Shown here piece after piece: positions 1-44,120 of a DNA stretch of 44,120 nucleotides (its first letter is position 1; every line of letters begins with the position of its first letter). The position numbers were made by a program, and so were the translations under genes. Under the pieces are notes generated by a model that was given only the letters and a program-made list of their open reading frames with translations, was not told the DNA's origin and searched no databases. This stretch comes from a virus: the IMG/VR virus record IMGVR_UViG_3300020439_000014, positions 1-44,120 of that record. One strand, written 5' to 3'.

Positions 1-269
1 CCCCCGCCTCCGCTACCTGTAGGATTACTTTGTACCCACTGATTTGCAGATCCGTCATTATAATATACAAATGTTTTCAGCACACTCGGATCAAACCACA
101 AATCGCCTTCAGCAGGGCTAGAAGGAGCTGTTTCTGATACAGTTACAGATGCTCCGCCCGCAGAAGTTCCAGCAGTCCAAGCACCTACAGAGGAATCATA
201 AGTATATGTAGTGCCTCCGAAAGTATGAGTTGCTCCATTTGCGGGGTTATTTGGAAAATCTGTTGCCAT
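1..269 (-). CDS. Fibre-like protein, N-terminal part (cut by left edge)
   Basis: The ATG at 269-267 follows a good ribosome binding site (AAGGAGT, ending 6 bases before the start). The frame stays open to the left edge, so only about 89 N-terminal residues are visible. They start MATDFPNNPANG and reach GVYTYDS-like and W residues, the same N-terminal cassette as the next gene upstream (280-1599). A second small module follows (ETAPSSPAEGDLWFDP, then YY and QWVQSNP), which also occurs inside the two large fibre proteins. The visible part ends in Ser/Gly-rich residues that may be a linker. It is very probably another tail fibre or adhesin subunit, last of the fibre operon within this window. 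The C-terminal domain, which would define receptor specificity, lies outside. Confidence 0.8.
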   Translation of the reverse strand, partial: MATDFPNNPANGATHTFGGTTYTYDSSVGAWTAGTSAGGASVTVSETAPSSPAEGDLWFDPSVLKTFVYYNDGSANQWVQSNPTGSGGG

Positions 270-279
270 TCTTTACTCC

Positions 280-1599
280 TTATGTCCAGCTAATTGTACC
301 ATTGCCTGTAAATGAATAAATATTATAGTTACCATCTGTAGTATGTGTTACTGTTCCTGTAGTTGTAACAGCGGAGTGTGCTTTTGCAGTACGAAGAATA
401 ACAATTCCGCTTCCTCCAGCTCTACCTGCTCCGGTACCTGCTGGCTGACCGCCACCACCGCCACCAGTATTAGCAGTAGCTGCTTGGTTACCAGCTCCTC
501 CACCTCCTAAACCACCTGCACCATTTGAACCTCCGGAGTTGTAGCCACCGCCACCTCCTCCAGCGTAGTAGGTAGCAGTGCCGGTAATTGAAGATTGTAC
601 TCCAGTTCCTCCCGCACCGCCACTACTGCTTGCGTTACCACCGGCAGCTCCGGCTCCGCCTCCGCCGCCTCCGCCGCCCCAATTTCCACCGCTACCTCCA
701 GCATTCCCTTGTCCTGCAGTTCCGGCTGCTCCATTGCCGCCTCGACCACCACCACCGCCACCAGAGCCTCCAGTAGCTGCATTACCTAGAGCGCCCGCAC
801 GGCCTCCTCCAATTGCAGTAATTGTAGTTAATCCAGAGCCTGAAAGAGAACTGTTTCCTCCATTTGTACCAAGGCCTCCGTTAAATGCTCCCCCATTTCC
901 ACCACTTCCTACAGTAATTGTATAGGTCGTACTGTTCGCAAGAGTAAGACTTGTGCCAGACAAAAGACCCCCAGCACCGCCTCCACCGCCTCCGCCACCA
1001 GAGCCGCCATTATCACCACCAGAGCCGCCACCTCCTCCAGCAACAACAAGATAATCAACAATAGGAGCAAATCCTAGACTTACATTTGATGTTTTGGAAA
1101 CAGAGTGCAGCCCGTCGGAAGCTTTAAATCTTAGAGTAAAGTTTCCTGCATTTGCTGAATCTGTAGAAGGAGTAAGAGTAAATGTTGAGCCACTATTTGT
1201 TATAGTTGCTTGAGTTTGATTTGATGGATTCGTATCATGACTATAAGTTATAGGAAATCCTTCTGGGTCAGTAGCAGGCAAATTTACAGTTGTAGCAGTT
1301 CCATCTGATGCTAATACTATTTCAGAAGCAGGGTCATTGTTAAAAGAAAGTATTTCATCTGTACCAGTATATACTCGCTCCCATGTTGAAGCTTTTCGAA
1401 GATACAAAGCATCCGTATCTTCTGCATACGCTAAGTCACCTTCACTTGGACTTGCAGGAAATGCTGCAAGATTTGCATGAGTTGTAACACCTGCACCACC
1501 ACCTCCAGCACTTGATTCCCAAGCACCTGTAGTTGAGTTAAAAGTAAATCCTGCGTGAGTATCACCATTTGAAGGATTTGCTGGAAAATCTGTTGCCAT
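280..1599 (-). CDS. Tail adhesin with Gly-rich C-terminal domain
   Basis: This 439-aa protein begins with the short cassette shared by its neighbours (MATDFPANPSNGDTH, then an AW at the end of the module). A second small module follows (FPASPSEGDLAYAEDTD), then a cadherin/Ig-like domain at about residues 85-175 (ATDPEGFPITYSH, FTLTPSTDSANAGNF). From about residue 180 to 400 it is dominated by Gly, Ser and Asn, starts VDYLVVAGGGGG and closes with GGSGIVILRT. That start and end are typical of the glycine-rich domain found in phage tail adhesins and some secreted proteins. I infer a receptor-binding tip. The gene is preceded within 2 bases by the LamG-tipped fibre gene, and the pair share their middle modules but not their ends. 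The exact receptor cannot be predicted. Confidence 0.8.
   Translation of the reverse strand: MATDFPANPSNGDTHAGFTFNSTTGAWESSAGGGGAGVTTHANLAAFPASPSEGDLAYAEDTDALYLRKASTWERVYTGTDEILSFNNDPASEIVLASDGTATTVNLPATDPEGFPITYSHDTNPSNQTQATITNSGSTFTLTPSTDSANAGNFTLRFKASDGLHSVSKTSNVSLGFAPIVDYLVVAGGGGGSGGDNGGSGGGGGGGGAGGLLSGTSLTLANSTTYTITVGSGGNGGAFNGGLGTNGGNSSLSGSGLTTITAIGGGRAGALGNAATGGSGGGGGGRGGNGAAGTAGQGNAGGSGGNWGGGGGGGGAGAAGGNASSSGGAGGTGVQSSITGTATYYAGGGGGGYNSGGSNGAGGLGGGGAGNQAATANTGGGGGGQPAGTGAGRAGGSGIVILRTAKAHSAVTTTGTVTHTTDGNYNIYSFTGNGTISWT
386..1045 (-). repeat. Low-complexity Gly-codon repeat tract
   Basis: On the plus strand this stretch is rich in CC-containing triplets (ccg, cca, cct). They encode long runs of Gly with Ser, Asn and Ala in the adhesin at 280-1599. 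The long plus-strand frames here, rich in Pro, are mirror images of the Gly codons and not genes. Such a tract is prone to slippage and recombination. Confidence 0.7.
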
Positions 1600-1601
1600 T
1601 T

Positions 1602-4385
1602 TTAGTTACCCCATGTTGGCATTGTGCCGCCTGCTGCAAGCCAATTTGTTCTATAGTGATTGTGTAAAGATTCCATTTCTGCCAAGGTAAGTTCTCTATC
1701 AAAAAATACCATTGCTCTTACATAGTGTGTAGGAGTCCAGCTACTATACTGTTGATATGCTAATCCTCCGCTAAAGCCCATATTTGTTCCCGAGTTTATA
1801 ATACTATTCATTGAACTTATATCCATAGCATTGTAAGCTGCTTGTCTATTAGTTGGATTTGTACCATTAACTCTATCTACAATTGTTGCTCCGGAGTGCG
1901 CTGAATAATTAGAGCCATAATAATCAGTAGTTTGACTACTGTTGAAAGTAGCATAGTAACTACTTCCCCCATTACCAAAAAGAATACCTTGGTTCCAGCC
2001 AGAAGGAGGATAATATAACACAAACCAAGCTTTTGTTGCATTTAGACCTGTGAAAGTAATAGTAGTGTTACTATTGAAAGTCATATTACCACTTCCAGTA
2101 TGAGTGCCAGGATTACTAATTGTTTGGTTATTTCCGTTTCCTGAATTATCGTTCAAAGCAGTCGTACTTGTAGAAGGATTATAGCAATTTGTGTCATAAA
2201 ACTCATATCGTGCAAGCAATGCAGATTCTGCAGGATAAAAGCCTAAATCAAAGTCTACAAGACGAGTTGTAATTCTTGCTCCATCAGAAGCACTTAAACG
2301 TGCACGAAAACTTCCTGCGTCACTTGTAGTTGTACTAGGAGTAAATGTAAATACTCCTGTACTTTGATTTATGGTTGTATCTGCAGAAAGTTGTGCAGGT
2401 CTTGCATTATTTGCTGTTTTATAAGCAATTCCGTAAGTAATATCAAACCCTTCGGGATCTTGTGCTACCATTGTGACCGTACTTGTTGTACCATCAGCAT
2501 TTAAACTTTGAGTTGTTGTAGGAGGCTCAGTGGTAATTACAGGACTTTCATCATTGCCAGATGCTATTACTTCCCAAGCTGTGCCATTATATACATAAAC
2601 TGTATTTGTATCATTTGCATAAGCTAAATCAGCAGCGGTAGGACTTGCGGGAAATCCTGCAACATTTGCATAACGAGTTATTGCGGCAGTTCCAGCAGGC
2701 CCAGTAGGTCCGGTTGGTCCTGTTGGTCCCGCTACGGTACTAGCAGCTCCCGGAGTTGTTGCTTGTACCCATTGAGAAGAGTTTGCATCAGTATAGTAAA
2801 TATACAGTTTATTTGTACTGGAATTCCACCAAAATTGACCTGTACTTGGGCTAGTGGGAGCAACATCTGCAATACTTACATTTGTTGGCCCAGTAGCACC
2901 TGTTTTACCTACAACTTCTACCCATTGAGAGGAGTTTGCATCTTGATAGTATACAAACAATCCGCCCGCACTTGTATTGTACCACAAATCGCCCGCACTT
3001 GGACTACTTGGAGCAGCATCAGACGTAGTTACAGAGGCACCACCACCTCCGCCACTAGACTGTGCTACCCAGTCATAGTCACTACCGTTCCAAGAAAGTA
3101 CTTCATTTGTAGAAGCAGTGCCTGTATTTAAGTGAGTGTCTACCGCGGCATCGTTATAGCTTCCTGCCCCCGAGACAGCGGATTGTACAAATGCTGTAGT
3201 TGCAAGTTGAGTAGTATTTGTACCACTAGATGCTGTAGGGGCAGTCGGAGTGCCTGTCAAAGCAGGACTCGCAAGAGGTGCTTTTAATCCTAAACTAGTT
3301 GTAACTGTAGTTGCAAAGTTAGCGTCGTCATTTAACGCAGCTGCAAGCTCATTCAATGTATTTAAAGTTGAAGGAGCAGAATCTACAAGAGCGGTAACTT
3401 GAGTATCTACATAACTTTTGTTTGCGAGTTCTATCCAGTTTCCGCCGTGCGCAAAGTATGCAGCCCCTGTAGCATGTACATGAGCAAACATACCGTGATA
3501 AGTTGTAGCACTAGGTAAGTTTGAAGTTTGTGCAAACATATTTGCAAAGTAAACTTTACCAGTAGTAATAAAATCATTGCTACCAATATCAATGTCTGCA
3601 TTTGTATGTGCTATAGTACTTGGAACACCAGTTAAAGAGCTATAAGCGCCATCAAATGCATCCGTAATACCGTAGCCAGATATAGTAGTTGGTTTACCTG
3701 AAAGAGCACTAAAAGCTCCACTGAATGCATCCGTAATACCGTAGCCTGCAATGGTTGTAGGCTTACCTGAGAGAGCACTAAAAGCTCCACTGAATGCATC
3801 CGTAATACCATATCCAGATATAGTAGTCGGTTTATTATTTAAATCTGCAAAATCTTCTACAGCATCAGTAATACCGTAACCTGCAATAGTGGTTGGCTTA
3901 CCAGTTAAATCACTAAAAGCGCCACTAAATATTGAAGTTCCTCCAGTTTCGAGAGTGCCTCCACTTCCTCCACTAAGAGTTACTTGATTGCTTCCACTGC
4001 CAATTTTTAATTGTCCAACAATTATATTACTACTATCTGCTGATATAGTCTGATTGCCTAACTTTATACTTGTCCCGCTAAGATATAAGTCTTTAAATTT
4101 ATTTGTGTTAGATCCAAGATCTCGAGTTTCATTTCCATCAGGAATTATATCTCCGGCAATAGAACTTATATCTACACTACTAGTTCCTGCCCCAATAAGC
4201 GTTCTTATTTCGGCGGCAGTTATTCCGTTACCAAGACTAGGAGTACTGCCATCACTTAAAATAGCAGGACTTTGCCCAGTGCCAGTTTTCCAAGCATTAT
4301 CTGTAGAATTGTAAGTATAGACAACACCGTTTACTGTAACAGTATCTCCATTACTTGGACTATTTGGAAAATTATACGCCGACAT
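1602..4385 (-). CDS. Large modular tail fibre with LamG-like C-terminus
   Basis: This 927-aa fibre starts at an ATG after AGGAG. Modules in order: the N-terminal cassette (SPSNGDTVTVNGVVYTYNS); a 'DLGSNTNKFKDLYLSG' segment at about 89-104 typical of long fibres; four GYGITDA repeats (about 152-253); a cassette with YHGMFAHVHATG and HGGNW; the LNTLNELAAAL segment; two SPSAGDLW-type modules; a short collagen-like GPTGPTGPTGPAG; a cadherin/Ig-like domain (AQDPEGFDITYG); and from about 720 a LamG/concanavalin-like domain (ARYEF, DNSGNGNNQ, and near the end FFDRELTLAEMESLHNHYR). LamG-like domains bind glycans, so the tip is probably receptor-binding. Shaft modules recur in 6254-9181 and tip-proximal modules in 280-1599. 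Confidence 0.85.
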   Translation of the reverse strand: MSAYNFPNSPSNGDTVTVNGVVYTYNSTDNAWKTGTGQSPAILSDGSTPSLGNGITAAEIRTLIGAGTSSVDISSIAGDIIPDGNETRDLGSNTNKFKDLYLSGTSIKLGNQTISADSSNIIVGQLKIGSGSNQVTLSGGSGGTLETGGTSIFSGAFSDLTGKPTTIAGYGITDAVEDFADLNNKPTTISGYGITDAFSGAFSALSGKPTTIAGYGITDAFSGAFSALSGKPTTISGYGITDAFDGAYSSLTGVPSTIAHTNADIDIGSNDFITTGKVYFANMFAQTSNLPSATTYHGMFAHVHATGAAYFAHGGNWIELANKSYVDTQVTALVDSAPSTLNTLNELAAALNDDANFATTVTTSLGLKAPLASPALTGTPTAPTASSGTNTTQLATTAFVQSAVSGAGSYNDAAVDTHLNTGTASTNEVLSWNGSDYDWVAQSSGGGGGASVTTSDAAPSSPSAGDLWYNTSAGGLFVYYQDANSSQWVEVVGKTGATGPTNVSIADVAPTSPSTGQFWWNSSTNKLYIYYTDANSSQWVQATTPGAASTVAGPTGPTGPTGPAGTAAITRYANVAGFPASPTAADLAYANDTNTVYVYNGTAWEVIASGNDESPVITTEPPTTTQSLNADGTTSTVTMVAQDPEGFDITYGIAYKTANNARPAQLSADTTINQSTGVFTFTPSTTTSDAGSFRARLSASDGARITTRLVDFDLGFYPAESALLARYEFYDTNCYNPSTSTTALNDNSGNGNNQTISNPGTHTGSGNMTFNSNTTITFTGLNATKAWFVLYYPPSGWNQGILFGNGGSSYYATFNSSQTTDYYGSNYSAHSGATIVDRVNGTNPTNRQAAYNAMDISSMNSIINSGTNMGFSGGLAYQQYSSWTPTHYVRAMVFFDRELTLAEMESLHNHYRTNWLAAGGTMPTWGN
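3627..3932 (-). repeat. Four tandem GYGITDA repeats (about 66-69 bp each)
   Basis: Four in-frame copies encode the pattern K/V-P-T/S-T-I-x-GYGITDAF-x-GAF-x-x-L-x-G. The DNA copies are near-identical over long stretches: 'gcatccgtaataccgtagcc' recurs. This matches the 'phage tail repeat-like' short repeat family of fibre shafts. The homologous array at 8456-9016 has eight copies, so copy number differs between paralogous genes. Confidence 0.85.
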
Positions 4386-4394
4386 TTAATACTC

Positions 4395-4643
4395 CTAAAC
4401 TGTAGTCTCCGTGAGAGCTGATATTACTATTTTTGTTTTTGCAGAAGCTCTAAGATTGTCTAGTTCTCTTGATCGAACAGCAATTGATTTAAGAATATCC
4501 GCTTCATTGTATTCTTCTAAAGGTGCTCGTAGTTCTAAAACTGCACTTGCAGTTCCTGTATTCTCTCCTACTGTAGCTGTATAAGAAACTTTAGCATGAG
4601 TTATTTTACCGTCGCTATCTGTATAATATTTTGTTACTTGCAT
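4395..4643 (-). CDS. Small hypothetical protein of the fibre operon
   Basis: This 82-aa protein has a good start context (GGGAG, 6 bases, ATG). I do not recognise it. The first half looks like a beta-rich domain (YYTDSDGKITHAKVSYTA, AVLELRAP). The second half is a charged helix (EEYNEADILKSIAVRSRELDNLR). There is no signal peptide, membrane segment or cysteine. It sits between a 108-aa small protein and the 927-aa fibre, with gaps of 2 and 9 bases, so it is co-translated with virion genes. Possible roles are a fibre chaperone or a small virion connector. This is inference from position only. Confidence 0.65.
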   Translation of the reverse strand: MQVTKYYTDSDGKITHAKVSYTATVGENTGTASAVLELRAPLEEYNEADILKSIAVRSRELDNLRASAKTKIVISALTETTV

Positions 4644-4645
4644 AA

Positions 4646-4972
4646 TTACTCCCAGCTTTCTTTGGATACCGGCGCACCGCCGCTGCCCGTAGTAGCCCTA
4701 GGGCTTGCCACTCCGCTCTGTAAGTGTACTACAGTAGTTATTGGAGTCGGGGTTTCTACAAGGCGAACAATATTATTTTCAAAAAACTTAAAACCGTTTG
4801 TAAGACTTTCGGTGGCAGAAATAACAGGACTATCTAAAGTTACAAGATTTGTAATATTACTCATAAAATTAGGCGTAGCAATACTACTTGGAGCAGACAT
4901 AGGAGCACTTAAAGATACAAGTCTAGCAACATTTTGAGCAGTGCCATTTACTGTTATTTGTAAAGCCGCCAT
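4646..4972 (-). CDS. Small hypothetical structural-operon protein
   Basis: This 108-aa protein follows the 422-aa structural gene by one base. It is low in charge and rich in Ser, Thr, Ala, Val and Pro, with no cysteine. A repeated flavour is visible: NVARLVSLSAPMSAPS, then NITNLVTLDSPVISATESL, then NNIVRLVETPTPITT. These look like three copies of an 'N-x-x-x-LV-x-L-x-x-P' unit of roughly 30 residues, which suggests a short beta-repeat fibre or spike segment. I do not recognise the family. Its location inside a run of fibre genes makes a virion role likely. Confidence 0.65.
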   Translation of the reverse strand: MAALQITVNGTAQNVARLVSLSAPMSAPSSIATPNFMSNITNLVTLDSPVISATESLTNGFKFFENNIVRLVETPTPITTVVHLQSGVASPRATTGSGGAPVSKESWE

Positions 4973-4973
4973 T

Positions 4974-6242
4974 TTAAGTTCTCTTAATTAAAAGTGCATT
5001 CAAAGGACGAATAGTAGTTCCATTATGAGTATTCAAATACACATAAGTGTCACTTCCAATCGTAACTGTATCTCCATCTGCTCCAAGACCTGCTGCTACT
5101 CTCCAGAAATTGCCTGGAGTAGAAAAATCATATACGTCATGGTTAAGATTATTATCATTGCACCAGATAAATTTGTGCAGTGCTAGTCCTGCATTTCCAG
5201 AAGAGTCATAAGCTACAGCAGTAGTTCTGCCCCATAGATAATCGATATAAGTAGCATCATCAAACTGATCGTCTTGTGCCCAAGGACCCCAACAGGCTGT
5301 TGTTCCTACATTGGCATGAGGCCCCCAAGTATAGTCTCTTGAAGCCCCTTTTCCTTCTGTGCTAGCATCTGTAGTGTCTCCTCCCAGAGTATTATTGGAT
5401 CGAGAACTCCAAGCTCTATGTGCTTCTCCGCCTCCGCCTCGAAGATAATCATTTACATTACAAGAGTACCAACCTGTTGCTCGAATTTTTCCATACCATC
5501 CCGGATGATAAGAAAAGTTAGATTCGCAAAAAGAGATCCATGGATATGTAGTATCTCGATCCTGCCATATAGCGCCGCCTTCTCCTCGATAACTAATATT
5601 TTCATAGCCATTATAAACTCGATTTACATCACAGCACATTAACTGTGCTACAGGTACAAGAGTTTGAGCAGTTGTAGTAGCAGTTTCAGTAAATTCTGCA
5701 TTAATCATAAAAACAGGATGACCATTACCATCTTTTCCAAAAATAAGTATACGTCGAGCATCTGCAAAAATATGAATTCCATTATCTGAATGTTCAGTAT
5801 TTCCGCAAATTCCATTTACATCACCAATGGCGGAACCAGTTCCTGTGTATCCATTACTCCACATTTCTGTGCCTGCGCCAGGATCTAGTACCGTTGAAAG
5901 AGTAAAAGCAAAATCGTCTCCTGTTACTACTGAATTATTTGTCCAGCTACCATTACAGCTAATTCCCGCGTATTTTGTTTTAGAACTAGTCACACAAGTT
6001 CCTTGCAAAATATAATTCGCATCTGTAGAGGTAGCAACTGAAGTTCCTGATGAAGGTATACTGTTACTGGAGTGTAGACTCCAGCCACTATTTCCACCAT
6101 AAACAGTAGAAGTATTTGTGTCAATAAATTCAAGACCAGAAAGACTCGCTGTACTTGAAGTACAGCTAGTAATTAATCTTACAATGTCTCGAACCTGGGC
6201 TCCCGTAGATGTATTACCGGGAAAATATAAATGAGCGTACAT
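4974..6242 (-). CDS. Cys- and Trp-rich virion protein, function unknown
   Basis: This 422-aa protein has a strong ribosome binding site (AAGGAGA, 6 bases, ATG). It starts MYAHLYFPGNTSTGAQVRDI and ends with a beta-type motif (GDTVTIGSDTYVYLN, then RPLNALLIKR). It is unusually rich in Cys (about ten, including a CC pair), Trp and Tyr, with a Gly-rich GGGGEAHRAW segment in the middle. There is no signal peptide or transmembrane helix. The layout resembles a large globular beta-sandwich virion protein, perhaps a baseplate or fibre-attached head. It lies between the 975-aa fibre and small operon proteins. I recognise no catalytic motif, so an enzymatic tailspike cannot be claimed or excluded. Confidence 0.7.
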   Translation of the reverse strand: MYAHLYFPGNTSTGAQVRDIVRLITSCTSSTASLSGLEFIDTNTSTVYGGNSGWSLHSSNSIPSSGTSVATSTDANYILQGTCVTSSKTKYAGISCNGSWTNNSVVTGDDFAFTLSTVLDPGAGTEMWSNGYTGTGSAIGDVNGICGNTEHSDNGIHIFADARRILIFGKDGNGHPVFMINAEFTETATTTAQTLVPVAQLMCCDVNRVYNGYENISYRGEGGAIWQDRDTTYPWISFCESNFSYHPGWYGKIRATGWYSCNVNDYLRGGGGEAHRAWSSRSNNTLGGDTTDASTEGKGASRDYTWGPHANVGTTACWGPWAQDDQFDDATYIDYLWGRTTAVAYDSSGNAGLALHKFIWCNDNNLNHDVYDFSTPGNFWRVAAGLGADGDTVTIGSDTYVYLNTHNGTTIRPLNALLIKRT

Positions 6243-6253
6243 ATATTGTCTCC

Positions 6254-9181
6254 TTAATTAAATGTAAACACTAGGTATAAGTTTTCTCCGGCTGTCGAAG
6301 AGCCTACCTGAGTTATATCAATAGTTAAATAATTATTTGCAGCAACTGAGTGAGTCAATGAAGTTACACTTACTGCTGTTTGTCCTGTTCCTATGCTTAG
6401 TGTCTGTAAACTAGTACCATTCTTTTTTACAGTTATATTTATAGACGAGCCTGCAGGAGCAGTATCTACATACGCATGAATACTTTTTAAAGTATATGCT
6501 TTTTGTAGATAAAGTCTTTTTGTTCCAGTATTTGTCGATAATGTACCATCAAATCTATATGCTTTAATAAATTCCTGAGTTGTTTGAGCTACCCAAGCAT
6601 AGTCTGTGCCATTAAAACTAAGAACTTCATTTGCATTTGCAGTACTTCTATTTAAATGTGTATCAACACTGGCATCATTATAACTTCCTGCAGATGTTAC
6701 TTCTTGTTGTACAAATGCTGTTGTTGCAAGTTGAGTGGTATTTGTTCCGCTACTCGCTGTTGGAGCAACTGGAGTACCTGTAAAAGTAGGAGAAGCTAAT
6801 GGTGCTGCATCAGTAATACCATACCCACTAAGAGTAGTGGGCTTGCCTGAAAGAGCACTAAATGTTCCATCAAAACCACTAGGATCTATAGAACTAGGAT
6901 TAGTTTGTACCCACTGATTCGAAGTTCCATCTGCATAATAAACATAAAGAACCAAATACTCTGAATCAAACCACAAGTCTCCTGCACTTGGACTACTTGG
7001 TGCAGAGGTACCCACAGATACGTTTGCTCCTGCACTAAATCCAGATATGGCACTTTGAACATATGCTGTTGTAGCAATTTGTGTAGTATTAGTTCCGCTA
7101 GAAGCAGTAGGAGCTGTTGGAGTTCCTGTCAGTGCCGGGGAAGCTAAAGGTGCTGCATCAGTAATACCATACCCACTAAGAGTAGTTGGTGTTCCTGTTA
7201 GAGCGCTAAACGCACCACTAAAAAGCTCTGATTGATTGGCAAGCCTTATCCAGTTGCCTCCATGAGCAAAATATCCTGCTCCAGTAGCATGAACATGAGC
7301 AAACATACCGTGATATGTACTTGCACTTGGAAGATCAGAAACCTGTGAAAATACGTTTGAATAGTATGACTTACCTGTCGTAATAAAATTATTACTACCG
7401 ATGTTTGCATCTGCCCCAGTAGTAAGCGCATCAGTAATACCATATCCAGATACGGTTGTTGGTTTATTAGATACCGCAGCAAAACTAACTCCTGTTATAA
7501 AAGAACTTAAATCTGGGGGAGTATAAGTAAATGCTCCAGTTGAGTTATTATAAGTAAGAGCTCCTCCCCCTGACGCAGTATTTGATGTTAAACTAAAGTC
7601 AGTTAGCTGTAAAGGAGTTCCTACAGCAGTTGTAACAAATGCTGTTGTGGCAATTTGAGTTGTATTTGTACCTGTAGCAGCAGTAGGAGCTGTAGGTGTT
7701 CCTGTTAGCCCGGGACTTTGTAACGGAGCCTTTGTAGCTAAACTATTCGTTATAGTAGTAGAAAAGTTTGCATCATCGCCTAGCGCTGCAGCCAATTCAT
7801 TTAATGTATTTAACGCTGCAGGAGCAGAATCTATAACTTCATCTATTTTTGCTTGAATCGCTGATGCTTTTTGTACCCAAATAGGCTCGGCAGAAATAGT
7901 TATCGTCATAGTGGACGTAGAGCTATTAGTAGTGCCGTCTGATCCGTAAGTAAAACTCTTTACTTTAGTATCAAATGCATTACCAGTAGATCTTGTAAAA
8001 GAATTTGACGAAATATTTGCACTGGTATTATCTGCATATGTTACTGATCCAATAATAGGGTCATTTACACCAGAGCTAGAAAAAGACTCTAAAAATACAG
8101 GGATAGCAAATGTTATAGTACCGCTCGGCAAACCAGCAGATAGTGTTAAATCTGTAACAACATCTGTTGCTGATGGAATAGTTACAGAAGCAGAAGAGCT
8201 AGAAACTAATCCGCTATGCAAAGGAATAGTGCTACTATTTTCTTCTACTTTATATACTGCTCCAGTGTCTAATTCTATCCAAGCATGACCAAGTGCAGCA
8301 ATTGCAGGTTCAGTATCAGAGAAAAATAATTTTGTAGCAGCATCTATCTCCGCAAAAGGAGTTATAGCACTTTGAACAAAAGCGGTTGTAGCAATTTGCG
8401 TGCTATTAGTCCCTGAAGTTGCCGTAGGTGCAGCAGGAGTTCCTGTAAATGTTGGCGAAGCTATTGTAGCTCCGTCAGTTATACCATACCCACTAAGAGT
8501 AGTAGGTTTATTTGATAAAGAAGGAAAATCTCCACTAAAAGCATCAGTAATACCATACCCTGCTATAGTTGTTGGTTTATTTAATAAGTCTCCGAAACTT
8601 TTACTAAATGCATCAGTAATACCATAACCAGCAAGAGTAGTTGGTTTTCCAGATAGACTTCCAAAAGCTCCATCAAAAGCATCAGTAATACCATAACCTG
8701 CTATTGTTGTTGGCTTTCCAATTAGACTACTAAAAGCCCCATTAAAAGCATCAGTAATACCATAGCCTGATATAGTTGTGGGTTTGCCTCCCAAGTCATT
8801 AAAATTACCTGAGAAAGCATCTGTAATACCATATCCAACAATAGTTGTAGGAGTACTAGTTAAATCACTAAATGCTACACTTGTTAAAGCATCTGTAATA
8901 CCATAACCTGCAAGAGTAGTTGGAGTTCCCGTTAAACTTCCAAAAACACCATCAAAAGCATCGGTAATACCATATCCAGCTATAGTAGTTGGTTTACTTG
9001 TAACTTGAGCAAAAGTAGGATTATAAATAAAATAGCCCAGACTATTCCAAGCAGTGCTACCGTCTCCTATTTTTGCTTTTGAAGTATCAGACTCCCAACC
9101 CATTTCCCCTGCGCTAAGCGTAGGGTTTGCTGCTGTCCAATCTCCTGCCGTATCTCTACGTATTTGTATTCTTGCTACCAT
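6254..9181 (-). CDS. Large tail fibre, Mtd-like N-terminus, GYGITDA repeats
   Basis: This 975-aa fibre has an N-terminus (IQIRRDTAGDWTAANPTL, GEMGWESDT, KIGDGSTAWNSLGY) with the 'RRxTAxxW...GExGxExDTxxxKIGDGxTxW' signature. That signature is found at the start of many phage fibres and resembles the N-terminal domain of the major tropism determinant Mtd. Eight tandem GYGITDA repeats follow (about 56-242), with three more further on. Next come an alpha/beta insert, the LNTLNELAAALGDDANF cassette, the YHGMFAHVHATG/HGGNW cassette, an SPSAGDLWF module and a beta-rich C-terminal domain of about 110 residues (KAYRFDGTLSTNTGTKRLYL ... YLVFTFN). The start overlaps the stop of the 625-aa gene as TAATG, implying translational coupling. 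Confidence 0.85.
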   Translation of the reverse strand: MVARIQIRRDTAGDWTAANPTLSAGEMGWESDTSKAKIGDGSTAWNSLGYFIYNPTFAQVTSKPTTIAGYGITDAFDGVFGSLTGTPTTLAGYGITDALTSVAFSDLTSTPTTIVGYGITDAFSGNFNDLGGKPTTISGYGITDAFNGAFSSLIGKPTTIAGYGITDAFDGAFGSLSGKPTTLAGYGITDAFSKSFGDLLNKPTTIAGYGITDAFSGDFPSLSNKPTTLSGYGITDGATIASPTFTGTPAAPTATSGTNSTQIATTAFVQSAITPFAEIDAATKLFFSDTEPAIAALGHAWIELDTGAVYKVEENSSTIPLHSGLVSSSSASVTIPSATDVVTDLTLSAGLPSGTITFAIPVFLESFSSSGVNDPIIGSVTYADNTSANISSNSFTRSTGNAFDTKVKSFTYGSDGTTNSSTSTMTITISAEPIWVQKASAIQAKIDEVIDSAPAALNTLNELAAALGDDANFSTTITNSLATKAPLQSPGLTGTPTAPTAATGTNTTQIATTAFVTTAVGTPLQLTDFSLTSNTASGGGALTYNNSTGAFTYTPPDLSSFITGVSFAAVSNKPTTVSGYGITDALTTGADANIGSNNFITTGKSYYSNVFSQVSDLPSASTYHGMFAHVHATGAGYFAHGGNWIRLANQSELFSGAFSALTGTPTTLSGYGITDAAPLASPALTGTPTAPTASSGTNTTQIATTAYVQSAISGFSAGANVSVGTSAPSSPSAGDLWFDSEYLVLYVYYADGTSNQWVQTNPSSIDPSGFDGTFSALSGKPTTLSGYGITDAAPLASPTFTGTPVAPTASSGTNTTQLATTAFVQQEVTSAGSYNDASVDTHLNRSTANANEVLSFNGTDYAWVAQTTQEFIKAYRFDGTLSTNTGTKRLYLQKAYTLKSIHAYVDTAPAGSSINITVKKNGTSLQTLSIGTGQTAVSVTSLTHSVAANNYLTIDITQVGSSTAGENLYLVFTFN
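8456..9016 (-). repeat. Eight tandem GYGITDA repeats (about 66-69 bp each)
   Basis: Eight in-frame copies of a 22-23 residue unit, P-T-T-I/L-x-GYGITDA followed by about ten variable residues, form the shaft of the fibre at 6254-9181. On the plus strand the recurring core is 'gcatc(a/g/t)gtaataccata', spaced by one unit length. The repeats have diverged more than those at 3627-3932. Variable linkers such as SGNFNDLGG and SGAFSALSG separate them. Confidence 0.85.
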
Positions 9182-11058
9182 TATGCACTTCCTCCATCTA
9201 GGACTATAGTTGTTGAGGTTGCAACATTTGTAGCAGTACCTCCATCAACAATAAAATCTATAGTGCCAGATGTTCCGCCACCGCCTGTTTGATTTGCATT
9301 TTTAAATGCTTGAAGAGCTATATCGTATACTAAAACTTGGCCAGCCTGTATATCATTAATAGTAACATTTGTTAAAGACTCTATATTTTGTGCGCCTGCT
9401 TGACTTTTTACAAATGCAGTTGTTGCTATGCTAGTATCATTACTAGTTGCTCCTGGAGTCGGCGCAGTTGGTGTTCCTGCAAATGCAGGACTTAATATAG
9501 GTGCTTTTGTGGCTAAGCTATTTGTTACTGTTGTCCCAAAGTTTTCATTGTCATTTAAAGCTGCAGCAAGTTCATTTAAAGTATTTAAAGAATCTGGAGC
9601 ACTGTCTACTAAATTACTTATTTGAGTATTTACATAACTTGTAGTTGCATATTGTGTTAAATCTGGAGGAGTAAATGTAAAAGTGCCCGTTACATTATTA
9701 TAGCTCAAACTTCCACTACCAGAAGAAATTAAATTATTAGTTGCAGATAAATCCGAACGATTAATTTTGACTTTATTTAATGTATATAAATCTAAACTCG
9801 ATGTAGAAAAAACAAAAACAGTAGTTGAATCAAGTGCAACCCCTACCTTAGTATTTGTTGTATTTGCTGTTTGTGTTACTGTTCCATTTGTTTCTACAAA
9901 TACTGGGTCATTTGTAGTTAAATCCGTAAATCCTGAAACTCTACCATGAAGAACTACGGGTACATTACCCGATGCAGTGCTTTGTACGAAGCCTATAAAA
10001 CCTTTTAAAGATTCTGCATTAGTTACTGGAGCAATACTACCGTCAGTATTAAGTCTTACAGGAGTAGCTTGAGATATAGACCCTGTTGAAACAAAATTAT
10101 TTGTTAAAGGGTTGTCATCATTTTGTGTAGTCTTAGAAAATCTCTCATCTATTATTGTAGAAGTAAGAGAAAGGGGTATTTTATTGTCGTCGCTTCCGAT
10201 AGAACTGTTTTCCGGAATAATTATACCTCCAGAAGCGCCCTGAGTTATTGATGCAGTACCAATAATAATAGTTTTATCAGCAAAAATTCCTCGTTTTGCA
10301 TAAATATCTCTAAAAGCTCTATTTGTGCTACCTATATCTACATTAAAAAATGGAATAGTATGATCTACTGTCCCATCCCCATCTATATCTACATCGAATG
10401 TTCCCGCTTGGGTTGCTCCCTGCGGAAGAATTGCATCTGCAACATATACATTACCCCAGCCTCTAGCCGTTGATCCTAAATCTTTTAAACTATTTTGAGG
10501 GAGAATACTTACTGGAACATCCCCCATAAAACTATTTACAAATGCCGTAGAAGCAACATGATTACTGTTACCATCAGATGCAAATACACTTAAATTAGAA
10601 GTTGTTCGTAGCTCTCCAAACGTTTTCGCTCCGGTGATTGTTTGAATACCGGTTTTAAACACTGAGTCAGACTCAAGAGAAGTAAGTCGTGCGTTTGTTC
10701 CTCCAGAGCCCGTTCTTGCAGTAGTTTCTCCATCTATACGATTTTGAAGAACAGGAATCTCTCTTTCAAGCCCAAGTAATGCTATTTTTAAATTTATAAA
10801 ATTATTGTCAATTTCAGGTACAGTTATAAAACTGTTCTTTTTATTGACAGTTTGAGTCTGAGAAGGAGTGGCACTAGTGTCTGTAGTAAAATAAGATTGA
10901 TTAGTATCTTTTGTAACTAGTGTTAAATTTTTAGAAAGAACAGTCTCCCAACGAGCCACGCTGGAATTGGAGTTGTACCTGTATACAACCCCATCCAGGG
11001 TGACTTCATCTCCATGACTAGCATTAGTCGGAAGGGCTTGAGAGTTTCTTTGAGACAT
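9181..11058 (-). CDS. Modular tail fibre / structural protein
   Basis: This 625-aa protein opens with the shared N-terminal cassette (ALPTNASHGDEVTLDGVVYRY, ending RWE). A short alpha-helical segment follows (LLGLEREIPVLQNRIDGE), then a trimeric-fibre-like section with 'LKDLGSTARGWGNVYV' and 'DIGSTNRAFRDIYAKRGIF', both typical of long tail fibres. Between them is DVDIDGDGTVDH, a DxDGDGxxD-like calcium-binding motif. The C-terminal part carries the LNTLNELAAALNDNENF cassette and TAPTPG...TSIATTAFV found in the other fibres. There is no LamG or Gly-rich tip, so it may be a proximal fibre part. It shares its stop with the start of the next fibre gene (TAATG). Confidence 0.8.
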   Translation of the reverse strand: MSQRNSQALPTNASHGDEVTLDGVVYRYNSNSSVARWETVLSKNLTLVTKDTNQSYFTTDTSATPSQTQTVNKKNSFITVPEIDNNFINLKIALLGLEREIPVLQNRIDGETTARTGSGGTNARLTSLESDSVFKTGIQTITGAKTFGELRTTSNLSVFASDGNSNHVASTAFVNSFMGDVPVSILPQNSLKDLGSTARGWGNVYVADAILPQGATQAGTFDVDIDGDGTVDHTIPFFNVDIGSTNRAFRDIYAKRGIFADKTIIIGTASITQGASGGIIIPENSSIGSDDNKIPLSLTSTIIDERFSKTTQNDDNPLTNNFVSTGSISQATPVRLNTDGSIAPVTNAESLKGFIGFVQSTASGNVPVVLHGRVSGFTDLTTNDPVFVETNGTVTQTANTTNTKVGVALDSTTVFVFSTSSLDLYTLNKVKINRSDLSATNNLISSGSGSLSYNNVTGTFTFTPPDLTQYATTSYVNTQISNLVDSAPDSLNTLNELAAALNDNENFGTTVTNSLATKAPILSPAFAGTPTAPTPGATSNDTSIATTAFVKSQAGAQNIESLTNVTINDIQAGQVLVYDIALQAFKNANQTGGGGTSGTIDFIVDGGTATNVATSTTIVLDGGSA

Positions 11059-11070
11059 TAATTATCTCTA

Positions 11071-12981
11071 TTATTGAGTTGCGTCTTCCAACTGAACAGA
11101 CCAAGTAATTTGCAAAGTATCCGCCGTTGCTTTATTTACAGGGTCAAATGTTGTTCTACAAAGCATTGATTGAGTAATCGGGCCTTGTGTAAAGCCTTTT
11201 GCTGCAACTGTTACTGTCTCTGCTTGGCTAGTAAGAACTGCTTTTTCTTCTCCTACTGTCACAACAGCGGGAGTAGTTCCTGTTCCAAAGTTGAACTCAG
11301 TACCACTAAAAGCAGCTACAACTCGTCGATCGATATGTTGAAGATCTGCAGGGTTAGCGTCTGCTGCAGTATAAGGCAAAGAAGCATCAATATCAAAAAT
11401 ACCAATGTCTGGCTTATGCTTATTAAATATGCCCGCTTCAGTAATCGGGTATACTCGATCTCCTGGATTACGAAGATTCGCAGGCCATGAAGTTCCAAAT
11501 GGATCATAGTCAGTTTCGGGCCTAGGATTATTTTCTTTAAATGTTGCAACGTAAACAATTCTATTACCGTGCTTTTTGGCTCCCTTCAAAGCATTAGGAT
11601 CATATGCAGTACCCGAAGGCGCATACTTAATTCTATTTGAAGCTGCCACAAACTGGGCCGTTTGTCGAACACCCCTGCCTGAAATTACCAAGCCTCCAAG
11701 ATCTCCTAAACCTCCGACACCTCCAAAGTTATGTTCTGCATGGGGAGTGCCTTCTGCTGCAGTTCCCTTATCCTCAACTAGACTAGAACCTACGAGTGCG
11801 CCATGAAAAATTCCATCAACAGCGGTACCAAACTGCACAAATTGAGTTGCAGGAGGATTATTATTTGTTCCTGCGGGACTGCCTGCAGGGGCCGCTGCAG
11901 CATCGCCTAAAAAGGGAAAACGTGCAACACCACTATCTAGTTTTGCATAGCCAGCTTCGTCAGGTTTTTCGGTAGGATAGCCAAGCGCTGTAAGAGCGGC
12001 AGTAGAGCCAACCAAATCTGTATCGACTTCGATTTCTCTTTCATAAAATGCTCCGATTCGACCTCTAATCACTCCTAAAAGAGCAAGACCATCTTCATTA
12101 AAATCGCTATTTGTTACACCATCTTGAGTTCCTACACTATTAAAAGGCCCTTTAGTGGTGTTCAAGTTCATTGGCTCTGCAATTTGATGGGTGGGATGAG
12201 GAAAGCTATTTGAATAAGTAGTAAGTGTAGATGCTCCTGCTCCAGCTTGTCCAACATACTCTACATCAATAACTAAGCCAGTAACACTTGCCAAAGCAGT
12301 CGCCCTAGTAGAGTTAAGTGTCCCACTCAAAGTAACGCTTGTAGCAGTAGATGTAGGAGTTCCAGATTCAATTTTAGTAATAGTTAAGTTATCAGAAATA
12401 ATATCTCTTTGAGCTGTAGTTTCTGTACTTTCTCCAATACCATTAATTCTAAGACCTACTCTTAGTTTTTTAACTGTTGCATCTGCTCCACTATTTGCAC
12501 TTGTAGTATTAAAAACAAGAACAGTTTTAGCAGAAATTGTTTGTATCATTACTGCGGAACCTGCTTGATTTAACACGGCTCCAGTAAGAACGGCATAGTC
12601 TCCGGTTTTTGTAGTGTCTTTCATGAGCTGCACACGTTCACCGCGCTCATCTTGAAGCATGCGGTCATGTGTACTTGCTGTTGCTGCTCGACGACGGGCA
12701 GCAGAGCCATTGCCTGCCGGGTCATCAAAATCTGATGCATTATATCTGTGAGGTCCGCTTCTTGCTGCAGCACCGATTCCGATTGCCATATGGCTCATCA
12801 TTCGGGGCATTTGATGGGAACCTTCCCTATCTTGCTTATCATCAACAAGTCTTTGCAGAATATGAGCAACTCCATAATCTGTGACTTTATTTCTGATTGT
12901 TTTGTGCTGTTTTACCTTTCCGTTCTTATCACGAAGGACAAGGTTTACAACACCTTTTAGTCGACAATCGTCTTGGTACAT
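11071..12981 (-). CDS. Virion structural protein (tail, fibre-region)
   Basis: This 636-aa protein follows AAAGGAGA, 7 bases before the ATG. The N-terminal part (DDCRLKGVVNLVLRDKNGKV, KTIRNKVTDYGVAHILQRL, then MSHMAIGIGAA) and the C-terminal part (YPITEAGIFN, and a closing TLQITWSVQLEDA) fit a family of phage virion proteins. In that family a first domain carrying 'N.v...G...a..ia.mAiGtG' is paired with a late 'EAGIFn ... D.L.ItW.i.l' beta-sandwich. The middle is a long insertion rich in Ala, Gly, Thr and Asp. There is no signal peptide or membrane segment. Base composition looks less AT-rich than the fibre genes around it, which may reflect high expression. The function within the tail is unassigned. 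Confidence 0.7.
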   Translation of the reverse strand: MYQDDCRLKGVVNLVLRDKNGKVKQHKTIRNKVTDYGVAHILQRLVDDKQDREGSHQMPRMMSHMAIGIGAAARSGPHRYNASDFDDPAGNGSAARRRAATASTHDRMLQDERGERVQLMKDTTKTGDYAVLTGAVLNQAGSAVMIQTISAKTVLVFNTTSANSGADATVKKLRVGLRINGIGESTETTAQRDIISDNLTITKIESGTPTSTATSVTLSGTLNSTRATALASVTGLVIDVEYVGQAGAGASTLTTYSNSFPHPTHQIAEPMNLNTTKGPFNSVGTQDGVTNSDFNEDGLALLGVIRGRIGAFYEREIEVDTDLVGSTAALTALGYPTEKPDEAGYAKLDSGVARFPFLGDAAAAPAGSPAGTNNNPPATQFVQFGTAVDGIFHGALVGSSLVEDKGTAAEGTPHAEHNFGGVGGLGDLGGLVISGRGVRQTAQFVAASNRIKYAPSGTAYDPNALKGAKKHGNRIVYVATFKENNPRPETDYDPFGTSWPANLRNPGDRVYPITEAGIFNKHKPDIGIFDIDASLPYTAADANPADLQHIDRRVVAAFSGTEFNFGTGTTPAVVTVGEEKAVLTSQAETVTVAAKGFTQGPITQSMLCRTTFDPVNKATADTLQITWSVQLEDATQ

Positions 12982-12993
12982 TTAATTTCTCCT

Positions 12994-15054
12994 TTAAAAT
13001 TGGCGTGATCGGCCCGGTGGTACAACAACATACGGTTCTAAAAAATAAGCTCCAGTTGTATAAGATTCTTCTCTCATAAAGGCCACGCCCTTTATGGAGG
13101 TATTTATGATTTCAGTACTTAATTCTCTATCAAGTACTTTTTCATAAATTTCTGCGGTTATATTACTTTCAGTTGTTAAACGTTTTCTTGCAAAAGGTGC
13201 TAAAGAATCACTAGAGGTTAATCTCTCTATAGGTAGTTCTGCATTATTTACTGAAACTAATACGTCTCTTAAATTTTTTGTATCTAAAAACGGTGCTAAC
13301 TCTGTTTTTTTCTTTATTAATCTTGTGTTAGCATCTACTTTGCTAGGTAACGGGTTTTTACCTGCTAAAAGTTTAGTTGTATCTTCTTTTACTCTCCAAA
13401 AACTTGTTAAAGTTTCTGATAAAGCCACTATTGAGGTATCTGATGTCTTTGTATTTTGATTTACAGGCTTTTTAGCAAGTTTTCTTACTTTACTTTTACT
13501 TTTTACTTGATTATTAAGCCTTTTTAAGGGCTTTTTCTTACTAAATACAGTTATTTTTCCTGAATCAAATGCTATTCGTATATCTGATACATTTATTACT
13601 TGATCTTTTGCATTATAGTTACTAAGTTGTACTGAAATTGCGTGCTTTTCGGGGATAGATTTGAGTACGGCTTTAGATGAAACTTTATCATCTCTATCAA
13701 ATTGTAAATCTTCTGTAATAAACAGCCTATCAAATGCAACTCTTGCTTTTTGTGGCTTACCATCTAGTATAGAATCTTTTGGATTCGCTATGCTTTGTTT
13801 TACTATATTAGGTTTAAGGGTGGATTGACTTTTTAATTCAGCATTTACTAAAGCATTATTAACATTGAACTGTTTTTGAATTTTTTCTATAAATTTTGCA
13901 GTGTCCTTAGATATTTGAGGTTTTAAAATAGGAAGAATAAGTCTATCCTTTGCCTGCCCTTTATCTAATTTTTCTTTTTCAACATTTTTATTGTTGATAA
14001 CTGCTTTAAGTTGTGCTAGAACTTTGCGATTTTTTACAGTCTTTCTAGTTTCTTCATCCTCTGGTCGTTTAAAAAACGTAGCAAGTGTTTTTAACTTTAC
14101 TGCCAAAGGTGTATCTGTTAAATCAGTTTTTTCTAATACTTCTTTTGTTACATCAAAGTGATCCAATTTTGTAGATACTTTTGATAAACTTTCTTTTATC
14201 TTTGATACTTTCTTAAATTCATCATCTTCGGGTCGTTTAAAGAAAGTTTGTGCAACTATCAATTTTCCTACTATTGATACATCTGTTAGAGTAGTTCTTT
14301 CTGATTTAATCTGGGTTACTTCAAAAGGCTCAATTTTTGTATTTACAGTAATTTTATTTGAAGCTTCTTTCGCTACCTTTCTAAAATCATCGTCACTGGG
14401 CTTGAAGAAAGACTGTGCAAGTAATAATCTTCCTAGTTTTACTACTAATGCAGTATCTACTGCCTCTACTCTTTCTTTTGGCCTTCTTGGTGACTTTAAG
14501 ATTACATCTATATTACTAGCATTCAGAGTTGCAACACTTAAAGTCTTTTTTCTTGGAAGTCTATCAACAAACTGTGCTAAATAAACTACATCATAAGGAA
14601 ATTCTGTTTTACCCTTTAAAAACTCTATTTGTTGCTTTAAGAGTAGTTTATCTTGTACATGACCTTTTCTCAGATCTAATGCTTTTGAAATATCTACAGT
14701 AAGTTGTTCTTTCTTGTCTGTAGTTATAAAAGAAGTGTGCGTTTCTTTTATTTTTGCCTTTTCTTTTATACTTCTTCTATATTGTACAAGAAGTTCAAAT
14801 ATGTCCGAAGCACCAATAGTTGATAAAGTTTTTTCGGTACGAACTGAAAAAAGATCAAGTCGTATATCTAAAAATTCAGGAGTATTTATGGAAAGAGTCC
14901 CTAAAAGAGGGGTATTTCCACTAACTCCTGATATTAAAGGGTCATTTTCAAGACCGGTATCTGTTAAAATGGGGCTAGTGCTAGTAGCCTTTTCAAATCT
15001 AGGGTCGTCTTTAAGTTCTGCTAATAGAATCGAAATTTCAAAATCTAAAGACAT
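12994..15054 (-). CDS. Lys-rich repeat protein of unknown function
   Basis: I do not recognise this 686-aa protein. It is very rich in Lys, Leu, Thr, Asp and Ser and poor in Gly, Trp and Cys, unlike the fibres around it. Three tandem units of about 55-60 residues lie at roughly 200-370. Each has V-x-K-L, then FFKRPEDDE (or FFKPSDDDF), then K-x-x-V and a 'F-D/E-V-T-K ... T-D-L-T-D' tail. The C-terminus changes character to aromatic and Gly/Pro (GAYFLEPYVVVPPGRSRQF), reminiscent of the short aromatic C-terminal ends of other tail proteins. It starts one base after the stop of the 61-aa gene. A virion role is likely from operon position. A DNA- or ejection-related role is conceivable from the positive charge but unproven. 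Confidence 0.7.
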   Translation of the reverse strand: MSLDFEISILLAELKDDPRFEKATSTSPILTDTGLENDPLISGVSGNTPLLGTLSINTPEFLDIRLDLFSVRTEKTLSTIGASDIFELLVQYRRSIKEKAKIKETHTSFITTDKKEQLTVDISKALDLRKGHVQDKLLLKQQIEFLKGKTEFPYDVVYLAQFVDRLPRKKTLSVATLNASNIDVILKSPRRPKERVEAVDTALVVKLGRLLLAQSFFKPSDDDFRKVAKEASNKITVNTKIEPFEVTQIKSERTTLTDVSIVGKLIVAQTFFKRPEDDEFKKVSKIKESLSKVSTKLDHFDVTKEVLEKTDLTDTPLAVKLKTLATFFKRPEDEETRKTVKNRKVLAQLKAVINNKNVEKEKLDKGQAKDRLILPILKPQISKDTAKFIEKIQKQFNVNNALVNAELKSQSTLKPNIVKQSIANPKDSILDGKPQKARVAFDRLFITEDLQFDRDDKVSSKAVLKSIPEKHAISVQLSNYNAKDQVINVSDIRIAFDSGKITVFSKKKPLKRLNNQVKSKSKVRKLAKKPVNQNTKTSDTSIVALSETLTSFWRVKEDTTKLLAGKNPLPSKVDANTRLIKKKTELAPFLDTKNLRDVLVSVNNAELPIERLTSSDSLAPFARKRLTTESNITAEIYEKVLDRELSTEIINTSIKGVAFMREESYTTGAYFLEPYVVVPPGRSRQF

Positions 15055-15055
15055 T

Positions 15056-15241
15056 TTAAACCCTAATACTTATGTAACTTACTACCTCCGAATCTTTTAA
15101 TTTAGGAGTATCTTCTATAAGCTCCTTGAAAACAGGAACATTTACATTTGACTGTTCAAGTTCTGGTGTAGTTGATATAGCTTTTTTAAGTACAGGATTA
15201 TTTTCTGCAAAAGCGCTTTTAAGTATAAGACTCTTTTTCAT
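15056..15241 (-). CDS. 61-aa protein, related to start of next gene
   Basis: This small ORF is translationally coupled on both sides: its ATG overlaps the previous stop as TAATG, and its TAA lies one base before the next ATG. The sequence (AFAENNPVLKKAISTTPELE, then VPVFKELIEDTPKL) resembles the first 55 residues of the 686-aa protein, which carries DDPRFEKATSTSPILTD and a second TPLL motif. It may be a duplicated N-terminal segment kept as a separate small protein, or a remnant. There is no membrane segment or Cys. Function unknown. Confidence 0.6.
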   Translation of the reverse strand: MKKSLILKSAFAENNPVLKKAISTTPELEQSNVNVPVFKELIEDTPKLKDSEVVSYISIRV

Positions 15242-15585
15242 TACCCAAAATCATCTCTTACTTTAATGTCAATTAGTTCAAAAACACTCATTATTTTTCC
15301 ATCCGATAAAGTAAACTCTATTTCTCCTTCGTAAAACCCTTCGTCTGGGCCGTCTCCAACTGAAGGAGCCAAAAACTCTTGTAATGAAAAAACTAAAATA
15401 CCTCCAGACAGATTTGAATTCGCACTATCCATTGCAATATTTGCAAGAACTGTTGAAGTACCTTTTTTGCGTATACGCAAAGCTATACTGCCAGAACCTA
15501 CAAAGGCTCCTCCAGTGTCTGCTCGAGTTACAGTCGCTTTTAGCGCGGGCCCTGTGTCTCCTTTTACTACTTGAATTATATCCAT
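15241..15585 (-). CDS. Small baseplate/BppU-like Ig-type protein
   Basis: This 114-aa protein starts MDIIQVVKGDTGPALKATVT and continues with SIALRIRKKG, a Gly-rich turn, and ends EGEIEFTLSDGKIMSVFELI. The pattern 'G D T ... l.. tl.d.dG......s.v.l.ir......' followed by 'Y.gei.f...' is that of the small immunoglobulin-like beta-sandwich seen at the start of BppU-type baseplate proteins and as stand-alone proteins in many siphoviruses. It is the first gene after the consensus promoter at 15636-15664. Its ribosome binding site is weak: the nearest GGAG is 15 bases from the ATG. I infer a small attachment protein at the tail tip. Confidence 0.65.
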   Translation of the reverse strand: MDIIQVVKGDTGPALKATVTRADTGGAFVGSGSIALRIRKKGTSTVLANIAMDSANSNLSGGILVFSLQEFLAPSVGDGPDEGFYEGEIEFTLSDGKIMSVFELIDIKVRDDFG

Positions 15586-15635
15586 TTGTTTCTTAACGTA
15601 CTCCAGGAGGAGGCTTTTATCATTACTTAACCATG

Positions 15636-15664
15636 ATTATATCAATGTCAACATGAAATGTCAA
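15636..15664 (-). promoter_or_regulatory. Perfect consensus sigma70 promoter for fibre operon
   Basis: Reading the minus strand, TTGACA (15664-15659), a 17-base spacer and TATAAT (15641-15636) form an exact consensus promoter. It lies in the only intergenic gap of the region (15586-15686), between the gpJ stop and the 114-aa gene. Transcription should start near 15629, giving a leader of about 44 bases. A second TTGACA (15651-15646) lies 13 bases downstream of the first, inside the spacer. It cannot serve the same -10 box but makes a TTGACAT direct repeat. Confidence 0.85.
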
Positions 15665-15686
15665 GGTTTATTTTTTGTAGGTGTTT

Positions 15687-18600
15687 TTAGCTTGATGACG
15701 GCAGTTTTCCTAGTATTACTCTTGGAGTACTTCCATCGTAAATTGTTATGGCATTATTATCAGTACCGCTATATCCTGTACCTGTTGTATTTGCATTTAT
15801 ATCAATTGCATTAGCAATAGAAATATTTTGAGTTTGACCATTTTCATCCGTAACTTGTTGTACATTGTCTCCCGCAAATCCTATACCCCAAGTAGCAAGA
15901 ATTATTCTTCCGTCGTTAATAAATGTTCCAGCTTCTAAAGTTCCTGCGGTGTCATCTCCGGAAGCCTCAGGAATTGTTACTGCTCCACTAGTGTGTGTTG
16001 TACTACCCACTGTTATTGAAGTTATTGCATTTTGATCGACAATATTTGCTACAGCGGTACTATCTAATACCCCTAAACTAGTTGCCAGTACACTAATTTC
16101 CCCAGTTTTAATCGCGTTTGCATTTAAGGTATTAGTTATTATATTTCCACCATCAATTTGAGTATAGTCCCCACCACTGCCCGGGCCAAGTTTTATATTT
16201 CCATCACTCGAAGTTACAACCCCAGTAGAGGGGTCTTTTGTAAATGTTACAAGTCCTGAAAATCCAACGCCTCTTGTCGGGCCGCTGGAAGGAGAAATAA
16301 TTACTGATGATCCAGTATAAGTACCACTAGTGCTATTATAATTAATTTCAGTTGCAGTAAATGCATAATAATAGTAAGATTGTCCAGTTCCTGCATCAAA
16401 AGGGGGAGGCTCTTGATGGAATGAATTATTGCTTGAAGCATTCGGATTATGTTTAGCTATTCCTGACCCACTCATTACTCCGTTAGTAAAGTTATAGCTT
16501 AAAAGGCTTGCATTAAGAGCAGTGCCAGTAAAACCAGAACTACTGTCCGATTGCTGATAGTATAAGTATCCTGTTGCTGTTCGAGCTCCTGGAGCCCCGG
16601 GTGTTCCTGTACCCTGAGGGCCAGCTTTTGATTTACTAATTTTAAAATTAACATCTATAGTCACATCTGCGGCTGTTCCTGTTCTACTCTTATCAATTGT
16701 TGCTCTAAAACCTATTGCAGCAGAATTAGTACTATCTGCTATGGGTGCAGCTGATCCATTAAATCCTACGGAGTAGTTACCATTATTATCAATACTTACA
16801 TAATCTGTAATAGGAGAATTAATTCCTGTAGTATTACCCGTCAATATGCTGAATGTGCAATCCGAAGTATTATCTATCCGAGTAGTTCCAAGAAATACTC
16901 TGAATTCTCCGTCAGCATTAGCATATTCAGTAGAAGCTACAGCTCCAGTGTTTGAAGCAGTAAGTACATGCACTGGATTTGTTAAAAATCCTAATAAAGC
17001 ATTTGTACCATCCAATCCATTTTTAATTCCATAAATTGCAGTGGAATCGACGGCTACAACAGGACTTGTAGCGCTACCCTCCCTCAGCTCTACTTTTACT
17101 ATTTTGCTTGCTAATGCCGCGGGTGCATTACCAGAAGATATAGTTATACTATTAGATGTAGTAGGGGTGCCACTATTTAAAGAAGTAAATCCTCCTGCAC
17201 CGTCTCCAATAAAAAACTCAAAGAAATTAGTACTTGCAGTACCTCGAGCAAGTGCTGTAAAATCTAAAGATTGGCTTGCAGGAACAAATGTAGTACCGTC
17301 ACTTCCATATGTAAATACATATTTATCATCAGCATTTAATTCAACTGTTCGAGCGTTTTGTCCCGCAGCAGGAGTATTACCATCTACTGCATACCTAGCA
17401 ATAAGAGTTGGACCCGTCCAACCACTATTACTACTAGTAGTTGTATTACTTGTTGGACGATTATCATTTAAGTGTTGTTCAAGTTGCCATACGTATCTAT
17501 TTGTTTGATCTATACCGGGTTGCTGGTCGCTCCAACCATTTGCAGTATCAATACTAAAAGACGTAGTATTCCAGTTATATGTAACTACAGGAACATCTGT
17601 AGGTGCAGTTTCTGTCGTTGTTCTTTTAAACATTAAAGCACGCAGACGTCCATCCCTTCCTACAGGACTTTTTGTTAAAGTTTGACTAACATTGTGTGTT
17701 GTCACTGACCCGTCGTGCTTTACACTTATTGTCCAAGTTATTAATTCAATATCATCTAAACTATTTCCAGTATTAGCAGAGGCTTCCGCAATAACTATTT
17801 TATTATAATCTAGATGGGTAGCGCTGCTACTCTTTCTACTAAGATTTCCTACAGTGAGCCCTGAATCATGAGATATATCTTTAACATACCACTGCCCATC
17901 AGAAAGACTATTATCATTTGCTCCTCCCACATTATTAGACAGAGTTCCTACATACTCTCCTACAACTCCTCCAATTATGACTTCAAGTTCTGAGCCAGAC
18001 CCAGTAATCGTACCCGCAGGAACTATTCGAGTAGCAGGAGTCTGGTACACATGACCAAAATTTTCAAGATGTACTGTTATTGCTCCAGGGCCTGTTTGAC
18101 CGACATGAGTTTTTACAATACTTATACTATCTACTGCACCTTGTCCTTCAACTGGAGGAGTGGCAGTGGCATCTCCAGTAAAAGAAAGATTTGCTGCAGT
18201 TTGTTTAGCTGCAGAATCTAGACTATCCCAGCCTGAAGGCTTTGGAGTGACATTTACCTCAAAATGTCTACTGTTCTTTCCTCCCCAAGCGGCATCATTA
18301 AAGGTAGAAGGTACAGTGAACGTAGTAGTAGAAGAATTATTTGTTCCTTGATGCCACTGTCCTTGAGTGCCGTTTTCTTCAAATCTAAAAAGAGCTGTTC
18401 CTTCAAAGTTTCTTGCAGCCGCAGTTATTGTAATTGCATTATTAGTGCCTCCTCCAATATCTGCTGTTCCTTGATGGGCAGGATTTGCTAAATCTTTGTC
18501 ATAAAGAATAGTATAATCTTCTGCTGTTAAATCTACAGTTCTTCCTTGGGTGCCTTCTGCCCCGTCCTTTAATCTTTCAATTTTAAAAGTTTTTGTTAAT

Positions 18601-21600
18601 TGTTTATTTGTATTTGCAGCATCCGCAGCATCTCTTACAGCTATAGTAAAATCTAAAGAACTTCCTCCGTCATAAGGTACGGGGAAATCTGTGCTAGCGC
18701 CAACAATTTGAAGCAATCTTTGACCACGACTATTTGCAGGTACAAAGCCTACGTCCGCACCTACTCCTCCCGTTCCTCCAGTAAGTAAAGTTGCTAAATC
18801 TGTGAAGCCGTCTCCAGTTACTTTAATTTCTGGGCTACCATATCCAAGGGCTTGAATATCTAAAGTAATATCGGTATAGGTTGTTGTAAGAGCCGGAGTA
18901 GTTAAATCCCCATCATAATTAAGAATTGGAACATTTGTATCTATTATAAGAGCTCTCTGATTTTGATCAATATCGGGATTTAAAGTCAAGAAACTTCTAA
19001 AAGTTTGTGTAAATTCAGAAGCAAAAGGATCTAAAAATCCAATTAAAAAGTCAAATTCAAAGTCTAAATCTAGCTCATCTCTGTAATACAGAGATGCATC
19101 GATTTTAGTTGTAGCAACTCCTGTGGTATCGCCGACTGTTGTTGCCGTTGTAGTCTTTTGTATAGTAAAAGTAGTTGCTGTAACTGCTGTAATTTCTGCT
19201 TTAAGACCTTGAACATTAAACTCGCCAGTTAGTCCTGATATATTAACATTATCGCCTACTATAAAAGTATGATTTGGAGAAGTATACGTTATCTCTGTTC
19301 TGGCTGTATTAAAACTAACATTAGTAATGTCATGGGTTTTGAAGCTAAAAGTTTTATCTATAAATAGAGTAACGTCGTCTTCAACATGTGATACGTGTGC
19401 AGCTTGATCCTCCGAAAATTTAATTAGACTCGTAGTACGAAAATCTCGTAAAAATTTAGTTCCAAACCCCCTTACTCTAGCACTGCCATCGTCAACACTT
19501 ACAATCCCCCAGTCGGAGCCTCTTGTCCATATATCCTCAGTAGCTTGACTTCCTGTAAAAGCATAATAATCACTTTCTGCTGTTGCATTTTGTCTGTAAG
19601 CTTTTCTGTTTTGCTTTAATTGATCGTACCAATAATCTACATTTAACTTACCGTCTCTCGCGTAGTTTATAACTCGTATTTCACAATTTGCATTCGAGTG
19701 ATAATCGTTTTCTCTATAATGTCTTAAAGCTACAAATGCAGTTCTCTTGGTTAAATTTTTTGCTTTAGAAAACCAAGTAGAATTATATGTAATATCGTTA
19801 TTACTGGGGCTGTTTGAATCCGCCGCACCTGCTCGACGAATCAGATTCTCCCAGTCTAAAAACCCTAAACTAACAGCTTTACTAGTAGGGCCCGTATCTG
19901 CAAGAGAATAAAAATATACAGGATTAGTTTCAAATTTTAGATGTTTAGTATCAGTGTTATTTATTAAAACTGATCTAGCACTAACAGAGCCTCCTTTGAT
20001 TAAGCCGTGGTCTCTAGGATAATTTCCACCAAAAACATCCTGAACTGTAAAGTCTGCCGTCGCTGGTCTAGATAATCTACCGTTTGTAGATATAGCTCTA
20101 ACCTGTACGGTATATTGACCGTCAGGGACTTGTAAATAACTATAGCTTTTACCTGCAGTAAATTGAGTTCTAGGTTGTTGAGGAATATCAAGAGTTATTT
20201 GGTATCCGTCTATAAATATTCCATCCTGTGTGACCTCAGGAGCCTCCCAAGCTACAGTAATTTCTTCTCCTGGCTGTGCAAAATTTGGAGTTTTTATAAC
20301 CCTTAAGCCTGTAGGAGGCGGTACATTTTTATTATAGTCCTCCAATGGGAAAGTAGCAGGTCGTTCAGTAGTAGTAAAGTTATTTTCAATTATATCAAAT
20401 TTTTCATTATAATACTCAACTGCACTAATTGCTATAGTATTCTTTGATACTTCTTCTATTCCTATAACTTTATATTCTTTACAGCCGGCCACACTTTCTA
20501 GACTATCTTTTAATGCCCATATTCCTCCGGTTTTAATTGCTTCAGCTTCTGTACTACTTTCCACTTCCCCTGCGGGTATAACAATTGTAGTCGTACCCTC
20601 TATTCGGGCATCATCAGGGTTTGTAAGTGCAAGATCTTTTGTTCGAGTTTCTCGAGAAACTTTTAAAAACACAGGGTTTTTATTAACATCACAAGCCCTA
20701 GATAAAAGCTCTTCTAGAGTTATTGATCGTGTAGAAGCAGCCCAGCCATTATTGTACTCATAAAAAGTACTATTTCCTATTACATAAACAATTGATCCTA
20801 TTATGGAGGCAGGAAATCCCATACTTGAAAGCTGACTAAATTCATCAACTACGAAAGCTCTAGTAGGTTCTCCTGTACCTTGGTATTGTAGCTCCCAAAA
20901 AGCATTAAAGCCACTTGATTGTGTAACTAATGCTTCGCCTCTTTCTATAAAATTATTAGAACTTTGTTCAAATCGATCTTCGGCTATAATTTTAGCATCT
21001 GCAACTAATACTACTAATTTTGGAGTAGTCCCGATAAGATTACCTTCTGCTAAAGGACGATCTATAGTAATTGATGCCACAGTGGTGGCAGTATTATAAG
21101 TTACATCTAGTATTCTTCCACCATACTTTACCTCTTGATCATGATTATCTTGAACATTAATTACATCGCCGGGACTTAGAAAAACTCCATTTAATGATGT
21201 TTCAAAATTAACAATTTCTGTTTGATTAATAGATGTCCAAAGCTTCCATCTGCCATACCTAATAGCTTGTCCTGCCGAGGTACAGCCAAATGCGGTTGAT
21301 TCTGTTCTAATAACTTGACCTGTTTTAGCAATATTAGCTCGATCCTCCACAAATAAAGGCTCTAGTTTATATTGATTTGCGGGATTATTCCAAGAAACTA
21401 CGACTTGATTAGTTCTAGTTTTACTACCTGTATATGTATACGCAAAATTACCGTCAACAACATTAGATCTGTTAAATGTGTATACAGGAGGGGTAGGTGC
21501 ATCTATTAATGTTGTTAGCTTTCCATCCATCCAGTACATTAAACCTCTAAAAATAGTGGCCATGTCTTTCATTACTTTGTATACTTCGGTTGCTTTTGAC

Positions 21601-23708
21601 AAGTATAAGTTACAAGTAAATCTAGGTTCGAATCCTCCAGCTCCATCAGGAACTAGTTCATCGCAATACTTTGCAATTCTATATAAAGAATAAACATCAA
21701 TATCTGAGTCTTGTAAAAACTCTCCTACACCATATCTATTATTAGTGAGCATATCATAATAAATCCATGCAGGATTATCAGTATATACTCTTTCTTCATG
21801 AAATTGTCCGTTAAAAAATCCTTGATACAGCCTATCTGGAGAAGGAAGACCGCCTACAACTTCATTTCTATTTGCATCAGGACTGTCGTCTGAAGTTAAT
21901 AACCCGAACTCTTCTCTTGTTATATAATTTTTTGGTATTCGTACTTTCAAGCCATAACACTCATAAGCCCGCTTCGGAGCACTAGAGTATGACTTCGCAT
22001 CAAATGTAACCATTGCCATGGCAGTATGTGGATAATTAAACTTTTCTGTAATTACTCCCATTGCTTGGGATATGCCACCGCCTTGAATTGCCTGCCATTT
22101 AGCTACATCTGAACCTCTCCAGCCTAGCTGTACAAATCTTTTTCCATCATGCTGATCGTTATATGTATGCGCTCTTCCGTTTTGGTCATCTGTCATGTTT
22201 CCAGATTCTGTTATTCTTCTCACTGTTAACTTAAACCCTGTATAAGGTTGATATTTTGTGAGATCAATAGTATGCGTAAAGGCGACAGCACTTGTATATC
22301 CATCACCTCCTATTCCTCCGCCAGAGGCACCGCCATGACTTAATATATGCCGTCCTTGTCCCGGAAGAGGCCTAGTGTTGCTACCCAGCAGATTCCTTAC
22401 TTCTTGAGCAGGATTCGAACTGCTACTAAAAGGGCCTCCGTCTCCAGTTCCTAGTATTCCCCATCCAAATGCCCCTGTCAAATGATCCCACATTTCAGGA
22501 GTTACTCTTGCATTTCCTTCAACATATTCATCAGTACCATCAGTATTAGGACTGACAAATTCTCCAAGAGCGTTTTGTACTTCAAGTTGTACAGTGTATC
22601 CAGCACCGCACAGCCACTTTTCAGTAGCTTCCCTTTTCATCATGTACAGCCCGCCAGGATATTTAAAAGTTAAATCAACTTTATCTATTTCAAACGCATT
22701 GCCTCCCTGTGCTATAATTGAATAGGGCTCATTTGTATGCATTTCAGGATGAGGAGTTAAAGGAATAGAAGCAACTCCAGCTCCTCCTAAATTTTGAATA
22801 GGAGCTTGATTTATATACCCATGCCTTAATTGATACCCAGAAGATTTAACTTTTCTTCTAGATTGATCAGCAGTACTAGAGTCTTGTTTTGCCGCTATTG
22901 TTATAGGGGCTTTTGTAAAGGTTCTTAAAATAGGAGTAGTTGATGTTAATGTTTTGTTGGTTTTAGAAAAAGCATTACACTTATAAACTAGTCCTATACG
23001 CAACTGTGTTGCCAAGTTTTCTATCCACTCGGCAAAGTTGTTATCTCGTCTAAAGTTTAGCGTTTGCTTAAGAACCATTTGTGTACTAGTCACACTAGTA
23101 ATTACAAAAGACTGTGCAAGATCTCCTCTGTCATTTAAAAGATAAGCAAGTGCTTTACCTGACGGCCAGTTATTCCAGCTTTCTGTACCTCCCCCCAGAC
23201 CGTTAGCATATGCAACACTAGTAGGAACATTTGAGAAATCTCCGGTAAGAGTAACTTGTATCTCCTTTGGAACGGAACCAAAACCGGATACCGATTGATA
23301 ATTTATTTGAAAAGCTAACGAAAATTCATCTGACGCAGTTCCTTTTTTATACTTCCAGATATTTTGAATAAAAACATTTCTAGGAGTAGTGGCACTTATT
23401 TCTGCTTCGTAGTCTAAATCATTTCTTGAGTAGTCATGTAAAGTAATAGTAGTTTGCGATAAATTACCGCTAGCAGTAAAAAAGGAAGCAGCATATCCTA
23501 TTTCTTCATCATCAAATAAAGGATCATTGTTTATAAAGATGCTTTTTCCACCTTTTACAAGTCCTTGAATCGGCCCTTCAGAAATAATATCAGTAATGCC
23601 CACAACTTGTTCGCGAGCGCCTTGATTCTGCTCGCTATTTTGTAAATATTTGGACTCTAACGTCAGTGAGACGGGACGAGACTGGGGCCTACCTCTTTTC
23701 ATGCTCAT
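15687..23708 (-). CDS. J: Tail tip host-specificity protein, gpJ-like, very large
   Basis: This 2673-aa protein is more than twice the length of lambda gpJ (1132 aa). The N-terminal part is gpJ-like: VVGITDIISEGPIQGLVKGG at about 36-55, then SIFINNDPLFD, and later YKVMKDMATIFRGLMYW and the following hub segments (EVVGG, NQVVVSWNNP, TGQAIRYGRW). A fibronectin type III domain lies at about 1128-1225 (PPPTGLRVI, ITVAWEAPE, YTVQVRAI). The C-terminal extension has related modules starting RTVDLTAEDYTILYD (about 1720), RTVELNADDKYVFTY (about 2120) and a collagen-like GAPGARTATGYLYYQ (about 2370). It ends with INTL/ANAIKTG-type residues and a short tip. The start overlaps the gpI stop (ATGA). It forms the central fibre and likely contacts the receptor. 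Confidence 0.9.
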   Translation of the reverse strand: MSMKRGRPQSRPVSLTLESKYLQNSEQNQGAREQVVGITDIISEGPIQGLVKGGKSIFINNDPLFDDEEIGYAASFFTASGNLSQTTITLHDYSRNDLDYEAEISATTPRNVFIQNIWKYKKGTASDEFSLAFQINYQSVSGFGSVPKEIQVTLTGDFSNVPTSVAYANGLGGGTESWNNWPSGKALAYLLNDRGDLAQSFVITSVTSTQMVLKQTLNFRRDNNFAEWIENLATQLRIGLVYKCNAFSKTNKTLTSTTPILRTFTKAPITIAAKQDSSTADQSRRKVKSSGYQLRHGYINQAPIQNLGGAGVASIPLTPHPEMHTNEPYSIIAQGGNAFEIDKVDLTFKYPGGLYMMKREATEKWLCGAGYTVQLEVQNALGEFVSPNTDGTDEYVEGNARVTPEMWDHLTGAFGWGILGTGDGGPFSSSSNPAQEVRNLLGSNTRPLPGQGRHILSHGGASGGGIGGDGYTSAVAFTHTIDLTKYQPYTGFKLTVRRITESGNMTDDQNGRAHTYNDQHDGKRFVQLGWRGSDVAKWQAIQGGGISQAMGVITEKFNYPHTAMAMVTFDAKSYSSAPKRAYECYGLKVRIPKNYITREEFGLLTSDDSPDANRNEVVGGLPSPDRLYQGFFNGQFHEERVYTDNPAWIYYDMLTNNRYGVGEFLQDSDIDVYSLYRIAKYCDELVPDGAGGFEPRFTCNLYLSKATEVYKVMKDMATIFRGLMYWMDGKLTTLIDAPTPPVYTFNRSNVVDGNFAYTYTGSKTRTNQVVVSWNNPANQYKLEPLFVEDRANIAKTGQVIRTESTAFGCTSAGQAIRYGRWKLWTSINQTEIVNFETSLNGVFLSPGDVINVQDNHDQEVKYGGRILDVTYNTATTVASITIDRPLAEGNLIGTTPKLVVLVADAKIIAEDRFEQSSNNFIERGEALVTQSSGFNAFWELQYQGTGEPTRAFVVDEFSQLSSMGFPASIIGSIVYVIGNSTFYEYNNGWAASTRSITLEELLSRACDVNKNPVFLKVSRETRTKDLALTNPDDARIEGTTTIVIPAGEVESSTEAEAIKTGGIWALKDSLESVAGCKEYKVIGIEEVSKNTIAISAVEYYNEKFDIIENNFTTTERPATFPLEDYNKNVPPPTGLRVIKTPNFAQPGEEITVAWEAPEVTQDGIFIDGYQITLDIPQQPRTQFTAGKSYSYLQVPDGQYTVQVRAISTNGRLSRPATADFTVQDVFGGNYPRDHGLIKGGSVSARSVLINNTDTKHLKFETNPVYFYSLADTGPTSKAVSLGFLDWENLIRRAGAADSNSPSNNDITYNSTWFSKAKNLTKRTAFVALRHYRENDYHSNANCEIRVINYARDGKLNVDYWYDQLKQNRKAYRQNATAESDYYAFTGSQATEDIWTRGSDWGIVSVDDGSARVRGFGTKFLRDFRTTSLIKFSEDQAAHVSHVEDDVTLFIDKTFSFKTHDITNVSFNTARTEITYTSPNHTFIVGDNVNISGLTGEFNVQGLKAEITAVTATTFTIQKTTTATTVGDTTGVATTKIDASLYYRDELDLDFEFDFLIGFLDPFASEFTQTFRSFLTLNPDIDQNQRALIIDTNVPILNYDGDLTTPALTTTYTDITLDIQALGYGSPEIKVTGDGFTDLATLLTGGTGGVGADVGFVPANSRGQRLLQIVGASTDFPVPYDGGSSLDFTIAVRDAADAANTNKQLTKTFKIERLKDGAEGTQGRTVDLTAEDYTILYDKDLANPAHQGTADIGGGTNNAITITAAARNFEGTALFRFEENGTQGQWHQGTNNSSTTTFTVPSTFNDAAWGGKNSRHFEVNVTPKPSGWDSLDSAAKQTAANLSFTGDATATPPVEGQGAVDSISIVKTHVGQTGPGAITVHLENFGHVYQTPATRIVPAGTITGSGSELEVIIGGVVGEYVGTLSNNVGGANDNSLSDGQWYVKDISHDSGLTVGNLSRKSSSATHLDYNKIVIAEASANTGNSLDDIELITWTISVKHDGSVTTHNVSQTLTKSPVGRDGRLRALMFKRTTTETAPTDVPVVTYNWNTTSFSIDTANGWSDQQPGIDQTNRYVWQLEQHLNDNRPTSNTTTSSNSGWTGPTLIARYAVDGNTPAAGQNARTVELNADDKYVFTYGSDGTTFVPASQSLDFTALARGTASTNFFEFFIGDGAGGFTSLNSGTPTTSNSITISSGNAPAALASKIVKVELREGSATSPVVAVDSTAIYGIKNGLDGTNALLGFLTNPVHVLTASNTGAVASTEYANADGEFRVFLGTTRIDNTSDCTFSILTGNTTGINSPITDYVSIDNNGNYSVGFNGSAAPIADSTNSAAIGFRATIDKSRTGTAADVTIDVNFKISKSKAGPQGTGTPGAPGARTATGYLYYQQSDSSSGFTGTALNASLLSYNFTNGVMSGSGIAKHNPNASSNNSFHQEPPPFDAGTGQSYYYYAFTATEINYNSTSGTYTGSSVIISPSSGPTRGVGFSGLVTFTKDPSTGVVTSSDGNIKLGPGSGGDYTQIDGGNIITNTLNANAIKTGEISVLATSLGVLDSTAVANIVDQNAITSITVGSTTHTSGAVTIPEASGDDTAGTLEAGTFINDGRIILATWGIGFAGDNVQQVTDENGQTQNISIANAIDINANTTGTGYSGTDNNAITIYDGSTPRVILGKLPSSS

Positions 23709-24475
23709 TTTACTGTTTTTCCTCCGCTTTGACGTCCGGGTGCTCCAGTTGTTCTCGTTATTGTACCTGTTTGAGTTGTTTCAGTAGTTGTTGTATCGGT
23801 TCCTTGGTCTGTAGAATCATAAGGTAATGAAGTGTCTAAATGTTGATCTCCATCATTCTGATCATCGAAATGTGCAGGCCCGTCTCCTCCGCCCTCTACA
23901 CCGGATATATCCATACCTTGAGTATTATTGTAAGTTACTTTTCCAGGCTTTAATTCAAAACTAACGGGTTGTCCTTGTACTCTTAATCGACCATACAATA
24001 AGGGAACTGGATCCCCATTTACTATATTTTGTTGATCTCCATCGAATAGATAAGATTCTTCTTCTTCATCCACAGAGGGGTCTGGAGCAAGTAGTTCTTG
24101 TATTCCAGAAGCTGCTAAGTTTAAGCCGATTGATACAAGCCAGCCTTGCCCTGTTATAGCCCCTACTACAATTAATACTATTCCTGCAATAGTTCTTGCT
24201 ATTCCGTCTGATCCGGCAGGAACAGGAGTAATAATTATATCACCTTCTGAAAGATTCATTAATAACTCTCTTCCATCATCAAGCTCTACACCGCACGCTT
24301 CGATATGATATCTAACCCCTTCTTGATGTTTATCATACAAATATTTTTTGACTTTATTTATACCAAAGTTTGCTTCCAAACACTTTATAACGTCCGCAAC
24401 ACTTTCTGCATAAATTTGCATTTCTTTTACAAATTTATCTCCAAAGTCTCCATTAATGTAAACATTACGCAACAT
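23705..24475 (-). CDS. I: Tail assembly protein, gpI-like
   Basis: This 256-aa protein matches lambda gpI in gene order and content. The start (MLRNVYINGDFGDKF ... VADVIKCLEANFG) resembles the family's beta-grasp-like first domain. A hydrophobic Gly-rich hairpin follows at about 133-165 (IARTIAGIVLIVVGAITGQG, then LNLAASGIQELLAPDP), then the conserved GDPVPLLYGRLRV 'Y-G-x-x-x-V-G/Q' motif. The tail is disordered, with Asp, Gln and Thr repeats. In lambda, gpI is needed early in tail-tip assembly and is not found in the finished tail. The gene overlaps gpK by 11 bases and gpJ by 4 bases, so translation is coupled. Confidence 0.85.
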   Translation of the reverse strand: MLRNVYINGDFGDKFVKEMQIYAESVADVIKCLEANFGINKVKKYLYDKHQEGVRYHIEACGVELDDGRELLMNLSEGDIIITPVPAGSDGIARTIAGIVLIVVGAITGQGWLVSIGLNLAASGIQELLAPDPSVDEEEESYLFDGDQQNIVNGDPVPLLYGRLRVQGQPVSFELKPGKVTYNNTQGMDISGVEGGGDGPAHFDDQNDGDQHLDTSLPYDSTDQGTDTTTTETTQTGTITRTTGAPGRQSGGKTVK

Positions 24476-25169
24476 ATCTATATACTCTATCTATGTACTG
24501 GGCCCAAAAAGGGTATAAACTCTCTCTGCATGAAAGACGTCCTCTGGCATGATGATAAAATACATCTTGTCCCAAATAAACGCCACAATGATTAGCTACT
24601 TCAGAATATATACAAAAAGTTATAACATCATTCTTTTGTATATCTTCTACAGGTACTTCTTTATGATTCCAGAGTTTTACTGTCTCAGGATTAAAATAAT
24701 CTAAATCTTTCTCAAACCATTTTTCTTTAAATGAGGCTCTAGGGGGTATACTTATATTTTCTTTGGCTAGATAATCCCTCATTGCTTCAAAACAATCTTG
24801 TGTGCCAAAAGAATACTCTCGACCATATAATTCTGTATAATTTTTTTCCGGTTGAAGTATTTTTAAGTCCATTCCGGGATACGAAAAAATATAGTAAGGC
24901 ACTCCTAAAGCATTGCAATTTGCTATATCTGGAGGAGAAGGATCATTTGTTGAATCAGGATGATTATGTACTACTCCTACAATATCTGAAGTTTTTAGTG
25001 CTTTAATATATTCTCTTGAATCTATTTCAAAATCTTTACCATCTTCTGCAACATTTGTACACGGAACCCATTCTGCCTTTCCTTTTTTAACAACTAATAA
25101 TCCGCAAGCTTCACGAGGATATTCTCTAAAAAAGTGTTTTTCTATTAAGTGTAAAAAATCACCTATCAT
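24465..25169 (-). CDS. K: Tail assembly protein, gpK-like (JAMM + NlpC/P60)
   Basis: This 234-aa protein carries both domains of lambda gpK. The JAMM/MPN isopeptidase-like domain (about 1-105) has PRE at 18-20, then VVHNHPDS with H68 and H70, S78 and D81, a complete JAMM metal-binding pattern. The NlpC/P60 peptidase domain (about 115-234) has the catalytic Cys in GTQDCFEAM (C126) and the His in NHCGVYLG (H194). The family acts in tail-tip assembly and may cut peptidoglycan during DNA entry. It sits between gpL and gpI, with a 4-base ATGA overlap to gpL. All key residues are present, so I expect an active protein. Confidence 0.9.
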   Translation of the reverse strand: MIGDFLHLIEKHFFREYPREACGLLVVKKGKAEWVPCTNVAEDGKDFEIDSREYIKALKTSDIVGVVHNHPDSTNDPSPPDIANCNALGVPYYIFSYPGMDLKILQPEKNYTELYGREYSFGTQDCFEAMRDYLAKENISIPPRASFKEKWFEKDLDYFNPETVKLWNHKEVPVEDIQKNDVITFCIYSEVANHCGVYLGQDVFYHHARGRLSCRESLYPFWAQYIDRVYRYVA

Positions 25170-26539
25170 CTCAACCGCCTAGTTCCCGGGAATCCTCCAA
25201 ACGCTAGTATTCCTTGGGTATCTAGTGATTGAGCAGAATATGCTCTATTAAATCCATCTTTATCTACATAAACGTCTATAACGGGCCAATTATCTTGTAC
25301 ACTCCCATCTGACTTAGTTGGCTTTTCAAATGGAATCGCTTGATATCGGTATTTACATGATTCAATTGTTTTTCCACAAGTCTCTGCTATTTCCCAAAAA
25401 TTCGGGTTAATATCAGGTCTCATAGAAGGAAATGAAGAGTTTTGTCCACTATTACGAATAGCTCTGTATATTTCTCCATTATAACAGACATAAGAATTTT
25501 TTCTTGAATCATCAATATTAACTGTATATGGAGTTCCTCCTGTAGAATCCCAGTCGTTAAACACTCTGCACAGAATCCAAGAAGGACTATTCTCAAAAGG
25601 AGGAGTTGTAACATTTACATCTCTTCTTGCTTGCCATATTTCATTGTTATACTGCACTAAATATCCTGCACTATAAGTTGCATTTATTCCGCTTTGCTTC
25701 TTTGGCTCACTTCCTGTCGGCCCACTTGATCTCCAATTAGGAACTCTATCTGACGTTATAAATGAAGAATAAATAAGAGGCTCATTATCCGCAGTAAAAG
25801 TAATATGAACTTTTGTTCTGCCACTAGAAGTGGTTTGTAGGTTATTCCCGTTGTTATAAACAATTATTCCTGCAGCATAAGACTTATTATCTGTTTTCCA
25901 CCAACAACCGCTTTTTACATCTGGAGGAGTTGAGGAAGTTATATCATATCCTTTGTATACCCAGGGACAATACTTTCCTGTAACAAGTCTCGACGGTATT
26001 GAAAAACCTTCTAGCTCGAACGGAGAAGCAAGTTCTACGCTAATAGACAAAGATGTTTTTTCTGCTATTCTATCAATAATATATACTGCTTTTGGAAATT
26101 CAAAATTACCGCTTGCCTCGGGAGAACTGGACCCAATACCTACATACTTTTGTAGGGTACGACGCCTAGTAATTCTCTTATTCAATAAATCTTCGACTTG
26201 AAAATTATTTTGTTGTGCATCCGAAGAAGTCCCTGTAGCAATATCTAATTTAGAGTTATTTTTAAGAACAGTTTCAACATTAGGAATAGTTAAAGTAGGC
26301 CTATTAGAGGGGCCTTGGGAAGTAGTATTTATTCCCTCTAAAGATAAAGGAAATGACAAGTAAGTATTGCCGTCAAAAGTTATATCTTCTGGGGATTTTT
26401 CTCCATGAAAATAAAAAGTTTGATTTGCTCCTGTCGTGCTGACAAGAACTAATTCAAATAAAGTTATGAGCCCTTCATTATTTTTTAAATAAAGAGACTG
26501 TACATCACTTGCAATTACATTTGTATCACTTAAAGACAT
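25166..26539 (-). CDS. L: Minor tail protein gpL-like with carbohydrate-module insert
   Basis: This 457-aa protein is about twice the length of lambda gpL (232 aa). The N-terminal half fits gpL (SDVQSLYLKNNEGLITLFEL, FHGE, ITFDGNTYLSFPL, RRRTLQKYVG). Four Cys fit the iron-sulfur ligand set: C191 in KYCPWVYKG, C212 in GCWW, and C388 and C395 in CGKTIESCKYRYQ, where the C-x6-C spacing matches lambda. Between C212 and C388 is an insertion of about 170 residues. It contains units resembling CBM5/12 chitin-binding modules, for example YSAGYLVQYNNEIWQARRDV with PSW, and SYVCYNGEIYRAIRN with NFWEI. The protein caps the tail tip between gpM and the hub. The insertion may bind cell-surface glycans. 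Overlaps are TAATG with gpM and ATGA with gpK. Confidence 0.85.
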   Translation of the reverse strand: MSLSDTNVIASDVQSLYLKNNEGLITLFELVLVSTTGANQTFYFHGEKSPEDITFDGNTYLSFPLSLEGINTTSQGPSNRPTLTIPNVETVLKNNSKLDIATGTSSDAQQNNFQVEDLLNKRITRRRTLQKYVGIGSSSPEASGNFEFPKAVYIIDRIAEKTSLSISVELASPFELEGFSIPSRLVTGKYCPWVYKGYDITSSTPPDVKSGCWWKTDNKSYAAGIIVYNNGNNLQTTSSGRTKVHITFTADNEPLIYSSFITSDRVPNWRSSGPTGSEPKKQSGINATYSAGYLVQYNNEIWQARRDVNVTTPPFENSPSWILCRVFNDWDSTGGTPYTVNIDDSRKNSYVCYNGEIYRAIRNSGQNSSFPSMRPDINPNFWEIAETCGKTIESCKYRYQAIPFEKPTKSDGSVQDNWPVIDVYVDKDGFNRAYSAQSLDTQGILAFGGFPGTRRLR

Positions 26540-27054
26540 TATTCATATACTCGTCTAAGATTTGCTGTTAAAGACTGGTTTTCATTTTGAGTTACAGTAA
26601 CAGAGTAGTCATCGCACACTACTTTAATATCCTCTTGGTGAATTGTAATTGTAAAATTCTCTGGAGTTTTTACATCCAAAAACGCAGATATTAGTTCAAT
26701 TTCTTCCCAAGGTCTATTATTAAATTTTATATTGTAAGTCTCATCCTTTGTATTTAAGCCATCTTTTATACGTTGCTCGTATCCATCGCCAAAATTTGCT
26801 ATCAAAACTCTTTGAGTAGACTTTTTTCCAATTCCACGATCAAAAGTTATTTCTTTTTCCGCAGTTACACTTGTAAGACCTTTATCATCATAAAGTTCGT
26901 TTACTATATATGCAGCAGTATCTTCCACTGTATTATTTACAGGAGAGGTGTCTGGAAATCTTCGCGCAATTTCTTTGTAAAAATCTCTTTGAAAAGTATT
27001 TGTCCCTGTCCCTAAACCTGGCTTTATAATTTGAAAACTAAACTTTCTAGCCAT
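26539..27054 (-). CDS. M: Minor tail protein, gpM-like
   Basis: This 171-aa protein has the central motif QRVLIANFGDGYEQRIKDGLN at about 81-101, which is the signature of the lambda gpM / phage minor tail family (xxFGDGYEQRxxDGxN). It also has RPWEEIELISAFLD in the C-terminal half, matching the family's 'W..l...e...l..Fl' region. An N-terminal extension of about 75 residues (SFQIIKPGLGTGTN, FYKEIARRFPD) precedes the conserved domain. In lambda, gpM joins the distal end of the tail to the tip. The gene is coupled on both sides through one-base TAATG overlaps with the tape measure and gpL genes. Confidence 0.9.
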   Translation of the reverse strand: MARKFSFQIIKPGLGTGTNTFQRDFYKEIARRFPDTSPVNNTVEDTAAYIVNELYDDKGLTSVTAEKEITFDRGIGKKSTQRVLIANFGDGYEQRIKDGLNTKDETYNIKFNNRPWEEIELISAFLDVKTPENFTITIHQEDIKVVCDDYSVTVTQNENQSLTANLRRVYE

Positions 27055-30000
27055 TATCCTGCTCCATATGGGCTAAGCATTCCACCCGCTCTTCTTTGAT
27101 TTGCTAGTTCGTTTTGTACAGCAATTGAAATTGCTTTGCCCAACATCTCTGACTCGCCTTCTTTCATTTCTACACTTTGATTCGCATTTCCATTGCCATC
27201 AACTGAAACATTTACAGTTACATTATTATTTTGTTGGTTCATGCCCGAGCCTTTTAGCTCTACAGGTATTTTATTGTTTCCGGGCAAAGGAACAACTGCT
27301 TCATTTCCATGAAGTACCGCAGGGTAGCCTGACATTGGGCCATTGGCAATACCGCCACGATTATACCCTGAAATTTTATTTCCTCCTTGTCCCATGATAC
27401 CGCCATGTTTAAAGCCTAGCATGCCCAATCCCATGGAAAGGAAGGGCCCGACTCCGGGAATAAAATTAGCAAGCATACTAAGAATGCCGCCACCTCCCAT
27501 GCCGCCGCCGCCCATGAAACTGCCGAAAATACTTCCTAGACTTCCAAGGAATCCACCACCACCTTTTGCTCCAAAGATACTTGTAAGCTGAGTTAGGAAG
27601 CCCCCGCCTCCGGCGCCCCCAGAAACACCGAGTATATCTCCAAAGGAACCTAGGAAGTTGCCCATCATTCCTCCCTTTCCTCCGCCCATAAGCATTCCGA
27701 GAGGGCCACCAGCTTGTCCACCCTGTGCAAGTGCTCTTTGATTTTCTACTTCGGCATAGTAAACGAGTTCGGCAATATTATTCGCCATATCTTCTGTGAC
27801 TTGTCCCAGAGGATGGTTTCCTGTATCATAGTCTTTATCTTTTGGCCCAAATAGCTTTTTGTGTAAAGGAGTTCCAGGGTCTAAAAGTCCTCCAAGACCT
27901 CCGCCCATGCCGCCAGTAAAGCCTCCTAATATTTTTGAGAAAATACCTCCGAGACCACCACCAGCACCTTCGCCAGTAAATAGTCCAGTAACTTTACTAA
28001 TTATATTCGAGAAGAATCCGCCACCTTCTCCACCACTGCTAAAAAGACCAGTAACTTTACTAATTATGTTAGAGAAGAAACCGCCTGTACCGCCTTCTCC
28101 GCCACTAAATATTGAACCAAAGAAACCTTTAATTTTCTCAAAAATACCGCCAAGGCCTCCGCCTTCTCCACCGCCAAATATTTTGCCAAAAAAGTCTTTT
28201 GCTCCTTGAACTACACCAGAGAAGTTTGGAAGTAATTTACCAATTCCTTGAATTACATTCGAAAGAAATCCTCCTTCTCCGAATATTTTTCCGAAAAAGT
28301 TTTTAAACCCGTCTATTAAGTCAGCAAAGAAGTCTTTGAATCCCTTAAAGAACCCAGGAAACGGTCCTGCAGGACCTAAAAGATTTTTGAAGAAGTTACC
28401 CGTCTTAGTAAAGAAACTGGAAATTGGGCCATCACTACTAAACAGCTTTCCAAAGAATCTTTTTACGCCATCAAAAGCCCCACAAAATAATCCTCCGCCT
28501 TCACCCTTAAAAAGATCAGTAAAAAAGCCAGTAAACTTACTAAATAATCCAGTAAATATTCCACCCTCTCCTCCTGAGAAAAGCCCTGTAAAGATATTTT
28601 TAATTCCTGTAAATAAACCTTTAAATACTCCTCCGCCGCTACCTTTTCCAGAGAAAATATTTTTAAAGAAGCCTCCTACAGTTGAGAATATTCCTGCAAT
28701 TGGTCCGGCTTCAGAAAATAATCCTTTAACTTTATCTATAAACCCGGGATTTTCTGGTAAAAGTTCCGGTAATTGTATATCTTTCAAAAGCTCCTCAGGC
28801 CTCATGCTATCTTCTAAAGCAGTATCCAACTCTTTTGCTACTGTATCTACTACTTCTTGTCCGGCTTTTTTACCATAATTCATTACATCTTGTGGGATTT
28901 CTTTAAGAAAATCGGGTTTTTCTGGCTCCGCCATAACATTAGTTAAAACATCTTTATTTAGTGCATCTTGGATGCCAGTTTTAACCTCTTCAGCGCCGCC
29001 ACCAAGAGCCTCTTCCACTGTTTTTCCTGCTTTTTCTATTGTTGAAGAATCTACTACATTTTCTTCGCAGCAGCATACCTTGACTCCTTCAGCCAATGCG
29101 TCTCGAATTTGATTACCAAGACTTACTCCAGCAATAGCTATTTGAGCCCCCACTGCATTAGCGTGAGCGGTTCCTGAGGTTGTAATAGCAGTGGACATTT
29201 GAGTAGAGCCAGTTGCGTGCGCCGATGCTATTTTCTTTGCGGGGCTTGTTCCTGCTAATCCTAGTGCTCTGAAAATTTCATCAACAAGTACTTCTGAAGC
29301 TTTTCTTTGTATTGCTTTTAAGAAATTTCTAGCAATATCTTTCAATTTTTCATCAAGATCCATGGTTTTGTCTGACAAAGAGTCAAACATTGCATCTACT
29401 GCATCTACCATCGAATTCTTGAATGATTTTGCTGCTGTATGTAATATATCAGTTATTGGATTGAGCCTGGCAACTGTTCTTTGAGCGCTTCTTTCCATAC
29501 GCTTCAAATCGTTTTGTGCGGCAGCAGCAGTTTCGTCATTGATTGTAATAGCTGCTGCTTCGGCTCGAGCGTAACTTTGTGCAAGAGCCCCATTTTCTCC
29601 GTACATGTCTATTAGGCCATCGACGTCACCGGCTAAAGTGCCCGTATCATCTCCGTATACTCCGCCCTTTATTTGCTTCTGTAAAAGTTTTAACTCTAAA
29701 AGAGTTTGCTTTCTCTTATTATCTAAGAGATCATACTCCATAGTTATTTGACTTTGTTTTAGTTTTCTTTCTTCTTCTATCTGTACAGTTCTAGCTGCTA
29801 CTTCTTGTTGAACTAACTTTAATTTTTCTTCTGCAAGGAATCGATCCTTTTCAAAGAAAGGATTTCTAAGAGCATTTTCTTCTGCAATGTCTTCAACTTG
29901 AGCATTTGCTTGTTGAATTTTTAAATTTAAAAGTTGTTTTCTTTGAGAGGCTTCTTTCCCTAAAGCAGTATTCAGTTGATTTTGAAGATTTAAAACTCTT

Positions 30001-32720
30001 CCATCTAATTTAACACTTCTAATTTGCTCTTCTATATCTAATATTTGAGTTTTAAAGCCCAAGTCTTTTTGTGCTACTGTGAGCTTTGCATTTTCTACAG
30101 TTAACTCATTTTGTAAAGCAAATATGCGTGCATCCGCCGCAGCCGCATCAGGACTGCCTTCTGCCAACCCTTGTCGAAGACCTTGTTCTGTTGTTATTTT
30201 TCTTTGTATTTGTGCAACTGTATTTTCTTGCTGTGCAATGGCGGTCAAAAGCGTTGATCTTTTTGAATCAAAACTATTTCTTATTGCCGCATTTTTTACT
30301 TGTTCTGCTGCTAAATCTTTCTCAGCCTTTAAAAGTCTATTTGTTTCTGTTACGGCTGTTGCTACAAAATCAATGAATGCTTGTCTATTCATTTTTGTTA
30401 CAGCAAAAGTATTATCAAATTGAACATTTAGTACGGCTATGGCATCCGATGCACCTTTAAAGCCCTCTGCAGTTATAGCACCTTCGGCATCCTCTAAACT
30501 TTTTGTAACGGCTTTTAGAGCAGAATCCATAGCAAAAATATCTCCATCCCTTATGGTATCTGCTAAGGCTTCATTTGCGGAGGTAAAATTCTTTATACCA
30601 TCATCTGCTTTTCTAGTCTTTTTTCCTACTTCGTCAAAAAATTTAATAACATCTGCTCTATTTGTTATATCTAATTCTGCTAAGCCAGGAATAACTCCTC
30701 CTAAATCTTTTTGGAAATCTGCTAAAACACTTGAAAGACTGCCAAAGACTTCTTCTGCTCTTGCATTTGCGCCAAAACCATCTAATGCTGCTACTTCTTC
30801 AATTTGCCTTGCAACATTAGAAACTTCTGCAGTATTTATAAAGTTTCTAATTGCAGAATTGGATCTTGCCATTGAATCAACAATGTCTTGTGCAGCTTGT
30901 TCTGTATTTTCAGCCATAAGTTTCATTCTGGTTGCTTCTTCGGATTGTAAACCCGCTACTAAACCAGAAAAATCTTTGTCTAATTGTTGAACTGCCATTG
31001 CCGCGTCATCAGCAGCATCACGAGCATTTTCAAATTCTTTTATCATTTGTCCAGGAGCTCTAATTATTTCTCGTAAATCAGAGTCAGCGTATGCTCCTGA
31101 AAGATTACTTAAATCAATTCCTGCGATTGCTTGACTAATAGAATTTATCATGAAATCGATACCTTCAAGAGTCAAAAGTATTAAGCTATCTATTCCTTTT
31201 ACTACTTCTAAGGCTATCTGTATAAATAAATATGCAATACCCAATCTTTTAAAAACACTGGCAAATCCACTAAGTTTTTTGGATAAACTTGATATGCCAG
31301 TGCCTGCAGTTTTTAAAAATTTTGCCATTTGCTTATCACTAAAAGCTATGGCTTTTCTGAACCTAAGATTGGCTTTTGTCCATTGTTTAGTAAAGAAGTT
31401 GGCACTCTTTTTAGTTCGATCATCAATTTGAGCCAAAGCTTTTCTCATGTCCTGTACGGCTTCAGTAGACATATTTTCAAAAGCACCGCTCATTACTCTA
31501 CCAGTTTTCTTTGAATTTTCTTCTGCTAGTTTTAAGAATCTTTTTAGCTGACCAAGCTCTTTTTTATTTAAACTATCAAATCCGTCGCCTTTGACTTTTT
31601 CTAGGAGTTTGCTTTGTGCTCCTCCTTTCAGTGCTTGCTTTGCTTGCTTTTCAAAAGTTTTCTTTGCACTTTTACGGACTTTTTCTTGAGCATCGTCAGC
31701 TAATTCTAGCTGCTTATTATAATCTTTAATATCTTTTTCTGCTTTATCAAAAGCTGCAGATGCTGCTTCTCCTACTGAATCTAATTTATCCGCCAAAAAT
31801 GTTGTGGCTCCTGCACCTTTCAGTACGTTAAATGCAAAAATACCCAACAAACCGACAGCTACACCAATGCTATTACTAACTACATTTGCAATAACTGTAA
31901 ATATAGGTAGAAACGCTTCGGTAATAGTTTTAATTAAGTCTTCAAAAGCTTTTGATAAAGTAATAAATGGATTGGCCGTAGCTTCTTGATTACCAAAAAT
32001 TTGATCCAACTGCCTTTGAGTTTCGACTAAAACGGCCTGGCTTCGTTGAGTTTCAGTAAGTGCGTCTGCTTGTAATCCAAGAGCATCGGCATAGCGCTTT
32101 GTAGCAGTTTCTAATCTAAGAGTAATTCCTAATTCATCCAAAAGTTCTGGTTCTGCTTTCGAAACACCTCGTACTAATCTATCAAAAGCATCTGCAAAGT
32201 CTCGGCCCAAGGCATTAGAAGCACGCAAAGCGCCTTCTGCTAGTTTATTTAATTGACTTGGTGAAAAACCTTTTGCAGTACCAATTGCAGCAGCTTGAGC
32301 AGCTTCTCTAAACCCTAACATACCTTGAGAAGTTTCTCGAAGTCGATGAGTAACAGAAGCAAGAGCATTACCAGTGCTAGCTGCAAAACGTAATTGAGCT
32401 TGTTCGAGTTGTTGTACTTGCGCAGCATTTTTCATAAAGTTAAATGCAGCACTTAATGCAAATAAGTTTGCAGCAAGAGAAGCATAGACACCTACAAGGC
32501 CGCCCATGCCTTGAGACATTTTAGAGAAGTTTTTACTGGCATTTGAAGAAGCGTTTGCTGCTCCTTTTATATTACGATCAAGAGTTCGAGCAGACTTACT
32601 ACTTTGATCAGCAGCCTGGTCTACATTATCTAATTCTTCTCGTAATTTTTTACTGGAGAGAGTTACCTTCTCCATTTTGCCATTGACTTCTACATCAATA
32701 GTGACCTTTTTCTTAGCCAT
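27054..32720 (-). CDS. Tape measure protein
   Basis: This 1888-aa protein follows the tail chaperone, as in other siphoviruses. It has coiled-coil stretches (about 1-70, 300-400 and 800-1100) and hydrophobic segments (about 72-96, GGLVGVYASLAANLFALSAA; around 270-300, PIFTVIANVVSNSIGVAVGL; around 500). A CCC triplet lies in the Ser/Ala-rich centre. A long Phe/Gly repeat region (about 1350-1620) has units such as FFGKIFGGGEGGG and FFSNIISKVTGLFSGG. Near the C-terminus GYPAVLHGNEAVVPLP is a hallmark of tape measure proteins. At the usual 0.15 nm per residue it predicts a tail of roughly 280 nm. The protein sets tail length and is ejected ahead of the DNA. The start overlaps the frameshift product's stop as TAATG. 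Confidence 0.93.
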   Translation of the reverse strand: MAKKKVTIDVEVNGKMEKVTLSSKKLREELDNVDQAADQSSKSARTLDRNIKGAANASSNASKNFSKMSQGMGGLVGVYASLAANLFALSAAFNFMKNAAQVQQLEQAQLRFAASTGNALASVTHRLRETSQGMLGFREAAQAAAIGTAKGFSPSQLNKLAEGALRASNALGRDFADAFDRLVRGVSKAEPELLDELGITLRLETATKRYADALGLQADALTETQRSQAVLVETQRQLDQIFGNQEATANPFITLSKAFEDLIKTITEAFLPIFTVIANVVSNSIGVAVGLLGIFAFNVLKGAGATTFLADKLDSVGEAASAAFDKAEKDIKDYNKQLELADDAQEKVRKSAKKTFEKQAKQALKGGAQSKLLEKVKGDGFDSLNKKELGQLKRFLKLAEENSKKTGRVMSGAFENMSTEAVQDMRKALAQIDDRTKKSANFFTKQWTKANLRFRKAIAFSDKQMAKFLKTAGTGISSLSKKLSGFASVFKRLGIAYLFIQIALEVVKGIDSLILLTLEGIDFMINSISQAIAGIDLSNLSGAYADSDLREIIRAPGQMIKEFENARDAADDAAMAVQQLDKDFSGLVAGLQSEEATRMKLMAENTEQAAQDIVDSMARSNSAIRNFINTAEVSNVARQIEEVAALDGFGANARAEEVFGSLSSVLADFQKDLGGVIPGLAELDITNRADVIKFFDEVGKKTRKADDGIKNFTSANEALADTIRDGDIFAMDSALKAVTKSLEDAEGAITAEGFKGASDAIAVLNVQFDNTFAVTKMNRQAFIDFVATAVTETNRLLKAEKDLAAEQVKNAAIRNSFDSKRSTLLTAIAQQENTVAQIQRKITTEQGLRQGLAEGSPDAAAADARIFALQNELTVENAKLTVAQKDLGFKTQILDIEEQIRSVKLDGRVLNLQNQLNTALGKEASQRKQLLNLKIQQANAQVEDIAEENALRNPFFEKDRFLAEEKLKLVQQEVAARTVQIEEERKLKQSQITMEYDLLDNKRKQTLLELKLLQKQIKGGVYGDDTGTLAGDVDGLIDMYGENGALAQSYARAEAAAITINDETAAAAQNDLKRMERSAQRTVARLNPITDILHTAAKSFKNSMVDAVDAMFDSLSDKTMDLDEKLKDIARNFLKAIQRKASEVLVDEIFRALGLAGTSPAKKIASAHATGSTQMSTAITTSGTAHANAVGAQIAIAGVSLGNQIRDALAEGVKVCCCEENVVDSSTIEKAGKTVEEALGGGAEEVKTGIQDALNKDVLTNVMAEPEKPDFLKEIPQDVMNYGKKAGQEVVDTVAKELDTALEDSMRPEELLKDIQLPELLPENPGFIDKVKGLFSEAGPIAGIFSTVGGFFKNIFSGKGSGGGVFKGLFTGIKNIFTGLFSGGEGGIFTGLFSKFTGFFTDLFKGEGGGLFCGAFDGVKRFFGKLFSSDGPISSFFTKTGNFFKNLLGPAGPFPGFFKGFKDFFADLIDGFKNFFGKIFGEGGFLSNVIQGIGKLLPNFSGVVQGAKDFFGKIFGGGEGGGLGGIFEKIKGFFGSIFSGGEGGTGGFFSNIISKVTGLFSSGGEGGGFFSNIISKVTGLFTGEGAGGGLGGIFSKILGGFTGGMGGGLGGLLDPGTPLHKKLFGPKDKDYDTGNHPLGQVTEDMANNIAELVYYAEVENQRALAQGGQAGGPLGMLMGGGKGGMMGNFLGSFGDILGVSGGAGGGGFLTQLTSIFGAKGGGGFLGSLGSIFGSFMGGGGMGGGGILSMLANFIPGVGPFLSMGLGMLGFKHGGIMGQGGNKISGYNRGGIANGPMSGYPAVLHGNEAVVPLPGNNKIPVELKGSGMNQQNNNVTVNVSVDGNGNANQSVEMKEGESEMLGKAISIAVQNELANQRRAGGMLSPYGAG
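27860..28660 (-). repeat. Phe/Gly-rich imperfect repeats in tape measure gene
   Basis: About 270 residues of the tape measure alternate between short amphipathic Phe-rich helices (GLFSKFTGFFTDLF, GFKNFFGKIFG, KIKGFFGSIFS) and Gly/Glu linkers (GGEGG). Two DNA copies encoding FFSNIISKVTGLF lie next to each other, about 65 bases apart ('agtaactttactaattat' recurs near 27989 and 28050). The units look internally duplicated. Confidence 0.75.
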
Positions 32721-33558
32721 TAGCCTCTAACATTATGGGTGTACTTTTTTCCACCGCTTTTAGCTTTTCGCTCTTCTGTCTTTCTTTTCATTTCTTGCTG
32801 TTCGTATTTAGATTTTACAATCATATTTTCATACATTTTCATAATGTAGAATACAGTCTTACGATCTTCTATTTCATACAACTCGAAAAAATATTCTATG
32901 CCGTGCCAGTGCTTCCCCATGTAGGTACCACTCATTCCTTCCCAGTAGTCCGGCAATAAACTAAACATAAAAAATGCCACTTGAACCTCTTCCGGAAAAT
33001 CAGAAGGGTCGAGCGGCATTTTGGAGGGGTCGGGTTCTTGACCTAGCTGTTCACAGACTAATAAATATTTATCAACATCTATATTAGAGTCTGCTTCACG
33101 GACGTATCGTTCGAGTAGCTGCTCTACTCGTTCGAGTTGTTCCCGGTAAAATTTTCAAGATCACCTACCGAATCTGTTACCCACGTATCAAATACATTTG
33201 AATTTTTCATTAACAGTTCGGCATTTTCCTTAGTATAAGGAAGTTCGTCGTCTGGTTCTAGGTCTCCTACATCTACCAAAAGAAGCTCTTCTAGGTAACG
33301 ATATTTTAAGCCCGACCAGCCTTTAATTACTGCTTTGCAGTATTCAACAATAAACTTATCTTCGTCTAATGTTTCTTCTGGCTGTCGAGTTTTCTTATCG
33401 AACTTTGTAGTCACACATCGCTTACGAAGTTTTAGAAGTTCTTCTCGTCCGAGATAACATAGAGAGACAGTCATTCCGGTAAAGCCAGGAAAATCAATTT
33501 CAACAGTTTTACTTGCAGTCATAAGACTCGCGAGAGAAACGGGGGGTGTATCTGTCAT
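32720..33558 (-). CDS. Tail assembly chaperone, -1 frameshift fusion product
   Basis: This is the long form of the tail chaperone, corresponding to lambda gpGT. Ribosomes that slip back one base on AAATTTT (33154-33148) continue from Phe137 into the -1 frame. That frame then reads YREQLERVEQLLERYVREAD, VDKYLLVCEQLGQEPDPSKM and on to the C-terminus at 32720. The fused protein would be about 279 aa. The -1 frame is open from just before the slip site, and an in-frame TGA lies at 33157-33155, so slippage must occur between that TGA and the zero-frame TAG at 33126-33124. The part before the first ATG (33019) reads as normal protein, so a separate gene starting at 33019 is unlikely. The T-like extension would bind the tape measure or tube subunit. 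Confidence 0.88.
33124..33558 (-). CDS. Tail assembly chaperone, short form
   Basis: This 144-aa protein starts at an ATG after AAGGA with 8 bases of spacing, about 31 bases downstream of the predicted transcription start. It contains EIDFPGFTGMTVSLCYLGRE, a basic stretch (LRKRCVTTKFDKKTRQ) and KAVIKGWSGLKYRYLEELL, which is the style of phage tail assembly chaperones placed between the tube and tape measure genes. The zero-frame product stops at the TAG at 33126-33124, shortly after the slippery site. In lambda the G:GT ratio matters for tail assembly. There is no signal peptide or membrane segment. The ten or so residues after the slip site are not conserved-looking. Confidence 0.87.
   Translation of the reverse strand: MTDTPPVSLASLMTASKTVEIDFPGFTGMTVSLCYLGREELLKLRKRCVTTKFDKKTRQPEETLDEDKFIVEYCKAVIKGWSGLKYRYLEELLLVDVGDLEPDDELPYTKENAELLMKNSNVFDTWVTDSVGDLENFTGNNSNE
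33148..33154 (-). promoter_or_regulatory. -1 ribosomal frameshift slippery heptamer AAATTTT
   Basis: In the zero frame of the chaperone the codons are GAA AAT TTT ACC. The heptamer A-AAT-TTT fits X-XXY-YYZ exactly, so both tRNAs can re-pair as AAA-TTT one base back. The site lies between the only permissive limits, a -1-frame TGA just upstream and the zero-frame TAG 22 bases downstream. I see no strong pseudoknot in the next 40 bases, although GC pairing around 33126-33145 is possible. Confidence 0.85.
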
Positions 33559-33595
33559 TTTTTAAATCCTTGTGAATGAAATTTTGTATTTTGTA

Positions 33596-33624
33596 ATTAT
33601 AAGGGAGAGGAGGTAAAAAGTCAA
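33596..33624 (-). promoter_or_regulatory. Near-perfect sigma70 promoter for tail assembly genes
   Basis: On the minus strand TTGACT (33624-33619), 17 bases and TATAAT (33601-33596) differ from consensus at one base. It lies between the terminator after the tube gene and the chaperone start. Transcription should begin near 33589, leaving a leader of about 30 bases with the AAGGA ribosome binding site. It would drive the chaperone, tape measure, and M, L, K, I and J genes. Confidence 0.85.
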
Positions 33625-33643
33625 GAACTTTTTTTTGTACATA

Positions 33644-33671
33644 AAAGAAAAAGCCCACCGAAGCGGGCTTT
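33644..33671 (-). terminator. Rho-independent terminator after tail tube gene
   Basis: The minus strand reads AAAGCCCGC-TTCG-GTGGGCTTT, then TTCTTTT. The stem has nine pairs including one G-U, a stable UUCG tetraloop and a U-rich tail. It starts 17 bases after the stop of the major tail protein and lies just upstream of the next promoter. Confidence 0.92.
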
Positions 33672-33688
33672 GACACACTGGGCGAAAT

Positions 33689-35377
33689 TTAGAGAGCGAC
33701 TCCAAAGTACTCCAGGTTGACTTCATTTGCAACGTTAAATTCGTCGGTGTACGAAGCGAAACTCGTTTCAACAGAAATAACGTCTTCAATAGAGTGAGCA
33801 GGAACGTTAACGTGTACTTTCGGCATGTTTACATTCAAGCGAGGAGTATTAGCTACTGAACCACCCACTTGGAAAGTTACATCAAAGTCGTTTACAACTT
33901 CGTTCAAGCCTGTTCGAGTCATGTCATTAAACAGATCTACTGAAGTTCCCTGAGCAGCATCATCAAATGTCAAGTAACAAGTAAAGCTACCAGAAGCCGT
34001 TCGGCCGCCGGTTACGTGCTCAATTGGAACGTTTACAGTACCAAGTTCCTCTGGTACGAGATATGAAATATTATTAGAGATAGTAATATTTCCACCCGTA
34101 AGAGTAAGGCTGTAAGAGCTCTTTGTAGAAGAGCCTGTACCTGTGATAACACCATTCGGGAACGTGGTTCCTACGCCACTTCCAGTCGTGCTAATAAGAA
34201 GCTGAGTAAGACGATTTCGAATAAATGCTTTAGTAGAAGTAGTACCAGTATCAATTGCATCTACTGCTGAAACACCTGTGGTGCCCGCAGTGATTGCAGC
34301 TTCTGTAGCTGAATAGATACTAAACTTCATGTCATTATCTGTTTCTAGATAAATATGGCCTGCTGTACCAGTGCCAGAACGAGCAGCAGTACCTGTACTT
34401 ACTTTGCTATCTGAAGTCAGGTCGCGAACCTGAGCAGCAAAACCAGACCAGTTAATGGTTGCAATACCATCTACTTCAAAGTCAATAGAGGCTTCGTTAA
34501 AAGCTGCGGCTTCCAACTTGTAAACCATTGGGTTAGCAGTGCTAGTTTCCATTACAAAGTAAAGGTTACAAGTAGCAAGAGTTGATCGGTTTGACTGACC
34601 AAAATTGATAGCCGCGCCATTGTTGCCTGATACAGGATTATTCACAACTACCGCGGGACCATGTGTGGAGTTTGGATCTGGTTGAGAATTTCTATAAAAA
34701 GATGCACCAGTTGTAATCAACTTTGCGCCAACTACTGTTAGAGTGATTGGGCCGCCTGTTCCGCCAAAAATAGTAGCAGGAATATTGATAATGTCACCAT
34801 TTGAGAATCCAGTACCTCCGGAATCAATTTTAGTAACTGTTGCAGTTGTACCGCTTGCAATTGTTACTTCAATTTCCCAGCCTACTGCCGCTGAGCCGGC
34901 ACCGCCAGTTGTACCACCAGAACCTCCATAGAGAAGTCCACTAGTAGCGTCATTAATAGTATAAACACCGTTTGTAGCTCCTGATACAGTGCCTCCAACA
35001 GTTAAACAAGTAAGATCTGCGGGATCAAGAGCACCACTTGCAGTGGATGCAGTATACTTATCAGCACCTGCCATTACTGCCCAAAGAGCCTCTTCTACTG
35101 CGTGATGTTCATTGGGGCTTGCTCCATCTTGGTAAGGTCGTACATACGTACTAAAAGACCACTCCGCCGGAGCAAGAGAGTCAGTAAATACTCGGTTACC
35201 TCGTCGACTCAATCCATCGGCTCCTTGCATTTCTGAAAGAGAGATTTCCGATTGGTTGGTAGACTGTGAGAAACTGAAACCATCAAGAACAGGAATTTCC
35301 CAGACTGCCCCAGAGCTGCCCGGATCAAATTCGATGTATAGTTTCGAGTCTCTGCTAAAATATAATTGTTCTGCCAT
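33689..35377 (-). CDS. Major tail tube protein with inserted domain
   Basis: This 562-aa protein starts at an ATG 8 bases after AGGAG. Its first residues (EQLYFSRDSKLYIEFDPGSS, PVLDGFSFSQSTNQSEISLSE, RVFTDSLAPAEWSFSTYVRP) match the start of phage tail tube subunits. A Gly/Thr-rich insert lies at about 120-215 with 'VTKIDSGGTGFSNGDIINIP', a 'sGxGfxxGDxIxI' beta module often added to virion proteins. The tube fold resumes later (ASIDFEVDGIATINWSG, VPIEHVTGGRTASGSFTCYL). It is much longer than the roughly 250 aa of lambda gpV. Codon choice is less AT-rich than in neighbours, and a strong terminator follows, as expected for an abundant protein. It forms the tail tube; the insert may decorate its surface. 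Confidence 0.88.
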   Translation of the reverse strand: MAEQLYFSRDSKLYIEFDPGSSGAVWEIPVLDGFSFSQSTNQSEISLSEMQGADGLSRRGNRVFTDSLAPAEWSFSTYVRPYQDGASPNEHHAVEEALWAVMAGADKYTASTASGALDPADLTCLTVGGTVSGATNGVYTINDATSGLLYGGSGGTTGGAGSAAVGWEIEVTIASGTTATVTKIDSGGTGFSNGDIINIPATIFGGTGGPITLTVVGAKLITTGASFYRNSQPDPNSTHGPAVVVNNPVSGNNGAAINFGQSNRSTLATCNLYFVMETSTANPMVYKLEAAAFNEASIDFEVDGIATINWSGFAAQVRDLTSDSKVSTGTAARSGTGTAGHIYLETDNDMKFSIYSATEAAITAGTTGVSAVDAIDTGTTSTKAFIRNRLTQLLISTTGSGVGTTFPNGVITGTGSSTKSSYSLTLTGGNITISNNISYLVPEELGTVNVPIEHVTGGRTASGSFTCYLTFDDAAQGTSVDLFNDMTRTGLNEVVNDFDVTFQVGGSVANTPRLNVNMPKVHVNVPAHSIEDVISVETSFASYTDEFNVANEVNLEYFGVAL

Positions 35378-35437
35378 AGCATATCTCCTAGAGATTGAAA
35401 GGGCTAGGACGTGAGCCTTTGCTCGTGCCTGCCGTTT
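35378..35437. other. Short intergenic gap before tail tube gene
   Basis: This 60-base gap separates the tail terminator gene from the tail tube gene. It holds the tube gene's ribosome binding site (AGGAGAT) and a weak GAGC/GCTC hairpin of four pairs with no U tract. I see no promoter matching the three strong ones. Confidence 0.5.
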
Positions 35438-35890
35438 CTAATAATGAACCTGGACTAGTATTTCAGCTACTCCGAAAGGTTCAAGAACACCTTCATCAGT
35501 TTCTAAACTGATTATTGTAATATCGTGAGTAGATTGTGTCGCACCTTGTTTATCTTTGTACGGCAATCTTCCGTTTGCTTCTATTACAGTTTCTACATCT
35601 TCTAATAACTGATCTAGAGCTATTGTTGCATCCGTTTCTTTAACATAGCAGCGAATGGTGAGATTCAAAAATCTATCTTTATATCCGCCTCCTTGGTATT
35701 CTCTAGTTTCTGATCCTGCGTTTACATGTATCGCTGGAAAAGTATCTACTTCGTCCCAAAACTTTAGGCGAGGATGCACATTGTCAAATACATCAGTTAA
35801 AAAATCACCGGTTTGATTAATTTGCTTTAATTTATCTACAAGAGCGTCTACTATGGAAGATCTACGTGTAGTATATGTTCTTGCTGCCAT
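35438..35890 (-). CDS. Tail terminator / minor tail protein U-like
   Basis: This 150-aa protein has an N-terminal helix (RRSSIVDALVDKLKQINQTG). It continues with VFDNVHPRLKFWDEVDTFPAIHV, then FLNLTIRCYVKETDATIALDQLLEDVETVIEANGRL, and a closing beta strand (FGVAEILVQVHY). This order (helix, 'fP.i.v', beta, helix, C-terminal 'v.i.v.y') is that of lambda gpU-type tail terminator proteins, and the gene sits directly before the tail tube gene as expected. The product would cap the tube end and join tail to head. The start overlaps the previous stop as TAATG. Confidence 0.8.
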   Translation of the reverse strand: MAARTYTTRRSSIVDALVDKLKQINQTGDFLTDVFDNVHPRLKFWDEVDTFPAIHVNAGSETREYQGGGYKDRFLNLTIRCYVKETDATIALDQLLEDVETVIEANGRLPYKDKQGATQSTHDITIISLETDEGVLEPFGVAEILVQVHY

Positions 35891-37257
35891 TATACTCTCC
35901 TAGTATAAAATCTTCCTATTGCAAATTGTGCTGCTATTTCTCTTATAGATGAATCAATTAAAGTTCTTGGATCTCTATTTTCAGATCCTTGTCGGTATCC
36001 CGTTTCAAAAGTTTGATACGGGTTCTTTTGGTAAGTATACCCAATACTTGGAAATCCTTGTTTTGTAGTGGATACATCTGTAATTCTTGTAGAGTTTGCA
36101 AATCTTCCACTTTGATTTACAAGGCGTGGTGCGCCCATATTTGCTTCTACAGTCTGAGGGAGTCTATCGTTAAGAACTCCCATCAAATGAGCAAGAGAAA
36201 AGTTTGATTCTTTTGCTTTTGCTACCTTACTTCCTTTAACTAAAGCTACTTTTGCTACTCTGCTCTTTTTAGGGGCCTTAGCTTTCGATCCTACTTCTGT
36301 ATGAGTTTTCTTTCTTCCTTTTGGCTTTTTATTACCTCCGGACACCCGGGCTTTTCTGCCTTTAACTATATCTTGTATTACGGTATACTCTGCAACTTCA
36401 AGTGCATTTTCTCGTATGCTTTTTGATCCTTTTAAATCAACAAGATTTGCTTCTTCAATATAGTCAGCTACTGCTTGTTCTAGTATTGGTCTGATATTTG
36501 CAAAGTCAAATTTTTCTGCACCCTGTAAATTTCCGCTTCTAGGCAATACGTCTACAAGAATGGTTTGATCTTCGTTTAAGGAGATTGTGCCTCCCTTAGC
36601 TTTTGTTCCTGAAGTTGAAAAAACAATATTTACTTCTTGAAAAATCTCCATTAATTTTTCTGCTGATTTACTTTTTGCAAATCCTGCAAAATCTTTAGTA
36701 CGAGAAATATATTCCATACCTGCAGCAAGACGAGCGGCTCCAACAGTTGTTGCTCCTTGGTGAGCCTTGTGCTGATAACCTTTTACTCTGCCTATTTCGG
36801 ATGCAGCTCCGTATATTCTTTTTCCGGTTTCTTGATCAATACCGCCGCCTTTTAACTTTCTTTTGCCTTGCTCTGTTCTTTTTCTTTGTATTACAGCCAT
36901 AGCGGCTTGTTTACATAATGTATGCGGCTTTTGAATATCTCTTTTTGAAACATAAGTAACTGAAGTATCAGTAACTTCTCGCAATGCTCCATGAGTTCTA
37001 GGGTTTTCACACCACTGTGTTACTGCAGCTACTCCTGCTTTTCCTACTTCTTTAAAATCTGCTTCACTTAGTACTAGCTCTTGTCCTTCTTTAGCTAGCT
37101 CGACGTTTAGTTTATTGTATCCTTCTTTGAAGGCACTTGCAACTGCTTCTGCAGAAAATGTAGTAGTTGTATAAAGACCTGAAACCCCTTTTCGAACCTG
37201 CTCACCAATGTACTTTTCCATGGCTTGAACAAATTTCTTACTATCACGTTTTGCCAT
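35890..37257 (-). CDS. Neck-region protein of unknown family
   Basis: This 455-aa protein occupies the slot, between connector and tail terminator, where HK97-type phages carry a small gp10-like neck protein of about 100-150 aa. I do not recognise the N-terminal 330 residues. They are basic and helical (MAKRDSKKFVQAMEKYIGEQ, VIQRKRTEQGKRKLKGGG, KGRKARVSGGNKKPKGRKKTHTEV in part) with a KxxKAPKKSRVAKVALV tract. The C-terminal part (RFANSTRITDVSTTKQ, YTYQKNPYQTFETG, RDPRTLIDSSIREIAAQF) resembles a tail-completion or joining domain. I infer a neck or head-completion protein with a basic N-terminal extension. It is coupled by TAATG to the genes on both sides. Confidence 0.6.
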   Translation of the reverse strand: MAKRDSKKFVQAMEKYIGEQVRKGVSGLYTTTTFSAEAVASAFKEGYNKLNVELAKEGQELVLSEADFKEVGKAGVAAVTQWCENPRTHGALREVTDTSVTYVSKRDIQKPHTLCKQAAMAVIQRKRTEQGKRKLKGGGIDQETGKRIYGAASEIGRVKGYQHKAHQGATTVGAARLAAGMEYISRTKDFAGFAKSKSAEKLMEIFQEVNIVFSTSGTKAKGGTISLNEDQTILVDVLPRSGNLQGAEKFDFANIRPILEQAVADYIEEANLVDLKGSKSIRENALEVAEYTVIQDIVKGRKARVSGGNKKPKGRKKTHTEVGSKAKAPKKSRVAKVALVKGSKVAKAKESNFSLAHLMGVLNDRLPQTVEANMGAPRLVNQSGRFANSTRITDVSTTKQGFPSIGYTYQKNPYQTFETGYRQGSENRDPRTLIDSSIREIAAQFAIGRFYTRRV

Positions 37258-37829
37258 TAAAAGTTTTTATACATATCTAAAACTCGTTTGATGTGGTCAG
37301 GGAATCCTTTGTTTTCTCCGCTAGGTGCATTTTCCATGGTGGCCCCCTGTAAAGTTCTACGAGTTTTATGCTCATCCTTGAAGTAATAATTAATTAAATC
37401 AATGACTGCTATTTGTAAGTCTGCAGGAGTAGATGAATACCCTGCAGTATAAGTAACTTTTACTGCTCCTGCGCCTTTGGGCCACACTTGGTATCTGTTG
37501 CCCACAACATACAAAACACTATCTGTTGGAGCATCAAAGTAGTATTCATCGGTACTTACAGCACTATAAGCATCTGTTACTCTTTCTCGAGTTTCTACAG
37601 ATACTATATTGTTAACCGGGCTTTCTGTCAATTGAACAATATGAGAATCCCAGTCTATATTAAATGTTTCTACTTTATTAGTAGAGTAAAAATCTACAAA
37701 ACTATTACCACAATAAGTTTTTACCATTTGACTCACGGAATCAATTATACGGCTAATTTTATAATCATCCCGAGGGTTGGTTATTTGCTCCGCATCTTTA
37801 AACTGCTGTAAAGTTATTAAATTCGCCAT
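37257..37829 (-). CDS. Head-tail connector, HK97 gp6-like
   Basis: This 190-aa protein has features of the gp6-like connector family: an N-terminal ITLQQFKDAEQI, then RIIDSVSQMVKTYCGNSFVDF, a middle beta section with LTESPVNNIVSVE and VKVTYTAGYSSTPADLQIAV, and a C-terminal helix (KRVLDMYKNF). The 'Y-T-A-G-Y ... P..l..a...l' motif is highly typical. It forms the ring under the portal. There is no clear ribosome binding site, and the ATG lies 12 bases after the terminator of the capsid gene. The gene must therefore be expressed by read-through of that terminator or from a weak start. Confidence 0.85.
   Translation of the reverse strand: MANLITLQQFKDAEQITNPRDDYKISRIIDSVSQMVKTYCGNSFVDFYSTNKVETFNIDWDSHIVQLTESPVNNIVSVETRERVTDAYSAVSTDEYYFDAPTDSVLYVVGNRYQVWPKGAGAVKVTYTAGYSSTPADLQIAVIDLINYYFKDEHKTRRTLQGATMENAPSGENKGFPDHIKRVLDMYKNF
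37603..37631 (-). promoter_or_regulatory. Possible internal promoter in connector gene
   Basis: The minus strand has TTGACA (37631-37626), 17 bases, then TATAGT (37608-37603), eleven of twelve consensus bases. It lies within the connector coding sequence, so chance cannot be excluded in AT-rich DNA. If used, it would supply the 455-aa neck gene, the tail terminator and the tube gene after the capsid terminator. Confidence 0.35.
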
Positions 37830-37840
37830 AAGTCAAATGA

Positions 37841-37872
37841 TAAAAACTTGGGGTGGCGAACCACCCCGAGTT
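37841..37872 (-). terminator. Rho-independent terminator after major capsid gene
   Basis: The minus strand reads AACTCGGGGTGG-TTCG-CCACCCCAAGTT, then TTTA. It has a stem of about eleven pairs with one C-A mismatch, a UUCG loop and a U run. It starts 13 bases after the capsid stop and ends about 12 bases before the connector start. Confidence 0.9.
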
Positions 37873-37885
37873 ATTAAGGCTATAA

Positions 37886-39898
37886 TTAAGCCAGAGCTGT
37901 GGTGTATCGAATCTCACGAGCAGTAAGACCTACTGCTGCGGCACCGTCGAAGAGACGCTCGAAGCCAAGAGTTTGGCTAGCTACGAGAGCACTACGCTGG
38001 TTTGCGACTTGATACTCGGTCTCGATGTTAACGCCGCGCATTCGTGGAATCACGAAGTTACGTACGTTAAAGAGACACGCACAAACATTGTCGCCAGACT
38101 TGTCATTTGACAATCCGCCCATATCCGTTACAATAACAGGAATTGAGAAGATAGTACCCATGGTACCAGTCAGCTTAATTGCAAGCTCAGAACCAACTTC
38201 GGTAATATCGTGGAAGTCAGTATCCTGAAGAAGATCATTATAGGCAGAGTATGAACATACGAGCGCGAGGTCCGCAGGGTTCAGGCCATACTTCTTCATG
38301 TCAGCGCGAGCGACAAGAATATCAGAGCCCTTCAGTCGGTCACCACTAGATGCAACGTTAGCAATGTTAAGAGGAGTTGTGCTGCCTACAGTAGCGGCAT
38401 CACGAACGCCGTTAGCGCCTGCACCAGAACCACCAACACCTTGGATTACCATGTCTTCGATTGCACGAGCGTGCGCACGAACCATACCCTCACGAAGCAT
38501 CGGGAGAATAGTAATCAAAGTATTCTCATCGGTCTCATTGTTCACATAAGTGGTAGAAGTCATACGACCTACAGTGAGAACCTTTGAGCCATCAAGTTGG
38601 AAAGCGCCGGCATTTGCACGCGCAGCACCGTTCAGGCTTTCTTCCAGGTCAGGTGCTTGGTTAGCAGTACCTGTAGGAGAGCCGCTACCAAATGTAGCTT
38701 TCTGAGAATCTGGCATCAAGGGCAGTACAGTTTGAACTGTATTCACCTGAATTTCACGGAACAAGTTAGCAGTCTTAAGCTCAAGCTGAAGCTCGCGCTC
38801 AAACTGAGTATTGACTTCCGTATCCAGAGTAATGTTTACGCCTGAAGTAGGAGTAATGTTTACACCGAGCTTCTCAAGAACGCCAGAGTCCCAGCCCTTT
38901 CGAGAAATCTCGTTGAAAATCTTAGCATCAAGAATCTTAGATCCGTCGCGCTCAGAATTAAAAGAGTCTGCACCACGATCAGAAAAGCTCATCTTGCTGT
39001 TAGTGATAGCTTGAATTTCTGCAGCCTTCTCTTCGAGTTCGGCCTTATACTTTTCAATAATTTCTTGAGTTTCTGCATCTTTAGCAGTAAACTCTTTACG
39101 TAGATCTTCTACAAGACGCTCAGTACCAGACTCGATACCAGTGCGAATTGAGGTCTCTACCTTCTCTTGCTGCTCTGCAGCAGCTTTTTGAGCTTCTGCT
39201 TCCTCAGCAGCTTTTTGCTCTTCTGCTTCTTGAACAGCTTGAGCTTCTGCTTGAGCAGCCGCCTTTTCTTCGGCCTGACGAATTGCAATTTTAGCAGCAG
39301 TTTCCTCCGCTACTTTCTTGGCAAAAGCGTCTAGGTCGATTTCGGGAGTTTGTGTTTCTTCCGACATATCTGTCTCCATTGAAGAGGAATCTTCCTCGCT
39401 TTTAAAAGTTTTCTTGAAGTCTTCGTAAGCCTCTTTAGACTCGAATGACTTCGCTAGAGAAAAAGTAGCTGCTTGATTGCAAGGTACCGTTACAACAGAT
39501 ACTTCAAACAACTCAGCGTCCTTAATCATTAGTCCGTCGGTTTCCTCAAGGTAATCAGCATCCTTGACTTTGAAACCAACAGAAAACGCTCCAAGGACAC
39601 CGTCTTTGATTAAATCTGCACATTCGGCATGTTTACTAATTTTCGCCTCCATGTGCAAGCCATCCGCTGTCGGAGTAACTTTTGTTGCTCGTCCAATCGG
39701 CTTTGAATAATCATGATTAAATAAAATTATGGGATTTTTTTCGAAATTACCTAGACCTCCCTTTGTCCATGCTTCGGCCATAATGCTGTCGCCCGCACGG
39801 TCAAAATCCTTAGTACTAGCCATCCCTCGAACCATTACAGACCCATCTTCCTGAGGTTCGCTTTTAAACGTAGAATTTAGATTAAATAATTTATCCAT
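37886..39898 (-). CDS. Prohead protease-scaffold-major capsid fusion
   Basis: This 670-aa ORF holds three functions that are separate in most HK97-like phages. Residues about 1-150 are an HK97-type prohead protease, with catalytic His62 in ILFNHDYSKPIG, Ser106 in LGAFSVGF and the ELFEVSVVTVPCNQAA motif. Residues about 190-310 are a long Ala/Glu/Lys/Gln coiled coil (AAQAEAQAVQEAEEQ style), scaffold-like. From about 325 the HK97 capsid fold follows (ISRKGWDSGVLEKLGV ... RDAATVGSTTPLNIANVA ... FLERLFDGAAAV-type end). I infer a self-cleaving polyprotein: the protease cuts off itself and the scaffold as the head matures. Codon use is less AT-rich than in neighbours, as for an abundant protein. Confidence 0.9.
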   Translation of the reverse strand: MDKLFNLNSTFKSEPQEDGSVMVRGMASTKDFDRAGDSIMAEAWTKGGLGNFEKNPIILFNHDYSKPIGRATKVTPTADGLHMEAKISKHAECADLIKDGVLGAFSVGFKVKDADYLEETDGLMIKDAELFEVSVVTVPCNQAATFSLAKSFESKEAYEDFKKTFKSEEDSSSMETDMSEETQTPEIDLDAFAKKVAEETAAKIAIRQAEEKAAAQAEAQAVQEAEEQKAAEEAEAQKAAAEQQEKVETSIRTGIESGTERLVEDLRKEFTAKDAETQEIIEKYKAELEEKAAEIQAITNSKMSFSDRGADSFNSERDGSKILDAKIFNEISRKGWDSGVLEKLGVNITPTSGVNITLDTEVNTQFERELQLELKTANLFREIQVNTVQTVLPLMPDSQKATFGSGSPTGTANQAPDLEESLNGAARANAGAFQLDGSKVLTVGRMTSTTYVNNETDENTLITILPMLREGMVRAHARAIEDMVIQGVGGSGAGANGVRDAATVGSTTPLNIANVASSGDRLKGSDILVARADMKKYGLNPADLALVCSYSAYNDLLQDTDFHDITEVGSELAIKLTGTMGTIFSIPVIVTDMGGLSNDKSGDNVCACLFNVRNFVIPRMRGVNIETEYQVANQRSALVASQTLGFERLFDGAAAVGLTAREIRYTTALA
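39365..39377 (-). promoter_or_regulatory. Candidate internal ribosome binding site in capsid ORF
   Basis: In the capsid ORF the minus strand reads ATGGAGACAGATATG. GGAG lies 6 bases before the second ATG (Met178, 39367-39365). This is ideal spacing, between the protease and scaffold parts. A product starting here would be scaffold plus capsid without protease, comparable in principle to the nested scaffold start in lambda C/Nu3. Unproven. Confidence 0.4.
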
Positions 39899-39900
39899 TC

Positions 39901-40182
39901 TTATGCCTCAGCTACTTTAGGTGCAGCTTTCTTTTTCGCTTTGGGAGGTGTAGGTGCTGGTTTTGCTTTTACTGCTAAATCCGCTTCAATAGTTTCATCT
40001 ACTTTGCGAACGCACTGCATTGCCATATCCCAAGATTTATAAAGTTGTACTATACCTCGGTTAAGAATGGGAGCATCAGGTGCTGCCTCATATTCTGCCC
40101 AAGTATAAATTTTACCTTTTGATCGCATCCAAGTCGCCAGAGTTCTAGCTCCTCGATATTTTCTTGCGTTGTTTCTTACCAT
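39901..40182 (-). CDS. Small basic protein between portal and capsid
   Basis: This 93-aa protein has a folded-looking first part (NNARKYRGARTLATWMRSKG, YTWAEYEAAPDAPILNRGIV, LYKSWDMAMQCVRKVDE). Its tail is Lys/Ala/Pro-rich (AVKAKPAPTPPKAKKKAAPK), like histone-like tails. I do not recognise the family. It lies 1 base after the portal stop and 2 bases before the capsid start, so it is made with head proteins. It could be a head decoration or DNA-contacting protein or an assembly factor. This is inferred from position and charge only. Confidence 0.65.
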   Translation of the reverse strand: MVRNNARKYRGARTLATWMRSKGKIYTWAEYEAAPDAPILNRGIVQLYKSWDMAMQCVRKVDETIEADLAVKAKPAPTPPKAKKKAAPKVAEA

Positions 40183-40183
40183 A

Positions 40184-41374
40184 TTAGTCTCCTTCTTCAG
40201 ACTCTGGAGGTCTACCGCCCTCGTCAGGATTAGAAGCGCTACCTGCTATATTTGCCGGTACACGAATTTCATCTTGTCCTTCAATTGTTTCGTATCCTAA
40301 TTGATCCCGGGCTTCATTAATTGTTATTACTCCTCCGTTTACAAGAGCAGTGTAGTATGCAGCTGCGTCTCGTAGTTCTGGTTGAAGAGCTGGAATATCT
40401 GTTACATCTTCTGTTATATTAAATCCAAAATACCGAGAAAAAGCAAAATTCATTTTTCTCACAATCGGCAATATAGTTTCTAAATAGTAAAGCCGTAAGT
40501 TGGGACGAAGATTTGCATTATTACCAGAATCTAGTAGTATTGGGGGAACTCCAAGACATTTTAAAATTACTTTCTCATGCTCTAAGATTGCATTTTGAAA
40601 GTCCAGCTCTTTAAAATTAGAATTAGAAAAACTGTCAATCTCTAGTCCCCCGTCTAGGATAAGGGGTCGTCTGCCCCCGGAGTCTGGACGGTATCTTAGC
40701 GTCCATGACTGTATCATTCTTTCTTTAATTTTTTCTGATAGTGTATTTGGAGATTTTAGTACCAATCCTGGCACTGCTCCATTTTTAAAGAAATTATCTT
40801 GAAATTCTCTCATATCCTTAACAAGCTGCATTGTTCGCATTGCAGGCTTGAGTCTAGATACCCCTCTATAAATAGAGTAGAAAGAGTTTTCTTTTATGTG
40901 AATTATTTCACTTGGTTTGTAATCTAATTCTTGTACTGTATACTTCTGAATAAAAGTTTTTTCATCTGCTACCACGCCGACTTTATCCGCAGGAAGATGA
41001 TAAAGATGAGCACCATCATAGTAAATAAAAATGTTGCCATCTATAAGATAATCTGTAATTAGATCCCTTTTAAAACTATTTATATCTTGAAAGGGATTTG
41101 GAGTACGATTTAAAAGAACATCAATTTTTTGTCTTTTTACGCCAGTTACTACTCCAGGGTATGATCCTTGAGGGCTGATTGATGCAGGAATTTCTGCACA
41201 ATCGTCAACAATCATATTTACGCCACGATTTACTACCTCGAGTTGTTCATACATCCTCTCGTAAGAGGTTGTATATTCACGAGATCGCTCAGAAACGCCT
41301 GCATCAAGATATTGAGAAGGATTTAATTTCTCTTCTATATCATCATCTTTTTGCCAAAAATTATACCATGCCAT
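40184..41374 (-). CDS. Portal protein, HK97 family
   Basis: This 396-aa protein fits the HK97-type portal family in length and in several segments: VVNRGVNMIVDDCAEIPASI near the start, then LLNRTPNPFQDINSFKRDL, GNIFIYYDGAHLYHLP, FKNGAVPGLVLKSP, ENAILEHEKVILKCLGVPP-type residues, and RDQLGYETI near the end. The C-terminal tail is acidic (GGRPPESEEGD). Twelve copies form the vertex ring for DNA packaging and tail attachment. The first codons overlap the HNH gene by 14 bases in another frame. The ribosome binding site is weak (AAAGAGA), so coupling to the HNH gene is likely. Confidence 0.92.
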   Translation of the reverse strand: MAWYNFWQKDDDIEEKLNPSQYLDAGVSERSREYTTSYERMYEQLEVVNRGVNMIVDDCAEIPASISPQGSYPGVVTGVKRQKIDVLLNRTPNPFQDINSFKRDLITDYLIDGNIFIYYDGAHLYHLPADKVGVVADEKTFIQKYTVQELDYKPSEIIHIKENSFYSIYRGVSRLKPAMRTMQLVKDMREFQDNFFKNGAVPGLVLKSPNTLSEKIKERMIQSWTLRYRPDSGGRRPLILDGGLEIDSFSNSNFKELDFQNAILEHEKVILKCLGVPPILLDSGNNANLRPNLRLYYLETILPIVRKMNFAFSRYFGFNITEDVTDIPALQPELRDAAAYYTALVNGGVITINEARDQLGYETIEGQDEIRVPANIAGSASNPDEGGRPPESEEGD

Positions 41375-41753
41375 GCTTTTCTCTTTGAATATCTACCCAG
41401 CGCATTTGTTTTGTCGCTGTACCAAGTCCTGGATTTCGTCCGTAAATTTTATGCAACTCTCTATGGTGTGCATGACATATAGTAACTGTATGATCGTATA
41501 ACTCTGCCCAGTTATCTTCTATAAATTCATCTCTCCAAATTACTATATACTCATTTGTATAGTGCTCTGGCCTTTCTTTAGTTTTTTCTTTCAGCCACTT
41601 ACGTAGAAGAGGGGCGAGAGAGTAAAAGTGATGGAAGTCTAGTTCTTTTTCTGTTCCACAAATGTAACACTCATTGTCTTTTACATATTTTGATTTTGCT
41701 CGGTCCCTTATGTATTTCACAGGGTCTCTTTTGAGCTTTTTCATACTTTGCAT
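41361..41753 (-). CDS. HNH endonuclease-like protein
   Basis: The protein is about 130 aa from the ATG at 41753. The frame extends upstream to a TTG at 41780, but that TTG is part of a promoter -35 box, so I do not use it. Zinc-binding and HNH residues are visible: CYIC in NECYICGTEKELDFHHF, then CHAHHRELHKIYG. This pattern (C-x2-C, HH, then C-x2-HH with 'LH..yG') fits the HNH nuclease fold. In HK97-type phages an HNH protein next to terminase supports specific end cleavage during packaging, and this position suits that role. The last codons overlap the portal start. Alternative ATGs are at 41753 and 41744. Confidence 0.8.
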   Translation of the reverse strand: MQSMKKLKRDPVKYIRDRAKSKYVKDNECYICGTEKELDFHHFYSLAPLLRKWLKEKTKERPEHYTNEYIVIWRDEFIEDNWAELYDHTVTICHAHHRELHKIYGRNPGLGTATKQMRWVDIQREKHGMV

Positions 41754-41780
41754 TATAGCCTCTGTAAGATAAATTGTCAA
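41752..41780 (-). promoter_or_regulatory. Perfect consensus sigma70 promoter before head genes
   Basis: The minus strand has TTGACA (41780-41775), 17 bases and TATAAT (41757-41752), an exact consensus. It lies just after the terminase stop. The first ATG of the HNH gene (41753) overlaps the -10 box, so a transcript from here would start near 41745, close to the second ATG (41744). It would drive portal and capsid expression; HNH from this promoter would be nearly leaderless. Confidence 0.82.
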
Positions 41781-41802
41781 ACATTATTTTTGCTAGGGGT
41801 TA

Positions 41803-43107
41803 TTAAAAGCCACTCTGCGTTGTTTCAAATGAATACAGTGCGTAGCGTAAAGCATCCGCCATGTGAGACGCTCTGTTGTGTTTTGGTTTTTCTTTCGCTA
41901 AATTTGGATTAGGATCCCATTGATATTGATCTAAGCAGCTTAAAGTCTCATCGCATCGTTGATCGACAAACAACTTGTCATTGTCTACAATCGCAGCCAC
42001 ATGGGCAATGCCATCCAGTACAGACTTCTTAGCGTTGCTTGTTGAAATATCGTACTGTAAAGCGAAGTCATATCTAGTTTGCTGTGCTGCGGAATCAATG
42101 AAAATAAAATCGATATCCCACTTCTGTATCATTTCTTGGATTTGCATCGCATGCTGTTCCGTTGTTTTTTCAGCATCAAGATACTCATCTAAAATATAAT
42201 ACAGCTCTTCTTCCCAATCATAACCAATTACGCAAAAGGCAGTAGGATCACGGTAACCAACATCAAGGCCAGCAAATACATCCATATTAGTGGTATCCAA
42301 TGCCTCATTGTTGGAGATACATGTTTCGTGATTAAAGTTCCAAATTTGTCCTTCATAAGTATTAAAATCTGCTTCATATTCTTGTCGAAATTCTGCTTCC
42401 GACATACTTTTACGTGCTTCAGCGATATCAAACTCGCTCATTCTCGGGTTATCTCGATATGTTGCCCGTATTGAACACCATTCGGCGAACTCGTCATTAA
42501 ACCCTCTATCAAAAAACTCGGCAAACCAGTTGTTCCTGCCCCGTGGGGTTGAAATAAAAATTGCTTTTGAATTATCTTTATCCAATGTCGGTCGAAGTGC
42601 TACATTAAACGCATCACGTCCGTCTGCCAACGCCGCTTCGTCAAATATAATTAAATCGTAGCTACGACCCACACAGGAATCAACTTGGTTTACTGAGCCC
42701 ATTCTTACGGTTGAACCATTGCTCAACTCAATAACTTTATCTTTTGCATTGTCTTTTACTACTTCTAAATCAAAATGCTTGATAAGACTTCTTTGTAAAT
42801 CAAAAGAAATCTGAGACAGCGAGTAGTTAGGGGACATTATAAGAATGTTTGAATTCGGAACTAGGGAGACTAGTTGGCCGATTATGTTTGCGATGTATGT
42901 CTTGCCTTGTCTTCGACTCACTGCGGCACATACAAATCTATACTTAGGATTATTGATCGCGTTTATTATTGCTACCTGAGAAGGTAGCGGAGTGATGCCG
43001 AGTAGTTCCAAATATGGATCTACTGGAAGTTTGAGGAAGCGTGTCTCAGATTGTAAATCATGCAAGGCATCACCAGTGATATCAGCCCTGCTTATTTGTA
43101 TTGTCAT
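41803..43107 (-). CDS. terL: Large terminase subunit
   Basis: This 434-aa packaging motor has an ATPase domain with Walker A RRQGKT (about 65-70), Walker B DLIIFDEAA (about 151-159) and coupling motif STPRG (about 190-196). The nuclease domain has GLDVGYRDPTAFCVIGY (first acidic cluster, about 287-303), FIFIDSAAQQ (second Asp, about 345) and HRASHMADALRYALYS near the end (third acidic residue). All expected residues are present, so it should be active in ATP-driven translocation and cutting of concatemers. It starts 2 bases after the stop of the lipoprotein gene. A small terminase gene is not visible in this window and may lie beyond the right edge. Confidence 0.95.
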   Translation of the reverse strand: MTIQISRADITGDALHDLQSETRFLKLPVDPYLELLGITPLPSQVAIINAINNPKYRFVCAAVSRRQGKTYIANIIGQLVSLVPNSNILIMSPNYSLSQISFDLQRSLIKHFDLEVVKDNAKDKVIELSNGSTVRMGSVNQVDSCVGRSYDLIIFDEAALADGRDAFNVALRPTLDKDNSKAIFISTPRGRNNWFAEFFDRGFNDEFAEWCSIRATYRDNPRMSEFDIAEARKSMSEAEFRQEYEADFNTYEGQIWNFNHETCISNNEALDTTNMDVFAGLDVGYRDPTAFCVIGYDWEEELYYILDEYLDAEKTTEQHAMQIQEMIQKWDIDFIFIDSAAQQTRYDFALQYDISTSNAKKSVLDGIAHVAAIVDNDKLFVDQRCDETLSCLDQYQWDPNPNLAKEKPKHNRASHMADALRYALYSFETTQSGF

Positions 43108-43109
43108 GG

Positions 43110-43481
43110 TTACTGCTCTACTTTTGTTGCATCTCGATAGTAGATAATTATTTCTTTCTGTTGACGTATATACCTACGAAGTTCTTGTAAATTAAACGCC
43201 ATATTTTCGTAGTCTTGTGGAGTCATTCCAAATATAACAAATGTTCCACCTTGCATTTTACTGATACGAGCGATTTGCTCCTCAAGATTTTTTTCTGTGA
43301 CTACAAAAAATTCTACATCCTGCAAATCTATTTTTCTAGGGAGTTGAGGCTGATAGATCTCCAGTGTTTTATATTCAGTTACAGTTTTTATGACCGGCTC
43401 GGGGGTTGGTAGAGGGTCATTTTTCAAAAAAGAACACCCAGATAAAAATAGTATAGTTAAAAAACTAGTTGCTGTCCGCAT
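43110..43481 (-). CDS. Outer-membrane spanin-like lipoprotein
   Basis: The preferred start is the ATG at 43481, with GAGG 6 bases upstream. The frame could start at GTG 43496, but the ATG gives the better signal peptide. The start MRTATSFLTILFLSGC is a lipoprotein signal with lipobox LSGC at Cys16. A Pro/Thr-rich stretch follows (DPLPTPEPVIK), then a domain with DVEFFVVTEKNLEEQI, TFVIFGMTPQDYENMAF and LQELRRYIRQQKEIIIYY, as found in marine phage spanin-type proteins. It overlaps the i-spanin-like gene by 17 bases in another frame, the classic Rz/Rz1 arrangement. It would disrupt the outer membrane at lysis. At 123 aa it is longer than lambda Rz1. Confidence 0.75.
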   Translation of the reverse strand: MRTATSFLTILFLSGCSFLKNDPLPTPEPVIKTVTEYKTLEIYQPQLPRKIDLQDVEFFVVTEKNLEEQIARISKMQGGTFVIFGMTPQDYENMAFNLQELRRYIRQQKEIIIYYRDATKVEQ

Positions 43482-43887
43482 TTTCCACCTCTTCACTATC
43501 TTTTTCTATCTGTTCAAAAACTTTTTTTGTACCGTTGTTGATTCGAGGCTCAATAAGCCCAGGCTTTACTCGGGCCAACTTAGTGAGGTCATGCCTTTTG
43601 AAAATAGACAAGTAATCATCCATTTCTGCTTGCATTTCATTGTTTGCTTCGGTGAGTTTTCCGACAGCCTCTAATTGTACCTTTAAGTTATTTTCTGCTT
43701 GCTTTCTTGAAGCTGTTTCTGTTTCCAAGGCTGTTTCCAGCTTTGTTGTATTCTCTTTTAAAATTACGTTATTTGCTTCAAGTTGTGCGATTGTTGCTTC
43801 TGCTTTGCTTACAGTTGTAGTATGATATGCGTATGCGCCTCCAGCTACAACTAACATAAGCGGCATAGCTTTTATTAATCCTAACAT
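43465..43887 (-). CDS. Inner-membrane spanin-like protein (Rz-type)
   Basis: This 140-aa protein has an N-terminal signal-anchor (LIKAMPLMLVVAGGAYAY at about 4-21), then a long coiled coil (KAEATIAQLEANNVILKEN through LTEANNEMQAEM). It ends with a soluble part (FKRHDLTKLARVKPGLIEPR, NGTKKVFEQIEKD). This is the shape of an i-spanin, and its 3' end overlaps the lipoprotein gene that would be its partner. It would cross the periplasm and pair with the lipoprotein to fuse the membranes at lysis. No holin or endolysin is visible in the window. The start overlaps the previous stop as TAATG. Confidence 0.78.
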   Translation of the reverse strand: MLGLIKAMPLMLVVAGGAYAYHTTTVSKAEATIAQLEANNVILKENTTKLETALETETASRKQAENNLKVQLEAVGKLTEANNEMQAEMDDYLSIFKRHDLTKLARVKPGLIEPRINNGTKKVFEQIEKDSEEVENADSN

Positions 43888-44120
43888 TAGTATATCTTCC
43901 TCAAGTCATAGCCCACAGGATTTACCACTTTTATTTCATGCTTTACTCCGAGCAAATCTACAAAGATTATATGTGTTGTGCTAATCTTTTTTATTTCTTT
44001 TGCTCGGTAAGTTTTAGGATCACCACTTTCTATTCGTGATCCGTCCTCTAAAAATTTTACTTCTCCGGGAAAGAACACTGTTAGTTCCCATTCTTCCCTT
44101 ATAACTGTTCGCCACCAGTG
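43887..44120 (-). CDS. Hypothetical small protein, 5' end beyond window
   Basis: The frame is open to the right edge, so the true start lies outside. An in-frame GTG at 44078 is possible, but the residues before it (WWRTVIREEWELTV) read as normal protein and continue smoothly into FFPGEVKFLEDGSRIESGDP and KTYRAKEIKKI. The rest (HIIFVDLLGVKHEIKVVNPVGYDLRKIY) is beta-rich and charged. I recognise no family with certainty; small proteins of this style sit beside spanin and terminase genes in marine phages. It has no membrane segment in the visible part. It is coupled to the i-spanin gene by TAATG. Confidence 0.7.
   Translation of the reverse strand, partial: HWWRTVIREEWELTVFFPGEVKFLEDGSRIESGDPKTYRAKEIKKISTTHIIFVDLLGVKHEIKVVNPVGYDLRKIY

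Follow-up and report, generated by a model that had tools for sequence, protein, structure and literature searches.

A probable programmed -1 frameshift in the tail assembly chaperone genes of an uncultivated virus, and a candidate +1 counterpart in T5-like phages

We analysed a 44,120-base uncultivated virus record, IMGVR_UViG_3300020439_000014, from a marine bacterial virus; it is referred to below as the window. Two overlapping reading frames lie between the genes for the major tail protein and the tape measure protein, a placement that matches the synteny of gpG/gpGT-type tail assembly chaperones, and the ATG of the tape measure gene overlaps the stop of the second frame. The coordinates of all features are given in Table 1. 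In profile searches the first ORF matches phrog_313 ('Tail assembly chaperone') and the second reading matches phrog_3914 ('tail assembly chaperone'). The phrog_313 profile covers both halves of the T5 pair, with positions 12-141 corresponding to T5.143 and positions 170-258 to T5.142; some members of the family must therefore be annotated as fusions, and Salmonella phage Shivani is one such. Genes further downstream match minor tail and central fibre families, which are profiles of lambda-type tail genes, in an order that we take to be that of lambda M, L, K, I and J. No chaperone family was found for the window proteins in Pfam or NCBIfam, nor among PDB sequences when the G alignment served as the profile. 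Elsewhere in the window, a 670-aa ORF (37886-39898, minus strand) has head maturation protease matches in residues 10-281 and none in the remainder; it is perhaps a protease-capsid fusion.

Table 1. Features of the chaperone locus and its neighbours, in window coordinates
Feature	Position	Strand	Basis or remark
Major tail (tube) protein gene, upstream neighbour	33689..35377	-	phrog_3575, E 1.8e-38
AAGGA, plausible Shine-Dalgarno sequence of the chaperone ORF	33567..33571	-	sequence
Zero-frame ORF, short form (gpG-like tail assembly chaperone), 144 aa	33124..33558	-	phrog_313, E 5.6e-13
Shine-Dalgarno-like AGGTGAT, 6 nt 5' of P-site codon AAT; role doubtful	33160..33166	-	inferred
TGA closing the -1 frame, directly 5' of the heptamer	33155..33157	-	frame reading
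Slippery heptamer A_AAT_TTT	33148..33154	-	frame phase; kept in relatives
-1-frame part of the predicted fusion (T domain), 142 aa, Tyr (TAC) to stop 32722-32720	32720..33148	-	phrog_3914, E 1e-18; dN/dS in relatives
Candidate stimulatory hairpin	33107..33135	-	-15.3 kcal/mol; contains the zero-frame stop
Zero-frame ORF stop TAG	33126-33124	-	frame reading
ATG-started 99-aa ORF within the T domain	33019-32720	-	ORF list
Tape measure protein gene, 1888 aa, downstream neighbour	27054..32720	-	phrog_3779, E 1.2e-43; phrog_58, E 9.9e-18

AlphaFold2 models of the two parts have pLDDT values of 79.7 (G part) and 84.4 (T part). Among predicted viral structures, the G model is nearest to T5-like chaperones (E 2e-13 to 5e-10 for the top four). 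The top two rows of a VIA-align comparison of the G model with the PDB are YqbN (3klu, Z 5.6) and the HK97 tail assembly chaperone (2ob9, Z 4.8), both weak. Foldseek searches of the PDB returned no match with E < 1 for the G model and, for the T model, seven rows with none at E < 4 and no match of note. The window proteins resemble known tail assembly chaperones by sequence profile, and weakly by fold.

The initial annotation had proposed that AAATTTT is the slip site of a -1 frameshift joining these two frames. A_AAT_TTT indeed has the X_XXY_YYZ phase in the zero frame and is the only in-phase heptamer of the 144-aa gene; the single other heptamer, CCCCCCG, does not have this phase. The TGA just upstream (33157-33155) blocks the -1 frame, which then runs open from 33154 through 144 codons to the stop at 32722-32720, with 142 codons downstream of the site as first read. 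The recomputed lengths are 144 aa for the short form and 137 + 142 = 279 aa for the predicted fusion, in agreement with the earlier estimates. Nine window genes contain 46 in-frame heptamers (three of them AAATTTT) per 7661 codon positions, which gives a chance of about 5% of finding one among the nine in-frame positions of the overlap. The lone window site is therefore only mildly surprising and no more than suggestive, and the case rests on conservation.

Relatives were collected by protein scans. The first-ORF scan yielded 80 loci, all of which carry GAA_AAT_TTT followed by a second ORF in the -1 frame (80/80; three are cut by the contig end). A wider set, built from three further first-ORF protein scans and nine phage records, brought the number of classified loci to 232, with the second ORF in the -1 frame in 196, in the +1 frame in 35, and cut in one. 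Some loci share one contig; the distinct regions, including the window, number 164 (131 with a -1 and 33 with a +1 relation). Record counts are not independent, as the relatives are linked by descent. Rows left out were L174 (contig end), L081 (the window itself), AhSzw-1 L324 (chaperone frame not intact), and L171 and L172, the latter being the PG07 genome and the former another T5-like isolate with a 100% identical protein. The loci of the second-ORF scan (L082-L161), mostly on the same contigs, were kept out of the main classification and checked apart. A scan with the D239 protein gave no relative, and none of the 884 phage records matched by tblastn reaches 60% identity to the window protein.

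All 197 complete -1 records, including the window, have a canonical heptamer: A_AAT_TTT in 182, and G_GGA_AAC one codon upstream in 15. No close relative has lost the open -1 frame; the T5-like homologue has its second ORF in +1. The second-ORF scan agrees, with AAATTTT at the start of the homologous frame in 79 of 80 loci. The 80th, L096 (2940-3060), reads GAT_TTT_TTT_AC, so that U_UUU_UUU stands at the same place as a natural slip-site variant. The same site and frame arrangement appear in two MAG contigs, one (L328) from a MAG labelled Euryarchaeota and the other (L327) from one labelled Gammaproteobacteria; these are probably binned virus contigs, which leaves the host unsettled. A sequencing error or an indel in this contig could split a single gene so that it looked like two frames, and two frames in one contig are all that speaks for such a break. 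The same frame relation recurs, however, in every one of the 197 complete -1 records, which come from many samples, and it holds while the zero-frame tail after the site varies between 15, 18 and 24 nt. This refutes the explanation, to which we give practically no weight.

The choice of codons at the site was assessed in 69 A-type clusters with less than 85% nucleotide identity to each other. AAT and TTT are used in 69/69 clusters each, compared with frequencies of 0.56 (AAT) and 0.74 (TTT) elsewhere in the same genes. The codon before AAT is GAA in 53 clusters, CAA in 8, TCA in 4, GCA in 3 and ACA in 1, and so ends in A in 69/69 although it encodes Glu, Gln, Ser, Thr or Ala. At the neighbouring Leu codon, three back, all six Leu codons are in use across the clusters. 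Fixed codon choice across five amino acids is as expected from selection on the heptamer rather than on the protein.

The second frame is also constrained. We calculated dN/dS over the 28 codons that follow the zero-frame stop, using only sequences without ATG, GTG or TTG in that stretch or in the open frame upstream (61/131 eligible) and only pairs with at least 72% identity, the comparison of all pairs being saturated (pS > 0.75). Over 150 pairs from 45 sequences, the -1 frame gives 0.169 and the remaining two frames 1.05 and 2.26. The second frame is under purifying selection ahead of any start codon, and the earlier view that the -1 frame is protein-like before its first ATG is borne out by relatives that have no start codon there.

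These data bear on whether the locus is instead two separate genes, with the second ORF starting alone at the ATG at 33019 (99 aa) through coupling or an internal start and with no fusion made. Such an ATG is present, the first ATG of the second frame lies at codon 42-43 in 86/131 distinct relatives (elsewhere in the rest), and many T5-like records annotate the two ORFs apart. An internal start cannot, however, explain the conserved stretch, because that stretch precedes the ATG: of the three readings of the 28 start-free codons past the zero-frame stop, the -1 reading alone shows purifying selection. Start codons are also missing from the open -1 frame 5' of the shift in 122/131. Nor does the first ATG of ORF2 appear equipped for initiation; a Shine-Dalgarno match of at least five bases is absent in 130/131 distinct relatives (one has five bases), and the window sequence has no such match at 33019, whereas about half (64/130) have one at the approximate ORF1 start. 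Separate genes would further leave the invariant heptamer unexplained. We regard them as very unlikely in place of a fusion, although an extra internally started product may exist besides it. A Shine-Dalgarno-like AGGTGA(T) located 6-7 nt 5' of the P-site codon is the best match in 54/131 distinct -1 sequences (36 + 18). We do not claim it as a stimulator; it is absent in other relatives and overlaps conserved VGDL codons.

RNA structure was examined in the 70 nt 3' of the site. The 69 A-type clusters have a mean z of -2.08 against shuffles (34 below -2) and of -2.38 against synonymous-codon shuffles (45/69 below -2). Synonymous-shuffle controls at four places further downstream gave -1.24, -0.96, -0.58 and 0.05, and are thus mostly also negative. 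A 9-bp helix, whose 5' arm includes the zero-frame stop codon, begins 8 nt after the heptamer in the set of 99 distinct sequences with equal spacing. At least six of the nine pairs are formed in 80/99 sequences and fewer than six in 19/99. Overall, 79.2% of helix cells are paired compared with 27-38% when the helix is slid, a control that favours the helix to some degree since the helix was chosen from the same sequences. Both sides have changed in 91 helix cells, against a shuffled mean of 36.8 (0/500 shuffles), and the covariation score is 0.291 compared with 0.154 (0/500 shuffles). For two of the five pair measures, the number of pairs with a double change and the number of further pair types, the observed counts are no higher than in shuffles (422/500 and 140/500). 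RNAalifold returned no consensus structure for all 99 sequences because outlying members lack the helix. The G_GGA_AAC relatives have little 3' structure (mean z -0.66, 6 clusters). A covarying hairpin 3' of the site is well supported for the family.

The window belongs to a subgroup with a different stem, CCCGAATA..TATTCGGG, which appears in this or a closely similar form in several members. In the window itself the stem reads UCG-AA-CGAGUAG..CUACUCG-AA-CGA, with an outer UCG..CGA helix and a 7-bp CGAGUAG/CUACUCG helix (33130-33112). Its stability is modest, with z of -1.17 over 61 nt and -1.57 against synonymous shuffles, and two members of the subgroup fold poorly (L217, -7.1 kcal/mol; L244, -3.5 kcal/mol). 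The main helix starts 17 nt after the heptamer and the outer helix 12 nt after it, or about 4 nt if a weak GGG/UCC helix is counted. A spacing rule of 4-10 nt 3' of the heptamer is given in the available text of Sharma et al. 2014 (PMC4066793); the 8 nt of the relatives falls inside this range and the 12-17 nt of the window outside it. A stimulatory hairpin in the window is likely.

Slippage by RNA polymerase on AAAATTTT, giving mixed mRNAs in place of ribosomal slippage, would draw on the A4T4 stretch that the window does contain. The runs are short, however; only three A remain in the TCA, ACA and GCA variants, and where G_GGA_AAC is the heptamer such a run is missing altogether. What is conserved is a codon-phased heptamer, with an RNA hairpin 8 nt behind it in most relatives. 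Given the variants that lack an A4T4 run, transcriptional slippage is unlikely to a degree that leaves it only a slight chance.

The best explanation of the locus, and one we hold with great confidence on comparative grounds, is a programmed -1 frameshift that would produce a gpG/gpGT-like pair. The gpG/gpGT strategy with an AAATTTT slip site, as originally suggested, accords with heptamer conservation, selection on the second frame, the hairpin in most relatives and the gene order. Normal reading would give the 144-aa gpG-like short chaperone, and a minority of passes the 279-aa gpGT-like fusion. The shift is most simply read as a tandem slip, from AAU_UUU to AAA_UUU: the tRNAs on AAU (P site) and UUU (A site) would each move back by one base, to pair with AAA and UUU, and decoding would resume in the -1 frame at UAC (Tyr). 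Ribosomes would most likely be slowed by the stem-loop just 3' of the site, which holds the zero-frame stop. If lambda is a guide, the short form would coat the tape measure protein and the fusion would recruit the tail tube subunit through its T part, so that the slip rate would set the ratio of the two products. The H_HH.U_UU.Y class is described as among the most efficient -1 heptamers in E. coli in the accessible part of PMC4066793. A_AA.U_UU.U belongs to this class, an assignment by class that is based on E. coli; within the same part of that paper, it is not among the 21 patterns used for a genome search.

The +1 group consists of T5-like phages. TTT_CGA or TTT_CGT occupies the Phe codon aligned with that of the window in all 35 +1 records. 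Nine further T5-like records agree with UUU_CGN (T5 is in both sets), as does Shivani. Records with UUU_CGN and a +1 second ORF are L322:1498-2332 (T5, AY543070), L162-L170, L316-L323 and L325. In a set of 12 phages that represent different genera or types, all 12 have TTT (background 0.53) and all 12 have CGN after it. The window has a -1 relation and UUU_ACC at this codon, and so lacks the T5-like +1 signature. In the T5-like phages the +1 frame ahead of its ATG has a dN/dS of 0.115 compared with 1.74 and 22 (259 pairs, 24 sequences), indicating purifying selection. We examined 20 named phage records, of which 19 are intact, and the relation is +1 in 19/19. In Aeromonas phage AhSzw-1 (L324) the chaperone frame is not intact at the corresponding position, and a large part of the record carries no annotated genes; we read this as sequence errors or decay. 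Four phages named for Corynebacterium, Campylobacter and Listeria (H206, H300, H111 and H80) carry an enterobacterial T5-like chaperone, and mislabelled hosts or contamination are likely. In Salmonella phage SP_Thor (MW411578, H303) the region that matches the chaperone carries DNA methylase annotations, which look shifted or wrong.

As excerpted, the review PMC5009743 names UUU_Ynn as a sequence on which +1 shifts occur especially readily in bacteria and gives UCC_UUU_CGU as the influenza PA-X site, a sequence found letter for letter in My1 and DU_PP_V. The available text of a short genome paper (PMC6256483) states that the Sugarland chaperone, as in T5, has no predicted frameshift signal. 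Among open-access papers, to which the search was confined and outside which most T5 papers lie, we found none that reports a +1 site in T5; an open-access search with AAATTTT and related terms likewise gave, among the matches listed, no title on this site. The Shivani record (KP143763, L326:18208-19039) has a joined chaperone CDS whose 277 aa fits a -2 shift, while a +1 shift at UUU_CGU would give 276 aa. A -2 shift in T5-like phages, which the Shivani record would suggest, is less likely: a Phe tRNA displaced two bases backwards would meet CUU, ACU, CCU, AUU or GGU, depending on the genus, whereas UUU followed by C is invariant in the 12 types. Judged from reading frames and codon conservation, a +1 programmed frameshift in T5-like phages is probable.

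In a protein tree of 82 rows, the +1 group falls on one side of one branch (95/93, in a tree of 136 columns with long branches and bootstrap values that are not settled), so that one change of direction suffices. Among the -1 rows, one 100/100 clade holds G_GGA_AAC and A_AAT_TTT members intermingled, which indicates that heptamers have been exchanged there. With the T5-like second ORF in +1 at the aligned Phe codon, the direction of the frameshift appears to have switched inside one gene family. We consider it likely, with less assurance than for the -1 shift, that the chaperone pair changed direction at the same codon: the window clade would shift -1 on A_AAU_UUU, G_GGA_AAC or U_UUU_UUU, mostly with a hairpin, and T5 and the other Demerecviridae examined would shift +1 on UUU_CGN, with no clear structure, to make a T5.143-T5.142 fusion.

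Several consequences follow from these readings. The frameshift explains a 99-aa ORF of the window that would otherwise be an orphan, and it makes products of 144 and 279 aa the correct annotation for a large group of uncultivated viruses, marine and other. The family amounts to an experiment of nature in which the heptamer has been swapped with its phase kept, and in which direction differs between two sister branches at an aligned Phe codon. It thus makes testable whether tail assembly needs the chaperone ratio rather than a particular mechanism. If the switch is true, selection would act on having two products and not on how the ribosome shifts. The +1 reading could also account for the seeming exception of T5, whose chaperone has no predicted signal according to the accessible portion of PMC6256483.

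The window is a further, very probable case of the known gpG/gpGT-type frameshift, and what lifts it above routine is the change of direction within one alignable family and the +1 candidate in T5. The tail assembly chaperone frameshift of phage lambda gpG/gpGT was reportedly described by Xu, Hendrix and Duda in 2004. As in the window, the lambda pair lies between the tail tube and tape measure genes, with a -1 slip late in the first ORF that gives a short form and a long fusion, and the downstream tail genes of the window match lambda-type profiles. Lambda shifts on G_GGA_AAG (PMC5009743, as excerpted), whereas the window heptamer is A_AAU_UUU and its relatives also use G_GGA_AAC and U_UUU_UUU. 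In further contrast to lambda, the window proteins are of the T5-like families phrog_313 and phrog_3914, and most relatives of the window have a covarying hairpin 8 nt 3' of the site. The T5.143/T5.142 pair of the Demerecviridae resembles that of the window in having a homologous G part (28-36% identity to L179 in alignment A1), a homologous T part (phrog_3914) and the same place in the tail gene order. It differs in that its second ORF is in +1 and not -1, with UUU_CGN conserved at the aligned Phe codon, and in having little 3' structure (mean z -0.33, 7 clusters) compared with the window clade. Influenza A PA-X and the bacterial UUU_Ynn +1 sites, as described in the available text of PMC5009743, resemble the candidate T5-like UUU_CGN and not the window. 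The -2 chaperone frameshifts of phages 9g and Mu serve the same gene function with another shift size (PMC4276943 and PMC5009743, both in part), whereas the window needs -1. Reviews, to the extent of the accessible text of PMC5009743, record that tailed phages variously use -1, -2 or +1 shifts for the tail chaperone gene.
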